DNA from: Candidatus Tepidiaquacella proteinivora
GTDB lineage: Bacteria > Bacteroidota > Ignavibacteria > Tepidaquicellales > Tepidaquicellaceae
Direction: 5' to 3'
DNA length: 64,000 nucleotides
Assembly: GCA_013348845.1 (NCBI GenBank)
Contig: CP054675.1
Coordinates: forward strand, 1,993,501 to 2,057,500
Part shown: positions 1 through 64,000 of the stretch, piece by piece
How positions within the stretch are numbered: the stretch's first letter is position 1
How the letters are laid out: the number at the start of each line of letters is the position of its first letter
Program-made: the position numbers and the translations under genes
Notes under the pieces: generated by a model
What the model was told of the DNA's origin: nothing
What the model saw: only the letters and a program-made list of their open reading frames with translations
The model's database searches: none

Positions 1-219
1 TATGCCTGTGGTGATATAGCTAAGGGAAGAGATACAAAAACAATAGAATTAATATTTGTTGGTGATAATATTGAAACTGATTACTTAAATAAAATTGTTT
101 GTAAAGCGGAAAAGTTGATTAGAAGAAAGATAAAGTATTTCGTTTGTAGTAATGGTGATGATAAATTTAATTTGAGAAAAATAAAGAAAAAAGATATACT
201 ACTTCTCTGGCAAGCATAA
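1..219 (+). CDS. C-terminal part of a nucleotidyltransferase-fold regulator (5' end outside window)
   Basis: The frame is open from base 1 and stops at TAA 217-219, giving 72 residues. The segment CGDIAKGRDTKTIELIFVG resembles the C-terminal nucleotidyltransferase-fold domain of winged-helix proteins that often sit at the head of polysaccharide loci in this bacterial group. It is followed by a basic helix (KAEKLIRRKIKYFV) and a short tail ending LLLWQA. The spot where active nucleotidyltransferases carry a D-x-D pair reads TIEL here, so catalysis is doubtful and a regulatory role is more likely. Family assignment rests on pattern only, and the DNA-binding half is not in the window. Confidence 0.6.
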   Translation, partial: YACGDIAKGRDTKTIELIFVGDNIETDYLNKIVCKAEKLIRRKIKYFVCSNGDDKFNLRKIKKKDILLLWQA

Positions 220-335
220 AAAGTCTTTTAAAAATGAATTGCATAATGCTAGAATGTGACTTATATGGCGGAGCCATGCCCAAAAATTACAAAAAACTTA
301 ATCTAAATATATTTTCTAATTTTAATAAAATATCA

Positions 336-869
336 ATGAGAATAACTTTTGTATTATTATTAACACTTATCATTCCAATACATTTGTTTGCACAAGAGGA
401 TTCAATCAAGTTTGGACCTATTGAAACAATGAAAGTGGGCACAAATTACTATAATTATTCTGACAAAGACAAAGCGAACATAGAAGTATTGGTACTCGGT
501 GGGGTAAAAAATCCGGGTGTGTATTTAATACCACAAGGTAAAACACTAATGGAACTTCTTACCTTAACAGGGGGGGCGTTAGATGAAACGAACTATGAAA
601 ATTTCAAATTTATTAGAACAAAGTATAAAAATCCAGAGCTGAAAGCTGATTCAATTCTCGTTCTAAATTACAGGGATTTTTTTGATAGAGATGTAACAAA
701 AAGTTTAACTGTTCCAAATCCAATCTTAAATAATGGAGATATAATTGCGTTTCCAATAAAACCAGAAAAAGAATTCTGGGACTATGCTCAAAGAATAGCA
801 GGCGTATTTGTTGTCCCTTTATTTACTATTGCAACTTTGATTCTACAAATAATAAATCTATCAAAATAA
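336..869 (+). CDS. SLBB-domain polysaccharide export protein
   Basis: The frame is open from 234, but I start at ATG 336 because it places a clean signal peptide (MRITFVLLL...HLFAQ) at the N terminus; the upstream residues look untranslated. The mature protein has one SLBB (soluble-ligand-binding beta-grasp) domain at about residues 49-110, with the hallmark VLGGVKNPGVY and a following LTLTGGA. A hydrophobic helix lies near residues 150-172. Wza-type exporters carry a Poly_export domain before SLBB; it is absent here, so this is a short single-SLBB relative anchored by its C-terminal helix. First in the locus, it fits a role in capsule or exopolysaccharide export through the envelope. Confidence 0.75.
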   Translation: MRITFVLLLTLIIPIHLFAQEDSIKFGPIETMKVGTNYYNYSDKDKANIEVLVLGGVKNPGVYLIPQGKTLMELLTLTGGALDETNYENFKFIRTKYKNPELKADSILVLNYRDFFDRDVTKSLTVPNPILNNGDIIAFPIKPEKEFWDYAQRIAGVFVVPLFTIATLILQIINLSK

Positions 870-961
870 TTTTATTGATGGAAATAAGCAGTGTGATTTT
901 CGAAAGAGTAATATAATTTATAAATAATTAATATACTTTTTACTAAATAAAATAATATAAT

Positions 962-1897
962 TTGCATTACTTAGTCACAGGCGGGGCAGGATTTATTGGT
1001 AGTAACATAGTAGAAGAGTTAGTTAAAAAAGGAGAAAAAGTAAGGGTATTGGATAATTTTTCTACTGGTGAAAGGGAAAACTTAAAGGAGTTTGAAAATG
1101 ATATTGAATTAATAGAAGGAGATATACGCAGTTACCACACCGTTATGCAAGCAGTTAAAGGAATAGATATTGTTTTACATCAGGCAGCCTTACCATCAGT
1201 TCCCCGTTCAATTTATGACCCAATAACTACAAATGAGATTAATATAACCGGTACATTAAACCTGCTTGATGCGTCAAAAGAAGCAAAGGTAAAGAAATTT
1301 GTATTTGCTTCTTCATCTTCAGTTTATGGAGATACTCCCGAGTTACCCAAAAAAGAAGATATGCCTGTTAATCCACTTTCCCCATATGCAGTGAGCAAAT
1401 TAGCAGGGGAGAAATATTGTCAGGTATTTTCAAAGGTCTATGGTTTACATACTGTAATATTAAGGTATTTTAATGTATTCGGACCGCGTCAGGACCCTAA
1501 TTCGCAATATTCTGCTGTAATTCCGAAATTCATAAAATTAATGTTAAATAATGAAAGACCTGTTATATACGGTGATGGAACCCAGACAAGAGATTTCACT
1601 TATGTAACAAATGTAGTAGAAGCCAACATATTGGCATCTATAAAAGAATGTGATGCAGGAATTGTAATGAACTGTGCTTGTGGTGAGCAAATTCAATTAA
1701 ATTATCTTATAGAAGAAATTAACAGATTATCAAATAAAAATATCGAGCCAATTTACACTGAATATAGAAAAGGAGATATAATCCATAGCTTTGCCGATAT
1801 AAGGTTAATCAAAAAAGTATTGGGATGGGAACCAAAGTTTTCATTTCAGAAAGGGCTTAAACTTAATTTAAATTATTATAGAAATGCTAAACAATAA
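962..1897 (+). CDS. NAD-dependent sugar-nucleotide epimerase (UDP-hexose / UDP-HexNAc 4-epimerase type)
   Basis: Extended short-chain dehydrogenase of 311 residues. The Rossmann motif GGAGFIGS is at residues 7-14. The catalytic serine region ASSSSVYG is at about 116-123, and the catalytic pair is Tyr142-x3-Lys146 (SPYAVSK). YFNVFGPRQDPNSQYSAVIP closely matches the substrate loop of GalE/WbpP-type enzymes, so 4-epimerisation of UDP-GlcNAc or UDP-Glc is the best guess. The start is TTG at 962; a stop at 953-955 in the same frame rules out an upstream start, and the Rossmann motif begins five residues later. It overlaps the next gene by 14 bases. Confidence 0.88.
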   Translation: MHYLVTGGAGFIGSNIVEELVKKGEKVRVLDNFSTGERENLKEFENDIELIEGDIRSYHTVMQAVKGIDIVLHQAALPSVPRSIYDPITTNEINITGTLNLLDASKEAKVKKFVFASSSSVYGDTPELPKKEDMPVNPLSPYAVSKLAGEKYCQVFSKVYGLHTVILRYFNVFGPRQDPNSQYSAVIPKFIKLMLNNERPVIYGDGTQTRDFTYVTNVVEANILASIKECDAGIVMNCACGEQIQLNYLIEEINRLSNKNIEPIYTEYRKGDIIHSFADIRLIKKVLGWEPKFSFQKGLKLNLNYYRNAKQ

Positions 1898-2978
1898 AAC
1901 AGTAGCGGTTGTAGTTCCAGCTTATAATGAAGAAAAGCAGATTGGAAGGGTAATAGAAACGATGCCGAAATTTGTAGATAGAATTGTAATAGTAAATGAT
2001 TGCTCAACTGACGGTACAGCAGAAGTGGTTAAAAAGTATATTGAATCCAGTTATAATAATTCAGAACTTGTTTTGAAAGAGAATAAAATTGAAAGAAATG
2101 TTTATAATTATGCCGAAATTGTAAAATCCGAGATAGAAGCAGATGAAATGAAATATTTTATTCCCTCCCGGATTTTTAACATTAATCAAGACAGAGATAG
2201 AATAATTCTAATAAATAATATGAAAAACTCAGGAGTTGGTGGAAGTATCGCCCGAGGATATAAATGGTGCAAGGATAATAATATTGATTGTACTGCTGTT
2301 ATGGCTGGAGATGGTCAAATGGATCCCTCAGAATTGGAAAGTATTTGTAAACCTGTTGTTATGGAGAATGTTGATTATGTTAAAGGAAATCGTCTAATTC
2401 ATAGAAGTGCTTTACTTGTAATACCTAAAATAAGGTATTTTGGTAACTCAGTACTTTCTATTTTAACAAAAATTGCATCAGGGTATTGGAGGATATCTGA
2501 TACTCAAACTGGATATACTGCAATTTCCCTTGATGCTTTGAAATCTATAAGAATACATAAAATTTATAAAAGATTTGGTATGCCTAATGATATCTTAGCT
2601 AAATTGAATATTGCAATGTGTACAATCAAAGAGGTTCCGATTAAACCAGTATATAATATAGGGGAAAAATCAAAAATGAAACTTTATATAACTATCCCTA
2701 AAATCTTGTTCTTACTTATTCGTACATTTTTTAAGAGGTTGTGGATTAAATATTTCTTCAGAGATTTTCATCCACTTTTCCTTTTATATCATTTATCTTT
2801 TATTCTGTTTTTAATTTGGATTCCATATCTTATTAAAGTTAGTAGTAAAATTATAAATAACCAAAATGTTTCTTTTGAGACATTATTTGCTTTTACATTT
2901 TTAGGAGTAACATCATTTCAATCTTTTCTTTTTGCAATGTGGATGGATATACAAGATAATGATAGGTTATATAAATAA
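1884..2978 (+). CDS. Family 2 glycosyltransferase, polyprenyl-phosphate type with C-terminal membrane helices
   Basis: GT-A fold enzyme of 364 residues. VVVPAYNEEKQIG and IVIVNDCSTDGT mark the nucleotide-sugar site near the N terminus. The acceptor-side motif AGDGQMDP follows at about residue 140, and SDTQTGYTAIS near 210 is typical of DPM1/GtrB-like enzymes that load sugars onto a lipid carrier. Between the first two motifs and the GVGGSIARGY helix there is an insertion of roughly 50 residues (about 60-110) not usual for the family. Two hydrophobic helices close the protein, and the FPFN-like turn is absent. It overlaps the upstream epimerase gene, so the two are probably co-translated. Confidence 0.85.
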   Translation: MLNNKTVAVVVPAYNEEKQIGRVIETMPKFVDRIVIVNDCSTDGTAEVVKKYIESSYNNSELVLKENKIERNVYNYAEIVKSEIEADEMKYFIPSRIFNINQDRDRIILINNMKNSGVGGSIARGYKWCKDNNIDCTAVMAGDGQMDPSELESICKPVVMENVDYVKGNRLIHRSALLVIPKIRYFGNSVLSILTKIASGYWRISDTQTGYTAISLDALKSIRIHKIYKRFGMPNDILAKLNIAMCTIKEVPIKPVYNIGEKSKMKLYITIPKILFLLIRTFFKRLWIKYFFRDFHPLFLLYHLSFILFLIWIPYLIKVSSKIINNQNVSFETLFAFTFLGVTSFQSFLFAMWMDIQDNDRLYK

Positions 2979-2985
2979 ATTATAA

Positions 2986-4989
2986 ATGTGTGGAATATTT
3001 GGAATAATTGCACGGGAAAATAGTTTAGGTAATAAGCGGTATTATAATATCGTTAAAAAACTGTTTCTCCTTTCAGAATCGAGAGGAAAAGAAGCTTCTG
3101 GATTTGCTACACTAAAAGATAGGACATTTTATGTTTACAAGACACCTTTCCCTGCTAGTACTTTAATTAAATCTGGAACATTTAAACGTTATTTTAAGAA
3201 CAAAATAGTTGGTCAGAAAGTAACCATTGGGCATTCACGATTAGTTACAAATGGTTATGAACATTTTAATAAAAATAATCAACCAATTGTTAGGGGAGGA
3301 ATTATTGCTGTACATAATGGTATAATTGTTAACCAAAAATTTTTATGGGAAAAATATAGTTATTTACAAAGAAAATCTGATTTAGATAGTGAATTAATAC
3401 CCGTTTTATTAAGAAATTTTTTAATATCTGGTTTAGGATTTTCTAATGCTATAAAAAAATTATTTCAGGAAATTTATGGCATGACTTCTACAGCAATTTT
3501 GTTCAATGACTTTCCTAATTTGATTTTAGCAACTAATAATGGCTCTTTGTATTATATTTATAATCGAAGGGATGAAATATTTGCATTTGCTTCTGAGTAC
3601 TATATTCTTTTAAAGATTATTTCAGAATTTAAAAATCTTAATTTCAATTATAATGATGTAAAACAGGTTATTCCAAACTCTGTAATTTCATATAATTTTA
3701 AAGATAATACATTAGTAAATTTTGATTTTGGAGATACAAAGATATTAAATATTAAGAAAAGTGATTCTTTATTTGGAATAAAAGAAGTATTTGATGAATG
3801 TGAGGAAAAAGTAAATTATATAAATCGAAGTCTTGAATATAATACAGTCGATGTACCAGATGAGTTTAAAGAGAATTTCAAAAAGTACAAAGAAGAAATT
3901 AAGAAATTAAAAAGGTGTAAAAAATGTATATTACCGGAAACTTTTCCTTTTATTCAATTTGATAATAATGGTATCTGTAATTACTGTAATAATTATGAAA
4001 AAATAGATTATTTAGGAAAAGATAAACTAATTCAATATATCGAAAGATTCAGAAAAAATAATAAAGAGCCAAAATGTTTAATACCTTTTAGTGGGGGCCG
4101 TGATAGCTCATACACGCTTCATTATGTCGTGAAAGAACTTGGATTAAAACCAATAGCATTTTCTTATGACTGGGGTATGATAACTGATTTGGCAAGGAGA
4201 AATCAGTCAAGATTGTGTGGGAAACTTAGTGTTGAACACATTTTAGTTTCTGCTGATATTAGAAAAAAGAGAGAATATATAAGAAAAAATGTTTTAGCAT
4301 GGCTAAAAAGGCCAAATTTAGGTACTGTACCATTATTTATGGCTGGTGATAAACAATATTTTTATTATACAAATTTGCTTATGAAACAAAACAATTTAAG
4401 TTTATCTATTTATGGGGAAAACAATTTAGAAAATACAAATTTTAAATCTGGATTTTGTGGTATAGGCCCAAAATTTAACAAATCAAATATATACGAATTA
4501 AATTTAATGGACAAAATTAAAATACTATTATTTTATGGGAAAGAATACTTATTAAATCCTGCTTACATAAACAAATCGATTTATGATACCTATGATGCTT
4601 TTAAATCTTATTACTTGATAAAACATAAGAATATAAATTTATATAATTACATAAAATGGAACGAAAAAACTATTATTGATACTTTAATAAATGAATATGA
4701 CTGGGAAACAGACCCCGGGACAAAAACAACATGGAGAATCGGAGATGGTACAGCGGCATTTTATAATTATATTTATTATACTGTAGCCGGTTTTACAGAA
4801 AATGATACATTTAGAAGTAATCAAATACGAGAAGGCGATTTAACAAGAGAAGAAGCATTGAAATTATCAGAAGAAGAAAACAGGCCGAGATGGGATTCAA
4901 TAAAATGGTATTGTGATACAATTGGAATAGATTTTGAAAACACAATAAGGGTTGTTAATAAAATAAAAAAAAGATATCAATTTGAATAA
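2986..4989 (+). CDS. Fusion of class II glutamine amidotransferase and WbpG/PseA-like N-acetyl sugar amidotransferase
   Basis: This 667-residue protein joins two enzymes. Residues 1 to about 235 form a class II glutaminase: MCGIFGIIA gives the nucleophile Cys2, and GHSRLVTNG, VHNGII and SDLDSE supply the usual glutamine-binding residues. After a linker comes a paired-cysteine segment (CKKC ... CNYC, about 312-335) and an ATP-pyrophosphatase PP-loop SGGRDSS at 369-375, followed by the conserved YDWGMITDLARRNQ. That second half matches the N-acetyl sugar amidotransferases that turn an acetamido group into an acetamidino group. WbpG normally borrows ammonia from separate HisH/HisF paralogues; here the ammonia source appears fused in. 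Its stop overlaps the next start by eight bases. Confidence 0.85.
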   Translation: MCGIFGIIARENSLGNKRYYNIVKKLFLLSESRGKEASGFATLKDRTFYVYKTPFPASTLIKSGTFKRYFKNKIVGQKVTIGHSRLVTNGYEHFNKNNQPIVRGGIIAVHNGIIVNQKFLWEKYSYLQRKSDLDSELIPVLLRNFLISGLGFSNAIKKLFQEIYGMTSTAILFNDFPNLILATNNGSLYYIYNRRDEIFAFASEYYILLKIISEFKNLNFNYNDVKQVIPNSVISYNFKDNTLVNFDFGDTKILNIKKSDSLFGIKEVFDECEEKVNYINRSLEYNTVDVPDEFKENFKKYKEEIKKLKRCKKCILPETFPFIQFDNNGICNYCNNYEKIDYLGKDKLIQYIERFRKNNKEPKCLIPFSGGRDSSYTLHYVVKELGLKPIAFSYDWGMITDLARRNQSRLCGKLSVEHILVSADIRKKREYIRKNVLAWLKRPNLGTVPLFMAGDKQYFYYTNLLMKQNNLSLSIYGENNLENTNFKSGFCGIGPKFNKSNIYELNLMDKIKILLFYGKEYLLNPAYINKSIYDTYDAFKSYYLIKHKNINLYNYIKWNEKTIIDTLINEYDWETDPGTKTTWRIGDGTAAFYNYIYYTVAGFTENDTFRSNQIREGDLTREEALKLSEEENRPRWDSIKWYCDTIGIDFENTIRVVNKIKKRYQFE

Positions 4990-5623
4990 ATATATTGAAG
5001 GGAAAAACCTTTCTGATGAGGAACTATGGAATTGGTGTTTAAATGAGTATAAAAGTTCAAACTTTATTATTAAATATTTAATTAATAATTTTTATAAATG
5101 CATTAAGAATATTTCAGAACTGTTTGAACCTGATTTTAAAATTTTAGAAGTTGGATGTGGTGCTGCGGAATCATCAGACAGAATTAGAAATATTATTGGT
5201 GATTTACATTTTGAAATATCAGACTATGATGAGCGGTATGTTAACTTAATAATAAAGAAAAAGCCTCATTTTAAGAACTACGTTGAAGTAGAATCTATTT
5301 ATAATCTTAAGAGAAAAGATAATGAATTTGATTGTATATTTGTGTTGGAGGTCTTAGAACATTTAGATAATTATAAACTTGCTTTAGAAGAGGTATTTCG
5401 TGTTTCAAGAAAATATGTTGTAATCTCTGTACCTAATGAACCTATGTGGAGAGTTCTTAATATGTTAAGGTTAAGATATATTAACAATTTCGGAAATACA
5501 CCGGGACATATAAATCATTTTAATTCTAAAATTTTAAACTGTGAATTAACGAAATTCGGGGATGTTTTAAGGATTTACAAACCTATACCTTGGTTAATTG
5601 CATTGGTTAAAGTAAAGAAATAA
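4982..5623 (+). CDS. Class I SAM-dependent methyltransferase
   Basis: 213 residues. Motif I ILEVGCGAAESS is at about residues 57-68, the acidic post-I strand is ISDYDERY, and motif IV reads DCIFVLEVLEHLDN, followed by VISVPNEP. This is the Methyltransf_11/23 pattern common in polysaccharide loci, where the enzymes O- or N-methylate sugars; the substrate cannot be read from the sequence. The start is TTG at 4982, inside the tail of the upstream fusion gene (TTGAATAA overlap), which suggests translational coupling to it. It may act on the amidated sugar made there, but that is inference. Confidence 0.8.
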   Translation: MNKYIEGKNLSDEELWNWCLNEYKSSNFIIKYLINNFYKCIKNISELFEPDFKILEVGCGAAESSDRIRNIIGDLHFEISDYDERYVNLIIKKKPHFKNYVEVESIYNLKRKDNEFDCIFVLEVLEHLDNYKLALEEVFRVSRKYVVISVPNEPMWRVLNMLRLRYINNFGNTPGHINHFNSKILNCELTKFGDVLRIYKPIPWLIALVKVKK

Positions 5624-6568
5624 GTGTTAATTAAGTTTTTTAAAAAACACAACGTATTATTTAAATATTTAACAGCAATCTTAATTTTTGCGTTTATCAC
5701 ACTGAAAATTGACGACAGTTTTAAATTCAACAAATTTGACTTTAATCAAATAAAATTAAATTATTTTTTTATTTCTATATTTCTTTTAATTTTTGCATTA
5801 TTTTCTCAATATGTCATCTGGTATTTGATTACAGTATATTCGTCAGTGGTATTACCTTTTTTACTTTCATTAAAAATAAGAGCTTATTCTGAACTTGGAA
5901 AATATGTACCAGGGCGAGCCTTATTATATGGAATATTATTTGTTTCATATAAAAAATATAATGTTTCTTCTAAGAAAATTGCCTTTTGTTCTATTATAGA
6001 GTCTGTTTCATCATTAATTTCTGCAGTTATAGTTACATTAATTTTGTTGTTATTTGGAGATATAGAACTGGAGCAAAGTATAAAACTATTTTCGATTGCA
6101 TTTTTAATTTTTAGTTTAATAATACTACATCCCGTTATATTACAGTTCATTTTAAATATTTTTTTTAAATTATTTAGGAAGGAAAAAATAGAGATCAAAA
6201 TATCTTACTTGAAGATACTATCTATTGTATTTTTAAATACTCTTTTATGGCTTATATTCGGTTTAGCTTTTTATTTCCTGATTAATTCATTTATTTCAAT
6301 ATCTTTTTCAAATTATTGGTATTTAACGGGGGCTTTTGCGATTTCAAGTTTTTTTGGTTTTATAGCTTTTTTTGTTCCCGCAGGTTTAGGAATACGTGAA
6401 GGTTCATTAATATTATTGTTGGGAAAAATTGTTGTTGAACCATTTTCCAGCTTAGCTTCCTTTTCATCAAGGTTGTTGATTATTTTTGGTGATTTGATTA
6501 TTACTTTAATTTTTTATTTAACAGATAAAATTTTCTATAAAGGTTATACTTCAAAATTTAATATTTAA
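5624..6568 (+). CDS. YbhN/LPG-synthase-like integral membrane protein (flippase-like domain)
   Basis: 314 residues with about eight membrane helices and the family signatures SELGKYVPGRALLYG near residue 90 and FFVPAGLGIREGSLILLLG near 255. This is the lysylphosphatidylglycerol-synthase transmembrane domain (UPF0104), found without the catalytic half in many polysaccharide and glycolipid clusters. Members are suspected of moving or handling lipid-linked intermediates, but no activity is proven for this subgroup. The start is GTG directly after the upstream TAA. I do not call it Wzx: the fold and motifs differ from MATE-type O-antigen flippases. Confidence 0.8.
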   Translation: MLIKFFKKHNVLFKYLTAILIFAFITLKIDDSFKFNKFDFNQIKLNYFFISIFLLIFALFSQYVIWYLITVYSSVVLPFLLSLKIRAYSELGKYVPGRALLYGILFVSYKKYNVSSKKIAFCSIIESVSSLISAVIVTLILLLFGDIELEQSIKLFSIAFLIFSLIILHPVILQFILNIFFKLFRKEKIEIKISYLKILSIVFLNTLLWLIFGLAFYFLINSFISISFSNYWYLTGAFAISSFFGFIAFFVPAGLGIREGSLILLLGKIVVEPFSSLASFSSRLLIIFGDLIITLIFYLTDKIFYKGYTSKFNI

Positions 6569-6571
6569 TAA

Positions 6572-6847
6572 ATTGAGAAATTTAATTATCTAATTAATTA
6601 TTTTAAAGGAAATGAGAATAAATTTCTTTTATTTCTTTTTATAATTACATTAATTGTTAGATCTTTTTATGTATTAATAGCATTAGATTATAAAGATATG
6701 GATAAATGATCAGATGATTTTTTATATCTTTGAATGGGTAATCAAATTTCTCAAGGAAATCTGGCTTTAAAATTGGTAAATTGTAAATATAGTATGCAGA
6801 TTATATCCCTTTTATCTGTAATTGTTTTAATATCATTTTTCCTATAA
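6572..6847 (+). pseudogene. Remnant of a GT39-like membrane glycosyltransferase with two in-frame TGA codons
   Basis: One frame from 6572 to the TAA at 6845-6847 reads like the start of a GT39/PMT-type protein: a basic stretch, a membrane helix (FLLFLFIITLIVRSFYVLIAL), then DMDK-stop-SDDFLYL-stop-MGNQISQGNLAL. The pattern W.DD..YL...G..I..GN is what these enzymes show after the first helix. TGA codons fall at the expected Trp and one more position, and the frame ends after about 90 codons, far short of the usual 450-550. Other genes here stop at TGA, so recoding is unlikely. It abuts an intact relative at 6847, which suggests that a paralogous pair has lost one member. Confidence 0.55.
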
Positions 6848-8418
6848 TGATATATTCTGAAAGAAAATATTATATTAGCGTTTTTATAATATTTTTTATT
6901 GCATTTTTTCTTAGACTTCTTTTTAACAGTGGATTTGGATATGGTGATGATTATGAATATGTAACTACAGCTTATGATGTTTTTGTAATGGCTAAACAGC
7001 CCTCTAATATTGCAGCATTGCGAATGGGAATGGTTTTTATTGCAGGTTTGATTTTAATATTGTTTGGTGTTAAATTTTATTTGTTTACCTATTTTATGAT
7101 TGTTTTGTCTATAATAAACCTTTTTTTATTATATAAAATTGCGAGTGTTTATTTTAACAAAATTATAGGTCTATCCTCAATTTTATTATTTACTTTTCTC
7201 CCTATTGAATTACTGTTTAGTACAAGATATCTCCCAGATCCTATAATTATGTTTTTCTTTCAACTATCTTTATTGTTTTATTTATCCTATTTAAAAAGTG
7301 AAAACTCAAAACATAATTTTACTAAATTATTCTTGGTTGGTTTCTTTATAGGATTGTCTTATTCAATAAAAGAAATAAGTTTATTATTTATTATTCCGAT
7401 ATTTCTTTGTCAATTTTTAAATAAAAAAGGAATCTTATCTTACATATATATCATTAGTGGTATTCTGTTAATTTTACTATTAGAATTTTTCTATTCATAT
7501 ATGGTTTGGGGTAATGCTTTGTCACGATATTTATTACAGGTAGATTTGATTCAACCACAAAGCGATATCACATCTAAGAGTGATATGATTGAAAGATTTT
7601 TCATACAATATCCATTGATGTTACTTCATCCACTTCAAAGAAGTGGAAATTACTTTGGGTATTATTATATTGTATTTTTTTTATTATTATTTATAGGGTT
7701 TAAAGATTATGTTATTAAAAAAAATTCATTAACACTTTTTATAATTTCGGTTTTTGGTTTTTTATTTGTAATAAATTTTGCCATAATAAGTTTTAACCCA
7801 CTTATTCCTATGTTAAGACCTCAATCGAGATATCTAATTCCTATTAATTCTTGTTTATGTATAATTATTTCGAAAATTCTTTATGATAAATTTTATCTTA
7901 ATAGTAGAGTAGTTTACTATGTAATTTTATTTTTTTTAGTAATATCATCATTATTTCAATTTGGGATTATTTTAAACAGTAGTTCGCCAACTACTTTTAA
8001 TAAAATATATTATTATCAACAAGAAGCAACCAATTTTATTACAAATAATAATTTAGTTCAAAAAAGTAATAAATTATACTGTACCCATGATATGAGAAAC
8101 TATTTAAATTTGTCTACTGAGTTCAAATTTACCGATAAAATTTTAAGTGTTGATTCATTAACATTAAATATCCTTTCAGAAAATGTTCTATTCGTTATTA
8201 ATACTCATTTACTTGAGGAAAGTTTATCAGATATTAATAAATTGAGATTCCTATCAAACCTTATTAACAGTAATAATGATTTAGTTAATGTGATATTTGT
8301 TTCTAGCAAATCTTATAATTTATTTAGTTCTTTAATAAAAGGTTTGGAGATTAATTTTGGTTTCAAATATTTTAAATCATATATTTCTCCTAGTATAATA
8401 ATTTTTTCTATTAAGTAA
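6847..8418 (+). CDS. GT39/ArnT-like polytopic glycosyltransferase
   Basis: 523 residues with about ten to eleven membrane helices. After the first helix comes the loop FGYGDDYEYVTTAYDVF, whose Asp pair is the place where GT-C enzymes of family 39/83 bind the lipid-linked sugar donor. The P-I-E-L-L...RYLPDPIIMFF segment near residue 120-135 also fits. The last 130 residues are soluble and would face the periplasm. Such enzymes transfer a sugar from a polyprenyl-phosphate donor, here perhaps the product of the GT2 enzyme at 1884. The start ATG overlaps the stop of the decayed neighbour by one base. Confidence 0.75.
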   Translation: MIYSERKYYISVFIIFFIAFFLRLLFNSGFGYGDDYEYVTTAYDVFVMAKQPSNIAALRMGMVFIAGLILILFGVKFYLFTYFMIVLSIINLFLLYKIASVYFNKIIGLSSILLFTFLPIELLFSTRYLPDPIIMFFFQLSLLFYLSYLKSENSKHNFTKLFLVGFFIGLSYSIKEISLLFIIPIFLCQFLNKKGILSYIYIISGILLILLLEFFYSYMVWGNALSRYLLQVDLIQPQSDITSKSDMIERFFIQYPLMLLHPLQRSGNYFGYYYIVFFLLLFIGFKDYVIKKNSLTLFIISVFGFLFVINFAIISFNPLIPMLRPQSRYLIPINSCLCIIISKILYDKFYLNSRVVYYVILFFLVISSLFQFGIILNSSSPTTFNKIYYYQQEATNFITNNNLVQKSNKLYCTHDMRNYLNLSTEFKFTDKILSVDSLTLNILSENVLFVINTHLLEESLSDINKLRFLSNLINSNNDLVNVIFVSSKSYNLFSSLIKGLEINFGFKYFKSYISPSIIIFSIK

Positions 8419-8469
8419 TGAAAATTAGTAAAATCATAATATTCATTTAATTAAGAATAAATAATCAGA

Positions 8470-9162
8470 ATGAAAGCAGTAATATTAGCAGGTGGATTGG
8501 GTATGAGGTTAAGACCATTTACTGAGATTATTCCGAAACCTTTGTTACCTATCGGCGAGAAATCGATTCTCGAAATACAAATTGAACATTTAAAAAGATC
8601 CGGTTTTAAGGAAATTTTTATTGCTACGAACTACAAGTCAGAATATATTGAAAATTTTTTAGGTGATGGAAGTAGATATGGTGTGAGAATTTATATTAGC
8701 AAAGAGAAAAAACCGCTTGGTACGGCTGGTCCTATTACTTTATTAAAAAAGAAACTTAACGAACCTTTCTTGTTAATGAATGGTGATATTCTTACACTAT
8801 TAGATTTTAAAAAAATTTATGATTTTGCAGTATCGATGAATTCATGTCTTACTATAGGTATAAAAGAATATGTAATTCCCTTTGCATTTGGTAATGTCTA
8901 CTACAAAGATGATTATGTCACAGGTATTGAAGAAAAACCTAATATTAAACAAAAAATTTTAGCTGGAATATATGTTATGAAACCAGAGATATTTCAATTA
9001 ATACCTGATGATGAATATTATGGAATGGATGACTTGATTCATAAAATGTTAAAGGAAAATATTCCTATTGCAAAATATGAAATAAAAGAATACTGGCTTG
9101 ATATTGGTCAGGTGGATGATTACCAAAAAGCTCAGGAATTTTATAAAGGATATTTAAAATAA
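8470..9162 (+). CDS. Sugar-1-phosphate nucleotidyltransferase
   Basis: 230 residues, a single NTP_transferase domain. The signature AVILAGGLGMRLRPFT followed by PKPLLPIGEKSILEIQIEHL is at residues 3-43, GTAGPITLL lies near 90, and the metal-binding MNGDIL near 103. The short length, without a C-terminal beta-helix or cupin, fits the RmlA/HddC/GCD1-like nucleotidyltransferases that make NDP-sugars for heptose or mannose branches. The specific sugar cannot be assigned. It sits directly before a second epimerase gene, consistent with a small NDP-sugar pathway. Confidence 0.85.
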   Translation: MKAVILAGGLGMRLRPFTEIIPKPLLPIGEKSILEIQIEHLKRSGFKEIFIATNYKSEYIENFLGDGSRYGVRIYISKEKKPLGTAGPITLLKKKLNEPFLLMNGDILTLLDFKKIYDFAVSMNSCLTIGIKEYVIPFAFGNVYYKDDYVTGIEEKPNIKQKILAGIYVMKPEIFQLIPDDEYYGMDDLIHKMLKENIPIAKYEIKEYWLDIGQVDDYQKAQEFYKGYLK

Positions 9163-9168
9163 TTGAAT

Positions 9169-10143
9169 ATGAGGAAAATACTAATAACGGGTGCTGCTGG
9201 GTACATAGGTAGCGTTTTAACAAGACAATTATTAAGTTTAGGTTATTTTGTAAAAGGAATAGATGCTCTGTTCTTTGGTGGAGAGTCATTGATAGATGTT
9301 ATTAATCATCCAAATTTTGAATTTATTAACTGTGATATAAGAGACACTAACACAGTGAAAAAAAAATTAGAAGATGTAACAGACATTGTTCATCTGGCTG
9401 CAATAGTGGGAGATCCTGCTTGTAAAAAACAACCCCAATTAGCTGAAGAAATAAATTGGGAAGCTTCTAAACAATTATTTGATGTATGTAATAATAATTT
9501 TAAGATAGATAAATTTATTTTTGCTTCTACTTGTAGTAATTATGGCAAAATGAAAAATACCGAATATGTTTCTGAAGAATCTGAATTAAGGCCAATATCT
9601 TTATATGCTGAATTGAAAGTAAAATTTGAAAAATATATTTTAAGCACCCCTTTAAAATTTAAGATTAACCCCATTATACTTCGATTTGCAACAGTTTATG
9701 GTATTTCTGCAAGAATGAGATTTGATCTAACTGTTAATGAATTTACCCGCGATGCCATTTGTAGAAAAGAATTATTAATTTTTGGAGAACAGTTTTGGAG
9801 ACCATATTGTCATGTATATGATATAGCCAGAGCCTGTGTACTTGCCTTGAATTATTGTAATAAAAATAATTGCTGTAATATATATAATGTAGGTGATACT
9901 TCAGAAAATTATCAAAAGAAAATGATTGCAGAGGAAATTATGAAAATTGCTCCTGATACTAAAATAAATTACATAAAAAAGGATGAAGACCCAAGAGATT
10001 ATAAAGTTGATTTTTCTAAAATAAAAAGAGAGCTAAATTTTAAAATTACTAAAAAAGTTCCCGATGGTGTATTTGAAATTAGTCAATTAATAAGAAAAAA
10101 TATTCTCTTAGATCCTTATTCAAGTAAATATTCAAATATTTAA
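9169..10143 (+). CDS. NAD-dependent epimerase/dehydratase (extended SDR)
   Basis: Starting at ATG 9169 (an in-frame TTG lies two codons upstream) the protein has 324 residues. The N-terminal ILITGAAGYIGS is the NAD-binding motif, HLAAIVGDPACKKQP follows the fourth strand, and the catalytic triad is a modified TCSNYGK serine region plus Tyr-x3-Lys in SLYAELK. This TCSNYG/VGDPAC pattern marks the subgroup annotated as NAD-dependent epimerases of surface-polysaccharide loci, often next to a nucleotidyltransferase as here. WRPYCHVYDIARA near residue 217 is the substrate loop. The actual sugar substrate is unknown. Confidence 0.85.
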   Translation: MRKILITGAAGYIGSVLTRQLLSLGYFVKGIDALFFGGESLIDVINHPNFEFINCDIRDTNTVKKKLEDVTDIVHLAAIVGDPACKKQPQLAEEINWEASKQLFDVCNNNFKIDKFIFASTCSNYGKMKNTEYVSEESELRPISLYAELKVKFEKYILSTPLKFKINPIILRFATVYGISARMRFDLTVNEFTRDAICRKELLIFGEQFWRPYCHVYDIARACVLALNYCNKNNCCNIYNVGDTSENYQKKMIAEEIMKIAPDTKINYIKKDEDPRDYKVDFSKIKRELNFKITKKVPDGVFEISQLIRKNILLDPYSSKYSNI

Positions 10144-10146
10144 TTT

Positions 10147-10899
10147 ATGGATTTTGAATTATCTAAATTTTATGATAATCATATTGAGTGTAATAAAATT
10201 AGAGATGGTAATAATGAAATTTATCAAAAATACATTGATGATGTTATCTATTGGAAGTTAAAGAAATTAAAAGAAGTATCCGGTAATATAAATCCATCAT
10301 CAATTTTAGAGGTTGGTTGTGGCATAGGATTTCTAATTGCGAATGCTCCTTTTGATACAAAACCAGAATGCAGAACAGGAATAGATATTTCTAGTAAAAA
10401 TATTGAATATGCCAAAAAAAATTTTCCACTTATTAACTTTTATGCTATTGATTTCGAAGAGTTTTTTAGAAATAATAATAAGAAATATGATTTAATTATA
10501 TTATCCGATATAATTGAACATGTTATTAATGATAAAAAATTGATAATTTATGCTGGTGATAAATCTGAAAATGTTTTAATTAATTTACCACTTGAAAAGT
10601 GCTATGAATATAAAAACAGAAATTTCGGTTTTGAGGATTTTGAAGGCCATCTTAGAGCATATGACTATAATGATGCAATTCAATTAATAAAAGATTGTGG
10701 CTTGGAGATAATAAATTTTAAGGTTGAGAGATATGTTGAGCAACCAGTTTTTAGGAAATATTTATTGAGGAAAATTATTGGATTAAAAGGAAAAAATATA
10801 GATTCCATTTTAGAATATCTTGAAGAATTAAATAGTATTGATTTGAATAAAGAAAATTATAAAAGTAATTTTTTTGCTTTACTTAAAAAGAGTGAATAA
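10147..10899 (+). CDS. Class I SAM-dependent methyltransferase
   Basis: 250 residues. Motif I ILEVGCGIGFLIANAP is at about 55-70, TGIDISSKNIEYAKKNFP gives the acidic ribose-binding strand, and YDLIILSDIIEHVIND is motif IV. The last third, with an aromatic helix around AYDYNDAIQLIKDCGL, is common to sugar or lipid methyltransferases of O-antigen clusters. It follows the epimerase by only three bases, and its stop is overlapped by the next gene (GTGAATAA), so it is part of the same transcript. Substrate not recognisable. Confidence 0.8.
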   Translation: MDFELSKFYDNHIECNKIRDGNNEIYQKYIDDVIYWKLKKLKEVSGNINPSSILEVGCGIGFLIANAPFDTKPECRTGIDISSKNIEYAKKNFPLINFYAIDFEEFFRNNNKKYDLIILSDIIEHVINDKKLIIYAGDKSENVLINLPLEKCYEYKNRNFGFEDFEGHLRAYDYNDAIQLIKDCGLEIINFKVERYVEQPVFRKYLLRKIIGLKGKNIDSILEYLEELNSIDLNKENYKSNFFALLKKSE

Positions 10900-12055
10900 A
10901 TTTACACACAAATATTTTATTCCAGAGATTGTTTCATTTATTAAGAAAATTTATAATCAAGAGAAAGTACTTTTACATGAGCCAGTATTTTTAGGTAATG
11001 AGAAAAAATATTTACAAAAATGTATTGATTCTACTTTTGTTTCTTATGTTGGTGAATATGTTACAGAGTTTGAAGATATGATTGCAAAATATACTGATAG
11101 TAATTATGCAGTTGCTGTTGTGAATGGAACTGTTGCTTTAAAATTAGCTTTGGAAGTCTGTGGGGTAAAACCTGGTGATGAAGTAATAACTCAGCCATTA
11201 ACTTTTGTTGCTACTGTAAATGCAATATCTCATTGTAAAGCATCACCTGTTTTTATTGATATAGATACTGATACATTGGGTATGTCTCCTGAAAAGTTAG
11301 AATTGTTTTTAAAGGATGAAACTACTTGCAAATACGGTAAAGTTATAAATAAAAAAACAAAAAATAAAATAAGTGCAATAGTACCTGTTCATACTTTCGG
11401 TTTTCCTTGTAGAATTGACGATATTGTGCAAATAGGTAATAGATATAATATACCTATCATTGAAGATTCTGCAGAATCGCTTGGTTCATTTTATAAAGAG
11501 AAACACACTGGTAACTTTGGACGAGCAGGTATCATTAGTTTTAATGGGAACAAAATTATTACAACTGGTGGGGGTGGTATGATAATAACAAATGATGAAC
11601 AAATTGCCACAAAAGCTAAGCATTTATCAACAACAGCTAAAGTTCCTCATGGGTGGGAGTATGTACATGATGAAATCGGTTATAATTATAGAATGCCAAA
11701 TATAAATGCAGCAGTAGGTGTTGCACAAATGGAGAATATTAATAAAATTTTAAAAAATAAAAAAGAAACTGCTGAGTTATATAAACAATTTATTTCTACT
11801 TTTGAAGATATTAAATATTTTGATAAACTAAGTTATACAAATCCAAATTATTGGTTGAATACAATTCTTTTTAATGATATATCAATTAGAAATGAGTTTC
11901 TGGAAATAACTAATAATCAGGGAATACAAACAAGACCCGCATGGAGGTTGCTAAATAAATTAATTATGTATCGTAATTGTATATCAGGTAATTTAGACAA
12001 TGCACTTATAATTAGCGATAAAATAGTAAATTTACCAAGTGGTTATAGAAAATAA
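10892..12055 (+). CDS. DegT/DnrJ/EryC1 (LegC-type) sugar aminotransferase
   Basis: I place the start at GTG 10892, overlapping the upstream stop, rather than a TTG six codons earlier; this gives 387 residues, typical for the family. The PLP pocket is clear: VVNGTVALKLAL near the N terminus, PLTFVATVNAI, IEDSAESLGSFYK, and the Schiff-base Lys221 in SFNGNKIITTGGGG. The long C-terminal half carries GYNYRMPNINAAVGVAQME. The order matches the LegC subgroup, which aminates 4-keto (NDP-)sugars using glutamate. It provides the amino sugar that the GNAT acetyltransferase directly downstream could acylate. Confidence 0.88.
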   Translation: MNKFTHKYFIPEIVSFIKKIYNQEKVLLHEPVFLGNEKKYLQKCIDSTFVSYVGEYVTEFEDMIAKYTDSNYAVAVVNGTVALKLALEVCGVKPGDEVITQPLTFVATVNAISHCKASPVFIDIDTDTLGMSPEKLELFLKDETTCKYGKVINKKTKNKISAIVPVHTFGFPCRIDDIVQIGNRYNIPIIEDSAESLGSFYKEKHTGNFGRAGIISFNGNKIITTGGGGMIITNDEQIATKAKHLSTTAKVPHGWEYVHDEIGYNYRMPNINAAVGVAQMENINKILKNKKETAELYKQFISTFEDIKYFDKLSYTNPNYWLNTILFNDISIRNEFLEITNNQGIQTRPAWRLLNKLIMYRNCISGNLDNALIISDKIVNLPSGYRK

Positions 12056-12070
12056 TTTAATTTTAATAAT

Positions 12071-12604
12071 ATGAATAAAATAAAATTAAGAGCATTAACA
12101 AAAAGTGATATAGAATATACACTAAAATGGCATAATTCTGATGATATTAGAAGATATTATTTAGGTCATCCTTTTCCTATTAATAGAGAAATGGAAGAAA
12201 AATGGTATGAGAAAATTCTTTATTCTAATTATCCAACCACTGTGTTTGGAATAGAGCTTATACCAATACAAAAGCTGATTGGAATAACCATCTTGAGTGA
12301 AATTAATTTTATTAATAGATCTGCAAAATTTTCTATTTATATTGGTGATTCTAATGAAAAAGGAAAAGGTTATTCTAAAGAAGCTGCATATTTAACATTA
12401 AGGTTTGGATTTAAGCATTTAAATTTAAATAGAATATTTTTAAATGTTTTAGAAGAAAATAAATTAGCTATAAAACTTTATCAGGATATCGGAATGGTTA
12501 GGGAAGGGGTTTTAAGAAGTTCGGTGTATAAGAATGGTGAATATAAAAATGAAATAATATTTTCGATTTTAGCTTCTGAATTTAAAGAAAAGAATAATGT
12601 TTAA
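12071..12604 (+). CDS. GNAT acetyltransferase (RimJ/RimL-like)
   Basis: 177 residues with one Acetyltransf_3 domain: KIKLRALTKSDIEYTLKWHN opens it, and the acetyl-CoA pyrophosphate loop lies at about residues 96-108 (GDSNEKGKGYSKEAAY). VLEENKLAIKLYQDIGMVREG is the usual motif B. Such proteins acetylate amino sugars next to DegT aminotransferases (compare PseH/WecD), which fits its place one gene after the LegC-type enzyme. The last eight bases overlap the next gene. Confidence 0.82.
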   Translation: MNKIKLRALTKSDIEYTLKWHNSDDIRRYYLGHPFPINREMEEKWYEKILYSNYPTTVFGIELIPIQKLIGITILSEINFINRSAKFSIYIGDSNEKGKGYSKEAAYLTLRFGFKHLNLNRIFLNVLEENKLAIKLYQDIGMVREGVLRSSVYKNGEYKNEIIFSILASEFKEKNNV

Positions 12605-13658
12605 GGTATTAAATTTATCTAATTGTCTAGAATGGATAAATATTATAAATGAATTCCCTTTAGAATTAAAATCTATATATTTAACTCCTCAGTTTTTCAG
12701 ATTATTTAATAAAATTAATGGTGGTGAGGTTGTATGCTTACTTTATACTGAAAGTTCTAATAAAGCGATATATCCTTTTTATAAATCAAAAATTGATACT
12801 AAATATTACGATTTAAATGATGAGTATTATGATATAGAAGGACCATATGGTTATAATGGACCCATAGCAAATACATTAGATAAAATTTTTTTAAAAAAAT
12901 TTTCAGAATTAGTTGTTGAATATTTTTGTAAAAGCAATATAGTATGTGAATTTATCAGATTTAATCCTATTTTGGAAAATTTCAAATATGCATTATGGAT
13001 GGAACCTGAATTTGTTTTTAAAAATATTTCAATTTATTTAAATCAAAATTATGAGGAAATTTGGTCTAAATCTTATGATAAAGGAACAAGAAAAGCTATA
13101 AGAAAAGCTCAAAGATCGAATTTATTATTTGAATTTTATTTTGGTAAAGAGGTGAATGAATCACATATTTTTGATTTTCGATACATATATGAATCTACTT
13201 TAAAAAGAAATAATGCAAGGGATTATTATTTTTTTGAAAATAGCTTTTATTTTAACTTATTTAAAATTTTCCCAAAATCTTCTTTGCTATTATTTGTAAA
13301 ATATGAACATTGTCCAATTTCTACTGAAATAATACTTTTTGATAAGTATATTGCATATAGTTACTTAGGAGGTACATTAAAAGATTATTATAGTTTATGT
13401 CCAAATTCATTTCTGAGAGATGAGACTGTGAAACTCCTTAAATCAATGGGTATTCATTACAACAATCTCGGTGGTGGTTCAGAAAGTATTATTAATTATA
13501 AAAGAAATTTTTCTTTAAATTGTAATCAGAAATTTTATATAGGTAAGAAGATTTACAATAAGTTTATTTATAATAAAATTGTTGAACAATGGGAAAAAAG
13601 AAATCCAGAAAAATCGTTAAATTTCAAAAATATACTTTTAAAATATCAATATTATTAA
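12597..13658 (+). CDS. FemAB-like aminoacyl/acyl transferase (double GNAT fold)
   Basis: 353 residues. Recognition rests on the second half: WSKSYDKGTRKAIRKAQRSNL is the basic helix of FemAB/BioF2-like proteins, FDKYIAYSYLGGTLKDYYSLCPNSFL matches the conserved Y.......S......N..L block, and HYNNLGGGSES is close to the usual F.LGGG. Family members transfer amino acids from aminoacyl-tRNA or acyl groups; in exopolysaccharide loci their substrates are mostly unknown. A second, diverged copy is at 36562-37569. It overlaps the GNAT gene and lies eight bases before the ABC permease. Confidence 0.75.
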   Translation: MFKVLNLSNCLEWINIINEFPLELKSIYLTPQFFRLFNKINGGEVVCLLYTESSNKAIYPFYKSKIDTKYYDLNDEYYDIEGPYGYNGPIANTLDKIFLKKFSELVVEYFCKSNIVCEFIRFNPILENFKYALWMEPEFVFKNISIYLNQNYEEIWSKSYDKGTRKAIRKAQRSNLLFEFYFGKEVNESHIFDFRYIYESTLKRNNARDYYFFENSFYFNLFKIFPKSSLLLFVKYEHCPISTEIILFDKYIAYSYLGGTLKDYYSLCPNSFLRDETVKLLKSMGIHYNNLGGGSESIINYKRNFSLNCNQKFYIGKKIYNKFIYNKIVEQWEKRNPEKSLNFKNILLKYQYY

Positions 13659-13666
13659 TTTAGAAA

Positions 13667-14500
13667 GTGAATAGAAAATCCAAATTCGAATTGATTGTTG
13701 AAGCCGATAAATTAAAAAAGAATTACTGGAAAGATTTATGGGAATATAGAGAATTATTTTATTTTCTTGCCTGGCGAGATGTCTTACTCAGATATAAACA
13801 GACTATTATAGGAATTGCATGGAGTATAATAAGACCTTTTCTGACAATGATTGTTTTGACTGTTGTTTTTGGAAATATTGCAAAATTACCTTCAAATGGA
13901 ATTCCTTATCCGATTCTTGTTTATTCAGCGTTATTACCCTGGCAATATTTTAGTAACTCGTTTACCGAAGCGAGTAATTCTTTAGTGTCAAATTCTAATT
14001 TGTTAACAAAAGTATATTTCCCAAGATTAATCATACCAACAACTTCAATTGTTGTAAGTCTGATAGATTTCCTAATATCTTTTGGAATGTTGATTTTATT
14101 AATGATTTATTATCAGTTTTTACCAAGCTGGCAAATTATTTTTATCCCTCTTTTTTTAATACTTGCAACAATTACATCAATGGGTCCAGCATTTATAGTT
14201 TCAGCATTAAATGTACAATACAGAGATTTTAGGTATATAGTACCGTTTATAGTTCAATTTGGACTGTATTTATCACCAGTTGGATTCAGCAGTAATATAA
14301 TTCCTGAAAATTGGAGATTATTGTACTCTTTAAATCCAATGGTGGGAGTTATTGAGGGTTTTCGCTGGTCAATTACGGGTGGTGATAATTATATATATTT
14401 TCCAGGTTTTATTCTTTCCATTGCAATTACCTTGTTATTATTGTTTTTAGGGATAAAAACTTTCAGGAGAATGGAAAAGATTTTTGCTGATGTTGTTTAA
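13667..14500 (+). CDS. wzm: ABC-2 polysaccharide exporter, permease subunit (Wzm type)
   Basis: 277 residues with about six membrane helices. The cytoplasmic N terminus ends in LFYFLAWRDVLLRYKQTIIGIAWSIIRPFL, expressed here by its core RDVLLRYKQT, which is the standard entry of Wzm/TagG/KpsM-type permeases. SALLPWQYFSNSFTEASNSL and LNPMVGVIEGFRW are also family signatures. With the ATPase that follows, it should move a lipid-linked glycan across the inner membrane. The start is GTG at 13667; the gene symbol is by function, not by close match to a named orthologue. Confidence 0.9.
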   Translation: MNRKSKFELIVEADKLKKNYWKDLWEYRELFYFLAWRDVLLRYKQTIIGIAWSIIRPFLTMIVLTVVFGNIAKLPSNGIPYPILVYSALLPWQYFSNSFTEASNSLVSNSNLLTKVYFPRLIIPTTSIVVSLIDFLISFGMLILLMIYYQFLPSWQIIFIPLFLILATITSMGPAFIVSALNVQYRDFRYIVPFIVQFGLYLSPVGFSSNIIPENWRLLYSLNPMVGVIEGFRWSITGGDNYIYFPGFILSIAITLLLLFLGIKTFRRMEKIFADVV

Positions 14501-14516
14501 TTGTAATAATAAGTTT

Positions 14517-15791
14517 ATGAGTAAAATAATTAAAATTGAAAATCTTAGTAAAAAATATTTAATTGGAAGATATCAAAATAAGAGAGAAAAGAACCTAAGA
14601 GAAGTAATTCAGAAAGGTTTTGCAAATTTTATTAGTAAGTTTAAAAATCCTTACTCAAAAACATTATATTATAAGTTACCACTTGAGGAATTTTGGGCTT
14701 TAAAAGATATTAACTTTGAGGTTGAACAGGGTGAAAGAGTGGGTATAATAGGTAGAAATGGTGCTGGTAAATCGACTTTATTAAAAATAATAAGTAGAAT
14801 AACAGAACCTACGAAAGGAAGAATTACTATAAAAGGCCGAGTTTCAAGTTTGCTTGAAGTTGGAACAGGTTTTAGTGGTGAGTTAACAGGTAGAGAAAAT
14901 ATTTTTCTTAATGGTGCTATACTTGGAATGAAAAGAGATGAAATAAAAAGAAAATTTGATGAAATAGTTGAATTTGCTGGAGTGGAAAAGTTTATTGATA
15001 CACCTATTAAACGTTACTCTTCAGGTATGTTTGTAAGATTGGCTTTTGCTGTTGCAGCACATCTTGAACCTGAGATACTTTTAATAGATGAAGTTTTAGC
15101 AGTTGGCGATGCTGAATTTCAAAAAAAATGTCTTGGAAAAATGGACGACATAAATAAAAATGAAGGTAGAACTATTTTATTTGTGAGTCATAATATGGCA
15201 GCAATAGAATCCTTTTGTAGAAAAGTAATTGTACTTAATGAAGGTAGTAAGGTTTTTGAAGGTGACATTAAAGAAGGAATAGATTTTTATTTGAAAAGTA
15301 GTTCAGCGGAATTAAGAAAAATCACAATTGAGAATAGAAAAGATAGAATTGGAAATGGTTTAGTAAAATTTATTGATTTTATAATTATGGATAATAATAA
15401 TGTGAGGGTAAATAATTTACTATCTGGTAAAGATTATACTATTGAATTAAAATACTACAATTATACGCAAGACACATTTGAGAATGTTATAGTTTGTATT
15501 GAAATTTTTGATGAAAGAGAAAATAGATTACTTTTATTCAGAAATGACTTTACTAATAATAAAATAAAAATTAAACCTGGTATTGGTCATATTTATTGCC
15601 GAATAGAAAATTTACCTCTTACTATTGGTACTTACCATTTTGCTCTATACCTTTCAATGAATGATGCTTTAATTTTTGATATGATTGATAAAGTAAATTA
15701 TGTTGATGTCGTAGGAGGAGATTTTTTCGGGACAGGGAAATTAGGGTTTCCTGAACATTGTAGAATATTATCAAGAGCTTTTTGGAGTTAA
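14517..15791 (+). CDS. wzt: ABC-2 polysaccharide exporter, ATPase subunit with Wzt carbohydrate-binding domain
   Basis: I start at ATG 14517; the frame is open further upstream, overlapping the permease gene, but the domain begins at KIIKIENLSKKY. Walker A GRNGAGKST is at about residues 79-87, the signature YSSGM near 168, Walker B ILLIDEVLAVGD near 187-198 and the switch His in FVSHN. Residues from about 270 to 424 form the beta-rich C-terminal extension that in Wzt binds the non-reducing end of the finished O-antigen. That extension implies recognition of a capped chain before export. Confidence 0.9.
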   Translation: MSKIIKIENLSKKYLIGRYQNKREKNLREVIQKGFANFISKFKNPYSKTLYYKLPLEEFWALKDINFEVEQGERVGIIGRNGAGKSTLLKIISRITEPTKGRITIKGRVSSLLEVGTGFSGELTGRENIFLNGAILGMKRDEIKRKFDEIVEFAGVEKFIDTPIKRYSSGMFVRLAFAVAAHLEPEILLIDEVLAVGDAEFQKKCLGKMDDINKNEGRTILFVSHNMAAIESFCRKVIVLNEGSKVFEGDIKEGIDFYLKSSSAELRKITIENRKDRIGNGLVKFIDFIIMDNNNVRVNNLLSGKDYTIELKYYNYTQDTFENVIVCIEIFDERENRLLLFRNDFTNNKIKIKPGIGHIYCRIENLPLTIGTYHFALYLSMNDALIFDMIDKVNYVDVVGGDFFGTGKLGFPEHCRILSRAFWS

Positions 15792-15795
15792 ATTT

Positions 15796-16494
15796 ATGAC
15801 GATTATAAATTTTATTAAAAAATTAAAAGAATTTCTAAATTATAAAATTCAAACTTCAGGTAAGCTATCATATTCACAAGCTGGTGAGGATTTGATTTTA
15901 GATTTAATTTTTTTGAATAAGAAAAAAGGATTTTATATTGATATAGGTGCTTATCATCCAATTTTAAGTTCAAATACTTATTACTTCTATAAAAAAGGAT
16001 GGAGAGGTATAAACATTGATGCTTTATCTTCTACTATAAAACTTTTTAACAGAAAAAGAAAAAATGATATAAATATTGAAGCTGGAATAAATGATGAAGA
16101 AGTTGAAATGAAATTTTATGTTTTTAAAAATTCGAGTTATAATACTTTTAATTCTGAAATTGTAAATGATATTTTGAAGGTTACAGAATTAGTTAGTACT
16201 AAAAATATAATTACGAAGAAATTATCAAGTATTCTTAGTAATTACAATATAGCTGAAATAGATTTCATTTCAATTGATGTGGAAGGCCTGGAACTTAATG
16301 TTTTAAAATCACTTGATTGGAGAGTATATAGACCTAAAGTTATTCTCGTTGAGGATTTGTCATATTCTCAGGGTTTCAATGATAATAAGGTTCATTTATT
16401 TTTAAATTCTCTTAATTATATATATTTTTGCAAAACTGTGACAAATTCTTTTTATTTAGATAAAGAATTCTTTATTAAGAGATTTAATAAATAA
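15796..16494 (+). CDS. FkbM-family methyltransferase
   Basis: 232 residues. SQAGEDLILDLIF near the start, GFYIDIGAYHP (motif I) and WRGINIDALSS are the FkbM signature, and IDFISIDVEGLELNVLKSL near 155-173 is the diagnostic D-V-E-G motif. FkbM enzymes O-methylate hydroxyls on sugars and polyketides. It lies four bases after the exporter ATPase, so a role in capping the exported chain is possible; methyl caps are a known stop signal in ABC-exported O-antigens, but for this gene that is inference. Confidence 0.85.
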   Translation: MTIINFIKKLKEFLNYKIQTSGKLSYSQAGEDLILDLIFLNKKKGFYIDIGAYHPILSSNTYYFYKKGWRGINIDALSSTIKLFNRKRKNDINIEAGINDEEVEMKFYVFKNSSYNTFNSEIVNDILKVTELVSTKNIITKKLSSILSNYNIAEIDFISIDVEGLELNVLKSLDWRVYRPKVILVEDLSYSQGFNDNKVHLFLNSLNYIYFCKTVTNSFYLDKEFFIKRFNK

Positions 16495-16498
16495 TTTT

Positions 16499-17440
16499 AT
16501 GTCTATTTGTGCACCAGTACTTTTAGTTGTTTTTAATAGACCTTTTACTACTCAAAAAGTTTTTGAAAAAATCAGAGAAGCAGGAATAAAGAAATTATAT
16601 ATTTCCGCGGATGCTCCCAGGAAGGAGAACAAAGAAGATGAATTAAATTGTGAAATGGTAAAAAATATTATAATGAAAGTTGATTGGGGGTGTAATGTAA
16701 AATATAGATTTTCGAAAACTAATCAAGGTTGTGGGTGGGGGGTTTATAATGCGATTGATTGGGCTTTTAAATACGAAGATAGGTTAATTATCCTTGAAGA
16801 TGATTGTATCCCCGCTTTACCATTCTTCTCATATTGTGATGAATTGTTAGAAAAATATTTTAATGATACAAGAATTTGGATAATCAGTGGAAATCAATAT
16901 AACGAAGAAGCGGTAACTTCTCCCCATAGCTATTTTTTCTCAAGGTATGGTCAAAGTCAGGGGTGGGCAACATGGAAAAGGTGCTGGAAAGAAATGGATA
17001 TGTCATTGTCAAAATATCCTGTATTTTTACAACAAGGTTTATTAAAATCTGCATATATAGACGAGAAAGAAGCAAGCTTTTTTAAAAGAAAATTTGATAG
17101 AATATACAATGATGATTCGTTAAAATCGAATATCTGGGATTTTCAATTTAATTTTGTAATTAGAACTAATGGTGGATTATCAATTGTTCCGAGAAAAAAT
17201 CTTGTTTCCAATATTGGTTATATTGGAACACATTCTAATACAAAATGCCATTTCCATGATCGCCCCGTTGATGAAAGTTTTAAAATAATTTCTCACCCTG
17301 ATTTTATATTGCCTGATTTAGATTATGATAGATATCATTTTAAATATTTTGTAAATATTAGTAAGAAAGGTGTATTTAGGAATATAAAATCTTTAATTAA
17401 AAAATTGTTAAAGTTTAAATTTTTAAATTTTCACTATTGA
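16499..17440 (+). CDS. Glycosyltransferase, GT-A fold (GNT-I/hemolysin-associated type)
   Basis: 313 residues. APVLLVVFNRP opens the protein, IILEDDCIPALPFFSYCDELL near residue 98-118 carries the metal-binding EDD motif of GT-A enzymes, and RYGQSQGWATWKRCWKEMD is the strongly conserved block of this sugar-transferase group in O-antigen loci. The name in other genomes is usually glycosyltransferase or nucleotide-diphospho-sugar transferase. The acceptor and donor are unknown. The next gene starts inside its stop codon (TTGA). Confidence 0.75.
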   Translation: MSICAPVLLVVFNRPFTTQKVFEKIREAGIKKLYISADAPRKENKEDELNCEMVKNIIMKVDWGCNVKYRFSKTNQGCGWGVYNAIDWAFKYEDRLIILEDDCIPALPFFSYCDELLEKYFNDTRIWIISGNQYNEEAVTSPHSYFFSRYGQSQGWATWKRCWKEMDMSLSKYPVFLQQGLLKSAYIDEKEASFFKRKFDRIYNDDSLKSNIWDFQFNFVIRTNGGLSIVPRKNLVSNIGYIGTHSNTKCHFHDRPVDESFKIISHPDFILPDLDYDRYHFKYFVNISKKGVFRNIKSLIKKLLKFKFLNFHY

Positions 17441-18765
17441 GAAAACAATTCCTGAGTAGATACTTTTTTATTTTGAGCTTCCTTATAATAGTATCGAGCA
17501 CTTTTCCTTTAGTTAAAGCGAATATTTGGGGTATTTTTACTAATTTATTATTTTGGTCAATAGTATGGTTTTTATCTTTACTTTTGTTTTATCCAAAGGT
17601 TCTTTTTAGTGGTATTATGAAGTATGTCATTATTTATGGTTTATATTTATTTATTGCGCTTAATACTTTTTTAAAAAATATGGATAGATGGAATTCGGAA
17701 ACTCTTATTTGGGAATTTTACCAAATTGCTTTAACAATATCTATTTTCAATTATTTTATACTTAATAAAGAATTTCACTATTATGCTAAAATAACGAAAT
17801 ACAGCATTGTTTTTCTTATCATTACTTGTTTTACTACATTATTTACAACATTTTTAGAACCTAATTATGGAAGAATGGTTGCTGGTACTACTCAAACAAG
17901 AATTGATTTTGTAATTATTACTGGTTTAAGCAAATATGGTGCTGGAAATTATGGAACAATGATTTCATATTTAGGGATATTGATTATTATTGTATATTTT
18001 ATGAGATTTATTACAAACAATATTTTTACAAAAATCATATTTATTTTTTTACTATTAATAGTTATTTATACAACAATTAGAATGCAAATATATGCAAATA
18101 TAATATTAGCTTTTTTATTTTCTTTTTTTGCTTTTCTAAACCCTATAAAATTGAAAAAATCATTACTTATCGTTTTCTTTACATTTATTTTAATATTTTC
18201 GATTCCAAAAAGCATATTTGTCGATTCATTATTAGAGGTTAGTTATTTATTTGATGAAACTACTGATATTAGTAAAAAGTTTAGGGAAACAGCATTTTTT
18301 ATTAATTATGGTTTTGACTTAAAAGAAACTCAAACAAATCCTTCTCAAAGGGTTGAACGATATCCAATATTATTTGAAACGTTTATGAGAAATCCTTTTT
18401 TTGGTTGTTATTTTTTTGCAGATGAAACGGGTCGAGGATATCAGGGGGAAGGCGCTCATTTGCACTGGATGAATAAGTTAACAATTATGGGAATTATCGG
18501 TTTTATAATCTTTAGTCTTATCATTTTTAAATTTATACAATCAAATTTAAAGAATTTCAAATTACCATATAAATATTATTATATCCTTGGCTCTTTGTCA
18601 ATTATAAGTTATGGTATATTAAAAACTATTGCAGGAATAGAGACCTGGATTACACTTTTTATTATATTACCGGGGGTTTATTACTTAACCTTTTTAAATA
18701 TTAAAACAGAGAATAAAATATTTAATGTTGATGAACAACAGAATAAAAGTAGCATGGATTTGTAA
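17437..18765 (+). CDS. O-antigen polymerase/ligase-like membrane protein
   Basis: 442 residues with about eleven membrane helices and one large outside loop between helices near residues 270-340. That loop ends in GEGAHLHWMNKLTIMGIIGF, the position and style of the Wzy_C/WaaL H....L...GI motif, and has NPSQRVERYPILFETFMRNPFFG before it, matching R....W....NP..G. It either polymerises lipid-linked repeats or ligates chains to lipid A. A second such protein is at 41672. The start is TTG overlapping the upstream TGA. Confidence 0.75.
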   Translation: MRKQFLSRYFFILSFLIIVSSTFPLVKANIWGIFTNLLFWSIVWFLSLLLFYPKVLFSGIMKYVIIYGLYLFIALNTFLKNMDRWNSETLIWEFYQIALTISIFNYFILNKEFHYYAKITKYSIVFLIITCFTTLFTTFLEPNYGRMVAGTTQTRIDFVIITGLSKYGAGNYGTMISYLGILIIIVYFMRFITNNIFTKIIFIFLLLIVIYTTIRMQIYANIILAFLFSFFAFLNPIKLKKSLLIVFFTFILIFSIPKSIFVDSLLEVSYLFDETTDISKKFRETAFFINYGFDLKETQTNPSQRVERYPILFETFMRNPFFGCYFFADETGRGYQGEGAHLHWMNKLTIMGIIGFIIFSLIIFKFIQSNLKNFKLPYKYYYILGSLSIISYGILKTIAGIETWITLFIILPGVYYLTFLNIKTENKIFNVDEQQNKSSMDL

Positions 18766-19927
18766 TTTTTCCAATAAAGAAATCCAAAAAATAATCCATC
18801 CTGGTACAGTTCAATTTGAATATGGCCCCTGGATCACTAATCTTGCTAAACTTTTTGAAAGTGAAAAAAAAACAGATATACATATTATTTCCCAGAATAA
18901 TTTTGTAACAAACTACATAACTTTTAAGTTTAATAACATAACATATCATTTTTTTTATCCATATATAAGAGTTTTTGGAAAAAGCTTTAATATATGGCAT
19001 TCTGATTATAAAACAAATTTCTTTGTATTGAAGAAAAGAATTAAAAAAATTTTAAATAAAATAAAACCTGACATTATTCATCTACATGGAACTGAAGTTG
19101 ATCACTCCAACTCAATATTTCAATTTAAGGATAGGTACCCAATATTAATAAGTATTCAGGGATTTATATCAGCTTCTAAAAGAAAAGATAAATATTCACA
19201 AAAGAGAATTCATACAGAAATTAAAATTTTAAAAGAATTTAAACACTTCGGTATTTCTACACAGAACGCTGGTAAGTATATTTTGATGTATAATCCTAAT
19301 TCTTTTCTTCATTGGACTCCATATCCCTTACCAGATTTAAAACCAATTAATTCAAGGAAGGAATTTGATATCGTTTTTTTTGCAAGGCTAACAAAGGATA
19401 AAGGGATTGAGGATTTATTACATGCTGTTAAGTTAATTAAAAAATCTATTCCAAACGTTAAATTATGTGTAATCGGTGGTAGAAATTTAAGATATCTAAA
19501 TTATTTGAAAGATTTTTCTAAAATTTTAGGAATTGAAAAGAATATATTTTGGGCAGGATTTCTTAACTACTTTGAAGATGTCTATAAATTAGCTTCTAAA
19601 GCAAAAGTAAGTGTTCTTCCAACCTATTATGATATGATTTCCGGAACAATTTTAGAAAGCATGCTTATGAAATTGCCAGTTGTTGCTTATGATGTTGGAA
19701 GCATAAATGAAATTAATAAAGAAGGTGAATGTGTTACTTTAGTAAGAAAGTCTGATGTTCAAGCATTAGCTAAGGAAATTGTTAAGCTGTTGACTGATGA
19801 AAAATTATATTTGGACCGTCAGGAAAAATCATACAATATTGTAAAAAAAATGAAAGACAATGAAGATATAAAATCAAACTTCTTAAAAGTATATAACTCA
19901 ATAATAAATGAATTTCACGAAAGATAG
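18725..19927 (+). CDS. Family 4 glycosyltransferase
   Basis: 400 residues, GT-B fold. The N-terminal domain contains PDIIHLHGTEVDHS, and the C-terminal donor domain has DIVFFARLTKDKGIEDLLHAV at about residue 215, VIGGRN, and the E-x7-E type region TILESMLMKLPVVAYDVGSINEI near 310-335. The start overlaps the upstream polymerase gene by 41 bases; ATG 18731 is an equally good start two codons later. The sugar transferred cannot be deduced. Confidence 0.85.
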   Translation: MLMNNRIKVAWICNFSNKEIQKIIHPGTVQFEYGPWITNLAKLFESEKKTDIHIISQNNFVTNYITFKFNNITYHFFYPYIRVFGKSFNIWHSDYKTNFFVLKKRIKKILNKIKPDIIHLHGTEVDHSNSIFQFKDRYPILISIQGFISASKRKDKYSQKRIHTEIKILKEFKHFGISTQNAGKYILMYNPNSFLHWTPYPLPDLKPINSRKEFDIVFFARLTKDKGIEDLLHAVKLIKKSIPNVKLCVIGGRNLRYLNYLKDFSKILGIEKNIFWAGFLNYFEDVYKLASKAKVSVLPTYYDMISGTILESMLMKLPVVAYDVGSINEINKEGECVTLVRKSDVQALAKEIVKLLTDEKLYLDRQEKSYNIVKKMKDNEDIKSNFLKVYNSIINEFHER

Positions 19928-19944
19928 AATTATTTGTAACAGAT

Positions 19945-20760
19945 ATGCTAACTGAAGTAAATAAACGTTCTAAAACAGATAATGTTTCAATATTAATAAA
20001 CAGTTGTGATAAATATTCCGATGTATGGCAGATATTTTTCCCTTTATTTTTTAAATATTGGCCTGATTGTCCTTGGGATATATATTTGGGCTCGAATGAG
20101 AAAACTTACAATGATCCAAGGGTAATTCCAATTTTAGTTGGTAAGGATAATAGCTGGGCAGAATCTGCTTATAAAATGGTTTCTGCTTTACCAACTGATA
20201 ATTTTTTATTTTTTCTTGATGATTTTCTCATATTCTGGAAAGTTGATACATTTAAAGTAATACATATATATAAAATTTTTCAAAAACTTAATGCTAATTG
20301 TATCCGACTTAGGAATTCTCCAGTAATTAATAATACAGTTCACGGATTTAGTGAAATTGTTGAAAGACCAAAGGGAGAATCAAATAGAATAGCATTAGAT
20401 GTTGCATTTTGGAAAAGAGACTTTTTTATTAAGATGCTAAAATTTGGAGAAAATCCTTGGCAGATGGAAATAAACGGAAGTATTAGATCAAATAAGTATA
20501 ATGGAATATATTCAACTAAAGAATGGATAATAATAAGACGAAATGGTCTTGAAGGTGGAAAATGGATGAGATATAATTTAAAACTATTAGAGAAAGAAGG
20601 ATTGAGTATTCCCCATGGACATAAAATAAGAAGTAGATTGGAGGAATTTATAGTAAAAATTAATTTTTTATTATATAAGGTATGGCTTTATAGAAAAATA
20701 AGACAGATAAAGACAAAAATAAGTAAAAAATTAAAACAAGTCTTAAAAGTAATTGATTGA
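19945..20760 (+). CDS. Putative glycosyltransferase of unknown family, GT-A-like
   Basis: 271 residues, no membrane helix. I do not recognise a named family with certainty. VSILINSCDKYSDVWQIFFPLF followed by WDIYLGSNE resembles the first strands of a nucleotide-diphospho-sugar fold, and FLFFLDDFLIFW near residue 90 provides a DD pair where GT-A enzymes bind metal. IALDVAFWKRDFFIKML near 150 is like the acceptor region of these proteins. The last 50 residues are strongly basic. Its place between two glycan genes supports a transferase. Confidence 0.5.
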   Translation: MLTEVNKRSKTDNVSILINSCDKYSDVWQIFFPLFFKYWPDCPWDIYLGSNEKTYNDPRVIPILVGKDNSWAESAYKMVSALPTDNFLFFLDDFLIFWKVDTFKVIHIYKIFQKLNANCIRLRNSPVINNTVHGFSEIVERPKGESNRIALDVAFWKRDFFIKMLKFGENPWQMEINGSIRSNKYNGIYSTKEWIIIRRNGLEGGKWMRYNLKLLEKEGLSIPHGHKIRSRLEEFIVKINFLLYKVWLYRKIRQIKTKISKKLKQVLKVID

Positions 20761-21464
20761 AACCACCACTACAAATACCTCCCGATTTATACGACAGTTT
20801 CACATTAAATCGTTTAGTTAAAGTCGAATATAGGTATATAGATAATTCTTCGTTTACTATCAAAAATAAATTTTTTTATAAAAAAGACATTGATAATTAT
20901 ATTGAGAGAATTAGAAAAGGTGAAAACTTTTATTATGGTAGAACTGATGAATTTCTCAGAAAGGCAATAAATAAATATCCAATTAATAATAAGACAGTTG
21001 GAATAATAGGTTCCCAAAAGCCGCTTTATGAAAGTTTTGTTCTTGCATATGGTGGAATTCCTATTACTATCGATTATCATAAAATATTGACTGATGATAA
21101 AAGATTAACTTTATATACGGTTAAAGAATATGAAATTAATCCTGTTAAATTTGATTCAATAATTTCAATCTCATCAATAGAACATGATGGATTAGGTAGA
21201 TATGGTGATCCTGTGAATCCCGTAGGTGATATTGAAGCAATGACAAAAATTCGGGACATGCTTAACGATGATGGTATTTTTTTCTTATCTGTACCAGTTG
21301 GGAAAGATAAATTAGTGTGGAATGCACATAGAATATATGGTAGGTTAAGATTACCTTTATTATTGAAAAAGTGGGAAATATTGAAAGTCGTTGGATATCC
21401 ATTTTATATCAAATTACTTAAAAGAGAACGGCAGCCAGTTTTTGTTTTGAAGAAAAAACTCTAA
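20757..21464 (+). CDS. DUF268-family protein, probable methyltransferase
   Basis: 235 residues. The blocks YYGRTDEFLRKAI, KTVGIIGSQKPLYES, SIISISSIEHDGLGRYGDP and LVWNAHRIYGRLRLPLL are the hallmark of DUF268, a family first listed from nematodes and present in scattered bacterial glycan loci. VGIIGS..PLYE and the late FFLSVPVG look like motif I and the post-motif strand of a Rossmann methyltransferase, so sugar methylation is a reasonable guess, but no member has a proven reaction that I know of. The start is TTG overlapping the previous TGA. Confidence 0.75.
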   Translation: MKPPLQIPPDLYDSFTLNRLVKVEYRYIDNSSFTIKNKFFYKKDIDNYIERIRKGENFYYGRTDEFLRKAINKYPINNKTVGIIGSQKPLYESFVLAYGGIPITIDYHKILTDDKRLTLYTVKEYEINPVKFDSIISISSIEHDGLGRYGDPVNPVGDIEAMTKIRDMLNDDGIFFLSVPVGKDKLVWNAHRIYGRLRLPLLLKKWEILKVVGYPFYIKLLKRERQPVFVLKKKL

Positions 21465-21472
21465 TTTTTAAG

Positions 21473-22090
21473 ATGAAAATATTAATCCGACTATTAATTA
21501 ATATTTTACGATTAACTAAAAGTGGTGGATATTTAAAAGAGACAGGTTGGATGAATAGTATTAAAGTTAGAAATTCAGTAGATAAAAATAATAATCCTAT
21601 ACCATGGTTGTGCTATCCCTTTTTAGAATTTTTTAATGAACGGCTATCATATGAAATGAATATGTTTGAATATGGAAGTGGTTATTCTACATTATACTGG
21701 GCAAAAAAACTTAAAACCATAGTTTCTGTTGAACATAATTATAATTGGTATAAGAAAATGAAAAACATTTTACCAAATAATGTACAATATTATTATTATC
21801 CTATTTCTAGGGGGTATGTTGATTCAATAAAGACATTAAACAAGAAATTTGATATAATAATTATTGATGGAAGAGAAAGAGTTGCTTGTGTGAAAGTTGC
21901 AACAAGTTATTTGAGTACTTCTGGTGTTATTGTTTGGGATAATAGTTTAAGAGAAAAATATAGGGATGGTATTATTTATCTTGAAAATCTTGGATTCAAA
22001 CATATTGATTTTAAGGGATTAAACCCACTTGGGACAGTGCCTACTGTCACTTCTGTGTTTTATAAGAAAAATAATTGTTTAAATATTTAG
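21473..22090 (+). CDS. SAM-dependent methyltransferase
   Basis: 205 residues. MFEYGSGYSTLYWAKKLKTIVSVEHN at about 63-88 is motif I plus the acidic loop of a Methyltransf_24-like fold, and KKFDIIIIDGRERVACVKVA near 122 matches the family's DIIxxDG motif. The C terminus GTVPTVTSVFYKK is typical as well. There is no membrane helix beyond a short hydrophobic N terminus (ILIRLLINILRL) that could lie on the membrane. Product unknown; the next gene starts two bases after its stop. Confidence 0.72.
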   Translation: MKILIRLLINILRLTKSGGYLKETGWMNSIKVRNSVDKNNNPIPWLCYPFLEFFNERLSYEMNMFEYGSGYSTLYWAKKLKTIVSVEHNYNWYKKMKNILPNNVQYYYYPISRGYVDSIKTLNKKFDIIIIDGRERVACVKVATSYLSTSGVIVWDNSLREKYRDGIIYLENLGFKHIDFKGLNPLGTVPTVTSVFYKKNNCLNI

Positions 22091-22092
22091 TT

Positions 22093-23004
22093 TTGGTTTC
22101 AATAATTACAAGAACTTATAATAGAGCACCCCTGCTAAAACGTGCTATCGATAGTGTGTTACGACAAGATTATAAGGATTTCGAGATAATTATTGTTGAT
22201 GATGGTTCTACTGATAATACCAGAGATATTTTAAATGAATATAATGATGAAAGAATTAGGTATATTAGACATTCTGAAAACAAAGGTATGGCTTTAGCTC
22301 TACATACTGGGTTGGATAATATAAAAGGAGAATGGTTTACTCTATTAGATAGTGATGACGAAATGATGCCGAACGCATTAAGTACTATGCTAAAAGTTCC
22401 GAAGGAAATTGATATTAGAATAAATGCTATAACTTGTAATTGTATTGATGCTTATACAGGTAAATTTTCAGGTAAGGGTTTATCGAAAGATCAATATCTT
22501 GATTATATAACAATTATTAAAAAATGCAGGGGAGAATTTTGGGGCTTAACAAAAACAGAGTTATTACCGAAAAGAAATAACGAATTATTTTTAGGAGCCA
22601 TTTGGTATAAAATTAACAAAATAGCAATTAGATATTATATACATAAAGCTTTAAGAATTTATCATAGCAATGTTGGTGATAATTATTCGTTAAGAATGGA
22701 AAAGATTAATAGTATAAATTTTCAAAGAGAAAAGATAACCGTTGAATCAATATTTAATCAAACAGAAATGATTGAAGACTATAAAAAATATGGAAAGGAT
22801 TTTTATATACAATTATGTTTCAGAGCAGGAATTGTTTATGGGGTATTGGATGAGAAAACAGAGTTATTAAAATATTTAAAAGAATTATTTATGTATCCCT
22901 TCCAAATTAAGAAAATAATTATTTTAATAAATATTTTTTTATTTGGTAAAAAGGGTTATATAATTTTTTTAAAAATTAAAGAATTTCTAAAAAGAATTTA
23001 TTAA
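22093..23004 (+). CDS. Family 2 glycosyltransferase
   Basis: With TTG 22093 as start the protein begins VSIITRTYNRAPLL, the normal start of this family; a TTG six codons upstream would add residues overlapping the previous gene. DFEIIIVDDGSTDNT near residue 35 and WFTLLDSDDEMMPNAL near 85 are the UDP- and metal-binding motifs of GT2. The rest is less conserved: a catalytic E-D pair is not obvious, and the C-terminal third is basic and hydrophobic and may sit on the membrane. Confidence 0.85.
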   Translation: MVSIITRTYNRAPLLKRAIDSVLRQDYKDFEIIIVDDGSTDNTRDILNEYNDERIRYIRHSENKGMALALHTGLDNIKGEWFTLLDSDDEMMPNALSTMLKVPKEIDIRINAITCNCIDAYTGKFSGKGLSKDQYLDYITIIKKCRGEFWGLTKTELLPKRNNELFLGAIWYKINKIAIRYYIHKALRIYHSNVGDNYSLRMEKINSINFQREKITVESIFNQTEMIEDYKKYGKDFYIQLCFRAGIVYGVLDEKTELLKYLKELFMYPFQIKKIIILINIFLFGKKGYIIFLKIKEFLKRIY

Positions 23005-23007
23005 TTT

Positions 23008-23721
23008 ATGGTGAAAATATTAATTCATAAAATTTTAAGATCATGTGGGTATGAATTAATCAAATATCCTTATGGAGATTTCTATAAACGAATGGAATTA
23101 ATTAGAATGTATAAAATTAACAAAATTATTGATATAGGGGCTAATATTGGTGAATATGCACGGCAAATGAGGTCAATAGGTTATAAAGGGAAAATCATTT
23201 CATTTGAACCAAGGGAAGAATCTTTTTTAAAACTTAAAGAAAATTTTAAAAGTGATAGTAATTTTGAGTGTTATAAATTGGGGTTAGGAGAAAAGAAAAT
23301 GAATATCAATATCAATGTTTCTCAAAATAAAACCAGCAGTTCAATATTGAATATGCTTCCTCTTCATCTTAGCGTGAAACCATGGTCGAAATATGTATCA
23401 AAAGAAAAAATTGCTATTGAGAAACTTGATAATTTAATTGATTTGCTAATAGAATCAGGTGATAATGTTTTATTAAAAATTGATACACAGGGCTATGAAA
23501 AACATATACTTGAAGGTGGAAAACAATTTATTAAATTTGTAAAAGGGATTCAGTTAGAAATGTCTCTGGAACCACTGTATGAAAATACACCAAACTTTTT
23601 TGATTTATATAATTATATAACTGGTTTAGGATTCAAAATTTGTTCAATCGAAAGGGGGTTTTACGATATTAGAAGTGGAAGGTTATTACAAGTTGATGGA
23701 ATTTTCTATAAAATAAATTAG
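23008..23721 (+). CDS. FkbM-family methyltransferase
   Basis: 237 residues. KIIDIGANIGEYARQMRSIG at about residue 38 is motif I, IISFEPREESFLKLKENF the acidic strand, and VLLKIDTQGYEKHILEGG near 150 the FkbM D-T-Q-G signature. It is only distantly like the other FkbM protein in the window (15796), which has D-V-E-G at that site, so the two probably act on different sugars. Packed between glycosyltransferase genes with three- and two-base gaps. Confidence 0.87.
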   Translation: MVKILIHKILRSCGYELIKYPYGDFYKRMELIRMYKINKIIDIGANIGEYARQMRSIGYKGKIISFEPREESFLKLKENFKSDSNFECYKLGLGEKKMNININVSQNKTSSSILNMLPLHLSVKPWSKYVSKEKIAIEKLDNLIDLLIESGDNVLLKIDTQGYEKHILEGGKQFIKFVKGIQLEMSLEPLYENTPNFFDLYNYITGLGFKICSIERGFYDIRSGRLLQVDGIFYKIN

Positions 23722-23723
23722 TT

Positions 23724-24881
23724 ATGATAATAATAATTGGTGATTTATTTACAATTCCTGAAATTGCATCTGCTGCAGGTTCTAAAAGAGTTTATAATTA
23801 TTCAAAAGGTTTTATAACTTATAATAAGAAAGTAGTTGTTATTAATTATTCTAACATCTACGGAAAGTACCGTGGAAGTATTGACGGGGTAGAATTTTAT
23901 ACCCCATTAGAACTTGAATTTCGACCCAATAAATTTATTATAAGAAGATATTATAAAATTAAAAAAGTTATTAATATTTTTCGGTTTATAAACAAATTAA
24001 AGAAAAAAGAAACAATTAATCTAATGATAGTATATTCTAGAAATATATTATTGCTTTTGATTTCATTAGTAATTAAATGTATCTATAAGTTTAAATGTAT
24101 TTTAGAAGTAACAGAGATACCAACAAAAGATATAAGAATATTTAAAAAATATAAATTTTTTTACCACAAATTAGTTTTGAAAAATTTTGATGGTTATATA
24201 TGTATCTCTGACTATCTTGAAAAATATGTTAAAAAACACATTAATAATAAAGCACATACATTAGTAGTTCCTCCTATCTTTGATTTTGAAAGTAATACAA
24301 AAAAATCTTTTATAATTAGTAATAATGAATATATTTTATATTCGGGGTCTTTAACTATAAATAAAGATGGGATTGATGATTTAATAGAAGCATTTTCTTT
24401 GGTTACAAATAAATATCCTAACTTGTATCTTTATCTAAGTGGAGTTTGGGAAAATAATTTTACAAAAAATTTTATTTATAATTTAATTAAATACAAAAAA
24501 TTAATATCAAGAGTCAAGTATCTTGGATTTCTACCTAGAAATGAAATTAATAATTATATTTATAATGCAAAATTACTTTGTGTTACAAGGAAAAAAAATC
24601 GTGAAACAGTTGCTTCCTTCCCAAGTAAACTTATTGAATTTTTAGCGACCGGTAAACCTACTATAACTTCTAATGTTGGGGATATTGGAAAATATTTTTC
24701 AAATGGTTTGGATATCATTTTTTATGAACCGGGTGAACCTAAAGATCTTGCAAAAAAAATAATTTATGCTCTGGATAATTATGAAAATGTACTTAATATT
24801 TATCAAAACTGTAGTAATACATTGAAAAAATACTTTGATTTGAAGATGAATGTTGGAAAAATATTAGAAAATTTTATATAA
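23724..24881 (+). CDS. Family 4 glycosyltransferase
   Basis: 385 residues, GT-B fold. The N terminus IIIIGDLFTIPEIASAAGSKRVYNYSKGF resembles the first acceptor-domain strand. YILYSGSLTINKDGIDDLIEAFSLV near residue 205 opens the donor domain, RVKYLGFLPRNEINNYIYNA follows, and SFPSKLIEFLATGKPTITSNVGDI near 295-315 is the E-rich catalytic region. The K-L-I-E-F-L-A-T-G-K-P pattern is a strong group 1 signature. Donor and acceptor are not assignable. Confidence 0.83.
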   Translation: MIIIIGDLFTIPEIASAAGSKRVYNYSKGFITYNKKVVVINYSNIYGKYRGSIDGVEFYTPLELEFRPNKFIIRRYYKIKKVINIFRFINKLKKKETINLMIVYSRNILLLLISLVIKCIYKFKCILEVTEIPTKDIRIFKKYKFFYHKLVLKNFDGYICISDYLEKYVKKHINNKAHTLVVPPIFDFESNTKKSFIISNNEYILYSGSLTINKDGIDDLIEAFSLVTNKYPNLYLYLSGVWENNFTKNFIYNLIKYKKLISRVKYLGFLPRNEINNYIYNAKLLCVTRKKNRETVASFPSKLIEFLATGKPTITSNVGDIGKYFSNGLDIIFYEPGEPKDLAKKIIYALDNYENVLNIYQNCSNTLKKYFDLKMNVGKILENFI

Positions 24882-24883
24882 TT

Positions 24884-25993
24884 ATGAAGATTACAATATT
24901 TGGGAGTGGTATATATAATGCTTTGATTGGAATGCCTCCCGGAGGAGCAGAATTACAAACATCATTATTTGCGAAAGCATTTAAAAATTATGGGTTTGAT
25001 GTTACTATAATTGATAATTTCAAGTCGGGAAAAAGTACTAATATTGAAGGAATAAAAATAATATTTTCAGCTAGTATTAATATTAAAATCTTGAGATACT
25101 TTTTTCAAAGAATACCAAGGATAATTTATTATTCACTTTTTAAAAATACTCATTATTTTTTTGTTAGGAGTGTAAATCAAATATTTTTAATTCCTTTATT
25201 AATATCAAAAATAAAAAGAATACATTTTATATATTCAATTTCTTCAAATATTGATTGTGAAAGCTTTATTAAAAGATTAATATATTCCTATAAAGTTAAG
25301 GTAAGTCTAATTAATTGGATAAAGAATGATTTACCATCTTCAATTACAAATTATTTTCTGCTAAAATTTGCAGATTCCGTTTTAGTCCAAAGCAATTATC
25401 AATTTGAAAAACTTAAAAAAAGGGATATTAAAGCAATAATTTTCAGAAACATTATCCCTTTTAATAGTGATAATAGAAAGGTCATAAAAAAAGATTATTA
25501 TGTTTATATTGGGTCGATAGCAAGAAGGAAAGGCATAGCGGAATTGCTGAAATTAATTAAGGAAATACCTGAAAAACAGTTTATAATAATTGGAGCACCC
25601 CAAGGGGAGTTCGGAAAAAATGCCGTTGAAATTTTTAATAGGACAAGTAACATTAAATATTTAGGAGCTCTAAATAGAGAAAAGGTAATTGAATATTTAT
25701 TATATTCAAAAGCATTGATAAATTTATCAAAGGTAGAGGGATTTCCGAATACTTTTTTGGAAGCATGGTCAACATTTACACCAGTAATTTCATTATATGT
25801 TAATCCTGATAACGTAATTACAGATTATAACTTGGGTATATATGGAAATGGAAATATTAATTCAATTATTAAATATATTAAGTTAAATAATATTAATTCA
25901 ATAGATAATGATAATGTTTTAAAATATTTAAAAAAGTACCATAATTATGATAATGCTATAGAAAGGTTGATGTCGAAAATACATAATAATTAG
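24884..25993 (+). CDS. Family 4 glycosyltransferase
   Basis: 369 residues. MPPGGAELQTSLFAKAFKNYG is the classic N-terminal GG-E motif, DYYVYIGSIARRKGIAELLKLI near residue 203 starts the donor domain, and KVEGFPNTFLEAWSTFTPVISL near 284 is the nucleotide-sugar E-x7-E region. Two bases separate it from the upstream gene. After it the operon pauses: 190 bases without a gene precede the next transferase. Confidence 0.85.
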   Translation: MKITIFGSGIYNALIGMPPGGAELQTSLFAKAFKNYGFDVTIIDNFKSGKSTNIEGIKIIFSASINIKILRYFFQRIPRIIYYSLFKNTHYFFVRSVNQIFLIPLLISKIKRIHFIYSISSNIDCESFIKRLIYSYKVKVSLINWIKNDLPSSITNYFLLKFADSVLVQSNYQFEKLKKRDIKAIIFRNIIPFNSDNRKVIKKDYYVYIGSIARRKGIAELLKLIKEIPEKQFIIIGAPQGEFGKNAVEIFNRTSNIKYLGALNREKVIEYLLYSKALINLSKVEGFPNTFLEAWSTFTPVISLYVNPDNVITDYNLGIYGNGNINSIIKYIKLNNINSIDNDNVLKYLKKYHNYDNAIERLMSKIHNN

Positions 25994-26183
25994 GGTTAAA
26001 TTAGTAACTTTTTAATTGTTGAACAGTAATTATCAAAGAATACATAAATAAATAAAAAAGTGAATTACATAGAGATATTAAAGGAGAATAATTGCTGTCA
26101 CTTATAAATCTTATTTTAATAAATTTTAATTTTTGCAAAACTTAGTTTCAGAGAAATATAAAATTTGAGATTAAAACTAATAT

Positions 26184-27245
26184 ATGAATATAGCATTTTT
26201 TATTACTAGTTTGAGAGCTGGTGGAGCTGAAAAACAATTAATAACTGATATAAACTTACTAAAAGAAGATGTCAATAATTTATTTATCATTTATTATTAT
26301 GAAGGAGAATTTAGTAATAATATTGGAACAATAAAAAAAATAAAATTAAAATCAACAAATTATATTTCATCAATTATAGAAATTAGAAAAATTATCAGAA
26401 AATACAAAATTAATGTTCTGTACTCAAACTTGTATAGAGCGATGGTAATTTCAGCAATTGCTTCTATCTTTGTTGATATAAAAGTAGTATGGGATTTTCA
26501 TTTTCACCTATATGATGTATCAAAAGTTCATTATTTTTTATTATATCTTTTATCGAAATTAAAAAAAGTAAAAAAACTAATATTTGTTTGTCATGAGTTA
26601 AAAAAATATTATGAAAACCGAAATTTAGTGTTTCCTAAATCAAAACTTGAAGTTATATATAACTCTACTGAGCTTAATTATAATCCAAATGAAATATCTA
26701 ATAAAAAAAATAAAGAGATTATTATTGGGTATGTAGGTAGAATAGTAAAGTTAAAAAGAGTATTCTTTTTATTAGAATTAGTAGAATATTTATTGTCAGA
26801 AAATATTACAAATTTTAAAGTTCAAATAATAGGAGAAGGAGAGGACAGAAAATTTTTGGAACAATATGTAACAGAACATAAACTAACGAATTATGTACAA
26901 TTTTTAGGTTTCCAATCAAATGTTGAGAAATTCTATTCATGCTTTGATTTATTTATATTACCCTCAAGAGAAGAGTGTCTTCCAATTTCATTGATAAACG
27001 CAGGAGTAAGTGGAATACCGTCAATAGCTTTTGATGTAGGTGGAAATAATGAAATTATTATTAATGAAATAACAGGATTTATTGTATCAAACAAAGAAGA
27101 AATGTTCAAAAAGGCTGCTTTGCTGATACAAGATTCAAACCTAAGAAAAAAGATGGGAAAGGAGTCAGTAAATTATTGCTGTAAAGTATTTGATAAAGAA
27201 AATAGAAGAAAAAAATTATTAGATCTTATAATTAATATACAATGA
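26184..27245 (+). CDS. Family 4 glycosyltransferase
   Basis: 353 residues. FITSLRAGGAEKQLITDINLL opens the acceptor domain, IIIGYVGRIVKLKRVFFLLEL near residue 180 the donor domain, and LPSREECLPISLINAGVSGIPSIAFDVGGNNEII near 258 gives the E-x7-E type region, here as REECLPISLINA. It is free-standing, with gene-free DNA on both sides, so it may have its own promoter or be a later insertion. The N terminus strongly resembles the transferase at 27960. Confidence 0.84.
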   Translation: MNIAFFITSLRAGGAEKQLITDINLLKEDVNNLFIIYYYEGEFSNNIGTIKKIKLKSTNYISSIIEIRKIIRKYKINVLYSNLYRAMVISAIASIFVDIKVVWDFHFHLYDVSKVHYFLLYLLSKLKKVKKLIFVCHELKKYYENRNLVFPKSKLEVIYNSTELNYNPNEISNKKNKEIIIGYVGRIVKLKRVFFLLELVEYLLSENITNFKVQIIGEGEDRKFLEQYVTEHKLTNYVQFLGFQSNVEKFYSCFDLFILPSREECLPISLINAGVSGIPSIAFDVGGNNEIIINEITGFIVSNKEEMFKKAALLIQDSNLRKKMGKESVNYCCKVFDKENRRKKLLDLIINIQ

Positions 27246-27959
27246 AATTTTCTTCTATTTTTTGATTTTATTGCATTAATATTTTATATATTTAGTAAAT
27301 TTTTAATAATATTAGGCACTTAGATACTATTTTATTTTAATGGATAGTATCCATCTTATATAGAAAGTTTTGATTCATAATTCGAAAAACTCCAAAATAA
27401 TATTTGATAATAAATTATTTTAGCTGAACAAGCTAAATAAATTTTAATTATATTTATTTTAAACTGATTTAATTTGTAATTAGATTGGATTATTAAAAGT
27501 GTTCTAAGATGAATTAAAATTCGTTTATGAAGATAATATTAATTAGTAAAAAACGCAGGAGATCCGTGAGATTTGTAATTTTTTATCATATAATTAAGTC
27601 TATTGAAATAATTACTATAATTTGTTGTATTATTTTGAGATAGAAAAGTTTATCATAAAAAAATTTTATAAGTATATTAGGTTACAAGATAGCTTATATA
27701 TTAAAGAAACAGATAGCTTCTTTTTAGGTATTACTTTTTATATGCAGAAAGGGTGAATTTTTTTCAATTAATGACCATTAGATTTTTGTGGTGATTATCA
27801 TCAGCTATTCTTTTCAATATATTCTTATATGTTCAAAATTTTTTTAATTTATCGTTTTATAGGAGATTAAGATAAACTTATTTAATGTAAAGACTATTAT
27901 TAGCTTCGATATATTCGTTTGATATTTGAATGCTTGCATAAATTTTAAAAGACTAAAAT
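27246..27959 (+). other. Gene-free 714-base stretch, probably decayed coding DNA
   Basis: No intact gene is visible on either strand. On the + strand one frame is open from 27607 to the TGA at 27754 and reads like the C-terminal end of a real protein (KKFYKYIRLQDSLYIKETD, then SFFLGITFYMQKG). Upstream in the same frame are scattered stops between plausible codons. I cannot name the parent family. A 7-base-pair hairpin (27419-27425 with 27431-27437, loop GAACA) could be a weak terminator for the gene before, but lacks a T-run. Confidence 0.4.
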
Positions 27960-29024
27960 TTGAAAAAGATTAATTTATTATTTGTAATTAATACTCTTGA
28001 AGCTGGGGGAAAAGAAAGACAATTTGTAGAAATTATAAAATATTTTAAAAAAGATAGGATTTTTAGAATTGGTGTTATAACTTTTAACGAAAATTGTCAT
28101 TTTACATATGAAGTAAAGGAAAATGTAAGTTACTTTGTGGAATTAAAGAAACGACCAACAAGATTGGAACCATTATTTACAATATGGAAACATTTCAATA
28201 TGTTTAAACCAAATATTGTTCATACTTGGGATGAATTATCATCTTTTTACTCCTACTTGCCATGTAAGATTTTTAAAATAAAGTTTATTAATGGTTCAAT
28301 TCGTGATTCAGGAATTGGGAGAGGTTGGAAATATTATTTTAAAAGATTTTTTTTAAAAAAAGCAGATTTAGTGATTGCAAATTCTTATGAAGGATTGAAA
28401 AGATATAAAATTCAAGGAAAGGTTATATATAATGCTATTAATCAAGAAAGGTTTAAAGGTATTATGCATAACAAATTATTTAATATAATTATGGTTGCTA
28501 ACTTTACTAAGTATAAAGATCATAAAACATTCATTGATGCTTCTATTGAATTATTAAATGATAAAATTATTGATAATGTCTTTTTAGTTGGAGATGGTAA
28601 ATATAAATTAAAGTATCAAAATTATATCCCTTCAGAATTAAAAGATAGATTTATTTTTACTGGTATAGTATATGATGTGGAAAAATATCTTTCTGAATGT
28701 AAAGTAGGTGTATTATGTTCAACTTTAAAATATAAAGAAGGAATATCAAATTCAGTACTAGAATATATGGCTATGGGACTGATACCAATAGTTTCTGATG
28801 TTGGAGCTTTAAAGGAAGTTATATATGATGGTTATAATGGATTTTTGATTAAACCAGAAGACAAAAAAAGTATTTATGAGAAAATAAAGTATGTCAAAGA
28901 TTACTACGATAAACTAAAAATTATTAATAAAAACGCCATAGATACAATTAATGAAAAATTTAATTATGATAAGAACACTTGTAAACTAAGAATTCATTAT
29001 TTAAATTTACTTAATAGTAATTGA
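27960..29024 (+). CDS. Family 4 glycosyltransferase
   Basis: 354 residues from a TTG start at 27960. LLFVINTLEAGGKERQFVEII is the N-terminal group 1 motif, KPNIVHTWDELSSFYS lies near residue 80, FNIIMVANFTKYKDHKTFIDAS opens the donor domain near 170, and KEGISNSVLEYMAMGLIPIVSDVGALKEVI near 258 is the catalytic E region. Its stop TGA overlaps the TTG start of the deacetylase gene that follows, so the two are likely translated together. Confidence 0.84.
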   Translation: MKKINLLFVINTLEAGGKERQFVEIIKYFKKDRIFRIGVITFNENCHFTYEVKENVSYFVELKKRPTRLEPLFTIWKHFNMFKPNIVHTWDELSSFYSYLPCKIFKIKFINGSIRDSGIGRGWKYYFKRFFLKKADLVIANSYEGLKRYKIQGKVIYNAINQERFKGIMHNKLFNIIMVANFTKYKDHKTFIDASIELLNDKIIDNVFLVGDGKYKLKYQNYIPSELKDRFIFTGIVYDVEKYLSECKVGVLCSTLKYKEGISNSVLEYMAMGLIPIVSDVGALKEVIYDGYNGFLIKPEDKKSIYEKIKYVKDYYDKLKIINKNAIDTINEKFNYDKNTCKLRIHYLNLLNSN

Positions 29025-30016
29025 ATAAAAAAATTAAATCTCATCTCAGTAAAATTAATTTTATTTTAAATAGGAATCCTATAATTGAAAAAAAGAAGAA
29101 TTGGAGAAAATATATTCCAGAACCGTACAAAGCAGTGGTTACAATTACTGCAGATTTTGAGTTAGCATGGGCTTGGAGATATTCAAAGAATAGTCCCGAT
29201 CCTTATAAATTAGCAATTGAAAAAGCAAAACGAGAAAGGGAAAATATTCCCAAAATATTAGACTTATGTGAAAAATTTCAAATTCCTATTACATGGGCGA
29301 CTATTGGACATTTATTTTTGGAAAAATGTGAGAGAGATAAAAGTGGAAAAGCACACCCGGAAATTCCAAGATTAAATCACTTCGAAAACGAATTTTGGAA
29401 ATATGAAGGAAAAGATTGGTATGAATATGACCCATGTTCTAATTATTTAGATGCACCTGAATGGTATGCTCCGGATTTGATTAAAATGATTTTGGACTCA
29501 AAAATTAGTCATGAAATTGCTTGCCATACTTTTTCACATATTGATTGCAGAGATGAGGTTTGTTCTCCAGAATTATTCAAAGCAGAAATATTTGAATGTC
29601 AGAAAGCAGCGAGTAAATTTGGAGTAAAATTAAAGTCATTTGTACATCCTGGACACACAATTGGAAATCTTGATAGTCTTGTACCAGCTGGTTTTCTATC
29701 TTTTCAAACTGATAATGGAAATATATTAGGATATCCTTTAAAACACAAAAGTGGTTTATGGGAATTAAAAAGGAGTTATGAATTTTCATTTAGGAAAGAA
29801 TGGAATGAAAAATATCATATCTATAGATATAGGAAAATAATAGAACGAGCAATAAAAAATCATTCAGTATGTAATTTTTGGTTCCATCCATCATATGATA
29901 ATATTTTTCAGGAAAGAATATTCCCTATGATTTTGGAGTATTTACAAGTAAATAAAAAAAAAGTTTTTATATCAACTGTTGCTAATTATTTAAATACCAT
30001 TTCAAAAAGACATTGA
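29021..30016 (+). CDS. Polysaccharide deacetylase-like protein (CE4 / NodB fold)
   Basis: 331 residues, no signal peptide. AVVTITADFELAWAW near residue 38 holds the first motif with the catalytic Asp of CE4 enzymes; ISHEIACHTFSHIDC near 163 is the zinc motif H-x3-H; and FVHPGHTIGNLDSL near 206 corresponds to the R/H-x-P-x-G motif. WFHPSYDN near 287 fits the last His motif. Lack of a signal suggests that it works in the cytoplasm on a lipid-linked intermediate or NDP-sugar. It starts with TTG inside the previous stop and ends with a TGA shared with the next TTG. Confidence 0.78.
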   Translation: MNKKIKSHLSKINFILNRNPIIEKKKNWRKYIPEPYKAVVTITADFELAWAWRYSKNSPDPYKLAIEKAKRERENIPKILDLCEKFQIPITWATIGHLFLEKCERDKSGKAHPEIPRLNHFENEFWKYEGKDWYEYDPCSNYLDAPEWYAPDLIKMILDSKISHEIACHTFSHIDCRDEVCSPELFKAEIFECQKAASKFGVKLKSFVHPGHTIGNLDSLVPAGFLSFQTDNGNILGYPLKHKSGLWELKRSYEFSFRKEWNEKYHIYRYRKIIERAIKNHSVCNFWFHPSYDNIFQERIFPMILEYLQVNKKKVFISTVANYLNTISKRH

Positions 30017-30708
30017 ATTTCAATATTATAATAGAATATAAAAATGAAATTATAAGAGATAAAAAAGTTTTATTAAAAAAGCCATATACTCTTCTTCTTT
30101 TACCTTTTTTATTAATAAGGTTTATTTATTTAAGGTTTAAAAAAAATGTTACAACCGTATATCTTTTAGAAATGGATCTAACCCCAAAAGGAATAAGAGA
30201 TTTTAAATATATAATTATTGATAAATATGGGGAATGTCAAGAAATAATTAAAAAAAGAATTATTGAAGAAAACCGTAAAGATAATTATGAAGGTCTTGTA
30301 AAAAAAAGATTAGAAAAGGGTGATAGAATCTATTTGCTTTATGATAATAAGATCCCTGTTTCATTTTTGTTTGTTTCTTATAAAGAAGCAATATTAACCC
30401 CCATAAACTACAAGTTTACATTACCAGAAAATTACATTGCAATTTATGATGTCTATACTTTTAGTGAGTATAGAGGAAAGGGATATTATAAAGATCTTTT
30501 TAATTTCACGATAAATTATAATTATTTAAAAGGATATAGGAAAGTATATTTATGGTTAATGAAACATAATAAAGTTTCAATCATATCACATAACAAAATT
30601 GGTATTGACAAAGTTGTGGAAGAATTAATAGAAGAGATAAAATATTTTAGAAGAAAAATATATAGAAAAAAAGTCTTGTATAATTCATTAAATCTTATTG
30701 AACAATAA
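30013..30708 (+). CDS. GNAT-like acetyltransferase
   Basis: 231 residues. The first 80 residues are unusual: a hydrophobic helix (YTLLLLPFLLIRFIYLRF) and a basic stretch, perhaps membrane-anchoring. The GNAT core is in the second half: ENYIAIYDVYTFSEYRGKGYYKDLF at about 138-163 includes the acetyl-CoA loop R-G-K-G-Y. It belongs to a four-gene run (deacetylase, this gene, ATP-grasp ligase, asparagine-synthase-like enzyme) joined by overlaps, which together look like a machinery for removing one acyl group and attaching another. That joint role is inference. Confidence 0.65.
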   Translation: MNFNIIIEYKNEIIRDKKVLLKKPYTLLLLPFLLIRFIYLRFKKNVTTVYLLEMDLTPKGIRDFKYIIIDKYGECQEIIKKRIIEENRKDNYEGLVKKRLEKGDRIYLLYDNKIPVSFLFVSYKEAILTPINYKFTLPENYIAIYDVYTFSEYRGKGYYKDLFNFTINYNYLKGYRKVYLWLMKHNKVSIISHNKIGIDKVVEELIEEIKYFRRKIYRKKVLYNSLNLIEQ

Positions 30709-31855
30709 AGATAAAAACCCAGTTTTTATTTTAGGTTTATTTGATACAGGGGTATATACAGCAAGGCTTCTGAGAAATAAAAATATCCCAATTTTAGGAT
30801 TTGATTATGATGAAGAGAATCCTGGATTCTATAGTAATATTATTGAAGCAATAAAAATATTAAACCCAATTGAAAATAATGATATTGTAATAAGTTCAAT
30901 ATTAAATTATAGAAGAAAGTTTAAAAAGAAACCAATCTTAATTGCTGCTTCTGAAATTTTTTTGAGCTTTATTGAGAAAAATAGAGAGGTATTAGAACAA
31001 GAATTTTTATTTCTTCTTCCTCCAAATAATATATTGAAACGGATTTTAAATAGAGCCCAACAATTTCAACTTGCAAAAAATTGTGGAATAAATGTACCAA
31101 AATTTTTTTTGGTTAATACCAAATCGGAATTGGAAAATACATATGGTAAAATTACTTTTCCTATTATGGTTAGAGGTGTAGATCAAGTAAAATGGAAACT
31201 ATTTACGAAGAAAAAAGCATTTTACTATAATAATTACGAACCTTTTTATAAAGACTTACTAAACCTAATAAAAAATGGTATTGGAGTTTTAATTGAAGAA
31301 ATTATAGAAGGAGATATAAATAATAATTTTGAATATAATGCACTTTTTAATAATGGTAAAATTATTGAATTTAATATAAACCAGAAATTAAGACAGTACC
31401 CTATAGATTTCGGCAGTGCATGTCATTTGAGGAATGTTATTAATGAAAAAGTTCAATTTCTCGGGGAAAAGTTTGTCATTAAAAATAATATTGAAGGTTT
31501 TAGCAATACAGAATTTAAATATTCTTCCAATGAAGGTGAGTATTATTTTATAGAAACGAACGTAAGAGTGTGGCAACAAATTGAACTTACGAAAAAAATA
31601 AATCAAAATTTTGTTTTATTATATTATAACATTCTTACCTCAGGTGATTCTATTTACAATAATAGAGTGACTAAGTTTAAATCAATTCATTGGATAGACT
31701 TGCCAACTTTTGTATTATTGTTTTTCAAGTTTAGGAAGAAAATATGTATGAATTTTCTGAATTTTTTTAAGTCTATTATAAAAGCTAAATATTATGGTCT
31801 TATTGATATAAGAGATATGAGACCTTTTTTAAAATCGATAAAAATTTTTCGTTAA
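30698..31855 (+). CDS. ATP-grasp carboxylate-amine ligase
   Basis: 385 residues. VFILGLFDTGVYTARLL is the Rossmann-like preATP-grasp start, NILKRILNRAQQFQLAKNCG near 115 the A-domain entry, FPIMVRGVDQVKWKL near 157 the ATP-binding lysine strand, and YFIETNVRVWQQ near 286 the metal-binding E-x-N motif. This architecture is seen in ligases that join a carboxylate to an amine through an acyl phosphate. The start TTG lies in the tail of the preceding gene (TTGAACAATAA). Which acid and amine it joins is unknown; a sugar amine or uronic acid is plausible in this locus. Confidence 0.75.
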   Translation: MNNKDKNPVFILGLFDTGVYTARLLRNKNIPILGFDYDEENPGFYSNIIEAIKILNPIENNDIVISSILNYRRKFKKKPILIAASEIFLSFIEKNREVLEQEFLFLLPPNNILKRILNRAQQFQLAKNCGINVPKFFLVNTKSELENTYGKITFPIMVRGVDQVKWKLFTKKKAFYYNNYEPFYKDLLNLIKNGIGVLIEEIIEGDINNNFEYNALFNNGKIIEFNINQKLRQYPIDFGSACHLRNVINEKVQFLGEKFVIKNNIEGFSNTEFKYSSNEGEYYFIETNVRVWQQIELTKKINQNFVLLYYNILTSGDSIYNNRVTKFKSIHWIDLPTFVLLFFKFRKKICMNFLNFFKSIIKAKYYGLIDIRDMRPFLKSIKIFR

Positions 31856-31857
31856 TT

Positions 31858-33699
31858 ATGAGGTTCTTTTTGAAAATAGATATTGAAGGCAATGAGATAA
31901 GGCAAAATGAATTACATTATGAATATTTAAATAAGTATTTACCAATTGAAGATGTTGTTAAAAACATTAAAGGTATATATTTAAAAATATTAAAATATAA
32001 AGTAAGAAAAGCAGGTATAATAGAAAAAAATTGGGAGAAACCTTATTTCAATAATGATGAATATTTTATTTTTATTGCTGGTTATGTTTTGAATAGAATA
32101 AAAGAATCTGATAGAACAAATATCATTGTACCAAAACCTGAACAAATACTTAATATTATTTTGAAAACAAAAGATAATCATTATAATTATCTAAAAGGTT
32201 GTTATTATATTTTGTTATTTGAAAAGACCACAAAAAAAATAACTATTTATTCTTCTCCGATGTATTTATATCCTGTGTTTTATACTCTGAAAAATAATGT
32301 GTTAGTTTTTTCTAATGTATTATCATACATAATTAATGATTTAGATAAGAAAGAAATAAACGAACAAGGCATTATAGAATTCTCGCTATTCGATCATACA
32401 ATTGGATTTAAAACTATATATAAAAATTTATATACTATAACAGGGGGAAAAAAAATTGAGCTGAAGAAAAACTTTTTAAAAGAATCAATTGTATATGATA
32501 TTTCTAGATGGATTCATAGCAATCCAAGATCTAAAAAAGAGAGTTTGGAAAATATAAATTATATTTTGAAGAAAGTAATTTATAACTATGTTTCTAATGT
32601 AGAAAAATTTAATATTTCTTTAACAGGAGGATTTGATGGGAGGTTAAATTTTTCCATGATTCATCCTAAGGATTATCAAAAGTTGCAAGCATTTAGTTAT
32701 GGAAAGATTGGATCTTTACAGATATCTATTCCTGAGAAAATAAGCAGAACTCTAGGGTTCAGATATATACCAGTTAAACTTGATAAGGATTTTGAAAATC
32801 AATATTCTGCGTTGGGGTATGAAACAATTTTGTTATCTGGAGGGATAACTCCATTTATCAGAGCAAATTATCTGTACAGTTATAATAAAATAAGTGATTA
32901 TAGTAGAAACTGTTTAATTGGACAATGTGATATGATAAGACCATTATATAATAATCCAGCAGGGGCGATTTTCAATGAATTTACAAATAGTATTTTTTTA
33001 TATGAAAATTATGATAAATTTTTAGAAAATTATAAGATTTTAAAAAATAATGGATATGTAAATAAAATTTTATTTAATAAAAAATGGGAAAAAGTTATTT
33101 ATGATGAAATAGTATCATATTTTGTTGATGATTATTATGGATTATCTAATAAAGAAAGATTATTCCTATTTCTTTATAAAGAAAGTATGATAAAATTTTG
33201 GCAAACTGAATGTCATGTTGTTGATCTTTTCGTGGATGATTTTATACCTTTTTCTGATTTAGATTTTATTGAAGAATTGGCATCATCTCAATATTTCGGT
33301 CTCTATAAAGGTATCTTTGCAAAAAATCAATTTCAAAGAAGAAAGGCTCATGATCTATATATAGATTTAATGGATATGAATAATAGGTTATTGAATAATA
33401 TTATTACCGATAGATTTTTTAAACCAAAATGGTTAAAATATGGAATCTTAGGATATTTAATTGCTTTCATCGGAAAGCAAAAATCAAGAAGATATTACAA
33501 TAGAGTTGGAAATGATACCTTTGGAGAAGAAAGTTGGACAAAGTTGTTTTATAATAGTTATTCGAAATTACTTAATAAAAAAAATTCTTTATTTTCCAAT
33601 AATCTAAGTAAACGCAATGTATATAAAGATGATAATGCATATAGATTTGATCGTCATATTTCCTTAAAACTTTGGTTAGATTATATCGGTATTAGTTAA
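31858..33699 (+). CDS. Asparagine-synthase-like amide ligase without glutaminase cysteine
   Basis: 613 residues with the two-domain layout of AsnB. The N-terminal Ntn-fold half retains LKGCYYILLFEKTTKKITIY and the mirror of the usual S-D-x-x-G..PL-Y loop (YSSPMYLYPVFY), but the protein starts MRFFLK, so the nucleophile Cys2 is missing and glutamine hydrolysis is not expected. The synthase half has a changed PP-loop, SLTGGFDGR, at about residues 254-262 in place of SGG.DS. This resembles beta-lactam-synthetase-like and polysaccharide-locus AsnB variants. It would adenylate a carboxylate and use an amine other than glutamine ammonia. It closes the run begun at 29021. Confidence 0.75.
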   Translation: MRFFLKIDIEGNEIRQNELHYEYLNKYLPIEDVVKNIKGIYLKILKYKVRKAGIIEKNWEKPYFNNDEYFIFIAGYVLNRIKESDRTNIIVPKPEQILNIILKTKDNHYNYLKGCYYILLFEKTTKKITIYSSPMYLYPVFYTLKNNVLVFSNVLSYIINDLDKKEINEQGIIEFSLFDHTIGFKTIYKNLYTITGGKKIELKKNFLKESIVYDISRWIHSNPRSKKESLENINYILKKVIYNYVSNVEKFNISLTGGFDGRLNFSMIHPKDYQKLQAFSYGKIGSLQISIPEKISRTLGFRYIPVKLDKDFENQYSALGYETILLSGGITPFIRANYLYSYNKISDYSRNCLIGQCDMIRPLYNNPAGAIFNEFTNSIFLYENYDKFLENYKILKNNGYVNKILFNKKWEKVIYDEIVSYFVDDYYGLSNKERLFLFLYKESMIKFWQTECHVVDLFVDDFIPFSDLDFIEELASSQYFGLYKGIFAKNQFQRRKAHDLYIDLMDMNNRLLNNIITDRFFKPKWLKYGILGYLIAFIGKQKSRRYYNRVGNDTFGEESWTKLFYNSYSKLLNKKNSLFSNNLSKRNVYKDDNAYRFDRHISLKLWLDYIGIS

Positions 33700-33711
33700 T
33701 AAAAAAATTAT

Positions 33712-34667
33712 ATGATTTACAACATTGTTAAAATTTTAATGGAATCTTTTCCTACTAGACCGGAATTTGATTTCAATAACAAATTATCAGAGAATATAAA
33801 TTATAGAAGTTTTATTGATGGTGATGAGAATTTTAAAAATGAAAAATTATTTCTAATAGCTAAAAATCATAATTTTGACAATGAAGAAAAACCTTTCGAT
33901 ACATATTATAGAGGTTATGACTTAAAATCTTTATTTCAAGATAAAATACTTTTGGATTTAGGTTGCTGGTGTGGTGGAAAGTCCGTATCGTACGCAGAAA
34001 GATGGAAAGTTAAAGAGATGCATGGTATAGATATTAATGAGTATTTCATTAGAGCTGCAAGATTATTAGCAGAATTTTAAAATATACCAAATGTAAAATT
34101 CGAATTTCGTTTATTACGTGCAGAACAATTACCATATATTAATGATTTCTTTGATTGGGTTGTTTCCTATGATGTATTGGAACATGTTCAGTCATTAGAA
34201 AATACTTTGTTAGAAATTAAGAGGGTGTTAAAAAAGGAGGATATTTTTTGGGAGTTTTCCCTTCATATTTCACTCCAGGAGAGCATCACATGAACTTTGT
34301 AACAAAAATACCAATTATACATTGGCTTTTTCCATCAAAAATATTATCAAAAGCATATTTTGAAATTATAAAAGCAAGAGGAGATGATGCATACTGGTAT
34401 ATGCCAGAAATTAAAGAGCTTGATTGGGCTAAATTAAATGTAGGTATAGGAATTAATGGTACCATATTTTCCAAATTTATTAATATATGCAAAAAAATAA
34501 AATTCAACAAAGTTCAAATTTTACCAACACCAATATTTAGTGTTGGCAAAAGGTCAATGAAACATAAAGTATTGAAAAACTTTTCTATTATGTTTAAACC
34601 AGTAGTTAAAATACCACTTATAAGAGAATTTTTAAGTCATAGAATAGTTTGTGTCATTCAAAAATAA
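33712..34667 (+). pseudogene. Methyltransferase gene broken by a nonsense codon and a frameshift
   Basis: The first part (33712-34080) carries LLDLGCWCGGKSVSYAER, a class I methyltransferase motif I, and ends at TAA 34078-34080. The same frame continues sensibly after the stop (RLLRAEQLPYINDFFDWVV, then SYDVLEHVQSLENTL, motif IV), so the TAA probably replaced a CAA. At about 34240 the frame then shifts: adding one T to the six-T run at 34242-34247 joins it to the downstream part (GVFPSYFTPGEHHM, to 34667). Restored, the protein would have about 318 residues. Two independent lesions argue for a true pseudogene rather than one read error. Confidence 0.82.
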
Positions 34668-35745
34668 AATCAAAGTATTATTAGTTATACAGACACCCCC
34701 GCCATATGGCGGAGGTGAAATTCAAGCACAATATTTAAAAGAATATTTTATAAATAAAGCAGGATTTCTTATTTATGATTATTCAAGAAAATGGAGGTTA
34801 AGAAAAAATCAAGAAAAATATAATCTATTATCATTTCTTTTTGGTATATTTTGGATAGTAAAGATATCCTATTTGATTTTAAGAATAAAACCTGAGAAAC
34901 TATATTTTACATTACCTAAAAGTTTTTTAGGTTTTTTAAGAAATTCAGCGGTAATTTATATTGCTTCTTTTTTTAATGTAAAGATCTTAGCAGAATTACC
35001 AGGGCAAGAATTTCCATTTATAAATGATAGTAATTCTTTTAAAGATAAATTTGGTAAGAATATTCTTAGTAAAATAAATCAGATTAGATTTTTAACTGAA
35101 ACAATTAAATATAATTTTGAAAAGCTGGGGGTGAAAAATGGTATTGTTATTAAAAATGGAGTAAAAATATTTCCAGGTAAATCGATAAATTATAATGATA
35201 AATTATTAAAGATTCTTTTTATTGGTTCAATTTGTGAAAAAAAGGGTTTTAAAGTTTGTTTGGAAGCTATTAAATTATTATCGCATAAAAATATTTCTTT
35301 CCATTTCGATGTTGTAGGGGATTTTTTAAGTAATAAAGAGAAAGATTACTTTTTTAATTACATCTCAGAAAACAGTTTAAAACAAAAAATTTCATTTTTT
35401 GGTATTGTTAATGGTAGAGAAAAATGGGATATTTTTGCTCAAAACCATATCTTACTATTTCCTTCTTATTGGGAAGGGGTACCATATTCAATCTTAGAAG
35501 CTCTTGGGATGGGATTAACTATTATTGCTAGTAAATTGGATGGCATTAAGGATACAATAGAAAATGAAAAAAATGGTTATTTAATTGATTTGGGTGATTA
35601 TAATAAAATATATCAGATAATTGAAAATTTGTTTTATAATAGAGAATTGTTATTGTACTTTAAAAATAACAATATTAAAAAATATAATGAAGAATATAAA
35701 TTAGAAATTTTTCTTGAAAATATGAAAAAATGGTTTAATGCATAA
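34651..35745 (+). CDS. Family 4 glycosyltransferase
   Basis: 364 residues from GTG 34651, overlapping the end of the broken methyltransferase gene by 17 bases. TPPPYGGGEIQAQYLKEYF is the N-terminal GT4 motif, LKILFIGSICEKKGFKVCLEAI near residue 180 the donor-domain start, and FPSYWEGVPYSILEALGMGLTIIASKLDG near 267 the E-x7-E region. The P-P-x-G-G pattern is typical of transferases in group 1 polysaccharide loci. The last eight bases overlap the WecG-family gene. Confidence 0.86.
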   Translation: MSFKNKIKVLLVIQTPPPYGGGEIQAQYLKEYFINKAGFLIYDYSRKWRLRKNQEKYNLLSFLFGIFWIVKISYLILRIKPEKLYFTLPKSFLGFLRNSAVIYIASFFNVKILAELPGQEFPFINDSNSFKDKFGKNILSKINQIRFLTETIKYNFEKLGVKNGIVIKNGVKIFPGKSINYNDKLLKILFIGSICEKKGFKVCLEAIKLLSHKNISFHFDVVGDFLSNKEKDYFFNYISENSLKQKISFFGIVNGREKWDIFAQNHILLFPSYWEGVPYSILEALGMGLTIIASKLDGIKDTIENEKNGYLIDLGDYNKIYQIIENLFYNRELLLYFKNNNIKKYNEEYKLEIFLENMKKWFNA

Positions 35746-36559
35746 TTCAATAAGATATTTTAATTTTTATGGTTTAAAATTTTCTTCTTTTAACATAAAT
35801 CAATTAAAGGAAGACTTATTAAATACAATTGCAAGTAATTCAAAAAAAGTATACTTTGGATATTCACTTGGTACATTACCATATTTTAAGAAATATCCTG
35901 AAATAGCTTCTATCTGCAATGAATTTGATGTAATGGTAGCCGATGGGCGAGGAATGTATTTGCTATTGAGATTGTTTAAAAAACCAATTTATTCTGATAT
36001 ATCTATACCCAACTTGACTCAATTAGCTCTTGAAATAGCAAATGAAAATAAATATTCTGTAATGATTGTTGGTTCTACACCGGAAAACAATTATAATGCT
36101 GTAATTAAAACAAGAAAAAAATATAAAAATGCAATCATTTATGATGGTTATGATGGAGGAGATTTTTCTTATGAAGCTCAAATGGTTACAGTCGAAAAAA
36201 TAAATAAATATGCACCTGATATTTTATTTATAGGAGTTAGTTCCCCTAAAAAAGAAAAATTTGTGGGAAATTGGAAAGATATGTTAAAGGTAAAAGTCAT
36301 TATACCATTCGGTGGAGCGATTGATATTTTATCGGGTAAATCTAAACCTATTCCCAAGTTGATAAAGAAATTATGTCTAGGGGGTTTTTACCGATTTATT
36401 CAGGAACCAAGAAGATTATTTAGAGATTCTATAATATATGTTTTTAATGTTATGTTTATTTTTTTCCCAGTTTTCTTTTTTAATGTTGTTGTCAAAAGAA
36501 ACAAAGAGTTTTGTATTCCAGGGTTTTATAACAGGAAATATAAATGTGAAAATTTTTAG
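35738..36559 (+). CDS. WecG/TagA/CpsF-family (GT26) glycosyltransferase
   Basis: 273 residues. Family motifs appear in order: FDVMVADGRGMYLLLRLF near 67, VMIVGSTPENNYNAV near 107, PDILFIGVSSPKKEKF near 158-173, and PFGGAIDILSGKSKPIPKLIKKL near 188-210, ending in FYRFIQEPRRLFRD. GT26 enzymes add the second sugar to a polyprenyl-diphospho-sugar, for example ManNAc onto GlcNAc. With the initiating transferase at 40557 this would build the first two residues of the repeat unit. The C terminus is a single hydrophobic helix. Confidence 0.9.
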   Translation: MHNSIRYFNFYGLKFSSFNINQLKEDLLNTIASNSKKVYFGYSLGTLPYFKKYPEIASICNEFDVMVADGRGMYLLLRLFKKPIYSDISIPNLTQLALEIANENKYSVMIVGSTPENNYNAVIKTRKKYKNAIIYDGYDGGDFSYEAQMVTVEKINKYAPDILFIGVSSPKKEKFVGNWKDMLKVKVIIPFGGAIDILSGKSKPIPKLIKKLCLGGFYRFIQEPRRLFRDSIIYVFNVMFIFFPVFFFNVVVKRNKEFCIPGFYNRKYKCENF

Positions 36560-36561
36560 AG

Positions 36562-37569
36562 ATGTTAGAATTTAGGAATGAAAATGAGATTAATTTAGAT
36601 GATTGGTCTAAGTTCGTTTTTAATAGTAAATATGGTAATATATTTAATACACCGGAATTTTTTAAAGTTCATAAAATATCTGGTGAAACCAAACCTAATG
36701 CTATCTTTTTATTAGATAATTCTAAGATTAAAGGGCTTTTAATATATTACAAGCATATAGAAAGTTCTTTTATTTTAAGAAACTTCGCTTCAAGAAATAT
36801 CATTTGGGGAGGTCCAATTTTTAATGATGATAAAATAATTCTATTTGAGTTATTAAATAAATATTTAGGAACCAAACATAATGTAGTATTTTCACAAATA
36901 AGGAATCTATATAATACAGAAGAGTATTGTAAAATATTTTATGAATTAGGTTTTAATAAAATTGACCATTTAGATATACATTTTAATTTAAATGATGGTG
37001 AGGAGAATTTATGGAAAAATATACATTCTTCAAGAAGACATAATATAAGAGTATCATATAAAAAGGGAATTTATGTAAGACTTATAAAACGAAATGAAAA
37101 AGAATTAATTGATAGAGCCTATGAAATTATCTCAACGCTTTACAAAAAAATAAAACTACCATTATACAGCAAGGATTTTTTTATAAATTCTTTAAATATA
37201 TTGCTTCCTATTAATTATTTGAAGATATTCGGAGCTTTTTTAGATAATAAATTAATAGGCGTTAGATATATTTTATGTTATAAGAATATTCTTTATGATT
37301 GGTATGCAGGTAGTGATGAAAAATATCTAAAGTATAGACCAAATGATATAATACCTTGGGAAGTAATTAAATGGGGTGTAAATAATGGTTATGAGATTTT
37401 TGATTTTGGTGGTGCTGGAAAACCTGACTTAAAATATAGTGTGAGAGATTATAAGATGAGATTTGGAGGAGAGGTAGTTAATTTTGGTAGATATGAGTTT
37501 ACTCATAAAAGTTTGCTAATGAAAGCAATGAAAATGGGCTTAAATATAAGGAAGATTTTTAAAATATAA
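36562..37569 (+). CDS. FemAB-like GNAT-fold transferase
   Basis: 335 residues. NIFNTPEFFKVHK near 24 is the usual entry of this family, WKNIHSSRRHNIRVSYKKGI near 152 its basic helix, and YDWYAGSDEKYLKYRPNDIIPWEVIKW near 249 followed by FDFGGAGKPD near 290 is the strongly conserved C-terminal block. It is the second FemAB relative in the locus and is diverged from the one at 12597. Possible roles are transfer of an amino acid or acyl group to an amino sugar; no substrate can be read. Confidence 0.8.
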   Translation: MLEFRNENEINLDDWSKFVFNSKYGNIFNTPEFFKVHKISGETKPNAIFLLDNSKIKGLLIYYKHIESSFILRNFASRNIIWGGPIFNDDKIILFELLNKYLGTKHNVVFSQIRNLYNTEEYCKIFYELGFNKIDHLDIHFNLNDGEENLWKNIHSSRRHNIRVSYKKGIYVRLIKRNEKELIDRAYEIISTLYKKIKLPLYSKDFFINSLNILLPINYLKIFGAFLDNKLIGVRYILCYKNILYDWYAGSDEKYLKYRPNDIIPWEVIKWGVNNGYEIFDFGGAGKPDLKYSVRDYKMRFGGEVVNFGRYEFTHKSLLMKAMKMGLNIRKIFKI

Positions 37570-37679
37570 TTTTAAAGTTGCTTGATTAATAATTTTATTT
37601 TTTAATTTGTAGAAGTATTTATCGAATAATGTAAAATTTTAACTCTTTATTTAAATTAATATTTCTTAAATTTCTATTA

Positions 37680-38504
37680 ATGGATTTTACAATCGGAAAA
37701 TATAAAAAATTATTATATGCACTTATTAGTAAAGGGTATGATTTCATTACTTTTAAGCAATATATAGAGAATAAGGAAAATTTTAATAATAAAATGATAT
37801 TAATTCTAAGACATGATGTTGATTTTTTTCCAAAATATGCTTTAAATATGGCTCTTATAGAGAGAAAAATGGGTATAAAAGGGAGTTATTATTTTAGATT
37901 TAATAACAGAATTTTTAATGATGTTGTAATTAAGCAGATTGCATTATTAGGTCATGAAATTGGTTATCATTATGAAACTATGGATAAAGTTATTAACAAT
38001 GAATTATTAAATAATAATAAAAATGAATTTTCAAGTGAAGAAATAATTGATAAAGCATATAAATTATTTGTTAAAGAATTGGAACTCTTCAGAGAAGTTA
38101 TAGATGTAAAAACAATTTGTATGCATGGGAGCCCGAAAAGTAAATATGATAATAAAGCGATATGGAATAGATTTGATTATAAAAAACTCGGTATTGTTGG
38201 AGAGCCGTATTTGGATATTGATTGGAATGAATTTGGGTATCTTACTGATACGGGTAGGAGATGGAATGGTAATAAGATTAATATAAGAGATAAAGTAAAG
38301 ACTAAATATGTTTTTGATTTTAAAAAAACAAATGATATATTAAATAATATTGATGTTTTACCTACAAAATTAATGATTACAATTCATCCGAAACGATGGG
38401 CTGATAATCCGTTTTTATGGTCTAAGGAGTTGATCTGGCAGAATATTAAAAATGTTTTCAAATTTTTTAGAGCAAAAACAATAAAAGATAGAAAATATTT
38501 TTAA
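37680..38504 (+). CDS. Polysaccharide deacetylase-like protein
   Basis: 274 residues, no signal peptide. ILILRHDVDFFPKYALNMALIE near residue 40 is the catalytic Asp motif (R-H-D-V-D) of the CE4-like group found in glycan loci, GSYYFRF follows, ALLGHEIGYHYETM near 95 is the zinc H-x3-H, and MITIHPKRWADNPFLW near 235 is the C-terminal His motif. It is separate from the CE4 protein at 29021 and of a different subgroup. It is preceded by 110 bases without a gene, so may start a new transcript. Confidence 0.78.
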   Translation: MDFTIGKYKKLLYALISKGYDFITFKQYIENKENFNNKMILILRHDVDFFPKYALNMALIERKMGIKGSYYFRFNNRIFNDVVIKQIALLGHEIGYHYETMDKVINNELLNNNKNEFSSEEIIDKAYKLFVKELELFREVIDVKTICMHGSPKSKYDNKAIWNRFDYKKLGIVGEPYLDIDWNEFGYLTDTGRRWNGNKINIRDKVKTKYVFDFKKTNDILNNIDVLPTKLMITIHPKRWADNPFLWSKELIWQNIKNVFKFFRAKTIKDRKYF

Positions 38505-38662
38505 TCATTTGTTTTTAAATTTAGGAGAATATAATTAAGTATTAATTTTAACTGAGTTAATTAAATCATAGTAAGTGGGATTCCAAATCTTAAAAGTTAT
38601 ATTGGAAGAAATCAAAATTAATATTACTTATTCATTTAATATTTTTAATAAAGAGTGAATTT

Positions 38663-40348
38663 ATGAGATTTAATATTATTATTTTTTTTGTGTTTGCTTT
38701 TTCAATTATGGTCAATGCACAGGTAGAGTTTGTTCCAGTTAATCATCCAGTCTATGAGTATTTAAAAAGGGCTGAACTTTATGGATGGATCCAAGGATAT
38801 AATTCTTCTTTATTACCATTGTCAAGAAAGCAAGTAGCAATATATTTAAAGGAGATAGAAAATGTTAGGACTTCAGGTAATTTGGAAATGAGCATTATGG
38901 ATAAGAAAATATTGAAGGATTATTTAGTGGAGTTTGGTTATGAGGTATATGGGGATTTGAAACATAGTGATGCGTTATTCAAGGGTGGTTCTATATTTGA
39001 TAATGATAAACAGAAATTCATTTTATCTTATATCGATTCTAATGCAAGTTTATTTTGGGATTTAAATGGTTGGTTATCACAACGGGGTTCAGATGGTGAT
39101 TCCATTAAAATAAATTCTATTGCACTTGGAGAAATTGGAATGCGTTTCAGAGGAACTTTATTTAATACAGTTGGATATTATATCAGATTTTCTAATGGTC
39201 AAAAATTATCAGGAAAAAATAAAGATGTAGATTTCGCTAGGGTTACATATCCTAAGTGGAATGCAAACCATAAAATGAAAGATAAAGATGGAAATTTTGA
39301 TTCATATGAAGGTTATCTTAGATATTCAACAAATAATGAATGGTTAGCATTAACTATAGGTAAAGAACAAATGTTAGCAGGCTTTGGTTATATTGATAAG
39401 TTATTTTTGTCTAATAATCCTGTACCTTTTAGTTTTATTCGTTTAGATTTAAAGTATAAAAAACTTCAATATTTTTTTAGCTATGGCAGTTTAAGAGGTG
39501 ATTCTCTTGGTAGAGAAATTGAAACAAAAGGTATTGTTACTCATCGTTTAAATCTAAATTTGTTTGATAGCTGGAAATTAGGTTTTTTTGAAGCATTGAT
39601 TACATGTGATAGGCCATTTAATTTTACTTATTTAAATCCATTTAGCTTTATTCGTTCTGCTGACTATAGTGCAGGGGATGGTCAATCTTCTTTAAATAAT
39701 GCTATTATTGGTTTTGATACAGAGGTTAGCCCTTTAAAGAGATTAGCATTTCAGGGAACAATGCTAATTGATGATTTAGATATTAAGACACTTTTTGATA
39801 ATACAAGAAATGGAAAACCTGCTAATTCAAATAGATTTGCTTGGCAAGCAGGAGTAATATGGACAGATGGTTTTTGGATTCCAAATTTAACTATCTCATT
39901 TGAATATACAAGACTTAATCCATTTATTTATACTCATAGAACTAATAAATCACAATATACACATTGGACACTGCCACTTGGACATAATTTACAACCTAAC
40001 TCTGATGAAATAGCGATAAGAATAAATTATGATATTACTCATAGGTTAAATTTTCAATTATTATATTTACATCAGAGACATGGTGAGGGTTTAGTGTTTG
40101 ATGGTGATACCTTAAAAATAAATTATGGTGGGACATTAAACAGAGGGGATGCTGATATATCAATAGATAATAAATTTTTACAGGGAAATCGTATTGATAA
40201 AGACTTTATAAGTATGTGTATATTATGGCAACCAATTAGGCAATTTTACATTGAAGGTAATTTAGTTTATAGATTTTTTAATCTGTCTTATAATAAAAAA
40301 AAGATGAGAGATTTATATTGGTGGGTTACTGCTAAGATAGATTATTAA
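38663..40348 (+). CDS. Wzi-like capsule assembly outer-membrane protein
   Basis: 561 residues with a signal peptide (MRFNIIIFFVFAFSIMVNAQ). Directly after it, VPVNHPVYEYLKRAELYGWIQGY and PLSRKQVAIYLKEIE are the marker motif of capsule-assembly/Wzi-family proteins in Bacteroidota relatives. The remainder alternates short strands with aromatic girdles and ends YWWVTAKIDY, typical of an outer-membrane beta-barrel whose last residue is aromatic. Such proteins hold exported polysaccharide at the cell surface. It has 158 gene-free bases before it and 208 after it. Confidence 0.82.
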   Translation: MRFNIIIFFVFAFSIMVNAQVEFVPVNHPVYEYLKRAELYGWIQGYNSSLLPLSRKQVAIYLKEIENVRTSGNLEMSIMDKKILKDYLVEFGYEVYGDLKHSDALFKGGSIFDNDKQKFILSYIDSNASLFWDLNGWLSQRGSDGDSIKINSIALGEIGMRFRGTLFNTVGYYIRFSNGQKLSGKNKDVDFARVTYPKWNANHKMKDKDGNFDSYEGYLRYSTNNEWLALTIGKEQMLAGFGYIDKLFLSNNPVPFSFIRLDLKYKKLQYFFSYGSLRGDSLGREIETKGIVTHRLNLNLFDSWKLGFFEALITCDRPFNFTYLNPFSFIRSADYSAGDGQSSLNNAIIGFDTEVSPLKRLAFQGTMLIDDLDIKTLFDNTRNGKPANSNRFAWQAGVIWTDGFWIPNLTISFEYTRLNPFIYTHRTNKSQYTHWTLPLGHNLQPNSDEIAIRINYDITHRLNFQLLYLHQRHGEGLVFDGDTLKINYGGTLNRGDADISIDNKFLQGNRIDKDFISMCILWQPIRQFYIEGNLVYRFFNLSYNKKKMRDLYWWVTAKIDY

Positions 40349-40556
40349 GTATCTAATTTTATTAGTATTTGAAAAATGTCTTTAATTACTAAAATAGAAT
40401 AAAAAAATATTTTTTATCAGTTAATATTAGTACCTTAAAAAAAATTGTAACTATTAGTTTGAAAAATTATATTGCTTTTTGTATAAATAATTTGTAAATT
40501 AAAATGAACAATTGTTGGAGGGGGAAAAGGTTTCGTCATAAAAATAGTTAGAAGAT

Positions 40557-41636
40557 ATGTTAAAAGAACAGTATAGATTTAAAGATTCAAAAGAAATTCA
40601 AGAACGGGCGGAATTATTAGAAAGGTTACTTCCGGATGGTGTATATGAATACTTAAATGAAAATGCTGATTTAAATAGTGAGGGGACAAAGATTTTTGAT
40701 AGTGGTTCATTATTTGATATCAATATCATTGAAAATAAACTTACTTCTATTATTAATATTAACAGAGTAAATAATCTTAAATATATTAATAAGTATTTTG
40801 AATCTGTAAATCATAAACTAATTTTTGGCGGTAAGATTATAGGATGTGTAGAAACTTATGAACAAAGAAAGAACAGAATATTAAAAAAGAATAATAAACT
40901 TATTTCATATCCATTATATGTATTTGATTTTATTCTTAAAAGAGTTTTCCCAAAGTTAAAAATTACCAGAAAAATATATTATCTTTTTACGCGAGGGAAT
41001 AATAAAGCAATCTCTAAAGTTGAAACTTATGGTAGATTAACATCTTGTGGATTTGATTTCGTTAACGAAAAGGAAATAAATAATTTACTCTTTTTTACCT
41101 TTCAAAAAGTTAGTTCTCCAAGATATGATACTGAGCCAACATACGGATTTATAGCAAAATTAAAACGCATTGGAAAAGATGGTAAAATAATTACTGTGTA
41201 TAAAATTCGAACAATGTACGCTTATTCTGAATATTTACAGGAAAAAATTGCTGAAGAATTGGGTTTAGATATTGGTGGTAAATTCAAGAATGATTATAGG
41301 AAAACATACTGGGGTAAATTACTAAGAGCGTTCTGGTTAGATGAATTGCCTATGCTTTGGAATTTAATTAAAGGGGATTTAAAACTTTTTGGTGTAAGAC
41401 CTTTGAGTCAACAATATTTTAATTTGTACAATGAAGATTTGAAAAAGATGAGAATTAAATATAAACCGGGATTAATTCCGCCATATTATGCTGATATGCC
41501 CAAAACTCTCTATGAAATTATGGAATCTGAACGTAGGTATCTCACCTCATATGAAAAAAAACCTATTCGAACACAATGGGTTTACTTCTGGAAAGCATTT
41601 TATAATATTGTATTTAAAGATGCGAGAAGTAACTAG
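40557..41636 (+). CDS. Polyprenyl-phosphate sugar-1-phosphate transferase (initiating glycosyltransferase)
   Basis: 359 residues. The C-terminal 170 residues form the bacterial sugar transferase domain: ITVYKIRTMYAYSEYLQEK, then WGKLLRAFWLDELPMLWNLIKGDLKLFGVRPLS, quoted here by its core LDELPMLWN and the K-G-D-L-x-x-x-G-x-R-P motif, and RIKYKPGLIPPYYAD. The N-terminal 190 residues are not the usual four-helix PssY/WbaP membrane domain: they are mostly soluble with one candidate helix around 115-130. It should transfer the first sugar phosphate onto the lipid carrier. It is late in the locus, after the Wzi-like gene. Confidence 0.85.
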   Translation: MLKEQYRFKDSKEIQERAELLERLLPDGVYEYLNENADLNSEGTKIFDSGSLFDINIIENKLTSIININRVNNLKYINKYFESVNHKLIFGGKIIGCVETYEQRKNRILKKNNKLISYPLYVFDFILKRVFPKLKITRKIYYLFTRGNNKAISKVETYGRLTSCGFDFVNEKEINNLLFFTFQKVSSPRYDTEPTYGFIAKLKRIGKDGKIITVYKIRTMYAYSEYLQEKIAEELGLDIGGKFKNDYRKTYWGKLLRAFWLDELPMLWNLIKGDLKLFGVRPLSQQYFNLYNEDLKKMRIKYKPGLIPPYYADMPKTLYEIMESERRYLTSYEKKPIRTQWVYFWKAFYNIVFKDARSN

Positions 41637-41671
41637 TATTATTCTTAAATAGTAGTGGGGTAAAAATAAGT

Positions 41672-42931
41672 TTGTTCAAAATAAAAGATTATTTTTTAAA
41701 TTACTTAACCTTAATATTTCATATTCTTGCTATTCTAATAGGAGGAATATCTAATTATTATACATATTCCTTCTATCTGAAATGCGTAATTAATTTATTA
41801 CTTTTATTTTCTATTCTGCTATTAATGGTTAAATATAATCTAAAACCGTTTAAAGAAAAGGGTTTTCAAAAATTAATTTATTTATTTTTTTTAGTTACGA
41901 TTTTTTTTGTGGGGACAATAATTTATTCAAGAGATATTGAGTTCGGATTTTACAAATTTTTATATTTCATTTTAGGAAATTTTGTAGTTATAATTTCCAC
42001 TTATATTTTATTTAAGTATCATTGTGATTTCCTTCTGAAAAGAGGTGTTTATTTTATCACTTTACTTGCAGCAATCAGCGTTTTTGTAATATTTGCTTTT
42101 CCCCCTTTTGAATATGGTGCGGTTTATCAGTTTCGGCTTTCAAGATGGAGCCATGTATTTTATGGGAGGTTTATTGGAAGTGTTTTCTTGATATGGTATA
42201 TTTTTATTTTTTTAAGTGATGAGAATATTTTGCCTTCAGCAAAAGTTTTTGGGAAATTTTATAATAAGTACAAATATTTAATAAATTCATTTGTTTTAAT
42301 TATTCTTTCTTACGGGTTATATTTATCAGGATTAAGAGGTTCTATATTATTTATTCTCATCATTATAACAACAATTTTCTTGTATAATTTATTTAGAAAT
42401 AAAATTAATTTAGAAAAAATTTTCTATTTTATTATTAGTGTATTAACAATATTAAGTTTAATATACTTCAATAATCCTAAAGATGAAGTACTGGATTTTA
42501 GATATAAAGCATTTTTTAAATTTTATGATGATTCTGAATATACGGAAGGTTCAATTATGGATAGATTTGAAGGTTATAAATTAGCATTAAAAATGTTTTC
42601 AGAAAAACCTGTTATCGGATATGGATTAGGTAGTTTCAGGAGTTATTATGATAATGATTTTTTAAAAATGTTAAAATACCCCCATAATATTTTTTTAGAA
42701 GCTCTGGCTGAAATGGGACTGATTGGTTTTTCCATAATATTATTTTTATTAATTACAATTTTCATTGGTGCTTTCAGATATTCCATTTCCACTTTCTTTT
42801 TTCTAATTTACCCTTTTGGATTATCATTGTTTTCAAAGGACATTCCCACTCAGACTTTACTATGGAGTGGGCTTGCCTTACTATTTATAAATGAAGAACG
42901 GGGGAAAAAGATTTTTACCGATAAAAACTAA
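41672..42931 (+). CDS. O-antigen ligase / Wzy-family membrane protein
   Basis: 419 residues, about eleven membrane helices, starting at TTG 41672. The large extracytoplasmic loop near 285-345 holds MDRFEGYKLALKMFSEKPVIGYG and ends with YPHNIFLEALAEMGLIGFS, close to the WaaL/Wzy_C motif P-H-N-x-x-L-E-x-x-x-E-x-G-x-x-G. SGLRGSILFI near 225 is also conserved in the family. The match to ligases is better than for the protein at 17437, so this may be the ligase and that one a polymerase; motifs alone do not settle it. Confidence 0.82.
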   Translation: MFKIKDYFLNYLTLIFHILAILIGGISNYYTYSFYLKCVINLLLLFSILLLMVKYNLKPFKEKGFQKLIYLFFLVTIFFVGTIIYSRDIEFGFYKFLYFILGNFVVIISTYILFKYHCDFLLKRGVYFITLLAAISVFVIFAFPPFEYGAVYQFRLSRWSHVFYGRFIGSVFLIWYIFIFLSDENILPSAKVFGKFYNKYKYLINSFVLIILSYGLYLSGLRGSILFILIIITTIFLYNLFRNKINLEKIFYFIISVLTILSLIYFNNPKDEVLDFRYKAFFKFYDDSEYTEGSIMDRFEGYKLALKMFSEKPVIGYGLGSFRSYYDNDFLKMLKYPHNIFLEALAEMGLIGFSIILFLLITIFIGAFRYSISTFFFLIYPFGLSLFSKDIPTQTLLWSGLALLFINEERGKKIFTDKN

Positions 42932-42984
42932 TTAACTTTTTATTTAATAGTTGAAAATTTAATTTTGAAAAATTTGTTTTAAAA

Positions 42985-43986
42985 ATGAAACTCATAGATA
43001 ATAATGATATTCATGATCCTACAATAAATCTTGCTCTCGAAGAATATTGCGTTAGAAATCTTGATTTTAGTGAAGAAGAGTATTTGTTGTTTTACATTAA
43101 TGACCCATCTATTATTATTGGTAAGCACCAAAATACAATTGAGGAAATTAACAAGAAATATGTTGACGCTCATAATATTTATGTTGTAAGACGTATATCC
43201 GGAGGAGGTGCAGTATATCACGACAGAGGAAATTTAAATTTCAGTTTTCTTACAAAACATTCTGATGATAGTATAAATAACTTCAGAAAATTTACACAAC
43301 CAATTGTTGATACATTGAAACAAATTGGTGTCAATGCTGAATTGACCGGGAGAAATGATATTACTGTGGAGGGAAGAAAAGTATCTGGTAATGCACAGTT
43401 CACGAATACAAAAACTATGTTTTCACATGGAACAATTCTTTTTAATTCAAATCTGGAAGATGTAGTTGAAGCATTAAATGTCAAACTTGATAAAATTGAA
43501 AGTAAAGGTATTAAGTCAGTCAGAAGCAGAGTTGCTAACATATCGGAATTTTTGAAGGAACCTATGACTATTTATGATTTAAAGCAAAAAATTATTGAAA
43601 ACATTTTTATTAATTATAATAACATTCCGGTTTTAAAATTAAATGATGAACAATGGAATGAAATATATAAACTTGCTGAAGCAAAATATAGAAATTGGGA
43701 ATGGAATTATGGGAGGTCTCCTGAATTCAATTTACAAAGGGTTCATAGATTTCCGTTTGGACAAATTGATGTTAGGGTAAATGTAAAAGAAGGTACTATA
43801 AAGGAATTAAAAATTTATGGTGATTATTTGGCTTTTGGGGATAGTGATGATTTAGAAGAAATTTTAATAGATACAAAATTTGACTATGAGCATATATATT
43901 CTAAACTCAAAGATATAAACCTGTCCGATTATTTTGGTGATATTTCTGTTGAAGAATTTTCTGATTGGCTCGTAAGAGGTAAATAA
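42985..43986 (+). CDS. lplA: Lipoate-protein ligase A
   Basis: 333 residues. The N-terminal catalytic domain has INLALEEYCVRN, IIIGKHQNTIEEIN, VRRISGGGAVYHDRGNLNFSF at about 72-92 and NDITVEGRKVSGNAQ near 130-145, all hallmarks of LplA; the Lys in GRKVSG contacts the lipoyl-adenylate. The C-terminal accessory domain is present (GQIDVRVNVKEGTIKELKIYG). It attaches free lipoate to E2 and GcvH proteins in two steps through lipoyl-AMP. Housekeeping gene; its position marks the end of the polysaccharide locus. Confidence 0.92.
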   Translation: MKLIDNNDIHDPTINLALEEYCVRNLDFSEEEYLLFYINDPSIIIGKHQNTIEEINKKYVDAHNIYVVRRISGGGAVYHDRGNLNFSFLTKHSDDSINNFRKFTQPIVDTLKQIGVNAELTGRNDITVEGRKVSGNAQFTNTKTMFSHGTILFNSNLEDVVEALNVKLDKIESKGIKSVRSRVANISEFLKEPMTIYDLKQKIIENIFINYNNIPVLKLNDEQWNEIYKLAEAKYRNWEWNYGRSPEFNLQRVHRFPFGQIDVRVNVKEGTIKELKIYGDYLAFGDSDDLEEILIDTKFDYEHIYSKLKDINLSDYFGDISVEEFSDWLVRGK

Positions 43987-44009
43987 ATTTCAAAATTAAT
44001 TAATAATAT

Positions 44010-45080
44010 ATGCAAAAGGAAAGTTTAAGTTTCTTAGAAAAATATGTAAATACTGCAGCACCAACTGGGTTTGAAACAGAAGGACAAAGGGTTTGGCTTG
44101 ATTATATTAAGCCCTATGTGGATTCTTATTTTACTGATATATATGGTAGTGTTGCTGCTGTTATTAATCCTGAGGAAACTTATAAGGTTGTTATCGAAGC
44201 ACACGCTGACGAAATATCCTGGTTTGTTAGTTATATTACTGATGATGGATATATATATTTAAAGCGAAATGGTGGTGTCGATCATCAGATTGCCCCTTCA
44301 AAACGGGTTAATATTCACACAGAAAAAGGAATTGTAAAGGCAGTTTTTGGCTGGCCTGCTATACATACAAGACAAAAGGATAAGGAAGAACAACCGAGTG
44401 TAAAAAATCTATTTCTCGATTGTGGTTGCAGTTCGAAGAAGGAAGTTGAAAAATTGGGAATACATGTAGGATGTGTTGTAACTTATGAAGATGAAATGAT
44501 GATTTTAAATAATAAGTATATTGTAGGCCGAGCTTTGGATAACAGGATAGGTGGATTTATAATTGCAGAAGTAGCAAGACTTTTAAAAGCGGGAAAGAAG
44601 AAATTGCCCTTTGGGTTATACATAGTAAATGCGGTGCAGGAAGAAATTGGATTAAGAGGTGCAGAAATGATTTCCAGAAGAATTAAACCCAATGTTGCCC
44701 TAGTAACAGATGTGATCCATGATTCAAATGCCCCTATGTATGATAAAAAGGTAGAAGGGGATATCCAATGTGGCAAGGGTCCTGTTTTAACTTATGGTCC
44801 GGCAGTACAGAATAATTTATTGAAAAAAATAATTACTACTGCAGGAAAAAATAACATCCCTTATCAACTGGATACAGTCTCAAGGACAACAGGAACCGAT
44901 ACAGATGCATTTGCATACTCTGGAGATGGGGTTGCTTCTGCATTGATATCAGTACCTTTAAAATATATGCATACCACTGTGGAAATGGTTAATATGGTAG
45001 ATGTTGAAAATGCTATAGAGTTGATTTATAAAGTTCTTTTTTCTATTAAAAAAGGAGAGGATTTCAGGTATATAAAGTAG
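44010..45080 (+). CDS. M42-family metallo-aminopeptidase / glutamyl aminopeptidase-like
   Basis: 356 residues. Two-zinc peptidase motifs are all visible: EAHADEISWFV near residue 61 (His ligand), GRALDNRIGG near 174 (bridging Asp), VNAVQEEIGLRGAEM near 206 (catalytic and ligand Glu pair), LVTDVIHDSN near 230 (Asp ligand) and YMHTTVEMVNM near 322 (His ligand). M42 enzymes form large tetrahedral cytoplasmic particles that trim peptides. The gene is a housekeeping neighbour of lplA, 24 bases after it; a shorter out-of-frame reading at 44071 is spurious. Confidence 0.9.
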   Translation: MQKESLSFLEKYVNTAAPTGFETEGQRVWLDYIKPYVDSYFTDIYGSVAAVINPEETYKVVIEAHADEISWFVSYITDDGYIYLKRNGGVDHQIAPSKRVNIHTEKGIVKAVFGWPAIHTRQKDKEEQPSVKNLFLDCGCSSKKEVEKLGIHVGCVVTYEDEMMILNNKYIVGRALDNRIGGFIIAEVARLLKAGKKKLPFGLYIVNAVQEEIGLRGAEMISRRIKPNVALVTDVIHDSNAPMYDKKVEGDIQCGKGPVLTYGPAVQNNLLKKIITTAGKNNIPYQLDTVSRTTGTDTDAFAYSGDGVASALISVPLKYMHTTVEMVNMVDVENAIELIYKVLFSIKKGEDFRYIK

Positions 45081-45160
45081 AGAAACCAGCTGGAGTTATG
45101 AGCGAACTAAAATACAATTAAAAACATATATTTTTTAATAAAATTTTTGTATTTTAGAAT

Positions 45161-45233
<73 letters not shown>

Positions 45234-45240
45234 CATAAAT

Positions 45241-45276
45241 AAAGCCCTGTAAACATTAAGTTTGCAGGGCTTTTTT
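45241..45276 (+). terminator. Rho-independent terminator after tRNA-Lys
   Basis: A 14-base stem AAAGCCCTGTAAAC (45241-45254) pairs with GTTTGCAGGGCTTT (45260-45273) with a single T-G wobble, a five-base loop ATTAA, and a run of six T ending at 45276. It ends the tRNA transcript. Confidence 0.9.
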
Positions 45277-45437
45277 ATTTTCAAGTATATAGTCATTTTT
45301 GTTGTGCACTAACATTTTAAAGAGATTTTAAAATTAAAAGAAAAGCAAATTAACATTTACTCACAAAAGAAAAAGCGATTGCATTTGTCAACCAAAATAT
45401 TTGTTGATTTTAAAATGATAATTTAATATTTTTTTGT

Positions 45438-46154
45438 GTGTTAAAGGAAATTATCATATCTATTCTGGAAAATGGTAATAAGTCCCCTTGCCTGGATGAG
45501 TTTATCCGAATATGTCTAAAAATATCTTATGTTTGTTTTATAAAATCACGTTATAAAGATTTTATTTGTTCCGAAACGGGTTTGAGTTGCAAAGATTTTG
45601 CCTGGGATGCAATTGCGGATTTATTTAAAGAAACCAATGGGAAATATTTGTATTTTGAAAAACATTTTACAAAAGGGAATAAAAAAATCTATGAGTTAAG
45701 TGAAGAGTATATAGACGCCAAACTTAATGCTATTGTTATTTCGAGAACCACACAAAGAATCAGAGAAATAAGGGAATCAGATTGCAACGAAATATATTTA
45801 AAAATAAAAGATGCAGTAAGACTTCATATTTCAAGAAAATCGGGGTTGATATCAAGTTTAATCTATAATAAAAACGAATATTATTATACTTGTAATATAA
45901 AGAAGTTAAACTGTATTGAAGATGAAATTCCAGTAGAAATACTAGTTGAAGAAATATTTAAAGTAACGAATAAAATAACTAAAATTTCTGCAATTACAGA
46001 ATTAGTGTTTCAGATATTAAATCAGCAAAATATTTATTCAAAGGCAATTTCTGAAATTAATTTAATAAATTCCATTACCGAATATTTTAATAGAAGATTA
46101 AAAGATTATAAATCAAATAATGTGCACTATATATATGATGAAGAGGCATTATGA
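45438..46154 (+). CDS. Helical protein with faint sigma-70 region 2 likeness (unrecognised family)
   Basis: 238 residues from GTG 45438; no signal or membrane helix, mostly predicted helix. I do not recognise a named family. The segment LSCKDFAWDAIADLFKETNG at about 49-68 resembles the region-2 helix of ECF-type sigma factors (L..eDlaqDa...L), and a second helical block near 180-225 could correspond to region 4, though no clear helix-turn-helix is visible. The next gene overlaps its stop by four bases (ATGA) and encodes a protein like an anti-sigma factor, which supports a regulator reading. A purely structural or other role remains possible. Confidence 0.45.
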   Translation: MLKEIIISILENGNKSPCLDEFIRICLKISYVCFIKSRYKDFICSETGLSCKDFAWDAIADLFKETNGKYLYFEKHFTKGNKKIYELSEEYIDAKLNAIVISRTTQRIREIRESDCNEIYLKIKDAVRLHISRKSGLISSLIYNKNEYYYTCNIKKLNCIEDEIPVEILVEEIFKVTNKITKISAITELVFQILNQQNIYSKAISEINLINSITEYFNRRLKDYKSNNVHYIYDEEAL

Positions 46155-46669
46155 AATTAATAACTGACGAAATATTACATTTTTATGTAAAAAATCCTGG
46201 TTCTCTCGAACCTGAAATCAAAAATTATATTGATGAACTCATCACAAGCGATGAAAATTTCAGGCAAAGAGTGAAGGAAATAGAGGAATTTTATTTGGCG
46301 TTTGAAAACACAGAAATAGATTTTGATGTTGAGAGTTATCTGACAAATAAAATAGAGTTGTTTCCGATGAACAATGTTTATAAGAATAAACACAAAATTG
46401 CCGCATCGGTTAAAACAATACCGGTTGATGAGTATAAATATATTAATACTTTTATTTCAGCAGATAATTTTGTTTTGATACGTGTTCATAAAAATGAGAA
46501 AACAAATGAGTATAAAATAAATCTTGTATGCGAGGATATGGATAAGGTAGATTCTGCTGTAATGATTTTAGATGATGAAAGATATACTGCTGATAAAAAT
46601 GGAGTAGTGGTAATTAAAGATAAGAATATAGACAAGTTTACTAGAATCAGTGTCTTGCTAAGAAAATAG
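46151..46669 (+). CDS. Anti-sigma-like small protein (unrecognised family)
   Basis: 172 residues, acidic and soluble. The first 55 residues (ITDEILHFYVKNPGSLEPEI, then KNYIDELITSDENFRQRVKE) follow the pattern of the anti-sigma N-terminal domain: a short helix with L..Y, a proline-bearing turn, then a helix ending in L..D...R..V. The zinc His/Cys of classical ZAS domains are missing. Residues from about 95 on are strand-rich and end in ISVLLRK. It overlaps the upstream gene (ATGA) and is followed 21 bases later by the membrane Lon-like protease gene. The function is inferred from pattern and context only. Confidence 0.45.
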   Translation: MKLITDEILHFYVKNPGSLEPEIKNYIDELITSDENFRQRVKEIEEFYLAFENTEIDFDVESYLTNKIELFPMNNVYKNKHKIAASVKTIPVDEYKYINTFISADNFVLIRVHKNEKTNEYKINLVCEDMDKVDSAVMILDDERYTADKNGVVVIKDKNIDKFTRISVLLRK

Positions 46670-46690
46670 AGATTAATAAACGGATTTATA

Positions 46691-48814
46691 ATGCCTCTGC
46701 AGTTATATGAAGTAGAAACCAGATTTCAGCATCTCCGAGATGTAATTAAATCTCCCGCTACAATCGGATATAAGTTGCTTTCCATTTCAAAATTTTTAGG
46801 GGAACTTCTTAATGAAAATAATAAAGCGAAATATGATTCATATTTTGCAGATATATTTCCATCGTTTGCGGAATTGCTTTTAAAAAATGATTTTAAGAAT
46901 TTTTCTTTTGAGGAACTTGATAAATTTCTATTTATCTATAATTCATTACAGGAATACGAAAAGCGTGAAGATAAAAATAAAATACCAAATATAATAAATG
47001 AAGCAAAGAATAATATATTCAAACCTGTATCAGAAAAACTTTCAGAATCTGAAATTCCGTTAGTAGTAATTGATAATGAAGATGATAATGATAAGATAAA
47101 GTATGGTTTTATTGTCAATTTAAATCTATCGACGGAAAAACGTAAAGACAAAAATGGAATTGATTATGTTAAATTTTTAAATCTGGTTGATTTAAAAGAG
47201 TTAGAAATTATTGAACATCTTAATTTTATAGTTAAAGAGGCAAAAAAGTTATGTGGAAGAGCAACTGAAGTTAATAAATACAATTATATTTTCTATTTTG
47301 ATAAGAAAGATTATCTCTACACCGGTACATCTTTAGGATTAGCAGCAATGTGCCTTGTCCTAAATTCTATTTATATAAATTCAATTTGTGAATATTATTA
47401 TAAATTCAAAGGCGATTGCGTTTTTTCCGGTGCTATGACCGAAAACGGTTTGCTTTTAAAACTCGATGAGGAAAGTCTCCGCATAAAACTAAAAACTGTA
47501 TTTTATTCAGGTTATAATAAATTTGTAATTCCAGAAGATAACATCAAACAGGCAAAAGAACAACTGGCTGAACTGAATAAAATTCATCCTGATAGAAAAC
47601 TTGAACTCATACCGGTAAATAATTTCTTAAGTATATTTGACAATCCAAAGATTGTAGAAAAATATAAACTTACACACAGAGAAAAGATTACAAAGGTTTA
47701 TGATGCATATAGAAAACCTGTAAATATTTCAATGGCAATATTATTTTTTGCAGTTGTGTTTTCTTATTTATTCTTCTATTTAATCCCGCATTTGGATAAA
47801 AACCCCGTCTATCATAATTTCATAGATAACAAGTATGTTATTTATAATAAATACGGAGTTGAACTCTGGAAATCTGTCAATTTGAGTTTGGTTAATAAAA
47901 GTTTTTATGAAAATTATAGAGGCACAAGATGCATTCTTACAGATATTGACAAAGACGAAATAAACGAACTTATTTACCTTGTCTATGATGAAAATGAAAT
48001 TGAATGCAATCATACTATTTTCTGCTCTAATAATAAATTGAAAAACTTTCCAATGGTTTTGCCCTTACGAGAATTAAATTATCCAAATGACCCTGTTCAT
48101 AACTTCCTGATTTACCTCAAACAGATTTATTTGTTGGATTGTAACAATGATGGTAATTTGGATATTTTATATACAGGCTTACATTATCAGTTTTATCCTA
48201 CAATTCTCGGCGCAGTTAATTTTGATGGAGAGCAAATAAGTGAATTCTGGAATGAAGGGCATTCATCTCTTCTAAAAGTTATAGATATAAATAACACCGG
48301 CAAACCGGATATTTTCTTTTGCGGATGCAATAACAGGGATTCACTTGAATGTGCCGCATTGATTGTATTTGACCCGGAATATATCAGCGGAAGCAGTCCT
48401 TACACAGACCCGCTGAACACCGGAAAACCTGGACTTGAAAAATATTATATACTTTTTCCAAGAACTGTTTTGTTAGAACAGACTAGCAGGGAAAGAAATG
48501 ATGTATTTGATCTCAGAATTAACTCTGACAAAACTATTTCCTGCTGGACTTTGGAAGGAAATAATACATCAGAAGAAACAGTATCTTACGATTTTGATAT
48601 TAATATGAATTTAATTCAGGTAAGTAATAATGATGCATTCAAAAAACAATACAATAAATTAAGAACATCAATCCGAAAAGACCTTCCCGAATTTCCCAAA
48701 TATTTAAATGAACTCAAACAAAAAGTCCGCTGGTGGGACGGGGATAAGTTTGTCAACTATCGGGTAATAAACCGACATAACCTCGAAGCGGTCAAAAATA
48801 AGGTAAAAAATTAA
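46691..48814 (+). CDS. Membrane-anchored Lon-like (S16) protease with FG-GAP/VCBS ectodomain
   Basis: 707 residues in three parts. Residues about 130-330 look like a Lon proteolytic domain: GTSLGLAAMC places the catalytic Ser214, and counting back 15 from the conserved Pro281 (FVIPEDN) puts Lys266 exactly where Lon has its catalytic Lys. No AAA+ ATPase domain is present. One membrane helix follows at about 345-367. The C-terminal half carries three Asp-rich FG-GAP-like loops (DIDKDEINEL near 417, DCNNDGNLDI near 482, DINNTGKPDI near 530), which usually bind calcium in a beta-propeller. A protease inside and a sensor-like propeller outside would suit signal transduction; the first 120 residues are helical and unassigned. 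Confidence 0.6.
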   Translation: MPLQLYEVETRFQHLRDVIKSPATIGYKLLSISKFLGELLNENNKAKYDSYFADIFPSFAELLLKNDFKNFSFEELDKFLFIYNSLQEYEKREDKNKIPNIINEAKNNIFKPVSEKLSESEIPLVVIDNEDDNDKIKYGFIVNLNLSTEKRKDKNGIDYVKFLNLVDLKELEIIEHLNFIVKEAKKLCGRATEVNKYNYIFYFDKKDYLYTGTSLGLAAMCLVLNSIYINSICEYYYKFKGDCVFSGAMTENGLLLKLDEESLRIKLKTVFYSGYNKFVIPEDNIKQAKEQLAELNKIHPDRKLELIPVNNFLSIFDNPKIVEKYKLTHREKITKVYDAYRKPVNISMAILFFAVVFSYLFFYLIPHLDKNPVYHNFIDNKYVIYNKYGVELWKSVNLSLVNKSFYENYRGTRCILTDIDKDEINELIYLVYDENEIECNHTIFCSNNKLKNFPMVLPLRELNYPNDPVHNFLIYLKQIYLLDCNNDGNLDILYTGLHYQFYPTILGAVNFDGEQISEFWNEGHSSLLKVIDINNTGKPDIFFCGCNNRDSLECAALIVFDPEYISGSSPYTDPLNTGKPGLEKYYILFPRTVLLEQTSRERNDVFDLRINSDKTISCWTLEGNNTSEETVSYDFDINMNLIQVSNNDAFKKQYNKLRTSIRKDLPEFPKYLNELKQKVRWWDGDKFVNYRVINRHNLEAVKNKVKN

Positions 48815-49151
48815 TAAATTCCTCCCTTTTTTTAGCCATCCAAAAAATTGTGCACTATATAGACAATTTTTAATATTAATAAATGCAGAAATATTATTGT
48901 GTTTAAATCTAATTTATATAATAAACCTATTTTCAAACACTTAAACAAAAAAGCTATGATTACAAAAAAAAACAATTTTTTACAGTACTTGAAATTTATA
49001 TTTTTCCGATTTTTTATTGTGTTTATTATATTGGGGGGAGGGGCGGAAGTTATATTGCCTTTGAGTTGTTGTAGTTATTTCTGAATAAGTCGATTTTATG
49101 ATAATAGATAAGACTAATGTTATCTGGAAGGAGTGTAACGAAGGAAATCGA
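48815..49151 (+). other. Gene-free stretch after the protease cassette
   Basis: No convincing gene. A short frame at 48956-49084 gives 42 residues (MITKKNNFLQYLKFIFFRFF and on) that could be a stray signal-peptide remnant, but nothing follows it. The decamer TTGTGCACTA at 48848-48857 is the same as at 45302-45311 ahead of the cassette. No terminator-like hairpin with a T-run is evident. Confidence 0.5.
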
Positions 49152-49327
49152 TTTTATTTCGTTATAAATAGGGAGATGTGAAATTAGGTAAATGAAATTA
49201 ATTTGAGATATGAGATAAGGTGATTGAAATAAAATGTAAGATGTATAATAAAATAATTGAAACAAAAGTGAGATGTGTTATAATGTAATTGAAACAAATC
49301 ATGTGTAACAAGGGAGATGGAATAAAT
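49152..49327 (+). repeat. 176-base direct repeat, copy 1
   Basis: Nearly identical to 49895-50070 at a fixed offset of 743 bases, from TTTTATTTCGTTA to GGAATAAAT. Differences cluster near the ends (TATAAATAGG against CACATAAGG, and around AATCATGTGTAAC). Inside, the sequence is a degenerate tandem repeat of about 33 bases, each unit starting TGAAA and containing a GATGT or GAGAT core. It has no terminal inverted repeats and no coding potential that I believe. Confidence 0.9.
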
Positions 49328-49400
49328 GGGATGTGATTCTCTCGTTCCGGGGTTGTGTTTTGGAATGCACTTGTTTTATTAACATTTATATAGCTTCTGA

Positions 49401-49679
49401 CTAAATCCCAATCATTAAGCGGATAATTAGGAAAAGAAAGAGACCTATGAAAAAAACAATTACAATAAGTACTAAAACATAGATGGTTACAAAAAAGCAA
49501 CCTGTGTATCCAAATATTTTCTCTATCAATTCATTACTGGTTTCAGAGGCAATCTTCCAAGAAAGCGAAAATAAAAGTATCAGCACAAAAATAACTGCTG
49601 GTATAAAAAGACATTTTCCAATATCCGATAAAATGTCCAATATCCAATTAGGAAGTAAAAGAAATATTATATAATTCAT
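49401..49679 (-). CDS. Small membrane protein between the direct repeats
   Basis: 92 residues on the minus strand, the only minus-strand gene that I support in the window. Three hydrophobic segments (about residues 1-15, 23-41 and 58-88) are separated by a polar amphipathic stretch (SWKIASETSNELIEKIFG), the pattern of a genuine small membrane protein. Start ATG is at 49679-49677. It lies in the 567-base unique segment framed by the two copies of the 176-base repeat. No family recognised; a toxin- or phage-like small membrane protein is conceivable but not shown. Confidence 0.5.
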   Translation of the reverse strand: MNYIIFLLLPNWILDILSDIGKCLFIPAVIFVLILLFSLSWKIASETSNELIEKIFGYTGCFFVTIYVLVLIVIVFFIGLFLFLIIRLMIGI

Positions 49680-49894
49680 TTTAACTACTTTTAAAGATAA
49701 AATTTAAGGTATATTTATTTTGTTTCATTTTTATATCAAATATCGTTAGACTTAATTTTGAAAGCAAACCACAATATTGAAACTAACAATTCTAATTGAT
49801 TTTAGTTTCTATCATTACAAAATAGCATTTGGGAACGAATTTATAAATGGAACTTTGTTTTGCAACTTTGTTTTAGAAAAAAGAATTAGTGTAG
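49680..49894. other. Gene-free segment between the small membrane protein gene and repeat copy 2
   Basis: No open frame of note. It would hold the promoter of the minus-strand gene. A local near-duplication is visible at 49854-49874 (ACTTTGTTTTGCAACTTTGT). Confidence 0.4.
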
Positions 49895-50070
49895 TTTTAT
49901 TTCGTTACACATAAGGAGATGTGAAATTAGGTAAATGAAATTAATTTGAGATATGAGATAAGGTGATTGAAATAAAATGTAAGATGTATAATAAAATAAT
50001 TGAAACAAAAGTGAGATGTGTAATAATGTAATTGAAACAAATCATATTTAACAAGGGAGAGGGAATAAAT
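49895..50070 (+). repeat. 176-base direct repeat, copy 2
   Basis: Partner of 49152-49327, same length and orientation. Bases 49917-50036 are almost unchanged between the copies, so the duplication is recent or maintained. After it, 166 gene-free bases lead to the broken WD40 gene. Confidence 0.9.
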
Positions 50071-50236
50071 ATTCAGGATTTGTATTGTTATTGAATTATT
50101 GCCTTGAAAATAAAATGAAATTATAATAAATATAACTCAGGTGTAAAATACTTTAATATTTTCATAAAATAATTAAAAACTAAATACTAAAACTAAACAT
50201 TTCTTTAAAGGAAATAGGACTAAAAAATAAAATTAT

Positions 50237-50911
50237 ATGAAGACAAAAAAATCTACCTTTGTTTTTTTACTTTTAATTTTTAGTTTTTCATTTTTAATTG
50301 ATAATACTTTTGCTCAGAAGCCGGAACTTGTTGTGCAGATGGGGCATAATGGAGCTGTCACTTCCGTCGCCTTTTCTCCCGACGGTAAATATGCACTCTC
50401 GGGAAGTTGGGATTGTAAAATGAAACTCTGGGAAATAGAAACCGGCAAAGAACTTGCATCACTTATTTCAATGGATGAAAACGACTGGGTAGTAGTAACA
50501 CCAGAGGGTTATTTTGATGGTTCACCTAACGGGATGAAAAATATACACTGGGTAAGCGGACTTGAGATATATCCGCTTGATGCATTTTATAATAAGTTTT
50601 ATGTTGACGGCCTTCTGTCAAAAATTATGAAAGGAGAAAGGTATTAGGCAAATGAGAATAATGTAGATTACATAATCGCATCAGAGTTTAAGCTTCCTGA
50701 AGTTGAAATCCTATCTCTGAAAAACTTCGATGAATTTAAAATGAAGGAAATAAAGTTGAAAATCAGTTTTAAAGAAGGGACAAATAAAATTAAGGATGTG
50801 ATTGTATATGTAAACGTGAAGGTAATTGAAAGGGCAAGTAAAGATTTTGGAATTATTCTGCTACTTCCAAAGACTTCTTCGGAAATATTGAAACAAGGAT
50901 ATGAACATTAA
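50237..50911 (+). pseudogene. Remnant of a secreted WD40-repeat protein with in-frame TAG
   Basis: A signal peptide (FLLLIFSFSFLIDNTFAQ) is followed by one WD40 unit (GHNGAVTSVAFSPDGKYALS, then GSWDCKMKLWEIETGKE), then WVVVTPEGYFDGSPNGM, which in intact relatives follows five to ten WD40 units. A TAG at 50645-50647 stops it at 136 residues. The same frame continues to 50911 with PEVEILSLKNFDEFKMKEIK and NKIKDVIVYVNVKVIE, matching the domain that normally comes next. So WD40 repeats were lost by deletion and the rest silenced by a nonsense codon. Parent proteins often carry a caspase-like peptidase domain, not present here. Confidence 0.75.
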
Positions 50912-51116
50912 GATAAAAAAAATAAGTTTAAAAGGAAAAAAGTTTTTGGAAAAATATTTATATATTTTAGTAATATTAAACTTTAAAAACATTAAAATAA
51001 TAAAAATGAAAAAATCAATTATTATTTTACTTAGTGTTTTTGTATTTTTAAACCTTGCTAAAGGTCAAGATTATTTACAGTTAGGTACTGAAGAACTTAC
51101 GAAAGGGAATTATTCA
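50864..51116 (+). repeat. Duplicated upstream region of TPR gene, copy A
   Basis: About 250 bases, imperfectly repeated at 52842-53087: from CTTCCAAAG through the leader (TATATTTTAGTA is in both) into the first 37 codons of the secreted TPR protein. The shared non-coding part, just before each ATG, probably holds the promoter. Confidence 0.85.
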
Positions 51117-52829
51117 GCAGCAGTTGAATACTACACAAAAGCAATCCAGAACAATCTGGATAATGAAATGGCATACTTGGGCCGTGGGCTTGCATATTAT
51201 TATTTAGAACAATATGACCAAGCGATATCTGATTACACAAAAGCAATCCAGCTCAAGCCGGATTTAGCAGAGGCATACACCTACCGTGGGCTTGCATATT
51301 ATTATTTAGAACAATATGACCAAGCGATATCTGATTACACAAAAGCAATCCAGCTCAAGCCGGATGATTCAGGAGCATATAGGAGTCGCGGTAATGCATA
51401 TTCTAAATTAGGACAATATGACAAGGCAATATCTGATTACACAGTGGCAATCCAGCTCAATCCGGATTTTGCAGAAGCATACCTAGACCGCGGTCTTGCA
51501 TTTCTTTATTTAGAACAATATAACAAGGCAATATCTGATTACACAGTGGCAATCCAGCTCGATCCAAATAATGGAGATGCATACCTGAGCCGCGGGCTTG
51601 CATATTATTATTTAAAGCAATATGAGAAAGCGATATCTGATTACACAGTAGCAATCCAGCTCAATCCGGATTTTGGAGAAGCATACTTTGGCCGTGGGCT
51701 TGGATATCATAATTTAGAACAATATAATAAAGCAATAACCGATTACACAGCAGCAATCCAGCTCAATCCGGGTTTTGCAGAAGCATACAACAACCGCGGT
51801 AATGCATATTATTCTTTAAAGCAATATGAGAAAGCGATATCTGATTACACAGAAGCAATCCAACTCAAGCCGGATTATGCAGAAGCATACTACAAACGCG
51901 GTAATATATATTATTATTTAAAGCAATATGAGAAAGCGATATCTGATTACACAGTAGCAATTCAACTCAAGCTGGAAGATGCAGATGAATACTACAAGCG
52001 CGGTAATGCATATTATTATTTAAAGCAATATGACAAAGCAATCTCCGACTACACAAAAGCAATCCAGCTCAATCCGGATTTTGCAGAAGCATACTTTGGC
52101 CGCGGTCTTGCATATTATTATTTAGAACAATATGACAAAACAATATCAGATTACACAGTAGCGATCCAGCTCAAGCCGGATAATGCAGAAGCATACTTTG
52201 GCCGCGGTCTTGCATATTATTATTTAAAGCAATATGAAAAAGCGATATCTGATTACACAGTAGCAATCCAGCTCAAGCCGGATTATGCAGAAGCATACAA
52301 CAACCGAGGGCTTGCATATCATAATTTAGAACGATATGACCAAGCGATATCCGATTACACAGCAGCAATCCAGCTCAAGACGGATTATGCAAAGGCATAC
52401 TATTATCGCGGGCTTGCATATAAAGATTTAGAACAATATGACAAAGCAATTTCCGATTACACAGTAGCAATCCAGCTCAACCCGGATTTTGCATTGGCAT
52501 ATCTGGGCCGCGGTCATGCATATTTTGATTTAAAGCAGTATGACAAAGCGCTATCTGATTACACAGTAGCAATCCAACTCAATCCGAATGATGCAGATGC
52601 ATACTACAAACGTGGTAATGCATATGGTAATTTAAAGCAATATGACAAAGCGATATCTGATTACACAATAGCAATCCAGCTCAATCCGGGTTTTGCAGGA
52701 GCATACTTTGGCCGCGGTATTGCATATTACTTATCTGGGAATACGATAAAAGGTTGTGAAGACTGGAGAAAAGCATATTCGCTAGGTGTAGTTATTGCAA
52801 AGGAATTATTAGATGAATATTGCAAATAA
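51006..52829 (+). CDS. Secreted tetratricopeptide-repeat (TPR) protein
   Basis: I start at ATG 51006 (607 residues) because it gives a signal peptide, KKSIIILLSVFVFLNLAKGQ; the frame is open back to 50901 but those codons belong to the duplicated leader. The body is about 17 TPR units of exactly 34 residues with consensus AYxxRGLAYYxLxQYDKAIS, then DYTxAIQLxPD. It ends GNTIKGCEDWRKAYSLG..AKELLDEYCK, a cap shared with the TPR protein at 53771. TPR superhelices bind protein partners; with a signal peptide it should be periplasmic or surface-exposed. The extreme uniformity of the repeats suggests recombination between them. Confidence 0.85.
   Translation: MKKSIIILLSVFVFLNLAKGQDYLQLGTEELTKGNYSAAVEYYTKAIQNNLDNEMAYLGRGLAYYYLEQYDQAISDYTKAIQLKPDLAEAYTYRGLAYYYLEQYDQAISDYTKAIQLKPDDSGAYRSRGNAYSKLGQYDKAISDYTVAIQLNPDFAEAYLDRGLAFLYLEQYNKAISDYTVAIQLDPNNGDAYLSRGLAYYYLKQYEKAISDYTVAIQLNPDFGEAYFGRGLGYHNLEQYNKAITDYTAAIQLNPGFAEAYNNRGNAYYSLKQYEKAISDYTEAIQLKPDYAEAYYKRGNIYYYLKQYEKAISDYTVAIQLKLEDADEYYKRGNAYYYLKQYDKAISDYTKAIQLNPDFAEAYFGRGLAYYYLEQYDKTISDYTVAIQLKPDNAEAYFGRGLAYYYLKQYEKAISDYTVAIQLKPDYAEAYNNRGLAYHNLERYDQAISDYTAAIQLKTDYAKAYYYRGLAYKDLEQYDKAISDYTVAIQLNPDFALAYLGRGHAYFDLKQYDKALSDYTVAIQLNPNDADAYYKRGNAYGNLKQYDKAISDYTIAIQLNPGFAGAYFGRGIAYYLSGNTIKGCEDWRKAYSLGVVIAKELLDEYCK
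51118..52750 (+). repeat. Tandem 102-base coding repeats (TPR array)
   Basis: Sixteen or so units of 102 bases with frequent identity in the blocks GCATATTATTATTTA and GATTACACAGTAGCAATCCA. The unit length is constant, so changes in number keep the frame. Not a CRISPR array: there are no spacers and the repeats are coding. Confidence 0.85.
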
Positions 52830-52841
52830 ACTTTACCTTTG

Positions 52842-53087
52842 CTTCCAAAGCCTTCCTCGGAAATATTTAAACAAGGATATGAATTTTAAGATCAAAAAAA
52901 TAAGTTTAAAAAGGGAAAAAGTTTTAGGAGAAATATCTATATATTTTAGTAGTATTGAAGTTTAAAAACATTAAAATATGAAAAAATTAAGTTTTACTTT
53001 TCTTAGTATGTTTTTGTTTTTGAGCATTGCTAAAGGGCAAAATTATTTACAGTTAGGTACTGAAGAACTTACGAAAGGGGCTTATTC
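52842..53087 (+). repeat. Duplicated upstream region of TPR gene, copy B
   Basis: Second copy of 50864-51116, here leading into a different gene. The 3' flank of the TPR genes is also duplicated: TTGCAAATAAACTTTAC occurs at both 52820 and 54604, so the whole gene plus leader was copied. Confidence 0.82.
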
Positions 53088-53744
53088 AAAATCTGATTTA
53101 TATTTGTATATAGATAATACTTATAATAGTGGATTTCCTGTAGTAGGAGGAGGTTTTCTTTGGAATTTTGGGGTTAAAGGACAAACAAGAGGGGATATTT
53201 TTAATTGTTTAAATCAAAATCTTGTAGAGCAAAGCATTTATTTTCCATTTAAACAATGGGTTCATTTGGTTGTAGTAAGAAATTATACTGGTTATAAGAA
53301 TATATGTATTAATGAAAAGCAATTTATTGCTGGGAAATTAATTAGGCCATTTCCATATACATATATTTCACTAAGGATTATTTGTTGGGATTATTATTTT
53401 GGGGGTGTAATTGTTTATGTAGATGATGTTAAAAAATATTATTCACCCATAGGAATTAAAAATATTTCATACGAAATTTCTGAGAAAATTTCTTTATCCC
53501 AAAACTATCCCAATTCTTTCAATCCATCGACAAAAATAAAATTTGATTTAGCAAAATCAGAATCGGTCACATTAAAAATATTCGACGCACTCGGCAAGGA
53601 AGTTGAAACACTTTTAAATGAACAATTCGCACCCATTGCATTCGAAGTTGACTGGAACACCGACTCATACGCGAGCGCGTATATTTCTACCATCTCGAAA
53701 CCGGCAATTTCATTGATAGAAAAAGAATAATTTTAATAAAATAA
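52978..53744 (+). pseudogene. Chimeric secreted protein with LamG-like domain and frameshifted type IX sorting signal
   Basis: The first 37 residues copy the secreted TPR protein (signal peptide plus YLQLGTEELTKG), then switch at about 53088 to an unrelated segment with FKQWVHLVVVRNYTGYKNIC and VIVYVDDVKKYY, which looks like a laminin-G/concanavalin fold. A T9SS C-terminal domain follows (LSQNYPNSFNPSTKIKFDLA, ALGKEVETLL). Translation shifts frame near 53674-53679 and ends at 53730; one extra G in AGCGCG restores YASGVYFYHLETGNFIDRKR and a normal end at 53744. The sorting tail is slightly richer in GC than the rest. Without it the product should not be exported by type IX. Confidence 0.78.
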
Positions 53745-53770
53745 ATAATATATAAAGAAAGGAGAAAAAA

Positions 53771-54613
53771 ATGTATTCTCAGTTAGCTCTGGAAGAATTT
53801 CTTAAAGGAAATTATTCAAAAGCGATTGAATACTACACAAAAGCAATCCAGCTCAATCCTTTAGATGTAGCTGCATACTTGGGCCGCGGTCTTGCATATG
53901 ATGATTTAGAACAATATGACAAAGCAATATCCGATTATACAGTAGCAATCAAGCTTAATCCTGATTATGCAGATACATACACGGGCCGCGGGACGGCATA
54001 TTCTAAATTAGGACAATATGACAAAGCAATATCCGATTTAACAAAAGCAATCAAGCTAAACCCAGATGATGCAGAGGTATACAACAACCGCGGGCTTGCA
54101 TATTCTGGTTTAGGACAATATGACAAAGCACTATCCGATTACACAAAAGCAATCAAACTAGATCCGGATTATGCAGATGCATACAACAACCGCGGAATTG
54201 CATATAGTGATTTAGGACAATATGACAAAGCGATATCCGATTTAACAAAAGCAATCAAGCTCAATCCGGATGATGCAGCGGCATATAACAACCGCGGGAA
54301 TGTATATTTATATTTTAAACAAAATAACAAAGCGATATCTGATTACACAAAAGCAATCCAGCTCAATCCTAATGATGCACATGCCTACTACAATCGTGGG
54401 GTTGCATATAGAGATTTAGACCAATATGAGAAAGCAATATCCGATTTAACAAAAGCAATCAAGCTAAATCCTGATTATGCAAAAGCCTACTACAATCGTG
54501 GGATTGCATATAACAAATCTGGAAATACAATTAAAGCTTGTAAAGACTGGAAAAAAGCATATTCGCTTGGTTATGTTGATGCAAAGGAATTATTGGATAG
54601 ATTTTGCAAATAA
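53771..54613 (+). CDS. TPR protein without signal peptide
   Basis: 280 residues: seven to eight 34-residue TPR units (AYNNRGIAYSDLGQYDKAIS, DLTKAIKLNPDD) and the same cap as the larger TPR protein (GNTIKACKDWKKAYSLGYVDAKELLDRFCK shortened: CKDWKKAYSLG). The signal peptide of its paralogue is missing: the protein begins MYSQLALEEFLKGNYSKAIE, aligned to the mature start. AAAGGAG at 53759-53765 is one of the few Shine-Dalgarno-like sites in the window, six bases before ATG. If translated it would stay in the cytoplasm. Confidence 0.78.
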   Translation: MYSQLALEEFLKGNYSKAIEYYTKAIQLNPLDVAAYLGRGLAYDDLEQYDKAISDYTVAIKLNPDYADTYTGRGTAYSKLGQYDKAISDLTKAIKLNPDDAEVYNNRGLAYSGLGQYDKALSDYTKAIKLDPDYADAYNNRGIAYSDLGQYDKAISDLTKAIKLNPDDAAAYNNRGNVYLYFKQNNKAISDYTKAIQLNPNDAHAYYNRGVAYRDLDQYEKAISDLTKAIKLNPDYAKAYYNRGIAYNKSGNTIKACKDWKKAYSLGYVDAKELLDRFCK

Positions 54614-54992
54614 ACTTTACTTTTGCTTATAAAATCATTTGCATACGGAAATAGAGGAAAAGGATATAATTTTTTATTTATGTTTGAACTTGGTATAAGT
54701 GTTTTTGAAAATAAAATAAAATTTAACCCTGAATATGAAGCTAAAGTTAAATTCATTATTAAATAATTGTAATCTAAATCAAATTTTAACAAAGAGGTAT
54801 ATTCGGGGTAATTTTGGGAGAAAAAATTTGTAATGACAAACAAATATCGTAAATTTTATTTCAAGTGACTTTCTCGTTATCAGCGGCTTGGGAGTTTGAG
54901 TTTTTTTAGTGCAATCTAAGAAAAATATCTACATTAGTTTTTTAAGGAACAAGGTTAAATAATTTATTGTATAAAAAGCAAAGATAAAAATT
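54614..54992 (+). other. Gene-poor stretch with remnants
   Basis: No intact gene. A frame at 54636-54767 reads SFAYGNRGKGYNFLFMFELG and on to FNPEYEAKVKFIIK, like the end of a larger protein, without a start of its own. It is followed by the tRNA-Lys fragment. Confidence 0.4.
54879..54913 (+). pseudogene. Decayed 3' half of tRNA-Lys
   Basis: Aligned to 45198-45233 of the intact tRNA-Lys, 28 of 36 positions match with one deletion: ATCAGCGG (anticodon loop and stem) and AGTGCA (acceptor end) are identical and GGGAGTT.GAGT of the T arm is kept. Six of the seven substitutions are C to T. It covers the anticodon arm to the discriminator base, the part normally duplicated when an element integrates at a tRNA 3' end, but no integrase gene is visible nearby. 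Confidence 0.7.
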
Positions 54993-55571
54993 ATGAAAAA
55001 AATTATTTTATTTATATTATTTTGTTACTTTAATATATCCTTTGCTCAAAAAGGGGAGTTTATATCTGTTAGCACTGTTTTTTCAGGTAGTGATTCTTGG
55101 AAAAATTGGAATGTGAGATTACTTAAGGAAAATGGTAGTTTCAATACGATATTTTCTGGAAGTGGTGCTTGGAGGGAATGGAGAGTATATTTAGGAGATG
55201 AGTATGGAACAATAAGTACTATTTTTTCAGGTGATGATGCATGGAAGTATTGGAGATTTAATTTTGATAATATTTCTGGCACTATAAGAACTGTTTTTTC
55301 AGGTAATGATGCATGGACTGACTGGGATATTTCTTCCGAAGGTACTACTTTGCGAGCATCAACAATTTTTTCTGGTAGTGATAGATGGAAAAATTGGCGA
55401 ATTACTGGAAAAAATGGAGAAATCTTAGTAAGAACCAGATTTTCAGGAAATGATGCATTCAGAGATTGGGATATTGATGATAAAATGGAAGAAGAAAATA
55501 TTTATATTAAGTTTGCAGCAATATTTGCGTGCATTTTTTCTGGAATTTATAATAATGTAGATTTGAAATAA
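54993..55571 (+). CDS. Secreted protein of FSG-x-D-x-W-x-x-W repeats
   Basis: 192 residues. After a signal peptide (KKIILFILFCYFNISFAQ) come six tandem units of about 22-24 residues, each containing [TR].FSG[SND]D.[WF]..W: VFSGSDSWKNW, IFSGSGAWREW, IFSGDDAWKYW, VFSGNDAWTDW, IFSGSDRWKNW, RFSGNDAFRDW. Each begins after a G-x-I/L-x-T step, suggesting a stacked beta structure with a conserved tryptophan ladder. The C terminus is hydrophobic (IKFAAIFACIFSGIY). I know no named family; a surface or periplasmic binding role is a guess. Confidence 0.7.
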   Translation: MKKIILFILFCYFNISFAQKGEFISVSTVFSGSDSWKNWNVRLLKENGSFNTIFSGSGAWREWRVYLGDEYGTISTIFSGDDAWKYWRFNFDNISGTIRTVFSGNDAWTDWDISSEGTTLRASTIFSGSDRWKNWRITGKNGEILVRTRFSGNDAFRDWDIDDKMEEENIYIKFAAIFACIFSGIYNNVDLK

Positions 55572-55598
55572 GAATCAAATAAATCATTATTAGTTTTA

Positions 55599-55627
55599 AA
55601 AAAACGCAAGTCAATCCTGCGTTTTTT
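55599..55627 (+). terminator. Rho-independent terminator
   Basis: AAAAAACGCA (55599-55608) pairs perfectly with TGCGTTTTTT (55618-55627) around the loop AGTCAATCC. It ends the FSG-repeat gene; the A and T runs make it work in either direction. Confidence 0.8.
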
Positions 55628-55945
55628 ATTTTAAAACACTTTTCTATAAAACATTTTTAATTTTTTTCCCCAATATTAAAACATACTTTTTGTGTAATTT
55701 AAATATTCTAAACCCCATAAATATTTTATGATTTATTAGTACCTTTAATTTGGTTGCTTACCCCTTTGAGTTTTATGCTTTCTTAAGATTAAATTATTAA
55801 TTAAATTTTATGTGTTTATAGTATAATTGTTTATAAAGTGAATAATTATATTTTTGAATATGTTTTGAGTTGTATTTAAGTAAATGATAAGATAATTTTT
55901 AAATATCATTTTGAGTATAATACAAAACTATACTCAGTAAAATTT
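55628..55945. other. Gene-free stretch
   Basis: 318 bases of AT-rich DNA without a credible frame on either strand. It should carry the promoter of the GNAT gene, but I cannot pick boxes with confidence. Confidence 0.4.
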
Positions 55946-56671
55946 ATGGTTGATAGAGATAAAATAATAATGTTATTAAATAAGGATAAGTTGAGAAATA
56001 TTAATCTTATAAACTTTATTTTATCTTATGGAATTGACGAGATAAGAATGAACGATAATACTTATCTTATTAAAGCAACAAGCGATAAACAATGGATATA
56101 TTTTACCTATGAAAATGAAATTAATAAGGAAGCATTTATTAGTTTAATAAAAAATTTAAAACCAACCGAAAAACATTTTGCAGTCTTAGAAGATTGGATG
56201 GTAGAAGTTATAAAAGAGCACTGGAAAATAATTTGGCATGTGAAAAGTGTACAATTAATTTATCCCGCAGGTAAGCAAACTTCCCCGAGTAAACATATTA
56301 TCAAAGATCTGACTTTAAAAGATGCAAAATATATATTTGAACATTCAGATTATAAAAAATATATGTCTTTAGAATATTTGAAGGATAGAATAAGAAAGGG
56401 AATAGCACTTGGTCTTTATGATAAAGGAGGACTCATAGCTTGGATTATAACTCATGACGATGGAGCAATGGGATTTTTGAATGTTTTACCTGAATTCAGA
56501 AGAAAGGGATATGGAACAGAGATAACTTCAGCAATGATTAACAGAATTAGAGCGCAGGGAAGTATTCCATTTGTACATATTGAAAGTGAAAATACAAAAT
56601 CTATGAATCTTGCAATGAAGATGGGATTTGAGTTTCATAGAAATGTTAATTGGATAAGAATACAAAATTAA
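55946..56671 (+). CDS. GNAT acetyltransferase (FR47-like)
   Basis: 241 residues. The C-terminal half is a GNAT core: GMA-like strand IAWIITHDDGAMGFLNVLPE, then the acetyl-CoA loop FRRKGYGTEITSAMI at about 187-201 and IESENTKSMNLAMKMGFEF. IRKGIALGLYDKGGLIAW and the position of LGFLNVLPEFRRKG match the FR47-like/GlyN-acyltransferase subgroup. The N-terminal 100 residues form a second, degenerate GNAT-like half. The substrate is unknown. Confidence 0.78.
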   Translation: MVDRDKIIMLLNKDKLRNINLINFILSYGIDEIRMNDNTYLIKATSDKQWIYFTYENEINKEAFISLIKNLKPTEKHFAVLEDWMVEVIKEHWKIIWHVKSVQLIYPAGKQTSPSKHIIKDLTLKDAKYIFEHSDYKKYMSLEYLKDRIRKGIALGLYDKGGLIAWIITHDDGAMGFLNVLPEFRRKGYGTEITSAMINRIRAQGSIPFVHIESENTKSMNLAMKMGFEFHRNVNWIRIQN

Positions 56672-56697
56672 AAACTCTATAATTTAATATATTAATT

Positions 56698-57120
56698 ATG
56701 GGATTAATAAAAGAATTCAAAGAATTTGCAATAAAGGGAAATGCATTTGATTTAGCTGTCGGCGTAATAGTAGGAGCAGCATTTGGGAAAATAATTTCCT
56801 CAATTGTAAATGATATTTTGATGCCTGTTCTTGGAGTAGTTATTGGTGGTTTTAGTTTTACCGATATGAAAATTACTCTAAAACATGCAGTTTTAGATAA
56901 TTCCGGCAAAATAATTTCAAACCCTGTATCAGTTAACATTGGTAACTTTATCCAAGTAACTTTTGATTTTTTAATTATTGCTTTTGTTCTTTTTCTTATT
57001 ATTAGAGGAATGAATAGATTTATGAAAAGAAGAGAGGAAGAGTTACCAAAAGCACCTGAGCCCTCCAAACAAGAGATACTATTGGAAGAAATTAGAGACA
57101 TTTTAAAAGAGAAAAAGTAA
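56698..57120 (+). CDS. mscL: Large-conductance mechanosensitive channel
   Basis: 140 residues. FKEFAIKGNAFDLAVGVIVG followed by AAFGKIISSIVNDILMPVLG is the diagnostic N-terminal helix and first membrane helix of MscL, and FLIIAFVLFLIIRGMNRFMKR the second. The C-terminal cytoplasmic helix EILLEEIRDILK completes the pentameric bundle. It opens under membrane tension to release solutes during osmotic downshock. The length is normal. Confidence 0.95.
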   Translation: MGLIKEFKEFAIKGNAFDLAVGVIVGAAFGKIISSIVNDILMPVLGVVIGGFSFTDMKITLKHAVLDNSGKIISNPVSVNIGNFIQVTFDFLIIAFVLFLIIRGMNRFMKRREEELPKAPEPSKQEILLEEIRDILKEKK

Positions 57121-57189
57121 TCGTGTTTTAATCTTTTGTTGTTAAATATCTTTAATATCTTATTTTGTTAAGTTTATAAAATTGATTTT

Positions 57190-57651
57190 ATGAAAAATTA
57201 TTTCTTTCTTTTATCGATTTTTCTATCAGTTCTATTTTATTCCTGTAGTAATGTTGATTGTACAACAAAAAACATTGATATGTATTTCCTTGCCCCGGGA
57301 GGAACATATTTTTTTAAAATGCAAGATAAAGATGGAAATCCAATATTGGAAGGGATAATTTATGTAAAGTATAGAAAGAAATTGAATATGTCAGGTACTT
57401 ATGAGATTACAAAATTCTATAATGAGTCTTATCCAGGAATAAAAAGTATGATGGGAACCTTTACTGCAACAGAAAGTGATGACGATAATACTGTAAACTT
57501 GAATACGAATCCCAAAATTGCTGATGATAATATTATATTTGAATTCAATTTAATGAAAAACAAGATTGAAGGTAAATGGTATCGAACAACTATGAAAGGA
57601 AAAATTGATGAAGGTATTCTCACAGGTCATTTTTTAGAATTGAAATCTTAA
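57190..57651 (+). CDS. Hypothetical lipoprotein
   Basis: 153 residues. MKNYFFLLSIFLSVLFYSCSN is a signal peptide with a lipobox, lipid-modified Cys19. The mature part is strand-rich and acidic and ends GILTGHFLELKS, similar in style to small beta-barrel lipocalin-like lipoproteins (alternating K.NMSGTYEITKFY, KIEGKWYRTTMKGKID), but no family is certain. It sits alone between mscL and the Asp-box gene. Confidence 0.65.
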   Translation: MKNYFFLLSIFLSVLFYSCSNVDCTTKNIDMYFLAPGGTYFFKMQDKDGNPILEGIIYVKYRKKLNMSGTYEITKFYNESYPGIKSMMGTFTATESDDDNTVNLNTNPKIADDNIIFEFNLMKNKIEGKWYRTTMKGKIDEGILTGHFLELKS

Positions 57652-57779
57652 ACAAATTCTGAAAAAATTAAGAATAATTTAGGGAGAAAATTTATTCTTT
57701 TAATTTTTGCTTTCATTCATTTTGTAATAGAATAATTAATTTATTTTATTGATATTTAAACATAATTAATAATTTAATA

Positions 57780-59375
57780 ATGAAAAGAATATTTGTTTTC
57801 ATTTTATTTATTTTATTGTTTGGGAGTACTATAATTTTTGCACAATATACAAATATTATGATAGGAAATATAGGTTCTCCAGAAGAAGTCTCTATTTGTA
57901 TTAACCCGAAAAATGTATTACAAATTGTAGCAGGTGCAAATATTAACAAATTCTATTGGACAACTAACGGAGGTTTAAACTGGACTTATGGAAACTTAAC
58001 ATCATCAGCATACGGTGTTTGGGGAGACCCTTGCATTATTGTTGATACTTTGGGACATTTTTATTATTTCCATTTGTCAAATCCTCCATCGGGTGGTCAT
58101 TGGATTGATAGAATAGTTTGTCAAAAATCTACTAATGGAGGAATGAATTGGTCAGATCCTGGTACCTATACTTATTATGATCCTAATAAAGATCAGGATA
58201 AAGAATGGGCTGTTGTAGATAGAAGTACAAATTATATTTATTGTACTTGGACTCAATTTGATAATTATGGAAGTTCAAGTTCTAATGATAGTACAAATAT
58301 TCTTTTTGCGAAGTCTACTAATGGTGGCTTAACCTGGATTTTAGTTAAAAGAATAAATGAAAAAGGGGGAGATTGTATTGATAGTGATAATACCGTTGAA
58401 GGGGCTGTTCCAGCTGTAGGTCCTAATGGTGAAATCTATGTTGCATGGTCTGGACCGAAGATAAAAAATTTACAATATGGTATTTTCTTTGATAAATCAA
58501 CTGATGGAGGTGTAACTTTTTTACAAAATGATATTTATGTAGTTGATCAGCCTGGTGGTTGGGATTTTGGTATAGGAGGTATATATAGAGCGAATGGTAT
58601 GCCGGTAACTTGTTGTGATTTATCAAATGGACCTTATAGAGGTCATATTTACATTAATTATTGTGACTCTGCTGGTCCTACCGATAGGGATGTAAAACTG
58701 GTGAAATCAACTAATGGTGGTTTGAACTGGAGTGTGCCAGTTAGGGTTAATAATGATGCCCCTGGTAAAGAACAATTTTTTACTTGGATGACGATTGATC
58801 AGAAAACAGGTTATATTTATATTGTATTTTATGATAGGAGAAATTATTCAAATTATCAAACAGATGTTTATCTGGCAAGGTCAACTGATGGTGGAGCAAC
58901 ATTTACGAATATTAAAATAAGTGCTGAACCATTCACCCCTACCTCAAGTGTATTCTTCGGTGATTACAATGGAATAGATGCTTATAATAATGTGGTTAGG
59001 CCTATCTGGACAAGACTAGCTGGGACACAATTAAGTATTTGGACAGCATTGATTGATTTTTCATTATCTTCAAATGAACCAATTAATAATTTACCGCAAA
59101 CATTTTCTTTATATCAGAATTATCCAAATCCATTTAATCCGATAACTAAAATAGAATTTGAAGTACCTCCTTCTAAAAATGGTGATTTACAATTTGTTCA
59201 GATTATCATTTATGATATTACAGGAAAGGAAATTACCAAAATTGTTGATGCATTACTAAAACCAGGAAAGTATGAAGTATTATGGAATGCAATTGGTTAT
59301 GCAAGTGGTACATATTTTTATAAACTAATATCAAATGATTATTCCGAAACGAAAAAAATGATATTAGTTAGATAA
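57780..59375 (+). CDS. Secreted Asp-box (sialidase/BNR-like) protein with type IX sorting domain
   Basis: 531 residues: signal peptide (FVFILFILLFGSTIIFAQ), then a beta-propeller with repeated Asp-boxes S-T-N/D-G-G-x-x-W (KSTNGGMNWSD, KSTNGGLTWIL, KSTDGGVTFLQ, KSTNGGLNWSV, RSTDGGATFTN). The C-terminal 85 residues are a type A T9SS sorting domain: LYQNYPNPFNPITKIEFEVP, YDITGKEITKI and the end KKMILVR. No clear sialidase catalytic Arg triad or FRIP motif is visible, so carbohydrate binding or another hydrolase activity is as likely. It is exported across the outer membrane and probably surface-attached. Confidence 0.82.
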   Translation: MKRIFVFILFILLFGSTIIFAQYTNIMIGNIGSPEEVSICINPKNVLQIVAGANINKFYWTTNGGLNWTYGNLTSSAYGVWGDPCIIVDTLGHFYYFHLSNPPSGGHWIDRIVCQKSTNGGMNWSDPGTYTYYDPNKDQDKEWAVVDRSTNYIYCTWTQFDNYGSSSSNDSTNILFAKSTNGGLTWILVKRINEKGGDCIDSDNTVEGAVPAVGPNGEIYVAWSGPKIKNLQYGIFFDKSTDGGVTFLQNDIYVVDQPGGWDFGIGGIYRANGMPVTCCDLSNGPYRGHIYINYCDSAGPTDRDVKLVKSTNGGLNWSVPVRVNNDAPGKEQFFTWMTIDQKTGYIYIVFYDRRNYSNYQTDVYLARSTDGGATFTNIKISAEPFTPTSSVFFGDYNGIDAYNNVVRPIWTRLAGTQLSIWTALIDFSLSSNEPINNLPQTFSLYQNYPNPFNPITKIEFEVPPSKNGDLQFVQIIIYDITGKEITKIVDALLKPGKYEVLWNAIGYASGTYFYKLISNDYSETKKMILVR

Positions 59376-59416
59376 AAAACTAACAAATATTTTTATAAAC
59401 TTTAATAAAAAATTTT

Positions 59417-60154
59417 ATGAAAAAAACACTTATTATTTTATTGATTGCGTTAATACCATTTTCAATTGGTTTATCTCAATTTAGATTTGAAGGAGGTGTA
59501 GAGGTTGGAACAACTATTCCAATGGGAGATTATAGCGGAACTATGGCTGATTTTTATTCTGGAACTAAATATGGGTTATCTGCTGGTATTAATGTTGGGG
59601 GATTTGCATCTATTACTACACCTATTTTGAGTGGAAGAGTTTCCCTTAATTATACTTCACTTAAAAATGATGGGACTCCTCCTCCTGGTGAAGGTGGTGG
59701 AACAATAGAGTTAAAACATAATATTTTAACAATTGGTATTGGTCCACAATATAATATCCCAATACCTGCATCCCCTATAAGACCTTTTGTAGTTGCAGAA
59801 CTGTTAATTGTTTCGATTAGTGGAGAGACTACATTTAAGGGTACCTCATCAGTTCCAAGCGGTACTTACACGATTCCCTCAGCTACGAGATTAGGCTTTG
59901 GCATTACAGGTGGATTGGGTTATGATTTTGGTCAGTATGGTATTAGTGTACAGGTAAAGTATAATTTTCTAAATTTAGCTGGTAAAGAATATAAATCAGA
60001 TGATCAAACAAAAAGAATTAGTTCTTATACTAATTTAAATGATGAGAAAGACCCGCTTTATGTATCTGGTTCCAATATTCATATAATCGGGAATAGTAGA
60101 AACATATCATCCCTGCAATTAAATCTTGGTTTTAATTTTTCATTGGGTCTGTAG
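59417..60154 (+). CDS. Outer-membrane beta-barrel protein
   Basis: 245 residues. Signal peptide (KTLIILLIALIPFSIGLSQ), then alternating strands such as RFEGGVEVGTTIPMG, YGLSAGINVGGFAS and IGIGPQYNIP, ending LQLNLGFNFSLGL with a hydrophobic final strand: an OmpA/OmpW-size barrel of eight to ten strands. No OmpA peptidoglycan domain. No specific function can be given. A strong terminator follows. Confidence 0.72.
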   Translation: MKKTLIILLIALIPFSIGLSQFRFEGGVEVGTTIPMGDYSGTMADFYSGTKYGLSAGINVGGFASITTPILSGRVSLNYTSLKNDGTPPPGEGGGTIELKHNILTIGIGPQYNIPIPASPIRPFVVAELLIVSISGETTFKGTSSVPSGTYTIPSATRLGFGITGGLGYDFGQYGISVQVKYNFLNLAGKEYKSDDQTKRISSYTNLNDEKDPLYVSGSNIHIIGNSRNISSLQLNLGFNFSLGL

Positions 60155-60175
60155 TAATAGCAAAAGTTTGTTTTT

Positions 60176-60227
60176 AAAAAATTACAATTCCTTATCTCTT
60201 GATAAGAGTAGGGAATTGTAATTTTTT
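60176..60227 (+). terminator. Rho-independent terminator
   Basis: A long stem: ATTACAATTCC (60181-60191) pairs with GGAATTGTAAT (60212-60222), extended by five A-T pairs, with an inner hairpin CTTATC-TCTT-GATAAG on top. It ends with a run of seven T. It closes the outer-membrane protein gene. Confidence 0.88.
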
Positions 60228-60357
60228 TATGTCTCCAGTATATTTAATCTATTAAAAAATATGATTAAATTTGTTATTATATAATTATATTTTAAGTGTT
60301 TAAAGAGGTGGGAAAGTTATTTAATATTTTTAATAGTCGCATTTTAATAATTAGTAA

Positions 60358-62286
60358 ATGAATTCAGAAAAATATAAAATTACAGATTTTGATTTATACT
60401 TATTAAATGAAGGAAATCACTTTGAATCTTATGAAAAATTTGGTTCTAAACTTGTCGATTTTAATGGTAAGAAAGGAGTGCAATTTGTTGTCTGGGCTCC
60501 TAACGCTAAAGAAGTAAGTGTCGTTGGTGACTTTAATAATTGGAATCCTGAAGTTCATAAAATGGAAAACATCAATAACTCAGGGGTATGGATTAAATTT
60601 ATTGAAAATTTAGGTGAAAAAACTTTATATAAATATGCGATTAAATCTTATGATAGCAATTATATATCTTTTAAAACAGACCCTTATGCATTTTATACAG
60701 AGTTGAGACCAAAAACTGCTGCTGTTGTATATGATATTAATAAATATAAGTGGGGAGATGATGATTGGATGAATGAAAGAAAGGATTTTAATTTTATTAA
60801 ATCACCGATATCCATTTATGAAGTTCATCTTGGTTCCTGGAAAAAAGATTACAATAATATTGACTTTCCGAATCAATGGGGATATAAAAATTATCGCCAA
60901 ATTGTCTATGAGCTTGTTGATTATGTTAAATCTATGGGTTATACACATATTGAATTACTGCCAATTATGGAACATCCTTTAGATGAATCCTGGGGTTATC
61001 AATTAATTAATTATTTTGCACCAACAAGTAGATATGGAACACCTGAAGATTTTATGTTTTTTGTTGATTATTGTCATCAAAATAATATCGGAATAATTCT
61101 CGATTGGGTTCCTGCTCATTTTCCTACGGATGAACATGGTCTTGCTAATTTTGATTCAACTCAGCTTTACGCATATAAAAGTTGGAAAAAAGCTTACCAT
61201 AAAGATTGGGGTACTTTGATTTTTGATTATGGTAGAAATGAAGTAGTGAATTTTCTAATCTCAAACGCATTATTTTGGCTTAAGAAATATCATATAGATG
61301 GATTAAGAGTAGATGCTGTTGCTTCTATGCTTTATCTGGATTATTCTAAAAATGAAGGTGAATGGGAACCAAATTACTTCGGTGGTAGAGAAAATCTTGA
61401 AGCGATTGCTTTTTTAAAAAAACTTAATGAGATAGTTCACTTACAAGTACCGGGTATTATGATAATTGCTGAAGAATCGACTGCTTTTTTTGGTGTCTCA
61501 AAACCAACATATTTAGGCGGCTTGGGCTTTGATATGAAATGGAATATGGGTTGGATGAATGATATTTTAAACTATTTCAGTAAGGACCCTATACATAGAA
61601 AATATCATCAGAATCTTATTACCTTTTCTTTGTGGTATGCATTTAGCGAGAATTTCATTCTTCCAATTTCACATGATGAAGTGGTGCATGGGAAACAATC
61701 ATTATTTAATAAAATGCCTGGTGATTTATGGCAGAAATTTGCTAACTTAAGACTGTTCTTCGGATTTATGTTCGGGCATCCGGGTAAAAAATTGAATTTT
61801 ATGGGCAATGATTTTGCACAATTTAATGAGTGGGATTTTAAATCTTCTCTGGATTGGCATTTGCTTGAAAATGAACTTAATATGAAGTTTAATAAATTTT
61901 TTAAAGATTTAAATAAATTGTATAGGGATTCTAAAGCAATGCATGAAGTCGATTTTAGACCAGAAGGTTTTCAGTGGGTTGACTTTTCTGATGCAGATAG
62001 TAGCATAATAAGTTTCCTTAGATTTTCTGAAGATAAAAAAGAAATTTTACTGTTTACTTTTAATTTTACACCGGTGCCAAGATACAACTATCAATTTGGC
62101 ATTCCGTTTAAAGGATTTTATAGAGAAATATTAAACAGTGATGCTGTTGAGTATGGTGGTAGTGGAATTGGAAATATGGGAGGAATTCATTCTGTATCTA
62201 AACCAAGATTTCTTTGTAGTGAATCAATTTTTGTTACTCTGCCACCTCTTGCTGTAAATATATTTAGATTTGAACCAGATATATAA
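60358..62286 (+). CDS. glgB: 1,4-alpha-glucan (glycogen) branching enzyme
   Basis: 642 residues. An N-terminal CBM48 (VVWAPNAKEVSVVGDFNNWN) precedes the GH13_9 barrel. Catalytic residues: nucleophile Asp319 in GLRVDAV, acid Glu372 in IIAEES, and Asp440 in SHDEVVHGK; ELLPIMEHPLDESWGYQ is the usual first conserved region. It cuts alpha-1,4 chains and rejoins them at alpha-1,6. The protein lacks the extra N-terminal N1 domain of long GlgB forms, as is common. It heads a glycogen cluster with the next two genes. Confidence 0.95.
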   Translation: MNSEKYKITDFDLYLLNEGNHFESYEKFGSKLVDFNGKKGVQFVVWAPNAKEVSVVGDFNNWNPEVHKMENINNSGVWIKFIENLGEKTLYKYAIKSYDSNYISFKTDPYAFYTELRPKTAAVVYDINKYKWGDDDWMNERKDFNFIKSPISIYEVHLGSWKKDYNNIDFPNQWGYKNYRQIVYELVDYVKSMGYTHIELLPIMEHPLDESWGYQLINYFAPTSRYGTPEDFMFFVDYCHQNNIGIILDWVPAHFPTDEHGLANFDSTQLYAYKSWKKAYHKDWGTLIFDYGRNEVVNFLISNALFWLKKYHIDGLRVDAVASMLYLDYSKNEGEWEPNYFGGRENLEAIAFLKKLNEIVHLQVPGIMIIAEESTAFFGVSKPTYLGGLGFDMKWNMGWMNDILNYFSKDPIHRKYHQNLITFSLWYAFSENFILPISHDEVVHGKQSLFNKMPGDLWQKFANLRLFFGFMFGHPGKKLNFMGNDFAQFNEWDFKSSLDWHLLENELNMKFNKFFKDLNKLYRDSKAMHEVDFRPEGFQWVDFSDADSSIISFLRFSEDKKEILLFTFNFTPVPRYNYQFGIPFKGFYREILNSDAVEYGGSGIGNMGGIHSVSKPRFLCSESIFVTLPPLAVNIFRFEPDI

Positions 62287-62301
62287 TAATTTTTAAAATA
62301 T

Positions 62302-63816
62302 ATGGCTAAAATTTATTTTTGTTTGCATGGTCATTTTTATCAACCGCCAAGAGAAAATCCATGGACGAATCAAATTGAAAGAGAAGAATCTGCTTCTCCA
62401 TTTCCCAATTGGAATGAAAGAATTTATCAGGAATGTTATAAACCTAATACTGAAGCCGTAATTATAAATGAAAAAGGGGAAGTAGTCAGAACTATAAACA
62501 ATTTTGAATATATAAGCTTTAATTTTGGTCCAACATTATTTGAATGGATTAGAAAAGAACATCCGGAAACTTTTGAAAAAATTTTAAATGCGGATAAAAT
62601 AAGTTGTGAAAAATTTAATGGTAAAGGAAATGCTATTGCTCAGGTATATAACCATATAATTATGCCTTTGGCAACCGATAGGGATAAATTAACCCAAATC
62701 AGATGGGGAAAAGAATATTTTAAATATTTTTTTAAAAGAGATTCCGAGGGTATATGGTTGTCAGAAACCGCAGTTAACTATAGTACAATTGATATTTTAA
62801 TTAAGGAGAACATAAAATTTATAATACTTGACCCTTTACAGGCACTACGATACAGAAAAGCCGGTGATTCTCAATGGATTGATGTTTCAGACGGCAGTAT
62901 AAATACAAAAGTGTGTTACAGATATTATTCGAAAAGTTTTCCGGAGAAATATATTAGTATCTTTTTTTATGATAGTAATATTTCTAAAAACATTTCCTTT
63001 GGTGATTTAGCTTATAGTTCGGAAAGAATTCTTGGAGCAATAAAATCCGCTTCAGATCAAATTGCAGATGAAATACAACTTATAAATGTTTCTGTTGATG
63101 GGGAAACCTTTGGCCATCATAAAAAATTTACAGAAAGAGCACTTGCATATTTATTAACGGAATTATTATCTCAAAATGATATAAATATTATAAATTACAG
63201 TAAATATCTTGAATTATATCCTCCTGTTTATGAGGTTGAATTAAAAGCTGGAACAAATGATGAAGGAACTTCATGGAGTTGTGCACATGGGGTTGAGAGG
63301 TGGAAAAATGATTGTGGTTGTGTTACCGGAGGTATGCCGGGCTGGAATCAAAAATGGCGTTCTCCACTTAGAGATGCATTAAATTCATTAAGAGATAAAT
63401 TAACAGTTATATTTGAATTAGAGGGAAGGAAGTTTCTAAAAAATGTTTGGAATGCAAGGGATGATTATATCAAACTTATGATTGATAATTCGAAAGAAAA
63501 TATTGAAAGTTTTTTTGCTATTCATGGATTGAGAAAATTAGATGAAAGCGAAATTCAGAAATGTTCGCAACTATTGGAAATGGAGAAATATTCACAATTT
63601 ATGTTTACAAGTTGTGGTTGGTTTTTTGCTGATATCGGAGGACTTGAAGCAAGAAAAATTCTTGAGTATTCAAAACGTGCATTAGAATTTGCAGAAAATA
63701 TTTCAGATATTGATTTGCACTCTGAATTTCTGGAAAAGCTTGAAATGGCTAAAAGTAATTTAGAAGAATTCAGGAATGCAAAAGAAATTTTCTTAAATTT
63801 AAAACGGGAAAGATGA
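62302..63816 (+). CDS. GH57-type glucanase/transferase with DUF3536, short form
   Basis: 504 residues. YFCLHGHFYQPPRENPW is the first GH57 motif, IWLSETAVNYSTIDIL holds the likely nucleophile Glu155, and VSVDGETFGHHKKF the acid Asp266. Then CGCVTGGMPGWNQKWRSPLR and YSQFMFTSCGWFFADIGGLE belong to DUF3536. Related proteins are often near 800 residues; this one ends after the SNLEEF...AKEIF region, so about 280 C-terminal residues seem to be absent. Its ATGA overlap with the next gene shows that the end is genuine. A role in alpha-glucan turnover fits both neighbours. Confidence 0.85.
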   Translation: MAKIYFCLHGHFYQPPRENPWTNQIEREESASPFPNWNERIYQECYKPNTEAVIINEKGEVVRTINNFEYISFNFGPTLFEWIRKEHPETFEKILNADKISCEKFNGKGNAIAQVYNHIIMPLATDRDKLTQIRWGKEYFKYFFKRDSEGIWLSETAVNYSTIDILIKENIKFIILDPLQALRYRKAGDSQWIDVSDGSINTKVCYRYYSKSFPEKYISIFFYDSNISKNISFGDLAYSSERILGAIKSASDQIADEIQLINVSVDGETFGHHKKFTERALAYLLTELLSQNDINIINYSKYLELYPPVYEVELKAGTNDEGTSWSCAHGVERWKNDCGCVTGGMPGWNQKWRSPLRDALNSLRDKLTVIFELEGRKFLKNVWNARDDYIKLMIDNSKENIESFFAIHGLRKLDESEIQKCSQLLEMEKYSQFMFTSCGWFFADIGGLEARKILEYSKRALEFAENISDIDLHSEFLEKLEMAKSNLEEFRNAKEIFLNLKRER

Positions 63817-64000
63817 AAAACTATTACGAATATTTTAAAAATACTCATACTTTTAATAAATGGGAACAAATTGGTTTTAAAAGAAGAGCGGGAGTAATAA
63901 TACCATTGTTTTCAATTTATTCAGATAAGAGTATAGGCATTGGAGACTTTTATGATTTAAGGTTTATTATTCAATGGTGTAAACAGTGTGGCTTGTCATT
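63813..64000 (+). CDS. malQ: 4-alpha-glucanotransferase (GH77), 5' part only
   Basis: Starts with ATG inside the previous stop (ATGA) and runs off the end of the window after 62 codons. KRRAGVIIPLFSIYSDKSIG, followed by IGDFYDLRFIIQWCKQCG, is the strongly conserved opening of amylomaltase/DPE1 enzymes, which move maltodextrin segments between chains. The identification is based on that region alone, but it agrees with the glycogen-gene context. Confidence 0.85.
   Translation, partial: MKNYYEYFKNTHTFNKWEQIGFKRRAGVIIPLFSIYSDKSIGIGDFYDLRFIIQWCKQCGLS

Follow-up and report, generated by a model that had tools for sequence, protein, structure and literature searches.

The locus described here raises the question of what a cell would do with a membrane protein that joins a Lon-type protease domain lacking an ATPase to an FG-GAP ectodomain, and what part its two upstream neighbours play. 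The protein is encoded by gene C, an open reading frame of 707 amino acids (46691..48814, +) in the window, that is, the whole stretch of 64,000 nucleotides that was analysed. It is preceded by gene A (45438..46154, +; 238 aa), a conserved partner gene that is sigma-factor-like only by the predicted fold of a homologue, and by gene B (46151..46669, +; 172 aa), which is anti-sigma-like and carries a ZAS-type domain that in this genus has lost its zinc ligands. The original prediction, made from sequence alone, had called an S16 domain with an outside propeller-like sensor an unfamiliar architecture, and it is likewise not described in the literature that we searched. It had left the two preceding genes unconnected; these suggest a specific role for gene C, regulated cleavage of an anti-sigma factor.

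Residues 115-325 of gene C (47033..47665, +) were assigned to an S16/Lon-type protease domain by profile, structure prediction and motif. The stretch GTSLGLAAMC begins at residue 212 and contains Ser214 (codon 47330..47332, +), the predicted nucleophile, while FVIPEDN begins at residue 278 and contributes Pro281, 15 residues after Lys266 (codon 47486..47488, +), the predicted general base; both residues, the FVIPEDN motif and the Lys-Pro spacing had been claimed at exactly these positions, and all held. Relatives of the protein turned up in 34 of the 296 genomes of the phylum that were searched, and 33 proteins were aligned. Identity among these is often only around 20%, and just five columns are invariant, namely S214, K266, P372, N386 and G523. 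In an extended set, Ser214 was kept in 41/41 sequences covering the column and Lys266 in 42/42.

A profile built from 32 of the protease domains matched Lon structures in the PDB (1z0e, E=1.1e-11) with serine and lysine in register, and its match to the CalpL structure 7qda was weak (E=0.06). Alignment of the protease domain with the genome's own Lon by hhalign gave E=4.8e-11, with both dyad residues aligned. Across most of residues 211-325 the AlphaFold model of gene C, built with 10 homologues, reaches a mean pLDDT of about 80-95; in the first part of the protease domain the values are lower (58-84). The model matched Lon P-domains with VIA Z values as high as 20.9, 6x27 superposing at 2.2 A over 179 residues, and with a Foldseek E of 5e-9, and the helicases RadA and ComM, which carry Lon-like domains, were also among its structural matches. 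A fold unlike S16, or homologues without the serine and lysine, would have refuted the protease assignment; both possibilities were looked at, and the fold is S16 and both residues are kept. Hence residues 115-325 adopt the S16/Lon P-domain fold with a conserved Ser214-Lys266 dyad, the distance between the two residues being unmeasured, and the proteolytic activity of gene C is inferred in the absence of activity data.

Searches with the single protein missed the protease. Pfam returned no protease match for the gene C protein, which did not reach the cut-off of Lon_C (PF05362), and only 3 of the 33 homologues matched this family, weakly (best E=0.001). When the genome was searched with Lon_C, Lon itself and two other places were recovered, gene C not being among them. 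A phmmer search of the whole protein against the PDB found no protease, and the LuxS matches that it gave to the ectodomain were discarded as chance.

No AAA+ family was detected in the 33 members, and no Walker A motif was found in the gene C protein, the N-terminal domain of which (residues 1-113; 46691..47029, +) is helical in the model instead. One apparent Walker A match in homologue L039, seen also in L080, was rejected, as by eye it is the catalytic-serine loop (HNGKSANL) and not a P-loop. The protease domain is followed by a membrane helix at residues 346-368 in the model (47726..47794, +), within a residue of the 345-367 first proposed, and a single such helix is present in each of the 41 gene C homologues analysed. 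Lysines and arginines flanking this helix average 5.6 before it versus 1.8 after it, and are more numerous before it in 41/41. Since the positive side of the helix is the protease side in every case, the protease is predicted to be cytoplasmic and the FG-GAP part to lie outside.

The extracytoplasmic part, an FG-GAP or beta-propeller-like domain assigned to residues 369-690 (47795..48760, +) on profiles, is strand-rich in the model, partly at low confidence, and the fold-search list was filled by the Lon domain. It contains three Asp-rich repeats, DIDKDE at residues 418-423 (47942..47959, +), DCNNDG at 483-488 (48137..48154, +) and DINNTG at 532-537 (48284..48301, +), which had been predicted near 417, 482 and 530. 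The family does carry recognisable FG-GAP repeats: the match of FG-GAP_3 to gene C alone fell below the Pfam cut-off (E=0.0011, 19.9 bits versus 26.9), while FG-GAP_3 was matched by 19/33 homologues (best 8.1e-9) and FG-GAP by 11/33. Profile matches of the ectodomain were to propeller lectins of the PLL group and to polysaccharide lyases, but these matches are led by short repeats, and a glycan ligand is therefore a lead rather than a result; that the ectodomain senses a glycan or surface polymer remains possible, the ligand being inferred. Taken together, profile, structure prediction, conservation and charge bias support a protein that crosses the membrane once, with a Lon-type protease domain lacking an ATPase on the inside and an FG-GAP domain outside, and this part of the original prediction held. 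Its proposal of a switch by an external ligand is plausible only, as an inference, and for calcium as that ligand there is no evidence beyond the Asp-rich repeats.

Genes A and B overlap by 4 bp, gene C starts 22 bp past gene B, and all three are codirectional. The order A-B-C is repeated in distant relatives, and in family f13 gene C is often unlinked from A and B. At some loci, two or three C proteins stand in tandem behind one A-B pair (L080 3602-10692; L078 6001-10627), an arrangement that looks as if several sensors feed one sigma-like protein.

Gene B encodes a separate protein without an obvious membrane helix. The zinc motif H-x3-C-x2-C is present in 6/18 B homologues and in those fusions of a second kind, described below, that were checked, and a B profile matched the ZAS N-termini of these fusions with E down to ~8e-12. 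In the window's B and its paralogue the motif is absent, so that both copies in this genome are without zinc ligands. Thus some members of the B family are shown to begin with an anti-sigma domain of the ZAS (zf-HC2) type, and in the window this domain is degenerate.

A sister form of the operon links this domain with the sensor. Gene A was found in 53/395 sampled genomes of the phylum, and among the 53 distinct A genes 25 are accompanied by B and C, 4 by C alone and 15 by a ZAS-TM-FG-GAP fusion, in which an N-terminal H-x3-C-x2-C (ZAS, zf-HC2) domain is followed by a helix and the ectodomain. At none of the 53 A loci did gene C and the fusion occur together. Gene A and an ectodomain gene co-occurred in 32/34 genomes (Fisher p=1.8e-34). 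A ZAS-TM-FG-GAP protein has the textbook layout of a membrane anti-sigma factor. We read the two forms as the same outside sensor wired either to an anti-sigma domain or to a protease, with the anti-sigma domain freed as B in the latter. A quick tree of the ectodomain showed three changes between protease and ZAS forms; as it does not exclude one origin, we make no claim of repeated swaps.

The identity of gene A is less secure, as no convincing sequence match of any kind was obtained for it. No sigma match was found against Pfam in 27 members at E up to 10, and no sigma-factor match against the PDB by profile; stray NCBIfam matches to SigW (0.023) and ShbA (0.051) came from one member each, and hhalign against the genome's ECF sigmas gave nothing better than 40 column-shuffled controls. 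The fold was predicted on the homologue L078 A from Gracilimonas mengyeensis DSM 21985 (339 aa, mean pLDDT 79.7), for which the nine best VIA rows were all sigma factors (Z 6.4-9.7), including ShbA (Z 9.7) and WhiG (Z 7.5, 3.1 A over 90 residues), the WhiG matches spanning residues 1-114. VIA Z values under ~13 may arise by chance for helical models, and Foldseek found nothing significant for the model (best E 0.83). One A homologue is fused behind a response-regulator receiver domain (E=2.9e-24; L136 1005-2510, REC 6-116, A part 181-499), an arrangement that would make A the output module of a two-component system and fits an output-domain role. We consider A as a sigma factor because of this fusion, the predicted fold and the position beside a ZAS membrane protein; without sequence support, we describe gene A as sigma-like by model prediction, with region 2 as the closest fold, and do not call it a sigma factor. 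Homologues of A measure ~335 aa versus 238 aa in the window. The A proteins of this genome (window 45438-46154; L034 9060-9770) are without the C-terminal helical domain of ~100 residues seen in other A proteins. The upstream regions of these two A genes have no promoter words of more than 10 bases in common; the shared words are A/T-rich and were not used.

We lean towards a model in which C is an inner-membrane receptor-protease that cleaves B, frees A and switches genes on, while its activity, substrate and ligand are untested. The ectodomain would sense a signal outside the cytoplasm, upon which the cytoplasmic Lon-type domain would cut the anti-sigma-like B; uncut B would hold the sigma-like A, and freed A would direct RNA polymerase to its targets, plausibly genes for secreted or surface proteins downstream of the operon. 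In the sister form the same ectodomain would instead be fused directly to the anti-sigma domain. The two forms have the sensor, the helix and gene A in common and differ in whether the sensor carries an anti-sigma domain or a protease, which is most simply explained if the protease controls B. The fold, the conserved dyad, the charge bias around the helix, the conserved operon, the anti-sigma domain in relatives of B and the sister form are observed; that gene C is an active protease, that B is its substrate and that A is a sigma factor directing transcription are inferred, as are the ligand and the targets. Against this reading stand the lack of a sequence-level sigma match and of a significant Foldseek result for A, the missing zinc ligands in the window's B and the frequent unlinking of C in f13. 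A bolder version holds that an outside ligand directly switches on a protease cutting the anti-sigma factor, without a site-1/site-2 cascade, that the system arose by domain exchange, the anti-sigma domain of a membrane sensor giving way to a protease, and that A represents an unrecognised sigma family. Taken as a whole, origin included, we are inclined slightly against it.

The surroundings of the operon bear on the putative targets. Codirectional genes following the operon look secreted in 23/36 cases versus 33% of background ORFs (p=0.0004), by a crude criterion applied after the fact, and they include T9SS-tailed, dockerin, cohesin, lectin-like and subtilase proteins. In genome G026 every cohesin match falls immediately beyond the operon: the gene directly after it encodes a secreted protein that matches cohesin three times and dockerin twice (L064 6994-12001), and the one remaining cohesin match of this genome adjoins that protein. 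The operon of L051 also precedes a cohesin/dockerin gene. Both operon copies in the genome studied here have secreted WD40-repeat proteins within a few kb downstream. After the paralogous operon there is a WD40 gene (14 repeats, Pfam) and then a caspase-like reading frame (SGHG and DACYA, by eye), the loci on the paralogue's side being L034 1-2678 (-) and L096 4651-6500 (-). The WD40 copy of the window (50237-50647) looks like a short remnant. The window also carries, after the operon, two proteins of many near-identical tetratricopeptide-like repeats (50901-54613), and by eye the ORF at 52978-53730 has a T9SS-type C-terminal tail.

Several other explanations were considered. In the first, the target of C is not B but A or another cytoplasmic regulator, which C cuts or degrades, and a signal from outside would thereby shut the system down or reset it. 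The same operon and topology would serve this, nothing identifies the substrate, and the window's B is without zinc ligands. However, the sister form puts an anti-sigma domain on the same sensor, pointing to B as the controlled element, and CalpL cleaves an anti-sigma factor (PMC11417357), and we therefore regard this alternative as unlikely. It is also improbable that C is a membrane anti-sigma factor or scaffold, the S16 domain of which binds B (and A) without cutting and the ectodomain of which releases the complex. In its favour, the membrane protein of the sister form is itself anti-sigma-like, and RadA and ComM show that Lon-like domains occur in helicases; yet Ser214 and Lys266 are among the very few invariant positions, and pure binding needs neither.

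A third possibility is that C is a quality-control or maturation protease of envelope or secreted proteins, its link to A and B reflecting regulon membership only. Secreted proteins are often encoded downstream, and in f13 C may lie apart from A and B. In contrast, the charge bias places the protease in the cytoplasm in 41/41 homologues, away from secreted substrates, and the ectodomain is common to the ZAS anti-sigma-like fusions, so this role too is hard to sustain. Anti-phage signalling in the manner of CalpL, or another protease-based defence, is the least likely of all. In its favour, CalpL combines a protease and partners of the same kind (PMC11417357), and downstream of the paralogous operon lie a WD40 gene and a caspase-like reading frame. 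Against it, none of A, B and C was matched by PADLOC, two viral-contig scans (one with the single protein, one with a family-level query) found nothing, Pfam found no SAVED domain and the sensor points outwards. Scanning genome collections with the single protein likewise returned nothing.

Returning to the reading that C cleaves B, bacteria that control sigma factors across the membrane normally rely on membrane anti-sigma factors, with the cutting left to separate proteases, and to our knowledge no system has been described in which sensor and protease are one sigma-controlling protein. The architecture of gene C was not described in the literature searched, a search that left most subscription papers outside its scope. 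If the reading is true, gene A would be an unrecognised sigma-like family present in the 53/395 sampled genomes of the phylum, and the same sensor bearing an anti-sigma domain in some genomes and a protease in others would offer a natural comparison.

Among known systems, gene C resembles Lon and LonB (MEROPS S16) in the P-domain fold, the Ser-Lys dyad and the Lys-to-Pro spacing, but differs from them in having no AAA+ module and in carrying a membrane helix and ectodomain C-terminal to the protease; from Lon it also differs by a two-residue insertion before the lysine, as judged by eye from the motif alignment. With YlbL (DdcP) of Bacillus subtilis, in which a PDZ domain is combined with an N-terminal helix and which probably acts on YneA outside the cytoplasm (PMC6051672), it has in common a membrane-anchored Lon-type Ser-Lys domain without an AAA+ ATPase, whereas the gene C protease precedes the helix, is predicted to be cytoplasmic and is accompanied by a large ectodomain. 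The sister form has the layout of membrane ZAS anti-sigma factors and of the substrate-sensing RsgI/SigI systems, in which a sigma-like gene stands beside a membrane anti-sigma factor with an outside sensor. RsgI is itself cut by separate proteases in several steps including RseP (PMC12203970, PMC4711584), whereas the form in the window has the protease built into the receptor, with anti-sigma-like B encoded by a gene of its own. The proposed mechanism has its parallel in CalpL, a type III CRISPR-associated Lon-type protease with a SAVED domain; its substrate is CalpT, an anti-sigma factor by which the ECF sigma factor CalpS is held (PMC11417357). In both cases a Lon-type protease joined to a sensor domain is encoded with two partners, those of gene C being anti-sigma-like by the ZAS motif in relatives of B and sigma-like by fold alone. 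CalpL is triggered inside the cell by cA4 via SAVED, a domain that Pfam did not find in the 33 gene C members, while the sensor of gene C is an FG-GAP domain across the membrane. CalpL thus provides a precedent for a Lon-type domain acting in the cell as a signal-triggered processing protease, and the gene C family would be its outside-sensing counterpart.
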